Positions 1 to 32,547 of a stretch of DNA of 32,547 nt are shown here, piece by piece. The stretch comes from Pirellulales bacterium (GTDB taxonomy: Bacteria; Planctomycetota; Planctomycetia; Pirellulales; S012-138). The DNA lies in NCBI GenBank assembly GCA_028066245.1, contig JALCBR010000059.1:1-32547 (forward strand), read 5' to 3'. Numbering within the stretch: position 1 is the first letter of the stretch; each line of letters opens with the position of its first letter. The notes under the pieces are model-generated. The model searched no databases. It saw only the letters and a program-made list of their open reading frames with translations, and was not told the DNA's origin. The translations under genes and the position numbers were made by a program.

Positions 1-194
1 AAGCGTTTGCGCCACCTCCCTGGAAGATGGAAAAATTTGACCAATGTCAGTTTCGCCCGTACGCATGAGAGCATGGCGCGCGGGGAACGCTGTGGCAATT
101 CAATCACGCGCCCGCGAAGCGATCGGACTGCCGACGAACAGAACACCATCAAGGAGATGTTCTCGAGCGCTTTGTTGAATTCAGTTCTGCTCGC
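1..194 (+). repeat. Interspersed repeat, copy A
   Basis: This stretch aligns with the reverse complement of 26832-27022 over nearly its whole length. Shared blocks include the first 14 bases, the core at 37-68, a GGCAATTCAA block near 93-102, a CGAAGCGAT block near 114-122, and a TCTCGAGCG...CAGTTCTGCTCG block at about 160-194. It also shares the core and about 13 following bases with 27151-27200. Relative to those copies, the 32-base core at 37-68 has two substitutions, at 50 and 65. The copy may extend past the left edge of the window. Confidence 0.75.
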
Positions 195-405
195 AGTCGG
201 GTGTCGTTCAACACCTCAGGAATACTCGAGTCCGCCAACGTTGGCGACGGAGCGTCACCAAAAAAAGCGTTCTAGAAGCTTGCGGCAGATTTGTTGGCGT
301 TTGCCACCGCAATGGTTCGCCGCCCAGACCCACCTTCGATCAATGTTGATGCCTGTCTGAGGAACTCTCAGCTCAATCCGTTGGCGTCTAGTCAATTGCC
401 GAAGG
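1..405. other. Non-coding flank downstream of the PQQ-like gene
   Basis: No convincing gene is seen here. The first 194 bases are copy A of the interspersed repeat described separately. A 14-base perfect palindrome (CGCCAACGTTGGCG) lies at 233-246, with no T-run on the minus strand that would make it a clear terminator for the gene ending at 406. An open frame spans 7-360 on the plus strand, but its product has no recognisable domain, is arginine-rich and overlaps the repeat, so I treat it as chance. Confidence 0.5.
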
Positions 406-3400
406 TTATTTCACGCTGTGGGTGCCTTGACGCATGGCGTGCAGTGGAAGCTGCCCAATCTGCTCCGCGAATCGCACTTCGAGCGCGGTTGAGGTTGACC
501 GGACACGAATCACATCGCGTGTTGCAGTCGCTTCGACACGAATCAGCGATGTTCCTCCGTTTATGGAATCTTCCCATACGGTTTTGCCGTTGCGTGTATC
601 CAAGAGAAGAAACTCCGTGCGATGATTCGTCAGGCGGTTGTCTTTGCGATCATAAACCGAACATGCAAAAGTGGTGATCGGCACGCCCATTGGTTGTGCG
701 CGTAGAAACGACATCTCTTCGATATGCGCCGTCCAAGCAGGCATTTGACTACGAGGTTCAGCTTCGAGAGCTTCGCCAGGCAATCCAAACACGAGTCCTG
801 AAAGGAGGTAGCTGTGGATCCCATCGCTAATGGGATAGCGGTGGGTTTCATCGTCGGCTGTCCGCCGGTTAGATTGTCTCCCGGCGACGACGATTATTCC
901 CTTGCCAGTTCGGCGTGCGAAGACATGTTGAAGTCGTGCTTCTTTTTCAACTGCGCCCTTGGGAACTTCTCCCGAAGTTACCACAAATCCATCGGCGATA
1001 CGCACTATCTGGAATGACCAATCAGGGTGGACGACAACGAGATACTCACCATCAAGCGCCTGAGCTTTGGAACTTGCGGCAAAATGAGTCTCCCAAATTG
1101 CGTCTCCGGACCAGGGGTCTCTCCAACTCAACTTGACTGTTCGGGAGTTTTCCCAGATCAAGAACTTGCCGTCCCGCGCCAAAATTGCATTGCGATCGAT
1201 GGAAATGGGGCGATTGCCAAGTCGCATTCCGGTTGTGGCATCCAGCACGTCCGCCTTTTGAGCATTGGGTTTGGCGAGATAAATTCGTTTGCGACTACCA
1301 TAGATACTGGTCGACGCCTGAACGTCACTACGAGCCCAGCGTTGCGTTCCCGTGAATGGGTCTAGGCCCTGCAAAACGCCTCCACGAACACCACACAGCA
1401 GTTCGGCGTGCACCAAACAGACATTCCCTAAAGGCTGCCCGTCTGGTCCCCTCATCCGCGATCGATACTCGCCCCAATCCGTCGGCGTACTGGAAAAACT
1501 AAAGCTAGCGTTTTTCGCCGGCCACTGCACCAACTCAAGGGTCCAGAGTACACGTGCTTCTTCACTGGCACTCATCGAAAGCAAGTCGATGGCGAAGACC
1601 TGTGACCCTGTGCTGTAAATCAGCAGGTGGCCACGCGACCACGCGTGATTGGCGTAATAGAGAGTGGAATTCCGGGGACTACGGAGGTGTGGTGCGAGCC
1701 GGCAATGAAATCGCTGGCGGCCAAGTTCATCCAGTCCAATCAGGGTGTTGTCCTGTGTCGAAAGACGCAATTGCCAGCCAGACAAGGCTGTGCCGACCAC
1801 AGGCTCCCAATCCACGGAATACTCATTGCCAACCAAGCCACCGGTCTGACCACGCGTAACTCTCATGGCGGAATCAGGCCAGTCTGACGAAGGCGATTCT
1901 GGACCGGCCAAGGTCATGAGTTCGTCAGCCAGCTGCCCTGCAAGGACATCGCCAGTCAAGCCAGAAACGCACTCAAGCTCTGCAAATTCATTGGCGAGCC
2001 GCTCGACGTGCGGCTTCGCCAGATCATGACGTTGAATGTCACGGTACAAAAATGCCAATTGTGCTGTGGCAGGCCCAGCAAGTTCTGGTTCGGGAAGCAG
2101 AGCCAACTCCTCAAGCAACACTTCTCTTCTAAGAACGGCGACAGGCGAGGCTCCCCTGGCATCAAACTCTTCTGCGGTCAGCATGGCCAGCCGATCCGCA
2201 GCCGCCTCATCGCGCTGTGGGAGATAACGCACCAATCGTGAGAGCGTCGCAACCGATTTCACGCGCTGAGAGGAAGAGTGCATATCCACACCCGCCCGTT
2301 CTCGCTTCACAAGATCACTGATGGCCTCTTGAGTTTTGGGCTCTGCCGCGGCCTGAACTTCTTGCAACCTCCAAGAGATATACGTGTCGCTGTTCATACG
2401 AACGCCGGTATCTGCTTCAATCAAATCCAATTCGCCTGGCCAAACTGGAGTCATCGCACTCTCGACGAGACTTTCGTGAAAGCTCCGACACGGAATTCGA
2501 AGGTAGGCCTGGAACGCACCTGAGAAATCACCCACCTCCTCCAGCCCTTGAGCCAGAGCCAGAAAATAACGTCTTTGTTCCTCCTCAGTCATAATCAGCT
2601 GTTTGATTCGCTCATGGAGTTGGGAGAATCGCGCGCTGTCTTCACGGAGCCCGCGCAAGTAAACATCCAGCAGCAGTTCTCGCGCTTGCGGCGTTGCGTT
2701 TCTTGCCAAACTCTCTTCAAGATCGTCAATGGCAAATTCTCGTTCACCGGCCAACAACCGCATCTCCGCACGAATGGCCAAGGAGGCGACGTCCAACGTG
2801 GCTTGCTCAAGCGCAGGCGGTACGGAATCAAGTCGTGGAAACCGCTCAACGCCGAAAGGAGTTTGCGATATGATTCCAGTTTCCGTGACCACAAGGTTGC
2901 CGGGCCTACTCCCGCGACGAGCGCTCAAAGTATCGCTGATCTGGCCCGTTCTCAATTCGATCGAAACGATCGACTTATTCGACAGTGGCTGAAAATAGTG
3001 TTCTCTGCCAAAGTACCCTATTCCCGACGGGAGCTTGGCCTTCGGCAACGGACAAGTCCAAAGTGCGCTGCCATCTGCCAGTGATCGGGCTGTGACGTTT
3101 GTTTTTCCGACGACCAACACAAATTCATCTTGGACGCCCGCGACAAACAGTCCGTCATCGCGTGGAAGGGTCCACAGCAATTCTCCATCGGTCAGTTTAA
3201 GGCAATGAAGTTCGTCGGAATCGGGCGGAGAGAACAAGATTTTCTCACCGTAGATGCGCGGAGCGCTTATCCGCCAACGATCGTTCTCTGATGAGCTGTC
3301 TGATTCATGATTCGCTGCCCGAACGATCAGTGCGTTTACCGTGGAAAGAGTTGACTTGGGCTCATACGCATAACCCCACAATAATTGACGAGTGGCGCGG

Positions 3401-5133
3401 TCAAACGCAACGAGCGCCCCAGAACCCGTCGGGCAAAGGACGAGCGTGCCCTGCCCGGCAAGCGTGACTCCGGTCAGACGTCGGAGCGGCTCAGCTTCCA
3501 ATGACTGTTCATTGGAGAGAATGTACTGCGTGTAAAGTACATCCCCTGTATTTGGGTTGAGCGCAAACAGCCTGACTTCCCCCGAGTCAAGCTCCCCAAG
3601 CACAAACAAGGAGTGCGCCAACACTAACGGCGTTCCGAGAAAAAACACATCAGAATGGTCACCTAACCGCGAATCTCCGCGCTTCAACTGCCATGACAAT
3701 TTGCCTTCAGCGGCGATGTCGTAAGCGGAAAGTTGGTTGCGAGGCATACCGGTGGCCGACTTGAGGGCGACGATGCTGCTATCTTCGCTTGACACCCCGT
3801 GACCAGTCTCGATCCCCCAGGATTCTTCCACTGAGAACACGTAGTGGCCATCAGAGGCCAATTGTCCTCCAATGCCGTCAAACCAGAGCCGATCTTCGAG
3901 TGCAGCTCCAGCGGATGACAAACCATGGGGCTTGGGTGATTTGACGATATCCGGCACACGAAAACCCGTGCGCCAGCGCAATTGCCCGGAGTTCAGGTCC
4001 AACGCGCGGATTTCGTTGTCCAATCCGCGCGTGATCACCAAGTCCTCAAGAATCAACGGAAAGAAACTGGAGACCAGCGGTTCCTCCCGATCAAGAACGT
4101 GATTGGTTGCCGTAATCAGCGCATCGCGCAAATGGGACGGCGCGACAACAGCGTTTCTCCAAGTGGGATTGCCCAGTGCCGAAGAGGCCAACGGCATCTT
4201 GTTGCGATTCGTCGCACCACCAAACATCGTCCAGTCAAAACGATTGGGTGAGACCCCATCTCTCGACGATTGCAGCAACGTGGCGATATCCTGGAGCGGA
4301 AGCTTTGCGTCATTCCAGCTCCAGATTTTCGATCCGAATCGTTCGGCAAGTGTACGGCCTCTTTGATTGGCCGTGCCATGCTCGCCAAGACGAAGTGCGC
4401 AAAGTGCCAGGTTCAGTGAGACGGCAGGCTCCAGGTGCTTACGGGCTGAAGGAACCTTCATGAGCTCAGTCAGGAGCATTTCTGCTTCACTGAACTCACC
4501 GTGATCCATCGCGCGCAACGCTAGCAAATATGCGGCTTGATTACTTGCTGACGTGAAGGGGAGATTCCGCGCGGCTTGTTGGAGAGCTGAAATGCTGCCA
4601 TCCGCAATGGCATGGTCTAGAGTCCGTTGGGCGCGGGAGCCGTAGGTTTCGTCGTAACTCTTGCGCGCATCCTCCGGGAGTTCGGCAAGTAACTCCCGCG
4701 CGGCAAACTTGACGCTACGGAAAACGGAGACGGAAGGGTCAGGACGGAAGAAGTCGTCTTCGTCCATCTCCAACAGGTGGATCAAGCCTTCCAGCGCGTC
4801 GGAGTATCGACCTTCTTCGATCGCAGCTGATGACATGCGCAGGGTCTTCAATTTGCCGCGGTCGGTGGGGCCGAAAGGATTCCTGGTCCCGCTGGTGTTA
4901 CGTTCCCGTTGGCCTCCCACGGAAGGAACTGGCTGCCTGGCGGCACCTCCCAATTGCCGGACACGCTGGACCGCGGCCTCCGCGCGAGGTTTTGCATTGC
5001 CCTGGACCCGCTGTTGCTTTTTCGTCTTGTCCTGTGGCGGGCCGGGCACAGCCCCCGCTTGCAGCACAAGCGAAGATAGAGTCATCGCAACGATCACCAA
5101 AGCCAGACAACTCAAGCGCGTGGTCGCTTGCAT
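406..5133 (-). CDS. Secreted giant PQQ-like beta-propeller protein
   Basis: Exported protein of about 1575 residues with many PQQ/BamB-like propeller blades. The blades show as repeated 'x-ALD-x-(N/T)G-x-(L/V)-x-W' strands, for example RALDLNSGQLRWRTG, VAFDRATRQLLWGYA, LHCLKLTDGELLWTL, ARSLADGSALWTCP and QGLDPFTGTQRWARS. Two propeller regions, N-terminal and C-terminal, are separated by an alpha-helical, glutamate-rich middle that looks TPR-like. The frame is open to 5181, but I prefer the ATG at 5133 because it directly precedes a classical signal peptide (MQATTRLSCLALVIVAM...). Such repeats usually serve as scaffolds or binding surfaces in planctomycetes; I see nothing that proves quinone binding or enzyme activity. 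It starts just downstream of the HEAT-type gene on the same strand, so the two are probably co-transcribed. Confidence 0.85.
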   Translation of the reverse strand: MQATTRLSCLALVIVAMTLSSLVLQAGAVPGPPQDKTKKQQRVQGNAKPRAEAAVQRVRQLGGAARQPVPSVGGQRERNTSGTRNPFGPTDRGKLKTLRMSSAAIEEGRYSDALEGLIHLLEMDEDDFFRPDPSVSVFRSVKFAARELLAELPEDARKSYDETYGSRAQRTLDHAIADGSISALQQAARNLPFTSASNQAAYLLALRAMDHGEFSEAEMLLTELMKVPSARKHLEPAVSLNLALCALRLGEHGTANQRGRTLAERFGSKIWSWNDAKLPLQDIATLLQSSRDGVSPNRFDWTMFGGATNRNKMPLASSALGNPTWRNAVVAPSHLRDALITATNHVLDREEPLVSSFFPLILEDLVITRGLDNEIRALDLNSGQLRWRTGFRVPDIVKSPKPHGLSSAGAALEDRLWFDGIGGQLASDGHYVFSVEESWGIETGHGVSSEDSSIVALKSATGMPRNQLSAYDIAAEGKLSWQLKRGDSRLGDHSDVFFLGTPLVLAHSLFVLGELDSGEVRLFALNPNTGDVLYTQYILSNEQSLEAEPLRRLTGVTLAGQGTLVLCPTGSGALVAFDRATRQLLWGYAYEPKSTLSTVNALIVRAANHESDSSSENDRWRISAPRIYGEKILFSPPDSDELHCLKLTDGELLWTLPRDDGLFVAGVQDEFVLVVGKTNVTARSLADGSALWTCPLPKAKLPSGIGYFGREHYFQPLSNKSIVSIELRTGQISDTLSARRGSRPGNLVVTETGIISQTPFGVERFPRLDSVPPALEQATLDVASLAIRAEMRLLAGEREFAIDDLEESLARNATPQARELLLDVYLRGLREDSARFSQLHERIKQLIMTEEEQRRYFLALAQGLEEVGDFSGAFQAYLRIPCRSFHESLVESAMTPVWPGELDLIEADTGVRMNSDTYISWRLQEVQAAAEPKTQEAISDLVKRERAGVDMHSSSQRVKSVATLSRLVRYLPQRDEAAADRLAMLTAEEFDARGASPVAVLRREVLLEELALLPEPELAGPATAQLAFLYRDIQRHDLAKPHVERLANEFAELECVSGLTGDVLAGQLADELMTLAGPESPSSDWPDSAMRVTRGQTGGLVGNEYSVDWEPVVGTALSGWQLRLSTQDNTLIGLDELGRQRFHCRLAPHLRSPRNSTLYYANHAWSRGHLLIYSTGSQVFAIDLLSMSASEEARVLWTLELVQWPAKNASFSFSSTPTDWGEYRSRMRGPDGQPLGNVCLVHAELLCGVRGGVLQGLDPFTGTQRWARSDVQASTSIYGSRKRIYLAKPNAQKADVLDATTGMRLGNRPISIDRNAILARDGKFLIWENSRTVKLSWRDPWSGDAIWETHFAASSKAQALDGEYLVVVHPDWSFQIVRIADGFVVTSGEVPKGAVEKEARLQHVFARRTGKGIIVVAGRQSNRRTADDETHRYPISDGIHSYLLSGLVFGLPGEALEAEPRSQMPAWTAHIEEMSFLRAQPMGVPITTFACSVYDRKDNRLTNHRTEFLLLDTRNGKTVWEDSINGGTSLIRVEATATRDVIRVRSTSTALEVRFAEQIGQLPLHAMRQGTHSVK

Positions 5134-5228
5134 TCTTAGATTCAAGTACTGAGTGAGCGGGTTTGAACTCAGGGAAGGCATGGCAATTTGATTGTTGGAC
5201 GCGCTTCACCTCAAACAAGCTTGGGGCT

Positions 5229-6518
5229 TTATTTTTCGCGCGTCACTGTCAGGGGAGGAGAACCACCTTGACGGAATGTTCTCCACTTGTCGCGAGATTT
5301 CTTCCGAGATTCCTCGTTCGCAAAACTCATTGAATATGACTGATAAACATGAACCGAGTTGCCGGCTAAACTGTCAAAACCAAAATCTCTCGGGTCTTCT
5401 TCCAAGATGTGTAAGCTCATCACAAGAGCGATATCTCCAACTTGAGTTTCCCGCTGCTCGCCGTTGACTGACCACGTCGAGCAAACCCGATCATCACTCA
5501 AATGCTTGGTGAGCAAGTCCACGTGCTCTTTGGAACCAAAACGAGCGATGGCCATGGCCGCGTACATGATCGCAGATGTGCGGGTTCTGTTTGCTTCCTT
5601 CCGTTCCGCCCCTTCTTCAAGCACCCGGACAGCCGCTGGTAACACACCATGCACGTTGTAGTTCAGAGCAATCGGAAGCATTGTGGCAGCATAATAGTCC
5701 GCGTTCCTGTCCCTCGATTCAATTCGGTGGATGATATACGTGGAAAGCAGTTTGTGAATGGTCTCCCGGTGTCTCGCGCCACTGAGTCGCATCCGTAAAT
5801 CAGAGTAGTTAACCAACTGATTGATTTGTTGAACGAGCGATGGATCCTGAGGGCTATCGAGTGATGCAATCAAAAACAGACTCGCTATGTGAAAACTGGA
5901 CATGGATTGCCGTCTCGTAGCGACCGCTCTTTGGTTCACAATCTGGCGATACAAAAGTTTGACGCGGGCGGTAAGCATCTTCAGCCTGTCGTCCGCTTGC
6001 ATCTCAGCAGACGACATCAAATCTGGTTCAGCCTCGTGCATTGCCAAAAAGAACTCGCGTGTGTGCTCTGAATCGCCGACCAGATCGCGAAACACATCCC
6101 AACCAGCTGGCGCACCAATGCCTGGGTTCTTAGCTGCCAAAAAAGCCTTTCGTCTTGCCTCATTGAGCCGGACTTCGATGGCAGCAACAATTCGCTTGCT
6201 GCGAAGTGCAACCTCCAAATCATCACTTACGAATGCTTCACGCAAATACGGAAGCGCTCGCTTGCCTGCTTCTAACAAGGCCTGTGACGCTCGCTCACGC
6301 TGGGCAAACTCCCTGGAACTCAGTTGGCTCACCCACGCCCGGATGTCTGGCTCAGCAGCAGGGGCCGCAAGGGGAACTGGCTCAGCGATCTTCTGAGCCT
6401 GGCAACAAGCGGCCAAGGTGGGCCAACTCTCGGTTGCTAGCAAGCCGGCAAGGACAAGCTGCGAAATAACAACAATCGTTTTTCGCTGTGCAGCCATGGT
6501 TAAGGACCGCTGGGGCAT
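5229..6518 (-). CDS. Secreted HEAT-repeat-like protein
   Basis: A 429-residue protein with an N-terminal signal peptide (hydrophobic stretch IVVISQLVLAGLLA, then a small-residue region) and a HEAT-like segment at about residues 60-120. That segment has the pattern 'L-S-S-R-E-F-x-x-R-E-R-A-S-x-A-L-L-x-x-G-x-x-A-L-P-x-L', which is common in planctomycete secreted HEAT proteins. The remainder is helical and matches no family I can name. Two in-frame starts are possible, ATG 6518 and ATG 6497; neither has a good Shine-Dalgarno, and 6497 gives the more compact signal peptide. It is 47 to 95 bases upstream of the PQQ-like gene, depending on that gene's start, and probably forms an operon with it. 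A role as a protein-interaction partner of the propeller protein is inference. Confidence 0.8.
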   Translation of the reverse strand: MPQRSLTMAAQRKTIVVISQLVLAGLLATESWPTLAACCQAQKIAEPVPLAAPAAEPDIRAWVSQLSSREFAQRERASQALLEAGKRALPYLREAFVSDDLEVALRSKRIVAAIEVRLNEARRKAFLAAKNPGIGAPAGWDVFRDLVGDSEHTREFFLAMHEAEPDLMSSAEMQADDRLKMLTARVKLLYRQIVNQRAVATRRQSMSSFHIASLFLIASLDSPQDPSLVQQINQLVNYSDLRMRLSGARHRETIHKLLSTYIIHRIESRDRNADYYAATMLPIALNYNVHGVLPAAVRVLEEGAERKEANRTRTSAIMYAAMAIARFGSKEHVDLLTKHLSDDRVCSTWSVNGEQRETQVGDIALVMSLHILEEDPRDFGFDSLAGNSVHVYQSYSMSFANEESRKKSRDKWRTFRQGGSPPLTVTREK

Positions 6519-6960
6519 GAATGCAAAAAGTCGATTCTTGATCGCGCTTGGGGTGGATCAAAAGGGGCGATGTCCTCAGGCCCAGTATATCAGACCGTTC
6601 AAGTCCGTTCAGCGATTCTCGCAGCCGGGGGTGTAGGAGCCGCAACTTGACGTCTTTGTGCATGCGACCGGGCAAAACACTGCGGAAGTGGCAAACGGGC
6701 CACGACGAACCTGTCACCTGGCTCCAGTATGGGATGTGCTCCGCTGTCGTTCCTGCCGGCCGACCAACGCGATCCCTCAGGACTTCCGACTGCTAGCACA
6801 GCTGCACCATCGATCTAGGCCCACATGATGCGTTGTGCTACGTTTGCCGTCCGTTTCTCGAACGGCTGCCCGCCAAAATGGCGTTGGCGGCGATCGTCAA
6901 GCTTCGCCCTTGCGGGGCTTGCCTGCACTTTCAAGCTTGTGCAACGACAAGGATGTCAGC
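6519..6960. other. Divergent intergenic region
   Basis: This region separates the minus-strand HEAT/PQQ pair from the plus-strand PVC cytochrome gene and should hold promoters for both. The minus-strand candidate is listed separately. On the plus strand I see no convincing sigma70 pair. The bases 6835-6960 can be read in frame with the downstream gene, but that stretch encodes no signal peptide or domain and is more likely untranslated leader. Confidence 0.5.
6584..6612 (-). promoter_or_regulatory. Candidate extended -10 promoter for the HEAT/PQQ pair
   Basis: On the minus strand TATACT (6584-6589) is preceded by TGA, giving an extended -10 (TGnTATACT). A weak -35 (CTGAAC) lies 17 bases upstream. 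The predicted transcript start is about 60 to 80 bases before either possible ATG of the HEAT-type gene. Seen by eye only. Confidence 0.4.
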
Positions 6961-9900
6961 ATGTCGCGCCGCGTGATCTTTGCCGGAATGATCTTATTCA
7001 CGGTCTCGAGTTCGCTCATGATGGCGACATGGGGATTGACCGGCCGTTCTGCTGCTTCTTCTCAACAGCGCAGCACAACCGTGAAATCTGATTCGGGCGA
7101 AGCGCAATGGATCTGGAGCGCAGGTTCGCGACTTGGCGCGACATCTCCAGGCACGCGATACTTTCGTCGCGTCTTCGGCCTCCGCCGTCCCGTTGAGGGG
7201 ACGATCGAAATCTCCTGCCAAGATGCCTACGAACTTTACGTCAACGGACGGTTCGTCGGCAAAGGTCACAATTGGCAATCGCTGGATCAATATGACATCG
7301 CCTCGGAGTTGATTGACGGCCGTAACACCATTGCGGTTAAAACCTCTTCGGCGTCGCAGACAGCGGGACTTGTTGCGCGAGTTGTTGTCCGCGGCGCGGG
7401 AGGTCCGTACGTCGCATTTTCCACAGATGAGTCCTGGATGAGCTCCACAACAGCGGATGCACAATGGGCGTGGCCAAACTATGACTCTTCCAGTTGGCAG
7501 CCAGCCGTCGCCTTTGGTGAATTCGGTCGAACGGCCCCTTGGAACAATCGCGTGCGGGCAGCTGACGGTGGGTCCGGCGAACGTTTTACTTTGCCGCCAG
7601 GTTTTCAGGTGGATCGGGTTGCCGCGCCGGATGACACCGGTTCTTTGACAGCCATCACGTTCGATGAGAACGGCCACATCATTGCCGCGCAAGAAGGCGG
7701 ACCTTTGATTCGGCTGTATGACGAAGACGGCGACGGCGTGCCGGAATCCATGATGGAGATCACCACAGAAATCAATAACTGCCAAGGAGTGCTTTCCGTC
7801 AATGGCGTCGTTTATGCAACCGGTGAGGGGAAAGATGGCACCGGCGTGTATCGGCTAACGGATTCCAACGGAGATGGCGTCGCAGATGACGTGAAGCGAC
7901 TGATGGCGTTTTCCGAAAGGATGGGAGAACACGGTGCTCATGCACTGCAGTTTGGCCCTGATGGTTGGATCTACGTCATGATTGGCAATCATTCGCAGTT
8001 GGCCGATAGGATTTCCCAGGAGAGTCCCTACCAGAATTTCTATGAGGGTGACCTCGTCCAGCCTCGACACGAGGATGCTGGAGGGCACGCCGTGGGCATT
8101 AAGGCGCCCGGTGGCGTCATTGTGCGAATGAGTCTGGATGGCCAAACCAAAGAGCTGTTCGCCGGTGGATTCCGCAATCCCTATGATTTTGCGTTTGATC
8201 CCGGGGGCGAACTCTTCACCTATGAGTCCGATATGGAGTGGGACGAAGGTCTGCCCTGGTATCGGCCGACGCGCGTGCTTCATGTGCCCGCTGGCGGCGA
8301 ATTCGGATGGCGTAGCGGCTGGGCAAAGTGGCCGGAATACTACCTGGACAGCCTGCCCTCAATCGTTGAGACGGGCCGCGGATCGCCCACGGGCGTCGAT
8401 TTCTACGACCACGATCACTTCCCGAGTGAGTACAAAGGTGCGCTGTTTGGTTGCGACTGGACGCGCGGGCGGATTGTCGTAGTCAAGATGAAGCGGGAAG
8501 GAGCCACGTTTTCGGGTGAGGCCGAGACGTTCATCGAAGGCAGACCCTTGAACGTCACAGATATCGCTGTGGGCCCAACCGGTGCCTTGTATTTTTCTAC
8601 AGGCGGTCGAGGCACCGAAGGTGGCATCTACCGCATTACCTCGTCCAACCGTAGCACAGATAACCAGCAGTCGACCGGGATCTACCGCGCTCTCCGTCAG
8701 CCGCAGTTTTATAGCGCATTTGCTCGCGAGGCGATTGCACTCATCCAGCAAGAAATGGGCGAGGACTGGAACAAACAGCTTCCAGAGGTCGCGTTTGACA
8801 ACTCGGCATCTACCGGTGATCGCGTGCGTGCGATCGAGTTTATGTATTTGTACGGTCCACGTCCGGGGCGGGATGGCTTGATTACACTGACAGAAGATTC
8901 GATTCCGCAGGTCCGGGCCGCGGCAGTCCGGTTGCTGGGATTGCTGGATGTCGCGGATGTCGATTCTCGTTTGGGCGAACTCCTCGTCGACGATGAAGCC
9001 GTGGTCAGAGCGGCTGCCTGCGAGGCCCTTCGTCGTCGTAAGAGTGCCGATGTCCCGATTGATTCCGTGATCTCCCTGTTGGCCGATGCAGATCGCTACG
9101 TCGCCGCGGCCGCGCACCGGTTGTTGCAGACCAACCCCGTCGCAAATTGGCGCGAACAAGTGCTGAAGACCGAGATTCCGGCTGTCTTCAATCATGGCGC
9201 CGTCGCGCTTTTGACAACCGCGCCCTCCAAAGAGACCGCCCTGGCGGTTGTCGAATCAGCTCAGCGGGTACTGCAAGGCTTTGTCAACGATAAGGACTTT
9301 GTCGAACTGCTGCGCGTGCTCCAGCTGGCGCTCCTCCATGGCCAACTTCAAGCGACGGATGTCCCACAACTGATTGCGGTGTTGGATCAGGAATATCCGG
9401 CTTACACGAATACAAATCCCGTAGGAGGGCGGAGAATGAACCGGGAGTTGGTTCGCCTTCTTGCGCATTTGGAGGTTTCCTCAGCCATCGACCGCATGTT
9501 GGAACAAACGGAGTCCGAGGAACCAATCGAAGAGCGACTGCATGTCGCCGCGTATGCGTCAACAATCAGGCAAGGCTGGACCAGTGAGCAAAAGGTCAAG
9601 CTGATCGCCTTTTTTGAAAAGGCAAGAGACTTGGAAGGTGGCTACAGTTTAAGCCGCTACGTTGAAAACTTTGCGATGGACTTCGGATCGAGCTTCTCCG
9701 AGGTGGAACAGGCGCTCATTCTCGAGAACGCGCTTGCGATGCCGACCGCGGCTCTGGGCGTGTTGGCGAAGTTACCAGAGCAGCCAGACGCAACAACTTT
9801 GGCGCTGTTGCGTCGTGTGGACCGTCAGCTTGACCAACTCGATAGTACCCCAGCACGAAGGTTGCAGACCGGAATCGTCGCTGTCTTTGGTCGTGCGGCA

Positions 9901-10809
9901 GATGCACAATCCATGCAGTATCTTCGGGGGACATTCGAACGCTCGCCAGAACGCAGGATGACTGTGGCCATGGGGCTTGCACAAAACCCCAGTCGGCAGA
10001 ACTGGCCCTATTTGATGCGTGCGCTACCAACCTTGGAAGGGCCGGCGGCGGTCGAAGTGCTAACCAAAATCCTGGAATCAAATCAAAAGCCTGATCGGCC
10101 CGAATCCGCAAGGCAAGTTGTCATTCTCGGCCTCAAGCTCGGCTCGTCCGGAGCGACCACCGCCGTCAAAGTTCTGGAAAAGTGGTTTCAGCGTCAGTTG
10201 CCGGCATCCGATGCCGGCTGGCAAGAAGCCCTCCCTGCCTGGCAAGAATGGTTTGCTGTGAACTTCCCCGACCTGCCACCGGCCAGCTTGCCTCGAGCCA
10301 TGGGAGCCAATCGCTGGAGTTACAATGAACTGCTTGCGGAACTTACAGACGGTGAACTCATAGCTCATCCTGCCGCCGGCGCTGTGATGTTTTCCAAAGC
10401 GCAGTGCGCTAAATGCCATCGTTTCGGCAGTGTCGGTGACGTAATCGGACCAGATCTGACGACGGTCGCTCAGCGATTTCAAAAGAAGGAAGTCCTGGAA
10501 AGCATCATTTACCCAGGCCATGTCATCTCCGACCAATATGCAACGCGGATTGTCCTGATGCGGGATGGGCGGCAGTTTGCCGGCATCGTTGGCTCTGCCG
10601 GGCCCGGCGCCTATCAGATTCTGCAAGCGAACGGCGAGAAGATTCGCGTGGCGCAGAACGATGTGGAAGAAATCGTCACATCGGCAAATTCAACGATGCC
10701 CGAAGGTTTGCTCAACAATTTGACCATGCAGGAGATTGTTGATCTGTTCGGCTATCTGTTTGCTGACCGTCGTGACGTTGCCCAGGCGCCGTCGCGCACG
10801 CGACAATAG
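6961..10809 (+). CDS. PVC-type haem-binding CxxCH protein with propeller and HEAT repeats
   Basis: Exported protein of 1282 residues. The ATG at 6961 is chosen because an AGGA lies 7 bases upstream and a signal peptide starts there (MSRRVIFAGMILFTVSS...). Domain order: signal peptide; a beta-sandwich like the galactose-binding-like domains beside glycosidases (residues about 45-200, motifs YELYVNGRFVGKG and NTIAVKT); a glucose/sorbosone-dehydrogenase-like propeller typical of planctomycete 'membrane-bound dehydrogenase' proteins, with calcium-loop-like DEDGDG and DSNGDG; helical HEAT-like repeats; and a C-terminal cytochrome c domain with CAKCH at residues 1149-1153. The family is very expanded in planctomycetes and is thought to act in periplasmic oxidation of sugars or other organics. 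The substrate is unknown, and no partner dehydrogenase lies beside it. Confidence 0.9.
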   Translation: MSRRVIFAGMILFTVSSSLMMATWGLTGRSAASSQQRSTTVKSDSGEAQWIWSAGSRLGATSPGTRYFRRVFGLRRPVEGTIEISCQDAYELYVNGRFVGKGHNWQSLDQYDIASELIDGRNTIAVKTSSASQTAGLVARVVVRGAGGPYVAFSTDESWMSSTTADAQWAWPNYDSSSWQPAVAFGEFGRTAPWNNRVRAADGGSGERFTLPPGFQVDRVAAPDDTGSLTAITFDENGHIIAAQEGGPLIRLYDEDGDGVPESMMEITTEINNCQGVLSVNGVVYATGEGKDGTGVYRLTDSNGDGVADDVKRLMAFSERMGEHGAHALQFGPDGWIYVMIGNHSQLADRISQESPYQNFYEGDLVQPRHEDAGGHAVGIKAPGGVIVRMSLDGQTKELFAGGFRNPYDFAFDPGGELFTYESDMEWDEGLPWYRPTRVLHVPAGGEFGWRSGWAKWPEYYLDSLPSIVETGRGSPTGVDFYDHDHFPSEYKGALFGCDWTRGRIVVVKMKREGATFSGEAETFIEGRPLNVTDIAVGPTGALYFSTGGRGTEGGIYRITSSNRSTDNQQSTGIYRALRQPQFYSAFAREAIALIQQEMGEDWNKQLPEVAFDNSASTGDRVRAIEFMYLYGPRPGRDGLITLTEDSIPQVRAAAVRLLGLLDVADVDSRLGELLVDDEAVVRAAACEALRRRKSADVPIDSVISLLADADRYVAAAAHRLLQTNPVANWREQVLKTEIPAVFNHGAVALLTTAPSKETALAVVESAQRVLQGFVNDKDFVELLRVLQLALLHGQLQATDVPQLIAVLDQEYPAYTNTNPVGGRRMNRELVRLLAHLEVSSAIDRMLEQTESEEPIEERLHVAAYASTIRQGWTSEQKVKLIAFFEKARDLEGGYSLSRYVENFAMDFGSSFSEVEQALILENALAMPTAALGVLAKLPEQPDATTLALLRRVDRQLDQLDSTPARRLQTGIVAVFGRAADAQSMQYLRGTFERSPERRMTVAMGLAQNPSRQNWPYLMRALPTLEGPAAVEVLTKILESNQKPDRPESARQVVILGLKLGSSGATTAVKVLEKWFQRQLPASDAGWQEALPAWQEWFAVNFPDLPPASLPRAMGANRWSYNELLAELTDGELIAHPAAGAVMFSKAQCAKCHRFGSVGDVIGPDLTTVAQRFQKKEVLESIIYPGHVISDQYATRIVLMRDGRQFAGIVGSAGPGAYQILQANGEKIRVAQNDVEEIVTSANSTMPEGLLNNLTMQEIVDLFGYLFADRRDVAQAPSRTRQ

Positions 10810-10853
10810 CGCATCTGAGAGGCTCATCGACAGGAAGCGACTGTTCCGCATAC

Positions 10854-10871
10854 GAGGAGAACACGCTCCTC
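10854..10871 (+). terminator. Hairpin after the PVC cytochrome gene
   Basis: GAGGAG (10854-10859) pairs with CTCCTC (10866-10871) around a 6-base loop, 45 bases after the stop codon at 10809. No T-run follows, so intrinsic termination is uncertain. Confidence 0.25.
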
Positions 10872-10891
10872 CCGGTCGCCGGGCCGCTTCT

Positions 10892-10920
10892 TTGCGCTGG
10901 CCGGTCGTCTGTGGCATAAT
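10892..10920 (+). promoter_or_regulatory. Candidate promoter for the HYExAFE gene
   Basis: TTGCGC (10892-10897), a 17-base spacer and CATAAT (10915-10920) make a reasonable sigma70-like pair. The expected transcript start, around 10926-10928, lies only 2 to 4 bases before the ATG at 10930, and no Shine-Dalgarno is present. The message may therefore be leaderless. Read by eye. Confidence 0.45.
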
Positions 10921-10929
10921 GCAAGTGAT

Positions 10930-11505
10930 ATGGCCAATCGTGACAATCACTATGAAGCCGCGTTCGAGGAATACCTCCGGCGTCGGCAGGTCCCCTATAT
11001 CGCTGTTGATGAAGCGAAGCGGGCGAAACTCTCCGGCGATTCCCTGGAAAGCCTGGACTTTGTCGTTTCAACCGCGGAGCGACGGTGGCTGGTGGACGTC
11101 AAAGGGCGGTTATTCCCTTCCGGTGCGGAACAGAAACAATACTGGAAGAATTGGTCGCCTCGGGAAGACTTGCTAGCGTTAGCCAGTTGGGAGCGGCTGT
11201 TTGGGAAAGGTTTCGCTGCGCTATTCGTGTTTGCCTATCACGTTGTCGGTGACCGAGCGCCCGTTACCCCGGAACGACTGTTCACGTTTCGAGATCGCGT
11301 GTACGCATTCATCGGCATCCCTTTGGAAAAATACGCACCGCGAGCGCGGCGCATTTCCCCCAAATGGGACACGGTGGCGATGTCGGTTTCCGGGTTTCGC
11401 AAACACGCCCGGCCGGTGGACGAGTTCTTCGCTTCGCCACAGCCTATTGATGCGTCAGTAGAGGATGTCACCGACCATGACCACGTGGCGACAGACATCG
11501 GGTAG
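10930..11505 (+). CDS. HYExAFE family protein, nuclease-like
   Basis: A 191-residue cytoplasmic protein that begins with the signature HYEAAFEEYL, which defines the HYExAFE family found in planctomycetes. Its first 60 residues have the layout of a PD-(D/E)xK fold: an acidic helix with Glu9, then Asp43 in SLDFVV, then Asp56-Val-Lys58 in WLVDVKGR, with 12 residues between the two aspartates. Such residues coordinate metal in restriction-endonuclease-like enzymes, so a DNA or RNA nuclease is plausible, but this is inference and the family has no function that I know of. It sits between the PVC cytochrome gene and a convergent desaturase, with no methylase or toxin-antitoxin partner. The start is the first ATG after a candidate promoter, and the conserved signature begins at residue 7. 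Confidence 0.85.
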   Translation: MANRDNHYEAAFEEYLRRRQVPYIAVDEAKRAKLSGDSLESLDFVVSTAERRWLVDVKGRLFPSGAEQKQYWKNWSPREDLLALASWERLFGKGFAALFVFAYHVVGDRAPVTPERLFTFRDRVYAFIGIPLEKYAPRARRISPKWDTVAMSVSGFRKHARPVDEFFASPQPIDASVEDVTDHDHVATDIG

Positions 11506-11593
11506 TTGCACCCTGCGTTATGTCAACACGTCATGGAGTTTATCTCATCGGGGATCATCGACTCGATCCGCCAGTCCAGAAGCTCCCAAAACC

Positions 11594-12574
11594 TCAAACG
11601 GCTGAAGCTTCGTCAAAGCTCACCAAGCGATCCCGCTCTGGGTCCCAAAGTTTGAGTCGCAAGCAACGAATAATCTCCGGAATCGCCAACGTTGTGCAAG
11701 CGGGAGATTGCAGTTCCTCAATCTTGGCCATTGCTTCGGGCAAGCGATAGAACGGTATCTTGGCGTTGAGGTGATGCACATGGTGAAATCCAATATTCCC
11801 CGTAAACCAGTGCATTACTGGATTCATTTTCATGAAGCTGGAGGAAATCAACGCCGCCTGGACATAATCCCAATCGGGAGCGTGGCGCAACTTCATGCCG
11901 GGGAAATTATGCTGCGCATAGAACAAATACGCGCCAATCCCGGAACCGACCAAAAACGGGATCAACCAGCAAAACCAGAGCGCGTGTGGGTTGAGAATTG
12001 ATAGCGCGACAATGACCCCCACATGCAAGCTGGCGGAAACCAGACCAAAGATATTTCGCTTTGGTTGTTGCAAGAAAGATTTCAGGCTCATCTCCCAGAA
12101 GAAAACTGTGATGTACCCCAAGGCAATGACCAAAGGATGCCGGGTCAACAGGTAGACAAACCGCTCGCGCCAGTTCATTGCCACGTATTGCTCGATGCTG
12201 ACGACGGGAAACGTTCCCAATGTTGGGCCAAACTTCCGAGCATTGTTCTTGTGATGATCGTCGTGAGAATGCTTCCAGATTGCCGGCGGGCAAAGCAAGA
12301 TAATCCCGATAGAATTCATCAGCAGCTTGGCAACCCATGACCCCCGCAAGATCGCCCCATGCTCGTAGTCATGAAAGATGATGAAGATGCGGACAACCAG
12401 TAATGACGCAACAAGGCTCCCCGCCAATGACAACGTCCAGTGAATGTTAATGAACGCCACCGTCAAAGCGCCGGCCAATAACGCCAAGGTACTCCAAAGG
12501 CTCCACCAACTGCGAAAGCGATTTTCAACCGCAAACTCATTGCTGGCGACCAACAGTTCTTTTCCAGTACGCAT
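11594..12574 (-). CDS. Membrane fatty acid desaturase
   Basis: A 326-residue integral membrane di-iron desaturase that would introduce a double bond into acyl chains of membrane lipids. All three histidine clusters of the family are present: HDYEH at 68-72, HSHDDHH at 102-108 (HxxHH core) and HHVHH at 264-268. His222 in the QHNF segment is a probable extra ligand. Hydrophobic helices lie at about 25-65, 80-98, 145-165 and 178-220, in the usual arrangement with the histidine boxes on one side of the membrane. Length and motif spacing fit bacterial delta-12/omega-6-like desaturases, but regioselectivity cannot be read from sequence. It is monocistronic, convergent with the HYExAFE gene. Only a weak upstream GGA is visible as a ribosome site. 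Confidence 0.9.
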   Translation of the reverse strand: MRTGKELLVASNEFAVENRFRSWWSLWSTLALLAGALTVAFINIHWTLSLAGSLVASLLVVRIFIIFHDYEHGAILRGSWVAKLLMNSIGIILLCPPAIWKHSHDDHHKNNARKFGPTLGTFPVVSIEQYVAMNWRERFVYLLTRHPLVIALGYITVFFWEMSLKSFLQQPKRNIFGLVSASLHVGVIVALSILNPHALWFCWLIPFLVGSGIGAYLFYAQHNFPGMKLRHAPDWDYVQAALISSSFMKMNPVMHWFTGNIGFHHVHHLNAKIPFYRLPEAMAKIEELQSPACTTLAIPEIIRCLRLKLWDPERDRLVSFDEASAV

Positions 12575-12915
12575 GATCCACGATAGATGTAAGTTGACTT
12601 TGGTGCGATTTCAACGTGGGACTGGCCACAAAGCCAAACCCACAGGGACTATACGAAAACTCGACGCAATGTTTGTCACGACGACGTTGCACTTTGGTCA
12701 AAGTTCTGTCAACGACGTAAATCGCCAGAGGCAAAGAACTAAGCAGTGCTAGCAGCGAACTCGGCTCCCCATCGGCCAGCCGTCAAGCATTGGCGCCAAT
12801 CGAAGCTGCCCTTCAGTAACCTCTCAGAGGGGGTATGAGCGCTGAGCGGCATCCGCCTCAGTCCTGAGAGCGCCACGAATGTCAAGAAACGGCCAACACC
12901 CGGCACAATTGATCG
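12575..12915. other. Intergenic region between isocitrate dehydrogenase and desaturase
   Basis: Both flanking genes read on the minus strand, so this holds the end of the isocitrate dehydrogenase transcript and the desaturase promoter. A nested hairpin at 12821-12870 is listed separately. A weak minus-strand pair (TTGAAA, 17 bases, TACATC) lies just before the desaturase start. I see no gene here. Confidence 0.45.
12821..12870 (-). terminator. Nested stem-loop after isocitrate dehydrogenase
   Basis: CTCTCAG (12821-12827) pairs with CTGAGAG (12864-12870). Inside it CTGAGCGG pairs with CCGCCTCAG with one bulged base around a CAT loop. It lies 46 bases past the stop codon of the minus-strand gene. 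There is no clear T-run, so it may be an RNA 3'-end structure rather than an intrinsic terminator. Confidence 0.35.
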
Positions 12916-14010
12916 CTACATCTTGCGACAGATTGCTTCCGCCATTTCCTGAGTCCCCACAGCGGTAGGATCATTGCGGTCGGGCTTCATGTCGTACGTC
13001 ACGTCAGTTCCTTCCGCGATGACATCAGACACGGCCCGTTCCAGGCGATCTGCTGCGTCTGTTTCGCCAAGGTGTCGCAGCATGAGCATGCCGGAGAGAA
13101 TGAGTGCGGTTGGGTTGACTTTGTTCATCCCTTTGTACTTGGGGGCGCTTCCATGTGTCGCCTCAAACACGGCGCCGTTGTCGCCGATATTGGCGCCCGG
13201 CGCGACTCCCAAGCCCCCAACTAACCCTGCACCCAGGTCGCTGACAATATCGCCGTAGAGGTTCTGCAGCACGAGCACATCGTAAGCTTCCGGTCGCTGC
13301 ACGAGCTGCATGCACATATTGTCAACGATGCGCTCCTCGAACGTGATGCCCGGATAATCGTTGGCGACGCGTTCAGCCGTGTGCAACCAAAGCCCATCAG
13401 TATGCTTCATGATGTTGGCTTTGTGTACGCACGTCACACTCTTGCGATTATTCTGTTGGGCGTATTCAAAGGCGCAGCGAACGATCCGTTCGGTGCCGGA
13501 AACACTGATCGGCTTGATCGAAACACCGGTTTCTTCGCCTTTCGTTTTGATCTTCCGATCCGTGGCCAACTCATTGATTGTGCCGATGAGTTTGTCCGTC
13601 TCTGGCTTGCCTGCTTCAAACTCAACACCTGCATACAGATCTTCGGTGTTCTCACGAACGATCACGACGTCCACATTCTTATCCGCGAAGAACGTGCGAA
13701 CACCGGGATAAATCTTGCAAGGACGAATACACGCATAGAGTCCCAGTTCTTGCCGTAGATAGACGTTGACACTGCGGAAGCCCGTCCCCACCGGCGTGGT
13801 GATCGGCGCTTTGAGAGCACACTGCGTCTTGCGAATGCTCGCCAGGACGCTGTCAGGGATGGGAGTTCCCGTGCGTTCCATCACGTCCACACCGGCTTCC
13901 TGTTCATCCCAGTTGATGGAAACCCCGGTGGCATCAACGCATTTCCGAGCCGCCATTGCGAGTTCGGGGCCTACGCCATCTCCGGTGATGAGTGTGACGT
14001 CATGTGCCAT
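12916..14010 (-). CDS. icd: Isocitrate dehydrogenase
   Basis: A 364-residue member of the isocitrate/isopropylmalate dehydrogenase family, converting isocitrate to 2-oxoglutarate and CO2 in the citric acid cycle. Isocitrate-type residues are visible: Ser80 and Asn82 in [10 protein letters not shown] (S113/N115 of the E. coli enzyme), Tyr126 in [10 protein letters not shown], Lys197 in [11 protein letters not shown], and the metal-binding Asp230, Asp254 and Asp258. The cofactor loop HGSAPKYKG has Lys291-Tyr292, the pair that marks NADP use in E. coli, but the later arginine (E. coli R395) is replaced by proline, so cofactor preference is uncertain. The frame is open to 14193; I use ATG 14010 because the family N-terminus ([12 protein letters not shown]) follows it directly. 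The enzyme is shorter than E. coli Icd (416) and nearer in size to the short homoisocitrate/NAD-type class. Confidence 0.92.
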
Positions 14011-14347
14011 GGAATTGCCTGTCCGTTGCAATGAGGAGAAGGGCTGCGTCGATACGAGCGTTCCGCCTACTTTCGGCGATTTCGCGGGGAAATCTGATCT
14101 CAACCGAAGAGGAACGCCAATGGCGGCGAAGCTATCAGATGGTTTCCAAATCGTCAACGAGCCACGCCGTGTTAAGGTCGTCGCCGCGATCACGTTGACG
14201 AAATTTCGCTTCTTCGCTATTTTCCGCTACAGGGAATGCTGGCCGCAATCGCTGCTCGCATGGAGTGAACACGATTGACATGCCTGGCGCGACGTCTGCC
14301 CAGGCCGCCTGGGGACATCCGTCCCTTCTCATACATCGCTGGCAAGG
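14011..14347. other. Divergent intergenic region
   Basis: This separates isocitrate dehydrogenase (minus) from the glycosyltransferase pair (plus). A good plus-strand promoter is listed separately. The segment 14011-14193 is open in frame with isocitrate dehydrogenase but has no family similarity, so it is probably untranslated leader. Nothing else was recognised. Confidence 0.5.
14195..14223 (+). promoter_or_regulatory. Candidate sigma70 promoter for the glycosyltransferase genes
   Basis: TTGACG (14195-14200), a 17-base AT-leaning spacer and TATTTT (14218-14223) form one of the best -35/-10 pairs in the window. It points at the glycosyltransferase that starts at 14348, giving a leader of about 120 bases. 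Read by eye. Confidence 0.45.
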
Positions 14348-16204
14348 ATGCTTGCGTTCAAGAACCCATTGGCGGAGCCGACACTGCGGAGAGAGCCGCT
14401 CCCTGCGGCGAAGTGGGTACTTTGGGGGCTGCTGCTCGCCTGCCTAGTTCCCCGCGTGCTGATGGCTGGCCACCTTGAGGTGATCTGCGCGGATGGTGCG
14501 TACTTTATCGAACTCGCACAACAGATTGATCGAGATCAGCCGGTCCGAGCTGTTGGCCAATATGATTCCAATCTCTTTCCTCTGATTTTGATCTTGCTGC
14601 ACGACGCCGGCTTTCGCTGGGAGGACGGCGGTGCGTGGTGGGGAGTATTTTGCGGGACGTTGGCTGTCCTTCCGCTGTTCGGATGGATGCGACGGCAATT
14701 CGACGATCGCGTGGCGATTGTCTCCTGCCTGCTCTATGCGGCGCACCCTAAGCTTATTGAATGGTCACCGGAAGTCGTACGCGAGCCAACCTTCTGGCTG
14801 CTGCTCACTTCATCTTTGTATTTCACACACCGCGCGTTGGCGGAATTGAGAATCCGTTGGTTTGTGTTCGGCGGCATCACAACCTTTCTCGCAATCGCAA
14901 CCCGCTTTGAGGGCTGGTTCCTCCTTGGCGCAATTGCTCTTTGGGCCGCTTTTCGATTCAGGGCCTTGCCGGTCGCACGTTGGAGGCTTGCCGCAGGCTT
15001 GGTTTGCCTTGCAGCGTGCTTTCCGGTTTGCATGGAGGGAATCGCCCGCGGATACGGGTATCAGCATTGGCCGCTGGGAGGACTGCAAAGGCTACAACTT
15101 GTCCACGAATGGGCCGAATCGCTTTTCGCGGAACATGGGGGAGAGGAACAATGGCAGCAGAACTATAAACCTGCACTTGGCCTACGAGTGGAACAGGAAC
15201 CCTCCACAACCCAGGTCTCGACCTCCCAGAAACCTTTCGGTGAGCCATCGCAGGACAGTCCTCACCTGGAGAGCGCGTCCGACGCTACAGCACCATCTCA
15301 TACAAACCAAGGTGCAGAAGACGAAGTTCCAGAAAACGAAGTTCTAAAAGACCAAGGGGAAAAGCCGCAGTTAGAGAGCGGTCCGCCTGCAATCACCTCG
15401 CCTGCAGAATCAACGGTCAATGAGACCCATGTTCTGAGTCTCAAGAGATCGACACGTAAAACAGCATGGGTCTATCTGCGCACGCTTGAGCGCGGCTTCA
15501 CGCCGGTGTTCGGTATTCTTTTGACCATTGGCTATCTCTTCCACTGGCGTTTGCAGACTCGCTGGGACTTGATCCCGATGTTCCTGTGGTCCGTGGCAAC
15601 TCTGTGTGGGGTGTGGATTCACCTTTGGGCAGCGCAGGAATCCAGCAGCCGGTACGCGACGAGCATCGTCATCTTGGCCACTTCTTTCGCCGCGCTGGGG
15701 ACAATGAGCCTTTCGGGCGTGATTTCACGGGTCGCCGCGCGTATCAAGCCTCTTTGGCGTCAAAGGCCTGGCGCAGTTGTTGCGGCCTGGGTGTTGCTCT
15801 TCACCATTGTTGGCTGGGCAGACGCGCTGACTAGCGGGTACGAAGGGCGCGAAGCTCGCGTTGAGCTGGGGAACTGGATTGCCACGCGTTTTGGTCCAGG
15901 CGAAACCATGCTGGGCTCACATCGCTGGTCTCAGGCAAATCACTACGCCCGTGGCCGCTATTACACGCTGCCCGCCATCGACTGTACCTTGGGTGACATT
16001 GACTCGCTCGTCCATCGGCTTGAACCACGGGTGATCGTTCTCTCCGGAACGGAAATGATTCCCGAACAATGGGATATCGTCAGTGAACATTGCAAGGTTC
16101 TCGGATATCAGAGGTTGAGTGACGATGACCTTCCCGAACTCTGTCGCGCCAAGATCGTGGTCCTGCAAAAGGGCAGCAGTCCACGAGTCGCCCGTACAGA
16201 TTGA
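14348..16204 (+). CDS. Integral membrane glycosyltransferase (PMT/ArnT-like)
   Basis: A 618-residue polytopic membrane protein resembling the GT-C superfamily (dolichyl-phosphate-mannose mannosyltransferase, ArnT-like), which uses a polyprenyl-phosphate sugar to glycosylate lipid or protein on the outer face of the membrane. Helices start at about residue 22, and the first outer loop carries Asp49 in ICADGAYFIELA, the usual place for the catalytic acidic residue. More helices lie at about 97-112, 123-132, 148-160, 172-205, 214-228, 385-400 and onward. Residues about 281-362 are a polar, Ser/Pro/Glu-rich insert without helices, which is odd for the family. The ATG at 14348 overlaps its own AAGG, so ribosome binding is unclear. 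A GT4 gene follows after 64 bases, so an envelope-polysaccharide operon is likely. The exact substrate cannot be given. Confidence 0.82.
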   Translation: MLAFKNPLAEPTLRREPLPAAKWVLWGLLLACLVPRVLMAGHLEVICADGAYFIELAQQIDRDQPVRAVGQYDSNLFPLILILLHDAGFRWEDGGAWWGVFCGTLAVLPLFGWMRRQFDDRVAIVSCLLYAAHPKLIEWSPEVVREPTFWLLLTSSLYFTHRALAELRIRWFVFGGITTFLAIATRFEGWFLLGAIALWAAFRFRALPVARWRLAAGLVCLAACFPVCMEGIARGYGYQHWPLGGLQRLQLVHEWAESLFAEHGGEEQWQQNYKPALGLRVEQEPSTTQVSTSQKPFGEPSQDSPHLESASDATAPSHTNQGAEDEVPENEVLKDQGEKPQLESGPPAITSPAESTVNETHVLSLKRSTRKTAWVYLRTLERGFTPVFGILLTIGYLFHWRLQTRWDLIPMFLWSVATLCGVWIHLWAAQESSSRYATSIVILATSFAALGTMSLSGVISRVAARIKPLWRQRPGAVVAAWVLLFTIVGWADALTSGYEGREARVELGNWIATRFGPGETMLGSHRWSQANHYARGRYYTLPAIDCTLGDIDSLVHRLEPRVIVLSGTEMIPEQWDIVSEHCKVLGYQRLSDDDLPELCRAKIVVLQKGSSPRVARTD

Positions 16205-16268
16205 TGCACTGCCACAACCGATAGGCCGTTCGCACGAAGCGCACCGATAGAGAGGTGAACATCAAGCG

Positions 16269-17420
16269 ATGCGGATTTGCATGTATACGGAGACAGCGCT
16301 CCCGCGAATTGGTGGCCAAGAGATGGTCATCGATGCATTGGCCCGATGTTTCGCAAGGGAAGGCCATGACGTCCGCGTGCTCGCGCCTCGCCCCCACGGC
16401 CAGGCCTGCGGTGACGACGCCCGGCCCTATGAGGTTGTTCGTCACGCCCCGTTTGTCTCGACGCGCCGTTTCCTTGGTTGGTACGCGCGAGGGCTGGCCA
16501 GATTTTACAACCGCTGGCCGTTTGACGTCTTGCATTGCCACAGCGTCTATCCAACGGCCTATCTGGCCTCGCTTGTTGCATCGCGAATTCCCGCTCCGCT
16601 GATTGTCACAAGTCACGGGGGTGATGTCCGCGAGGGGAATGCCCGCATGCGCAAGCCTGGCGTTCGAGAACGACATTCACGCGGGATCGCGGCAGCGGAC
16701 ACCTTGGTCGCCATCAGTCGCTATACGCGCGATGGCTACCGACGTCTGGCGCCTCAGGCAGGCCCGATCGTCGATATTCCCAACGGTGTGGACTTGGCGA
16801 CCTTCGTACAGCCTGTGGAGCGCCCAGGGGCTTTGGATTCCGCAATTATGAGTGGAAACTTCATCCTGTCACTGGGACGGATGCATCCACAAAAGGGCGG
16901 CGATGTCCTTATCCGCGCTTTTGCCAGCGCATTACGTCAACTGCATCAGTCGCGGCTCCAACTTGTCCTGGCAGGAGGAGGACCGATGCGCGCCCAATGG
17001 GAAGCACTGGCCGAAACAGAAGGAGTCAAGGATCGCTGTCACTTTCCGGGCTTTGTCGCCGGGGAGACAAAGACGTGGCTGCTGCAAAACGCGTTGGCAA
17101 CAAGCGTTCCCACACGCCATTGGGAGGCGTTCGGATTAACCGTAGTCGAATCGTTCGCAGCCGGTCGGCCGGTCGTCGCATCAGACCTTCCCGGATTGGC
17201 CGATTTGATCTTGCCCAACCAAACAGGGTTGCTCGTTCCGCCAGACGATTCCCAAGCACTCTCTGCCGCCATTGTGAAACTGGCAAGCGGGAGCCGCTTC
17301 ACTGACCAACTTGGGCAAGCGGCACGGCGTTCTGCCGAGCAATATGCCTGGCCGTGCATTGCCGCCAAGCATTTGCAGCTCTACGAACAACTCGCGACCA
17401 AGCGCGCGTCAGCCGCTTGA
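16269..17420 (+). CDS. Glycosyltransferase family 4
   Basis: A 383-residue GT-B-fold retaining glycosyltransferase, cytoplasmic or peripheral at the membrane, that transfers sugar from a nucleotide donor onto a growing glycan. Visible family features are the N-terminal Rossmann start (MRICMYTETALPRIGGQE), HGGDV near residue 117, the mid-linker IPNGVDL, the C-terminal domain start LSLGRMHPQKGGDVLI, LAGGGP, and the donor-binding E-x7-E motif in EAFGLTVVE, followed by GRPVVASDLPGL. Length is normal for GT4. It lies 64 bases after the membrane glycosyltransferase on the same strand and is probably co-transcribed. A GAGAGG lies 12-16 bases before the ATG, a weak ribosome site. Acceptor and sugar cannot be read from sequence. 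Confidence 0.92.
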   Translation: MRICMYTETALPRIGGQEMVIDALARCFAREGHDVRVLAPRPHGQACGDDARPYEVVRHAPFVSTRRFLGWYARGLARFYNRWPFDVLHCHSVYPTAYLASLVASRIPAPLIVTSHGGDVREGNARMRKPGVRERHSRGIAAADTLVAISRYTRDGYRRLAPQAGPIVDIPNGVDLATFVQPVERPGALDSAIMSGNFILSLGRMHPQKGGDVLIRAFASALRQLHQSRLQLVLAGGGPMRAQWEALAETEGVKDRCHFPGFVAGETKTWLLQNALATSVPTRHWEAFGLTVVESFAAGRPVVASDLPGLADLILPNQTGLLVPPDDSQALSAAIVKLASGSRFTDQLGQAARRSAEQYAWPCIAAKHLQLYEQLATKRASAA

Positions 17421-17437
17421 ACACCCCTCATTCTGGG

Positions 17438-17475
17438 AAGGGCTCGATATCAAGCGGTCCTTGAAGTAGGCCCTT
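17438..17475 (+). terminator. Compound stem-loop after the GT4 gene
   Basis: AAGGGC (17438-17443) pairs with GCCCTT (17470-17475), and inside it TCAAG (17450-17454) pairs with CTTGA (17460-17464). It begins 18 bases after the stop codon. There is no T-run, so it may be a transcript-end structure rather than a true intrinsic terminator. Confidence 0.3.
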
Positions 17476-17633
17476 GGCGGGATTCTCAGTTTCGCAAGCT
17501 TGGATTCAGCCGCCGCAAAGGTGACTTTTCTTGCGATCCGCCAAAAAGCTGCTAGCCTCTGGTGCGTACCCACTTCCAGGATGCCTCTTGTTTCGTCTGC
17601 GATCAACAACTTCTAACAAGTGCGGTGAGTGAC

Positions 17634-18809
17634 ATGAAGATGCGAGCTCAATTGAGATTGGCGTTTCCAGTGAAATCCATTCTGTGTGTTGCCATCTTGT
17701 TGTTGGTTGGCCAGCCAACACTGGCTCAGCAATCTTCAGAAAATCAAACACGCGTCCAGGAGGTCGTTGCCGATTTTGAAGCGACCGTCACGAAAGCCGT
17801 TCAGGCTGATGGTGGTGGATGTGTGATGGTCGCCGTATTCAACGGGAACAAAGTTGTCTGGTCGAAGGGGTTTGGATTGGCTGATGTTGAAAAAAACATC
17901 CCAGCGACGGCCAATACGATTGGCCGCACCGGCTCCATTTCGAAGTCATTTACGGGTGTGTTGATCTGCCAACTCGCTGAACAAGGTGTTCTCTCCCTCG
18001 ATGATCCCGTGCAAAAGCACTTGCCTGAACTCAGCCAACTTGCCGGGATGCCGTCTGACTCACAGCCCATTACCTACCGGATGTTGGCCAGCCACACGGC
18101 CGGACTTATTCGCGAGCCAAGGTCGAGACAATCAATGGCAAGTGGTCCGATCCATTTGTGGGAAGAGAAAATCATCGAGTCGATCCCAAAGACCTCGTTC
18201 AAGACAAAACCCCTGACGGAATATTCGTATTCCAACATCGGTTATGGAATTCTAGGTCTGGCTGGTTCGCGAGCGGCAGACAAACCGTTCATGGCGTTGA
18301 TAGAAGCAAAGATTTTCGACCCGCTAAAAATGGAGAGTAGTACTTTTGTTGTCGAATCAGAAGAGATGAAAAAGCGGCTCGCCGTCGGTTATCTGCGCAA
18401 TCGCAGAACGGGCGAGCTTGATTCAACGGTACCCACACGAGAACACCTTGGCCGAGGATATAAAGTTCCCAACGGGGGAATCTATTCCACGGTTGGCGAC
18501 CTGGCCAAGTTTGCCGCAGCGATGATGGGCGAATCGGAGCCTGAACTGTTGTCCGCGAAAATGCGAGAACAAGCGCTTTCGCCTCAGCAGCCAGCCAGAG
18601 GCTATGGCTTAGGGTTCAGCATCATGTCTCAAAGGGACCGAGAGCACGTGGTCGGTCATGGTGGCTCGGTCTCCGGTTATCGTGCTGACTTGCGGTTTGA
18701 TCTGAAATCAAAATGGGGTGTGGCGACGTTGAGGACAACACAATATAGCCCGCCCGTACAAAGGTTGCTCCGCAACCTGATCAGCGCCGGCAAACAGTCC
18801 GGCCAGTAG
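17634..18809 (+). CDS. Exported serine hydrolase, beta-lactamase class C/D-Ala-D-Ala-peptidase-like
   Basis: A 391-residue secreted protein of the serine beta-lactamase-like superfamily (class C / EstB / DD-peptidase-like), which forms an acyl-serine intermediate. Catalytic motifs are present in order: Ser101-Ile-Ser-Lys104 (SxxK), Tyr199-Ser-Asn201 (YxN) and His342-Gly-Gly (in place of the KTG triad). The HxG third motif suggests an esterase or peptidase more than a true beta-lactamase. The ATG at 17634 is chosen because it precedes a signal peptide (KSILCVAILLLVGQPTLAQ) by a short basic region; an upstream in-frame ATG at 17562 would add 24 residues that do not look signal-like. It follows the glycosyltransferases on the same strand, but after a 213-base gap with a candidate terminator, so it is probably its own unit. 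Confidence 0.9.
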   Translation: MKMRAQLRLAFPVKSILCVAILLLVGQPTLAQQSSENQTRVQEVVADFEATVTKAVQADGGGCVMVAVFNGNKVVWSKGFGLADVEKNIPATANTIGRTGSISKSFTGVLICQLAEQGVLSLDDPVQKHLPELSQLAGMPSDSQPITYRMLASHTAGLIREPRSRQSMASGPIHLWEEKIIESIPKTSFKTKPLTEYSYSNIGYGILGLAGSRAADKPFMALIEAKIFDPLKMESSTFVVESEEMKKRLAVGYLRNRRTGELDSTVPTREHLGRGYKVPNGGIYSTVGDLAKFAAAMMGESEPELLSAKMREQALSPQQPARGYGLGFSIMSQRDREHVVGHGGSVSGYRADLRFDLKSKWGVATLRTTQYSPPVQRLLRNLISAGKQSGQ

Positions 18810-18823
18810 TGCGTAGAAGACTG

Positions 18824-18846
18824 CGCTGCCGTTGTAACTGGCAGCG
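18824..18846. terminator. Stem-loop after the serine hydrolase gene
   Basis: CGCTGCC (18824-18830) pairs with GGCAGCG (18840-18846), a 7-base stem with a 9-base loop, located 14 bases past the stop codon. It lacks a T-run. It may act with the second hairpin at 18863-18884 between the two convergent genes. Confidence 0.35.
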
Positions 18847-18862
18847 GAGTGAGCAGGCTCTC

Positions 18863-18884
18863 GAAAACGCTGTCGTGGCGTTTC
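18863..18884. repeat. Small palindromic hairpin, copy 1, between convergent genes
   Basis: AAACGC (18865-18870) pairs with GCGTTT (18878-18883) around a 7-base loop. On the minus strand the stem is followed by TTTTC, fitting a weak intrinsic terminator for a minus-strand transcript. Its minus-strand sequence shares AACGCCACGAC and a following CGTTT with the hairpin at 22935-22952. It lies 36 bases past the secA stop on that gene's strand. Confidence 0.4.
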
Positions 18885-18919
18885 AATTTGAACCAAGACG
18901 TTAGGGCTTCACGGCGGTG

Positions 18920-21900
18920 CTAAGCACTCTTTGCGGCTCGTCCGCAGCATTGCTTGTACTTTTTGCCACTGCCGCAGGGACAAGGGTCATTGCGACCGAC
19001 CTTTGTGCCCATGTTGCGGATGGGCTCGGGCTTGCGGTCTGAGGTGCCGCTACCGTCGATGGCCGCTTGTTGTTGCTGTGCGATCTCGCTGGTCGACGCA
19101 GCCTGATCATGGCGGGCTTCTCCGCCGGACCACGTTTGGCTGACAAAGTCGTCATCAATTCGTTCCATGCGGAAGATCAAATCGGTGACTTGCTCGCCAA
19201 TGGAATTCCACATCAGCTCGAATTGGCGCATCCCTTCGCGCTTATACTCGACCTTGGGATCCACTTGACCCAGCCCTCGCAAGCCCACGCTGGAGCGAAG
19301 ATAGTCCATCGCCAGCAAGTGCTCTTTCCAGGCATTGTCCAACACTTCCAGCACGAGCCGCCGCTCCATACCGCGGATTTCCGGACGATAGCGATCCTCG
19401 ACAGCGGCGATAACTCGAGCGGAAAGTTCTTCGCCATCTAACGCGGCCAAGTCATCCGTTGAGGCCGTGGAACCGGTGTGCTCCTCCAACCAATGGGAAA
19501 GCGAAGCCAAGTCGCCATTTCCTGACGTTTGTCCGTTGGACCTGCCGTTTCCGTTGAGTGCCCGGCTAACCCGCTGCTGTGCATCGGCAATGGCATCTTC
19601 GGTTCGCTTTTGGTTTTCCCGGCTGCTGTCCAACAGGATTTCGACGATATCATCCCGCTGCTTGCTCTTGGTGACTTCCGCAAGATCGACATCAAACCGC
19701 TGCTTGGCCCAATCAAGCATTCCCTCTCGGTCGTATCGCTTCTGGCCGGATTCATCCCGCTGCATGAAGTGCGCGACGCCAGCCATGACCGGATATTCGG
19801 CTTCTTTCTCGCCGTAGGCATCCGTGGCCCTATCAAAAATCAGGTTCTTAAATTCTGTCGGCTCCAGGTCTTTGACGTCTTCCAGCGCGATGTCCAAGTT
19901 AAACTTATAGCTCAGCCAAGAAAGAGCCGTACGAACGCCGAAATCGCGGTCGAGATACTTCGCACCTTCAGAACAGTCAGTCTTCTCGATGGCCGCCGCC
20001 ACCATCTCGTACAGTTCGTCTTCCAGGCTATCCCGGCCAACTTTCTTGAGATCCCGGTCGCGGAGGCTGAGTGACCAACGCGAGTTGGCAAACGTGGCCA
20101 TCGCTTGCCAGTTCCATTCGTTGGGGTCTTCCGCTTCAGGAAGGTTCTCATCTGCCGCATCGCGGATTTGCGCTTCGGCCAAACGTTGGGCTTCGTCCTT
20201 GGCTTGGCGGTCAGCGGTGGCGAAATCCGTGTCCCGGAAATCGCTGGGCTGCAATCCGTCCACCCGCAATTGCGACTCCATCCATTTGGCGAACGTGGCC
20301 GGGCCGTAATCCGGGCTCAAGAACTCATCCAAGTGAGTGTCAATTTGTCCGCGAATCATATCGAGGATTAACGTCTTGCAATTGACGCCGTTGAGAATCC
20401 GCTGACGGTAGCTGTAGACGCGTTTTCGCTGCTCGTCCATGACCTCGTCATATTCCAGCAGGTTTTTGCGGATATCAAAGTTCTTTTCCTCAACGCGTTT
20501 TTGGGCGCCCTCAATTCGGCGACTTACCATCCGGCTCTCGATGGCCTCACCTTCCTTCATGCCCAAGCGGGTGAGCAAACCTTTGACCCAGTCGCCGGCA
20601 AAGATCCGCATCAAGTCATCTTCCAATGAAAGGAAGAACCTGCTGCTGCCGGGATCGCCTTGACGTCCGGAGCGACCGCGTAATTGGTTGTCAATCCGGC
20701 GGGCTTCATGCCGCTCCGTCCCAATAATGTGCAATCCACCCAGACCGAGGACCTCCGCGCCTTCAGCCTGCATGTTCTCGCGCTTTTCGATCTCCGTGAC
20801 GAGTGAATCCCATTCTTCACGGGGAACGTCCAGCCGGGTGGGGTACTTCTCCTGCAATTGAGCCCAGGCCATGGTTTCTGGGTTGCCGCCCAGTACGATA
20901 TCTGTCCCGCGGCCGGCCATGTTGGTGGCGATGGTCACGGCAGCTTTGCGCCCGGCTTGGGAGACGATCTCGGCTTCGCGCTTATGATGCTTGGCGTTAA
21001 GCACCTCGTGTTTGACGCCGCGACGGTTGAGGAGATCAGAGAGTCGCTCGCTCTTCTCGATGGAGACCGTGCCGACCAGGATTGGCCTGCCGCGCCGCTC
21101 GCTGCTGATGAGCTCATCTTTGGAGATCGTTTTCGGCTTGCGTTCGCCTTGGGAGAGAAACTCAATCGCGTCATCGGTCTCGTTCTTGATTTCGCCAAAG
21201 AGTTCTTCCTTGTCACCGGTGACTTGCAGCACGTCCCATTTGTGAATCCGCTCGATCTCATCAGCCAATGCGTTGAACTTCTCCTTTTCCGTCAGGTAGA
21301 TGACGTCCGCAAAGTTCTTCCGCTGCAGCCCGCGGTTGGTGGGAATAGCAATGACATCCAACTGATAGATCTTCCAAAACTCGTTGGCTTCCGTCATGGC
21401 GGTGCCGGTCATGCCAGCCAGCTTGTTGTAGAGCTTGAAGAAGTTCTGCAACGTGATGGTTGCCAGGGTTTGGTTTTCTTCCTTGATCTTGACGCCTTCC
21501 TTGGCTTCCACGGCCTGATGAAGACCGTCAGACCAATGCCGGCCGGGCATGAGGCGACCAGTGAACTCATCCACGATCACGATTTCGTTATTCTGCACGA
21601 CGTAGCGCACGTCGCGCTTGTACAGATGGTGAGCCTTGAGTGAGTTGTCGATCAGATGCGGCCATTCCATGTTGCCGGCGGTATAGAAGCTTTCCACGCC
21701 GGCCAACTTTTCCGCCTCGCGAACTCCCTCATCAGTGAGATGGCAGGTGTGTTCTTTCTCCTTGATCTCAAAATGAACGCCTTTTTTCAGGCTGCGGGCG
21801 ACCCGGTCCGCCTTTTGATATTTGGTAATGTCGTCGTGTGCCGGTCCGGAAATGATCAGCGGAGTTCGGGCTTCATCGATCAGGATGTTGTCAACTTCGT

Positions 21901-22609
21901 CAATGATGGCGAAATTTCGCCGCTGTACCTGTTGAAACCGCTTGGCAAAACGATCGTCGCCCATCGCGGCGGGTTTCATATTGTCCCGCAGATAATCAAA
22001 GCCGAACTCGTTGTTCGTGCCGTATGTGATATCGCACTGATAGGCTTGCTGGCGTTCGTCCGCCGGCATGTCTGAATAGATAGCCGCTACGGTCAGCCCC
22101 AACCCCATGTACAGCGGACCCATCCATTCCATATCACGCCGGGCGAGATAGTCATTGACCGTGATGACGTGAACGCCTTTACCTTCTAGCGCGTTCAAGT
22201 AGGCGGGCAGCGTGGCGACGAGCGTCTTGCCTTCACCGGTGACCATCTCTGCGATGGCGCGAGAGTGCAGCACCATGCCCCCAATCAATTGCACGTCGTA
22301 GTGCCGCATGCTGAGATAACGGCGGCCAGCTTCCCGCACTGCCGCAAACGCTTCCACCAGCACGTCATCCAAGGTCTCGCCACGGCTCAATCGCTCACGA
22401 AACGTATCCGTCAGCCCACGGAGTTCATCATCGGTGAGTGCCATCATCTTGGGCTCAAGGGCTGCGATGGCGTCAACATTCGGCTGTAACTTCTTGATAT
22501 AGCGATCGTTCGACGATCCAAAGATCGACGTGATCATCCGCGAAAAGAACCCGCCGATGCCTCCGAAGAAGGCGGCGAGGATGTCATTAAGTCTTGAGAG
22601 AAATTCCAT
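18920..22609 (-). CDS. secA: Preprotein translocase ATPase SecA
   Basis: The motor that drives unfolded precursors through SecYEG using ATP. At 1229 residues it is far longer than E. coli SecA (901). Walker A is VTGEGKT (about 123-129), the DEAD-type Walker B region [14 protein letters not shown] lies at 237-250, TGTAM at 401-405, MAGRGTD at 564-570 and [13 protein letters not shown] at 642-654. An extra block of about 48 residues (about 458-506) is inserted just before the conserved [15 protein letters not shown]. The scaffold/wing region is also enlarged, including a Gly/Asn/Ser-rich linker ([14 protein letters not shown]). The C-terminus is a complete zinc SEC-C motif, [14 protein letters not shown] (C-x-C-x8-C-C), used for SecB or phospholipid contact in the family. 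It starts 98 bases downstream of a good promoter and appears monocistronic. Confidence 0.97.
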
Positions 22610-22643
22610 GATGAGCCCGCCCTAATGAGCTGGTCGGTGAGCT

Positions 22644-22668
22644 GAAAAGCCGCTCCGCCTGAGCGGGC
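22644..22668 (-). promoter_or_regulatory. secA: Terminator-like hairpin in the secA leader
   Basis: Read on the minus strand, CCGCTC pairs with GAGCGG around a 5-base loop (22650-22666) and is followed by CTTTTC. It lies between the predicted secA promoter and the ATG, about 40 bases upstream of the start codon, where a simple terminator would block expression. It could be an attenuator or a fold over the start region. The structure is seen; its role is inference. Confidence 0.4.
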
Positions 22669-22708
22669 GCAAATCCGAAGGAAATTGCGCAACCTACAGA
22701 AGCGACTC

Positions 22709-22737
22709 AGTTTATTGCGCTAACGAGAAAGGGTCAA
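22709..22737 (-). promoter_or_regulatory. secA: Candidate sigma70 promoter of secA
   Basis: On the minus strand TTGACC (22732-22737), a 17-base spacer and TAAACT (22709-22714) match the consensus at five and four of six positions. The predicted start near 22702 gives a leader of about 93 bases. Confidence 0.5.
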
Positions 22738-22934
22738 CGCACTCCACAGCGACGCGCTGATGCAAACACCTGCTACTCGGGATTTGTGTCATTCCCGGTC
22801 ATTTCAACAGCCAGCAACTTGCTGAAGATCAACCAGTTGTGTGAATCCCCGGAATGGAATTCCAGATCGATCGTCACGCAAAGGGACGATTGGTCGGCGT
22901 GCAAGAATTACCTCTCACGCTCAGCTGAGGCCGG

Positions 22935-22952
22935 AACGCCACGACGGGCGTT
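22935..22952. repeat. Small palindromic hairpin, copy 2
   Basis: AACGCC (22935-22940) pairs with GGCGTT (22947-22952) around a 6-base loop. It lies 10 bases past the stop codon of the small exported gene that ends at 22963. It shares the 11-base string AACGCCACGAC plus a following CGTTT with the minus-strand reading of 18863-18884. It may be a REP-like palindrome that stabilises or ends transcripts. Confidence 0.4.
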
Positions 22953-22962
22953 TCAACAGGCG

Positions 22963-23412
22963 TTAGCCGCATTCAGCGCCAGAACCATAGAGGGCGGTTG
23001 GGGCTGGTAAAGTCGCATCGAGCCAGCCGGCATTGATGAAAGTTGCCGGTTCCGCCTGAATCGCCAGCAGGAAGCGAGACGATTCGGCGGCATCATGCCA
23101 GAATGCTAGGTCCCAGCGAGATTGGACGCCGTCAGCCGAGGCAGTGAATCGCCCGAATTGGCTGGCAAGCGCGTTCAGAATGCTACTGTCCGCACGCTTT
23201 GACACCGGCAAAGACCGCCGTCGCAGGCGTTTGGTCACCAGTTCGCTATCACCAGGGGGACCATGCTCATGAGCGGCTGCGTCCCAGGCGATGGGGCCGG
23301 TCAGCTGCGCCTGAAGTCCCGCATAGGCCAGCACTTCAGCACTCCACAGCCCACTGCCCAACAAACCGAGCAAGGCGGCCGCGCCCAAGGGTTGTCTGAT
23401 GAGAACCAGCAT
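22963..23412 (-). CDS. Small exported protein of unknown function
   Basis: A 149-residue product I do not recognise. It begins with a hydrophobic signal or anchor (LGAAALLGLLGSGLWSAEVLAYA) after the short basic start MLVLIRQ. The rest is polar, with a basic stretch (TKRLRRRSLPVSKR) at about residues 59-72, and no cysteine pair or catalytic motif. The frame is open to 23526, but the longer N-terminus puts 38 polar residues in front of the signal, so ATG 23412 is preferred; a weak TATGTT -10 at 23442-23447 agrees. It is divergent from queA and upstream of secA on the same strand, but secA has its own promoter. A real gene is likely but not certain. Confidence 0.55.
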   Translation of the reverse strand: MLVLIRQPLGAAALLGLLGSGLWSAEVLAYAGLQAQLTGPIAWDAAAHEHGPPGDSELVTKRLRRRSLPVSKRADSSILNALASQFGRFTASADGVQSRWDLAFWHDAAESSRFLLAIQAEPATFINAGWLDATLPAPTALYGSGAECG

Positions 23413-23666
23413 GCGTACCAGGATGACGATGGATTGATCTGAACATAAAGAGGCGGCCGCTGAATTGTCGCACTCTTCTGTCCGAGGGCAATCCCACGGA
23501 AGTTTGCAGGCTTTCGCATCGCCCACAAACCTAAGGAATCCCCCTATCTTCTTCGCCCGAATCCACCGAAGATTTCATTCTTATCTTCGATTTGGCCGAT
23601 TTGGTTCCTTCCGTCCCGGTGGACCGGTCCTTGCCAGGTTTCGGCGGCCTGCCGCTAGCTATCGCT

Positions 23667-24716
23667 ATGTCGCTTTCAGACTACGACTTCAACCTACCTG
23701 AGGAGTTGATCGCTCAGCAGCCGCTTCCGCACCGAGCGGATTCCCGCATGCTGGTCGCCAACCGAGCACGCAGAACTTGCGAGCATGCTCATACTCGAGA
23801 TCTGCCCTCCAAGCTGCGAAGTGGCGACTGCTTGGTCCTCAATGATAGCCGTGTGGTGCCGGCGCGGCTGGTTGGGAGTCGCGAAAAGACCGGAGGCGCA
23901 TGGGAAGGCTTGTTCTTGCATGCGCAGCCTGATGGTGATTGGGTGTTGATCTGCAAGACTCGCGGGCGGCTGACCGTCGGCGAGACAATCCTCGTCAACG
24001 GACCGATGGGAGGTTCGCTCCGGCTTGCGTTGCTACACAAAGGCGAAAATGGCAAATGGATCGCCCGAGCGGAACAGCCTGGCGACTATTTGCCACTGTT
24101 AGAACAAGTGGGCCGGATTCCGCTTCCCCAATACATCCGGCGTGGCGAAATGACGCCTGAGGATATCGCCCGCTATCAAACGGTCTATGCGACACAGCCA
24201 GGTTCCGTCGCGGCACCCACAGCGGGTTTGCACCTGACGGAGCAAGTTCTGCGAAAGATCGTGGATCGCGGGGTGACAATTGCGCGAGTGACATTGCACG
24301 TTGGGCTGGGTACTTTCCGCCCGATTCAAGCTGAGAACCTTGAAGATCACGTCATGCACTCGGAGTGGTATTCGCTTACCGAAGAAAGCGCGGCTGCCAT
24401 TAACGCCACGCGGGCTGGTTCCGGACGAGTGATTGCGGTTGGCACCACATCCGTGAGGGTGCTGGAGTCAGTCGCGGCAAAATCTCCTGACGGCGAATTG
24501 CACGCCACCGAAGGTGAAACGAACCTGTTCATTCGGCCTGGTTTTGAGTTCAAGGTCATCGGCGGACTGCTCACCAACTTTCACCTGCCCTTTTCCACGC
24601 TGTTGGTCCTGGTGCGAACGTTCGGCGGCCATGAGCTGATCCGTCAGGCTTATCAACAAGCGATCAATGAGCGCTATCGTTTTTTCAGCTACGGCGACGC
24701 AATGCTGATTGAGTAA
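23667..24716 (+). CDS. queA: S-adenosylmethionine:tRNA ribosyltransferase-isomerase
   Basis: A 349-residue QueA, which transfers and isomerises the ribosyl part of S-adenosylmethionine onto 7-aminomethyl-7-deazaguanine at tRNA position 34, making epoxyqueuosine. Family blocks are clear: the N-terminal SDYDFNLPEELIAQQPLPHR, LRSGDCLVLNDSRVVPARL, the PLPQYIRR...YQTVYA segment, GSVAAPTAGLHLT, HVGLGTFRPI, GTTSVRVLES and FIRPGFEFKVIGGLLTNFHLP. Length matches E. coli QueA (356). I start at ATG 23667 because the family N-terminus follows it directly; the upstream in-frame ATG at 23592 adds an unrelated 25 residues. No other queuosine gene or preQ1 riboswitch is seen nearby. A Nudix-like gene and a cysteine desulfurase follow on the same strand. 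Confidence 0.96.
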   Translation: MSLSDYDFNLPEELIAQQPLPHRADSRMLVANRARRTCEHAHTRDLPSKLRSGDCLVLNDSRVVPARLVGSREKTGGAWEGLFLHAQPDGDWVLICKTRGRLTVGETILVNGPMGGSLRLALLHKGENGKWIARAEQPGDYLPLLEQVGRIPLPQYIRRGEMTPEDIARYQTVYATQPGSVAAPTAGLHLTEQVLRKIVDRGVTIARVTLHVGLGTFRPIQAENLEDHVMHSEWYSLTEESAAAINATRAGSGRVIAVGTTSVRVLESVAAKSPDGELHATEGETNLFIRPGFEFKVIGGLLTNFHLPFSTLLVLVRTFGGHELIRQAYQQAINERYRFFSYGDAMLIE

Positions 24717-24875
24717 GCCATTTTTGCGACTCCGCCGACGGATGACCGCCACAGCGAATCGCCACTGGCGCGACCGGAAACACTTTCCGGCAGCTTGTTC
24801 GCCACGTGGATTTCGCCGACAATCTTTGCAGGTGAAGCAGCCAGACCAGAAGCGACAAGATCATTCCAACTCGAC

Positions 24876-24879
24876 GGAG
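24876..24879 (+). promoter_or_regulatory. Ribosome binding site deciding a GTG start
   Basis: GGAG here is 9 bases before GTG 24889 but 15 bases before ATG 24895, which favours the GTG as start of the Nudix-like gene. Confidence 0.5.
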
Positions 24880-24888
24880 AAACGCATC

Positions 24889-25542
24889 GTGTCCATGGAT
24901 GAGCGAGTGATGGTGGTGCCCACGGATCTGTTTCGTGAGTTGGGGTATTTCCAGGGGTTCTGTCCGCATGTAGATCGGTACTTTGCAACGCTGACGGATC
25001 CGGCCAACACCAGTTATCGGCTCCGCCGCGAAGTGGAAGAAGATCCCAGCTTCAAGCAGTTGATCCCATACGTCATCTTCCAACACGTCCAAGACGGACA
25101 GCCAACCCTGTTTCAATACACACGCGGCTCCGGCCAGGGCGAAGGTCGCCTGCACAGCAAACGCAGTATTGGCATCGGCGGTCATATCTCCGCTGACGAC
25201 GCGGAGGGAACCAAGAGCGGTGGCGCGCCATACGATATCGGCCTGCAACGTGAATTAGACGAGGAAGTTTGCATTGAAACTCCGTTTACCGCGCGTTGCG
25301 TGGGGTTGATCAACGATGACGAAACGCCCGTGGGCCAAGTTCATCTGGGCGTGGTTTATCTCTATGATTGCCAGCAGCCTGACGTTTCGCCGCGCGAGAG
25401 CGAAATCATGGAAACCGGCTTCCGCCCCGTTGCGGAATTGCTCGATGGTCTGGAGCGTTTTGAGTCTTGGTCGCAAATCTGCCTGACGGCCCTCTTCGGC
25501 GAACAAGGCGCATTGACGGCTGAGGGAGTTGAGACGGGTTAG
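24889..25542 (+). CDS. Nudix/MutT-like phosphohydrolase
   Basis: A 217-residue cytoplasmic protein with a Nudix-type core. The catalytic helix RELDEEVCI at about residues 121-129 fits REUxEExGU except that glycine is replaced by cysteine. It is preceded by GIGGHIS, but between that and the helix lies an extra loop of about 20 residues rather than the usual short spacing. It resembles the predicted MutT-family phosphoesterases found in many bacteria (COG4112 type, from memory). The substrate is unknown. Start choice: GTG 24889 has GGAG nine bases upstream; ATG 24895, two codons later, has worse spacing. The longer frame from 24709 overlaps queA and looks untranslated. It sits 18 bases before the cysteine desulfurase, so the two are probably co-transcribed. 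Confidence 0.8.
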   Translation: MSMDERVMVVPTDLFRELGYFQGFCPHVDRYFATLTDPANTSYRLRREVEEDPSFKQLIPYVIFQHVQDGQPTLFQYTRGSGQGEGRLHSKRSIGIGGHISADDAEGTKSGGAPYDIGLQRELDEEVCIETPFTARCVGLINDDETPVGQVHLGVVYLYDCQQPDVSPRESEIMETGFRPVAELLDGLERFESWSQICLTALFGEQGALTAEGVETG

Positions 25543-25560
25543 CCGGTTTGATCGCAAATC

Positions 25561-26751
25561 ATGCAATCACCGATCTATCTGGATGCGCATGCCACCACGC
25601 CTGTTGATCCGCGCGTGGCGGAAGTGGTGTTGCGGATGATGACCGAAGATTTCGGCAACGCCGCGAGTGTGCAGCATGAGTTCGGAAATGTCGCACAACG
25701 GGCAGTGGAACAGTCACGCGAGTTGATTGCAGGCGCGATTGGCGCGAAGCCACGCGAGTTGGTCTTCACCAGTGGGGCGACGGAGAGCAACAACCTGGCC
25801 ATTCGCGGCTTGATCGAACGGGCGGATGACTCGCGCAAGAAGATCGTAGGACTGATCACTGAACACAAAGCTGTGCTTGATCCGCTTGCTCGCGCGGCAC
25901 GGCGCGGTTTTGAAGTCCAAACAGTGGGCATTCAAGGCGCGGATTGCCCGCGGCCAGGTGTTGTGGATCTCGACGAACTTCGCGCTGCGGTCACTGACGA
26001 GACCTTGCTGGTCTGCGCGATGTTGGCAAACAATGAGATCGGCGTAATTCAACCGATACAGGCGATTGCTGAGATCTGCCACCAACGGGGAGCGCTGTTG
26101 TTTTGTGACGCCGTTCAAGCGTTGGGAAAAATTCCGATCAACCTGGCGGACTTGGGGGTAGACCTCGCCAGCTTCAGCGCTCACAAACTGTACGGCCCCC
26201 AAGGCGTCGGAGCGCTCTTTGTCCGCCGAGGTGTGAGTCTGACCGCGCAGGTCGACGGTGGAGGACACGAGCGGGGTGCGCGCAGTGGGACGCTCAACGT
26301 GCCAGGCATCGCAGGCTTTGGCAAAGCCGTGGAAATCTGCCAGCAAGAAATGCCGATGGAATCCAAGCGGTTGAGTGTTCTCCGCGATCAATTGCTTGCG
26401 GGTTTGTGTGAACGTCTTCATGGCGTTTTTCTCAATGGGCCGCCGCTCGATGCCAAATGCGATGATGGCTCACTACTACGGCTGCCACACAACTTGAATT
26501 GTTCCTTTGCCGGCGTTGACGGAGACGCGTTGATGGCCGCCATTCGACCCTTGGCGGTCAGTTCCGGCAGTGCCTGCACGACGAGTGATCCACGGCCAAG
26601 CCATGTGATTTCCGCGCTTGGTCGAAACGATGAACTCACACGGGCCGGCTTGCGATTCGGTCTGGGGCGATTCAATACCAAAGCGGAAACTGAGCAGGCG
26701 ATTGAAATCGTCGCCAACGCCGTCACGCGCTTGCGAACAATGCGCGGCTAA
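25561..26751 (+). CDS. Cysteine desulfurase, NifS/IscS family
   Basis: A 396-residue pyridoxal-phosphate enzyme that takes sulfur from cysteine as an enzyme persulfide for iron-sulfur clusters or tRNA thiolation. Visible features: N-terminal IYLDAHATTPVDPRV, the TSGATESNN cofactor loop, His102 in EHKAV, DAVQALGK, the PLP-binding Lys209 in SFSAHKLYGPQG, RSGTLNVPGI and the active-site loop with Cys339 in SSGSACTTSDPRPSHV. That loop is the long type of IscS/NifS (group I). No iscU, iscA or nifU gene is adjacent, so its sulfur acceptor is not shown by context. It lies 18 bases after the Nudix-like gene. Assignment to IscS or NifS cannot be settled from the sequence alone. Confidence 0.94.
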   Translation: MQSPIYLDAHATTPVDPRVAEVVLRMMTEDFGNAASVQHEFGNVAQRAVEQSRELIAGAIGAKPRELVFTSGATESNNLAIRGLIERADDSRKKIVGLITEHKAVLDPLARAARRGFEVQTVGIQGADCPRPGVVDLDELRAAVTDETLLVCAMLANNEIGVIQPIQAIAEICHQRGALLFCDAVQALGKIPINLADLGVDLASFSAHKLYGPQGVGALFVRRGVSLTAQVDGGGHERGARSGTLNVPGIAGFGKAVEICQQEMPMESKRLSVLRDQLLAGLCERLHGVFLNGPPLDAKCDDGSLLRLPHNLNCSFAGVDGDALMAAIRPLAVSSGSACTTSDPRPSHVISALGRNDELTRAGLRFGLGRFNTKAETEQAIEIVANAVTRLRTMRG

Positions 26752-26762
26752 AGGTCATGGCC

Positions 26763-26779
26763 ACTCGCCCCGGGCGAGT
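26763..26779 (+). terminator. Hairpin after cysteine desulfurase
   Basis: A 17-base near-perfect palindrome, ACTCGCCCCGGGCGAGT, 11 bases after the stop codon. It can form a GC-rich stem of 6-7 pairs. No T-run follows, so intrinsic termination is possible but weakly supported. Confidence 0.4.
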
Positions 26780-26831
26780 CATGCGCACACAGAGTTCGCA
26801 GATTGGATTTGGACAGCACCTGACTTCAAGT

Positions 26832-27022
26832 CGAGCAGAACTGCAATCAACAAACGCTCGAGATAATTTTCTTGATTGTTATTCCTTTGTTGGTGTTCCA
26901 TCGCTTCGTGGACGTGTGATTTGAATTGCCGCGGCGTTTTCCGAGCGACCTGTTCTCAGGCGTACGGGCGAAATTGACATTGGTCAAGTTTTTCCCGCCT
27001 CCAGGGTGTGGCGCAAACGCTT
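26832..27022 (-). repeat. Interspersed repeat, copy B
   Basis: The reverse complement of this stretch aligns with 1-194 with scattered substitutions and single-base gaps. The gaps break the reading frame that is open in copy A, which argues against a maintained protein. Its core at 26956-26987 is a perfect 32-base inverted match to 27156-27187 in copy C. Confidence 0.75.
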
Positions 27023-27187
27023 CATGGCCAGCAATTAACCAGCAATGGCACCGACAACATCACCGACAACCTTGACGTTACGTTCAGTAGCATGTTAACC
27101 GTCAACCTCCTATGGCGCTCGGCAGCGCGCATGTTCGCCGGAAACATCCCAAAATTTGACCAATGTCAATTTCGCCCGTACGCCTGA
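26956..27187. repeat. Perfect 32-base inverted repeat enclosing 168 bases
   Basis: Bases 26956-26987 and 27156-27187 are exact reverse complements. Each arm contains TTGACCAATGTCAA, itself a 5-base palindrome with a 4-base centre, and CGTACG. The layout resembles a miniature transposable element or a head-to-head pair of genomic repeats, but no transposase or target-site duplication is visible. Confidence 0.8.
27028..27070. repeat. Two short direct-repeat pairs inside the inverted repeat
   Basis: CCAGCAAT occurs at 27028-27035 and 27039-27046 (11-base period). CACCGACAAC occurs at 27049-27058 and 27061-27070 (12-base period). They lie in the spacer between the arms of the 32-base inverted repeat. 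The function is unknown. Confidence 0.55.
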
Positions 27188-27200
27188 AAGGATGGCGCGC
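27151..27200 (+). repeat. Interspersed repeat, partial copy C
   Basis: About 50 bases match copy A (positions 32-81), from AAAATTTGACC through GATGGCGCGC. Similarity stops abruptly on the right and fades on the left, so this is a fragment oriented like copy A and opposite to copy B. Confidence 0.7.
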
Positions 27201-27434
27201 AACCTCCCATATCGAGAGGTGACTTGACAGCATCTGCCTGGGCGAGTGGAACGACAATCGGACAGGTGCTCTAAGTTTGTCTTGCCACGCCAAGCGATGC
27301 GGGCGAGGATGATGTCGCGCCGGGGGCTCGGTTTAGAATGACCATCGCGTCCCGCTCGGACGGATTTCGTCAGTTGGGGTTTTCAGGGAAGGATCTGGAT
27401 CAGGTCCAAGAAAGAAGCCACAAGGAACTGTTCG

Positions 27435-29483
27435 ATGACTCAACGACTCAAAGCTCTTATGCCGTGGATGTGCATTGGGACTCTGACAGCGATCTTCGGG
27501 TTCTGTCAGCCGGAGTTGGCAAGCGGACGGTCGTCCCAAGGGGCATCCCCAACCGTCCCGGCAAAACGAGATCATCGCCTCGTGCATAACGTTGGCGATC
27601 CCGTGGAGGACTTCACGCTGAGTGACTTCCGGGGTAAGCCAGTTTCACTATCTGATTATGCGGAGAAGCGCTTGGTTGTGCTGGCATTCATGGGAACAGA
27701 GTGCCCGTTGGCAAAACTATATGCTCCCAGGCTGCAGGAATTGTCCCAAGCTTATAAGGACAAAGACGTGGCGTTTCTGGCCATCGGCTCGAACTCGCAT
27801 GACGCGCTGACGGAAATCGGCGCGTTTGTACGCCGCCACCAGCTGACCTTCCCGTTTTTGAAAGACTTGGGCAACGTGGTTGCGGATGATCTGGGCGCAG
27901 AACGCACGCCGGAAGTCTTCTTGCTGGATCAGGATCGTGTTGTCCGCTACCGGGGACGCATAGATGATCAATACGGCATCGGATACATCCGTGACGAACC
28001 GCAGACCCGGCATCTGGCGGATGCAATTGAGGCCTTGCTTGCTGACAAGCCGGTCGCAGTCGCCAAGACCGATGCCGTGGGCTGCATCATCGGCCGCGTC
28101 CGCAAAGCGGATGAAACGTCGACCGTCACTTACTCCAACCAAATCGCTGATGTTTTGCAGCGTAATTGTGTCGAGTGTCATCGACCGACCCAGATTGGAC
28201 CGTTCGCCCTGACAGAGTATGACGAAGTCGCCGGCTGGTCCGGCATGATTGCCGAGGTGGTTGCGGAACAGCGCATGCCGCCTTGGCATGCCACGGAGGA
28301 TTCTCTCCCCTTCAGTAACGAGCGACGACTCACGGAAGAAGAGAAGCAGCTCATCTATGACTGGGTTGCCGCGGGAGCACCTGAAGGCAATCAAGCCGAC
28401 TTGCCGGAGCCGATGACGTTTCAGGAAGGTTGGAACCTTCCCCAAGCGCCGGATGACATCATTTACATGCGTGATGATCCGTACGTGGTACCCGCGGAAG
28501 GGACCGTGCAGTACCAGTACTTTGTCTACGATCCCGGGTGGAGCGAGGACCGTTGGTTCAAGGCTGCCGAAGTCCGTCCCTTGAACTCCGCAGTCGTTCA
28601 CCACGTGCTTGTCTTCGCTCGCGTACCCGGTCAGGAAGATCGAACCGGCGGTGGGCTGCGTGGATTTCTGGCAAGTTACGTGCCCGGTCTACGTGCGGCA
28701 CCATACCCTCAAGGAATGGCCAAGCGGATTCCGGCCGGATCGCAACTTGTGTTTCAGGTGCATTACACGCCGATTGGAACCAAACAGCTAGACCGGAGCA
28801 TGGTGGGGTTTGTCTGGGCTAACGAAGACGAAGTTGAGCGTGAAGTTGTCACCACCAGCGCCTTCAAGCGGCGTTTGAGAATCCCGCCAAACGACTCCAA
28901 CTACCAAGCCGAGGCTGTCTCACAGCCATCGCCCAAGGATGCTTTACTGCTGGGCTTCATGCCGCATATGCACCTCCGCGGCAAATCAGCGTTCTATGAG
29001 CTTCGGGGTGACACGGAACTGACGCTCCTGGACATTCCCGACTACGACTTCAACTGGCAGACCGCGTACCGACTGGCCGAACCGTTGCCGTTGGCGGAGG
29101 GTTCGCGGATCCGCGCGGTCTTCCATTACGACAACTCGGAGGACAACCTCAACAATCCGGACCCTGCCAAAGAAGTTCGGTGGGGCGATCAAACCTGGGA
29201 AGAGATGATGATCGCCTATTTTGATGTCTCTGTTCCACGCGATCCCAAACGCGAAGAATCCGCGAACCCTGATGCAAAGGCAAAGGAAGCCAAAATGCGG
29301 AAACAGGCCGAAAAACAAGCCGACGAGATGATTGCTCGTTTCGATACCGATCAGGACGGCCGGATCGGATTTGATGAGTTGCCAGCACAATTCAAACAAG
29401 GAATTACGCGATTCGACTCCAACGGCGACAAGATCGTTTCGCGAGAAGAGCTGGTGAATTTGCTGATGATCTTTTCGCGGTAG
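27435..29483 (+). CDS. Redoxin-cytochrome-copper monooxygenase-like-EF-hand fusion
   Basis: A 682-residue exported multidomain protein. The start is set by AAGGA 8 bases before ATG 27435. Order: signal-like N-terminus (about 1-30); thioredoxin/AhpC-like domain (about 50-205) with a single Cys90 in GTECPLAKLYAP; a haem-binding segment with CVECH at 245-249, followed by MPPWH; a region like the C-terminal half of copper type II ascorbate-dependent monooxygenases (about 370-600), with His389-His390, His443 in FQVHYTP and His511-Met-His513 in PHMHLRGK; and a C-terminal EF-hand pair (Asp637-Thr-Asp639-Gln-Asp641...Glu648, and Asp661...Glu672, which lacks the usual glycine). Similar fusions occur in planctomycetes and other marine bacteria. 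Substrate and electron partner are unknown. It is followed by a good terminator, so it is monocistronic. Confidence 0.9.
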   Translation: MTQRLKALMPWMCIGTLTAIFGFCQPELASGRSSQGASPTVPAKRDHRLVHNVGDPVEDFTLSDFRGKPVSLSDYAEKRLVVLAFMGTECPLAKLYAPRLQELSQAYKDKDVAFLAIGSNSHDALTEIGAFVRRHQLTFPFLKDLGNVVADDLGAERTPEVFLLDQDRVVRYRGRIDDQYGIGYIRDEPQTRHLADAIEALLADKPVAVAKTDAVGCIIGRVRKADETSTVTYSNQIADVLQRNCVECHRPTQIGPFALTEYDEVAGWSGMIAEVVAEQRMPPWHATEDSLPFSNERRLTEEEKQLIYDWVAAGAPEGNQADLPEPMTFQEGWNLPQAPDDIIYMRDDPYVVPAEGTVQYQYFVYDPGWSEDRWFKAAEVRPLNSAVVHHVLVFARVPGQEDRTGGGLRGFLASYVPGLRAAPYPQGMAKRIPAGSQLVFQVHYTPIGTKQLDRSMVGFVWANEDEVEREVVTTSAFKRRLRIPPNDSNYQAEAVSQPSPKDALLLGFMPHMHLRGKSAFYELRGDTELTLLDIPDYDFNWQTAYRLAEPLPLAEGSRIRAVFHYDNSEDNLNNPDPAKEVRWGDQTWEEMMIAYFDVSVPRDPKREESANPDAKAKEAKMRKQAEKQADEMIARFDTDQDGRIGFDELPAQFKQGITRFDSNGDKIVSREELVNLLMIFSR

Positions 29484-29511
29484 GCTGTTGCCGCCTGCGA
29501 CGCTCAGAGAG

Positions 29512-29545
29512 CCGCTGGGGAGACTTCAATTTCCCAAGCGGTTTC
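29512..29545 (+). terminator. Intrinsic terminator candidate after the redoxin fusion
   Basis: CCGCT (29512-29516) pairs with AGCGG (29537-29541), extended after one mismatch by GGGA with TCCC, and is followed by TTTCT. It begins 28 bases past the stop codon. Confidence 0.5.
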
Positions 29546-29633
29546 TGCTACGCTGCAAACGTTGCTACTCGATAGCACGGCATTCAGCATGGCTTTTAAG
29601 TGCGGACGAACGCGCAGCCATGGGGGAGTCCAG

Positions 29634-31091
29634 GTGAAACACATCAATAACTTCATCGCCGGCGAGATGGTTCCCGCACAATCGGGAGCCTATCTTGCAA
29701 ACATCGAGCCAGCGACTGGCACAGCTTACAGTGAAGTTGCCGATAGTGATGCTGCGGATGTTGGCACGGCGGTGAACGCCGCACGAGCTGCGTTTCCAGC
29801 CTGGTCCCAAACCACTGCGGCTGTGCGCTCCCGCCGGCTGCTTTCTATCGCCCAGGGAATTGAAAATCGATTGGAGGAATTCGCCCGCGCGGAGAGTATC
29901 GATACGGGCAAACCCATCTCTCTGGCGCGCAACCTGGATATTCCTCGGGCTATCCAGAATTTCCGCTTCTTTGCCACTGCGATCTTGCACACTCAGTCCG
30001 CAGCGCACGTAACCGATGGTGCAGCGTTGAACTACACGTTGCGGCACCCTGTTGGCGTTGCAGGCTTGATCACTCCTTGGAACCTTCCACTCTATCTGCT
30101 GAGTTGGAAAATTGCGCCCGCGCTGGCAACCGGCAATACGGCCATTGCCAAGCCATCTGAATTGACTCCCATGACGGCCGGCTTGTTAGCTGAAGTTTGC
30201 CAAGAAACCGAGTTGCCCCCAGGTGTGCTCAACATTGTGCACGGAACAGGGGCCAAAGTCGGCACGGCTATCACGGCACATCCGCAAGTTGCCTGTATCT
30301 CGTTCACCGGCGGCACAGTGACAGGCAAGCGCGTCGCCCAATCAGCCGCGCCGCATTTCAAAAAGGTGTCGCTAGAGTTAGGTGGGAAGAACCCCACAAT
30401 TGTTTTCAAGTCGGCTGACCTTGCGAGCGCTGTCCCCGGCGCGGCGCGGGCGGCATTCGCAAACCAAGGACAGGTCTGTCTGTGCGGTTCGCGAATCTTT
30501 GTGCAAGCGTCCATCTACGAGGAATTCACAGAGCGTCTTGTTGCCTCTGTTCAAAAGATCCGCATCGGTGATCCGCTCGATGAATCCACACAGCATGGAG
30601 CGCTTGTCTCTCATGCTCAATTCGAAAAGACCATGTCTTACGTGCAGCTTGCAAAAGACGAAGGAGGTGAACTCCTCTACGGCGGACAGCCGTGCCCCAC
30701 AATCAATGACCGTTGCCAAAATGGATTTTTCTTTCCACCGACGCTGATTACCGGTTTGCCCGCGGACTGTCGTGTTAATCAGGAGGAAATTTTTGGCCCG
30801 ATCGCGACGCTCACTCCCTTCTCGAACGAAGCGGAAGTCGTCGATGCTGCCAACGGCACGCCGTATGGGTTGTCAGCTTCCGTTTGGACTCAAGACCTGG
30901 GGCAGGCACAGCGCGTTTCCGCCGGTTTGGAATGCGGAACCGTATGGGTGAATTGTTGGCTGACGCGGGACTTGCGCGTGCCATTTGGTGGCGTAAAGGC
31001 CAGCGGTGTGGGTCGCGAAGGTGGCGCAGAAGCCTTGCGGTTTTTCACCGAGTCCAAGAACGTTTGCATTGCCATGTCGGATTCTTCCTGA
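29634..31091 (+). CDS. Aldehyde dehydrogenase
   Basis: A 485-residue NAD(P)-dependent aldehyde dehydrogenase, oxidising an aldehyde to the acid. Family features: N-terminal HINNFIAGEMV, TPWNLPLYLLSWKIAPALA (with the oxyanion Asn), the cofactor segment AKPSE, where glutamate favours NAD+, the Rossmann turn FTGGTVTGKR, the general-base Glu in LELGGKNP, the catalytic Cys in GQVCLCGSR and the C-terminal EEIFGPI and PFGGVKASGVGREGG. It most resembles 2-hydroxymuconate-semialdehyde or aminomuconate-semialdehyde dehydrogenases (ALDH8-like), but no catabolic neighbours support that. I start at GTG 29634, which has a GGGGGAG five bases upstream and gives the normal family length; ATGs at 29562 and 29589 would add a 15-24-residue unrelated extension. 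Confidence 0.92.
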   Translation: MKHINNFIAGEMVPAQSGAYLANIEPATGTAYSEVADSDAADVGTAVNAARAAFPAWSQTTAAVRSRRLLSIAQGIENRLEEFARAESIDTGKPISLARNLDIPRAIQNFRFFATAILHTQSAAHVTDGAALNYTLRHPVGVAGLITPWNLPLYLLSWKIAPALATGNTAIAKPSELTPMTAGLLAEVCQETELPPGVLNIVHGTGAKVGTAITAHPQVACISFTGGTVTGKRVAQSAAPHFKKVSLELGGKNPTIVFKSADLASAVPGAARAAFANQGQVCLCGSRIFVQASIYEEFTERLVASVQKIRIGDPLDESTQHGALVSHAQFEKTMSYVQLAKDEGGELLYGGQPCPTINDRCQNGFFFPPTLITGLPADCRVNQEEIFGPIATLTPFSNEAEVVDAANGTPYGLSASVWTQDLGQAQRVSAGLECGTVWVNCWLTRDLRVPFGGVKASGVGREGGAEALRFFTESKNVCIAMSDSS

Positions 31092-31343
31092 CCAGGAGGC
31101 ATTCAACCCTGATCTCCGGCAGCGATCATGGTTTCCAACGACGATGTTTCCACAGATTGTCTCCCGCGCTTGTAGACAACAAGACAGCCGCTGCTAGGAA
31201 TCGATCCTGTTCGCCTATCCGTGAGTCATCCCGCGGGATATTATGGCAAGTGCCAGCCGTGAGGAATCGCCCATCAGCGGAAATGTGTTTGACGTGGGCG
31301 TTCACTAGTTCGCGGTCTGCTAGAACATAAAGAAGGAAGCGCG

Positions 31344-31742
31344 ATGGCGTTGGACATCATCGAACCTGTTGGATTGCGAGTTCTCATTCGTAAAGACGAG
31401 GAGCGCCGCACCACCAAAGGTGGAATTCACTTGCCTGACGATGCCAAGATCCCGGTCATCACCGGTCGTATCGTGGCCATCAGCGCGCAGGTGGAAAATG
31501 ACCCGGATTACCCTTTGCAAAAATATGACAAGGTCATCCTTGATCCACGGAACGTTGTCCCTGTTGATTTTGAACAGGACAACAAGCTCTTCGTGATTCC
31601 TATCGACGATATCGTCGCTGTCTATCGCCGCGCGGACGCGACTGAAACAATCGATGCCGCAACAGAGCACGAGTTGCAAGACGAGCCAGAACTTACCTTC
31701 GATGAGGATGATCTCGAAGACGACGACGAATTTGAGGCATGA
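31344..31742 (+). CDS. GroES-like co-chaperonin with acidic tail
   Basis: A 132-residue protein whose first 94 residues follow GroES: PVGLRVLIRKDEE, a mobile-loop-like TKGGIHLPDDAK that would bind the GroEL apical domain, GRIVAIS and a YDKVILDPR/VIPIDDIVAVY ending. The remaining 36 or so residues are strongly acidic (including FDEDDLEDDDEFEA), absent from ordinary 97-residue GroES. AAGGA six bases before the ATG fixes the start. No groEL follows; the next gene is convergent, and I see no CIRCE operator upstream. It may be an extra GroES paralogue or serve a GroEL encoded elsewhere. The absence of a partner, rather than the fold, is the uncertain part. Confidence 0.85.
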   Translation: MALDIIEPVGLRVLIRKDEERRTTKGGIHLPDDAKIPVITGRIVAISAQVENDPDYPLQKYDKVILDPRNVVPVDFEQDNKLFVIPIDDIVAVYRRADATETIDAATEHELQDEPELTFDEDDLEDDDEFEA

Positions 31743-31746
31743 CGAG

Positions 31747-31784
31747 ATTTAAGGCAACGCAGAACATTTAAGGCAGCGCAGGAC
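31747..31784. repeat. 19-base tandem duplication between convergent genes
   Basis: Two adjacent copies, 31747-31765 and 31766-31784, differ at two positions (AACGCAGAAC against AGCGCAGGAC). The pair fills most of the 53-base gap between the GroES-like gene and the DUF1080 gene, and does not form a terminator-like hairpin. Confidence 0.65.
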
Positions 31785-31795
31785 GCGACAGGCTG

Positions 31796-32547
31796 CTATT
31801 CAATGACTTTCGCCGTTTGCTCGGGCGTGCTCATTCCGCCAGGCAGTTCTAGAATGCGGATATTGCGGAAGTGGATCTCGGAGCCTTCAGACTCTAAGCA
31901 CAGGTAGCCTTTGCGGACGGATGAGTCACGGATGGAGTTCACAAACTTTCCGTTGATGGCCAACTTGACTGTTCCGTCCACGCAAACAACGTCATACGTG
32001 TTCCACTCCCCCACACCTTTGCAGCGTAGCTCCAAAGACATGCTCCGCTGACCGCGCGGGTTATCTGGTGTGGCTGTCAGTCCGTTAGCGCCAAACAACT
32101 CACCGGAAATATATCCAATGGGGGCAGGTTCGCCTGCTGCGTTCCTGTGTTGATTAACCCAATCTAGCTCCAGCATCTGCACTTCCATCCCTTTGGGGAG
32201 CCGGCGACCGCGAGGAACGGCTCCTTCACTCCACACAAACACCCCGGAATTGCCGCCGGCTTTCATGTGTCGCCATTCGATATGCAGGATGAAGTTCTCA
32301 TACTGCTTTTCCGAACGCATGACACCAATTGGCTTGCCGGTGCAAACGAGCAACCCGTCCCTGACACTCCATGTGTCCGGTGCAGTGTTGACATTGGCCC
32401 ATCCGGACAAGTCTCGCCCGTTGAATAGATCAACGAATTGCGGGACGTCATCTTCCGTGGTTTGCTGCACGTTCGTACCGTCCGCCAACTCATGCGTTTG
32501 ACGAGGCGCGACAGCTTGCGAATCTGTCGATGCGGCAAACTGAACGC
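31796..32547 (-). CDS. DUF1080 (3-keto-disaccharide hydrolase-like) protein, partial
   Basis: The frame is open through the right edge, so the true start and probably a signal peptide lie outside the window. A TTG at 32488 exists but is not needed as a start. The visible 250 residues form the concanavalin-like jelly roll of DUF1080 proteins, abundant in planctomycetes: [78 protein letters not shown] and the terminal [14 protein letters not shown]. Members act on sugars in the periplasm or act as binding modules; the name 3-keto-disaccharide hydrolase comes from a few characterised relatives. It converges with the GroES-like gene across 53 bases. Confidence 0.9.

Follow-up and report, generated by a model that had tools for sequence, protein, structure and literature searches.

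The window (the whole stretch of DNA analysed here, 32,547 nucleotides from a Pirellulales genome) contains one complete copy of a dispersed repeat and a second one that is truncated where the contig begins (Table 1). At the centre of the complete copy, a 32-bp left arm, TCAGGCGTACGGGCGAAATTGACATTGGTCAA, is the exact reverse complement of a right arm, with 168 bp in between. An earlier note on this DNA had described this perfect inverted repeat, and direct reading confirms it; once mismatches are tolerated, the arms reach 48 nt at 88% identity. The same note had pointed to a palindrome within the arms, which we find as TTGAC-CAAT-GTCAA, and to a near-copy of the arm at 37-68, which is real and lies within the longer match that makes up the second copy. 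Elsewhere in the window, the minus strand carries a SecA-like protein of 1229 aa (18920-22609). Because its P-loop domain ends at residue 687 and the wing/scaffold match begins at residue 998, this protein seems to bear a long insertion.

Table 1. Parts of the repeated element in the window and core-less relatives elsewhere in the genome
Feature	Position	Strand	Remarks
Whole element copy, A-core-B	26749..27273	+	right end 27273 firm; left end recognisable from ~26809
Outer flank A	26749..26955	+	left part uncertain
Left inverted arm	26956..26987	.	perfect, 32 bp
Spacer	26988..27155	.	168 bp; no coding frame supported; conserved and apparently mosaic across the family
Right inverted arm	27156..27187	.	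perfect, 32 bp; palindrome TTGAC-CAAT-GTCAA at 27156-27169
Outer flank B	27188..27273	+	terminates in ...CAGGTGCTCTA
Second element copy, cut by contig start	1..273	-	core remnant 1-64, flank A 66-273
Core-less relatives	C123:36850-36945; C59:102063-102175; C8:112307-112410 (approximate); C59:30770-30943

When 40 copies are aligned, homology continues far outside the arms, for about 210 bp beyond one arm and about 90 bp beyond its partner. The element as a whole measures about 525 bp and consists of flank A (~210 bp), a core of arm, spacer and arm (228 bp) and flank B (~90 bp); where both ends can be recognised, most copies are 496-523 bp long. The earlier suggestion of a miniature mobile element thus stands insofar as we are dealing with a MITE family, but the mobile unit is the ~525-bp element and not the inverted repeat alone, since the element ends some 200 bp and 85 bp beyond the arms. 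In every case where both arms occur, they point towards one another, 196-200 bp apart from start to start, and the spacer, whose constancy the note had proposed to check, spans 168-172 bp across copies. In the window, the family consensus matches by BLAST at 26809-26958 (A), 26959-27184 (core) and 27185-27273 (B), and the end pattern matches at 27249-27273. Positions 1-60 of A are no more similar to 26741-26810 than to shuffled sequence; the left end of this copy probably coincides with the TA in the stop codon upstream (26749), its outermost part being heavily decayed.

The host genome is a draft of 4,941,997 bases in 186 contigs. Allowing up to three mismatches, the arm pattern matches it 99 times in forward and 104 times in reverse orientation (203 in total), against no match for a reversed control pattern, and paired arms put the number of element copies at about 100. 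The earlier view that such arms exceed chance and constitute a dispersed unit is therefore well founded. Neither of the two findings that the note held would count against it, an arm confined to three places or one belonging to a conserved coding gene, is what we see: there are about 100 copies, none of them shown to be coding. A sample of 800 kb, made up of stretches of six large contigs, holds 22 family matches, 17 of which include the core, and no complete core that lacks any outer flank. The palindrome occurs 22 times in this sample, every time within a copy of the element. One isolated single arm, at C45:137380-137418, sits in a decayed palindrome and looks as if a deletion between short GTCAA repeats had removed its spacer. 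Note that many contigs of the assembly start or stop inside the element, window position 1 being one example, so that the family is itself a major cause of assembly fragmentation.

To judge from the genomes searched, the family is confined to the host lineage. The arm pattern is absent from 39 other genomes, the nearest of which belongs to the same family as the host; in 398 genomes of the class, a 250-base consensus (BLAST) matches the host alone, as does a 130-position profile in 197 genomes of the order, and plasmid and viral searches return no match. A putative relative in an Anaerolineae MAG, a single exact 21-base match in the genome collection with nothing further in common, we put down to chance.

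Several candidate functions were considered. The arms may act as a protein-binding site or form a functional RNA hairpin, two of the possibilities raised in the note. A protein-coding core is not supported: both strands have open frames, yet these contain frameshifts and internal stops and show no clear codon-position pattern, and a short hydrophobic peptide frame, MLLNLTSGLPVMFAVPLLVNCWA, has a variable start codon and breaks in some copies. A known RNA family was likewise rejected, five loci yielding 0 Rfam matches at E<=1. The strongest distant covariation in the spacer (columns 182-194, T-A/C-G) is not continued into a helix. Finally, TTGACCAATGTCAA is no general regulator operator: within the 800 kb, it is confined to the element.

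Where might the element have come from? Both outer ends open with TAGAGC (TAGAGC.../...GCTCTA), often after a C, the end reading TAGAGCGCTTTTCTTGTTGACGTTCC in flank A and TAGAGCACCTGTCCGATTGCTGTTCC in flank B; compared by eye, these terminal inverted repeats share TAGAGC and agree at about 19 of the first 27 positions. The earlier note saw no transposase, which holds for the window; elsewhere in the genome, a search with PF13358, the IS630-family DDE domain, finds two decayed copies with similar ends and no intact IS630-family transposase, both copies being frameshifted or truncated. The two, at G000:C16:19011-19617 (L188) and G000:C60 ~38880-39456 (L187), are 90% identical to each other. One of them starts CTAGAGCGACTCTTTGATTGCTGTTCCG, like the end of flank B. 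Both finish in GGAAAAACGCTCT, the complement of which resembles the start of A, the corresponding IS630 end reading CGCTCTAG and being preceded by GGAAAAA. L187 and L188 are likely former drivers of the MITE. Since the element has no DDE transposase of its own it is non-autonomous and not IS630 itself, and because its TAGAGC ends resemble those of the decayed copies, the outer element is best read as an IS630-type MITE, apparently with no intact transposase to serve it. Insertion of IS630 elements takes place at TA, often CTAG. In most copies TA flanks both ends, as (C)TA / TA(G); TA would then be the target duplication. A comparison with relatives yielded no empty site, the genes on either side of the element being on separate contigs there.

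The genome also contains small relatives of 95-173 bp that have the same TA-type ends and no core (Table 1). Three of these, C123:36850-36945, C59:102063-102175 and C8:112307-112410 (approximate), keep B only from about position 20-25, which suggests a shared MITE subfamily of ~100 bp.

Copies are intergenic, tend to adjoin the 3' ends of genes and avoid divergent promoters. By approximate gene calls, 17 of 41 copies lie between convergent, 22 between tandem and two between divergent neighbours, at a median distance of 9 bp from neighbouring gene 3' ends; about 20% of short gaps in the sample are convergent and 20% divergent. An element inserting into the TA of a stop codon would recreate a TAG stop there and hence be tolerated. 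The same placement bias has been reported for pneumococcal repeats (PMC3049150), and it needs no function of the element.

The core and its flanks seem to have had separate histories. Conservation changes sharply at the arms: across 52 complete copies, mean pairwise identity is 0.87 in the core versus 0.70 in each flank, and rare variants occur at a rate of 1.2-1.5% in arms and spacer versus 2.5-3.7% in flanks. Core columns are mostly near-invariant, with about 30 sites dimorphic at high frequency. Twelve pairs of cores are at least 95% identical, compared with none in 300 column shuffles, and how alike two cores are says nothing about how alike their flanks are (Mantel r = -0.10 and -0.01). 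In one of these pairs, L006 and L032, the cores are identical throughout and lie in opposite orientation, while the flanks, at 67-69% identity, are no nearer to each other than those of random pairs; the other eleven are 95-98% identical, each with its own differences. Within the core, linkage declines with distance (none of 5000 permutations is as low) and all four gametes are present at 435 of 496 site pairs, although short-range linkage may derive partly from multi-base mutations. Core haplotypes thus appear to be mosaic and common to copies with unrelated flanks. The identity of L006 and L032, the highly similar pairs unlinked to flank similarity, the falling linkage and the four gametes all argue for exchange of core sequence between copies. 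The two arms of a copy are not homogenised with one another: columns 133 and 144 are dimorphic only on the left and column 310 only on the right, which counts against the explanation favoured below.

The segment between the inverted arms is also found in both orientations. In the assembled sequence, 43 of the 52 cores have the standard orientation relative to their flanks and nine are inverted, and there is no hybrid copy with two A or two B flanks. On the core tree, nine changes are needed to account for the nine inverted cores, at least four of which are forced by well-supported branches. Inversion, if real, has therefore occurred repeatedly, because inverted cores sit on separate branches. 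As assembled, the sequences support both exchange between copies and recurrent inversion, and in this respect the earlier idea that the arms serve as a recombination site has gained ground.

We consider it likely that the feature is a copy of a non-autonomous, ~525-bp IS630-type MITE whose core is exchanged and inverted by recombination anchored on the arms. In this scenario, an IS630-family transposase acting in trans would have spread copies at TA (CTAG) sites, after which the outer flanks would have drifted as independent relics. The 228-bp core would have continued to trade sequence with other copies through homologous recombination or gene conversion anchored on the near-identical inverted arms, and would have been turned around by the same process or by crossing-over between both arms of one copy. 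Since a core with inverted arms can pair with its partner in either direction, a single process could account for both outcomes. As to enzyme and trigger (hairpin cleavage and repair, for example), we infer candidates: RecA-type gene conversion, possibly provoked by hairpin cleavage and repair, arm crossing-over within a copy, or a dedicated recombinase.

In a draft of 186 contigs, many of which end in the repeat, misassembly could mimic some of the exchange and inversion: the family would be real, with inverted and shared cores reflecting wrong paths through a 100-copy repeat. The one pair of exactly identical cores is what such wrong paths might produce. Against this, cores are mostly distinct, the eleven further pairs carry differences of their own and the 800 kb contain no runs of N. 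Assembly error has to be taken seriously where inversion and core identity are concerned and less so for the family's existence and nature; overall we regard it as unlikely.

Somewhat less probable still is that a site-specific recombinase encoded elsewhere uses the arms as its targets, inverting the core and swapping cores as cassettes. The ~100 old MITE copies would then be fixed docking sites, between and within which the core moves and flips via its arms, possibly through a dedicated recombinase, an equally doubtful proposition; if true, cassettes and docking sites would evolve as two separate populations. The abrupt change in conservation at the arms, their near-invariance, the restriction of the internal palindrome to the element and the recurrence of inversion would all fit. 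However, none of the copies seen has a recombinase linked to it, recombination within the spacer is not something that cassette exchange would produce, and with ~100 sites active in both directions one would expect chromosomal rearrangement.

Alternatively, selection for a functional RNA or DNA structure might hold the core in place at each locus, with little exchange between copies. Low rare-variant rates in arms and spacer and the many near-invariant columns would be expected, and the invariance of the arms could indeed reflect selection. We think this account improbable as a whole: selection alone does not yield identical cores on unrelated flanks or mosaic haplotypes, Rfam returned nothing, no helix is supported outside the arms and placement agrees with tolerated insertion. 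Least probable is that the core is a younger transposon in its own right, with the middle of an older MITE as its specific target, for although it has diverged less than the flanks, occurs in both orientations and is missing from outer relatives (C59:30770-30943, C123:36850-36945 and C59:102063-102175), it never stands complete without an outer flank in the 800 kb, the single A-B copy found without it has an untidy joint, and target duplication at the arms is not seen.

Recombination anchored on the arms would act on a family that otherwise has the tested features of an IS630-mobilised MITE: it is short, has ~100 copies, terminal inverted repeats and no supported coding frame, and has two decayed IS630 relatives with similar ends. 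The IS630 copies of the same genome share with it TAGAGC ends at a CTAG-like site, their left end resembling B and their right end A over the first bases; they differ from it in encoding a transposase, frameshifted or truncated in both. Closest in kind is the MITE-like RUP repeat of Streptococcus pneumoniae, whose ends resemble those of IS630-Spn1 (PMC3049150). RUP likewise has about 100 gene-less copies, ends in common with an IS630-family element and an over-representation between convergent genes; it is, however, ~107 bp and AT-rich, whereas the element described here is ~525 bp with a long inverted-repeat core that appears to recombine and invert. Correia repeats, a Neisseria MITE, are alike by description, with more than 100 copies and an inverted-repeat structure (PMC10969869). 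Inversion of Correia elements, reported in work cited by that review, is described for the element, whereas in our family an internal core appears to invert against fixed outer flanks. REP, BIME and REPIN sequences are also high-copy extragenic palindromic repeats in paired inverted arrangement (PMC2817692, PMC3116915); REPs are 20-40 bp units tied to RAYT transposases, whereas our pair lies inside a larger IS630-ended element. A small literature search turned up no MITE in which recombination and inversion affect the core without involving the flanks.

As a rule, bacterial MITEs are regarded as passive remnants, decaying at the same pace throughout. In this family, however, centre and edges appear to differ in history, the edges drifting as a star while the centre recombines and inverts. 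If long reads confirm this picture, ~100 loci in one genome would form a natural data set for recombination between short dispersed repeats and for hairpin inversion, and the dating of such elements would hinge on which part is chosen.
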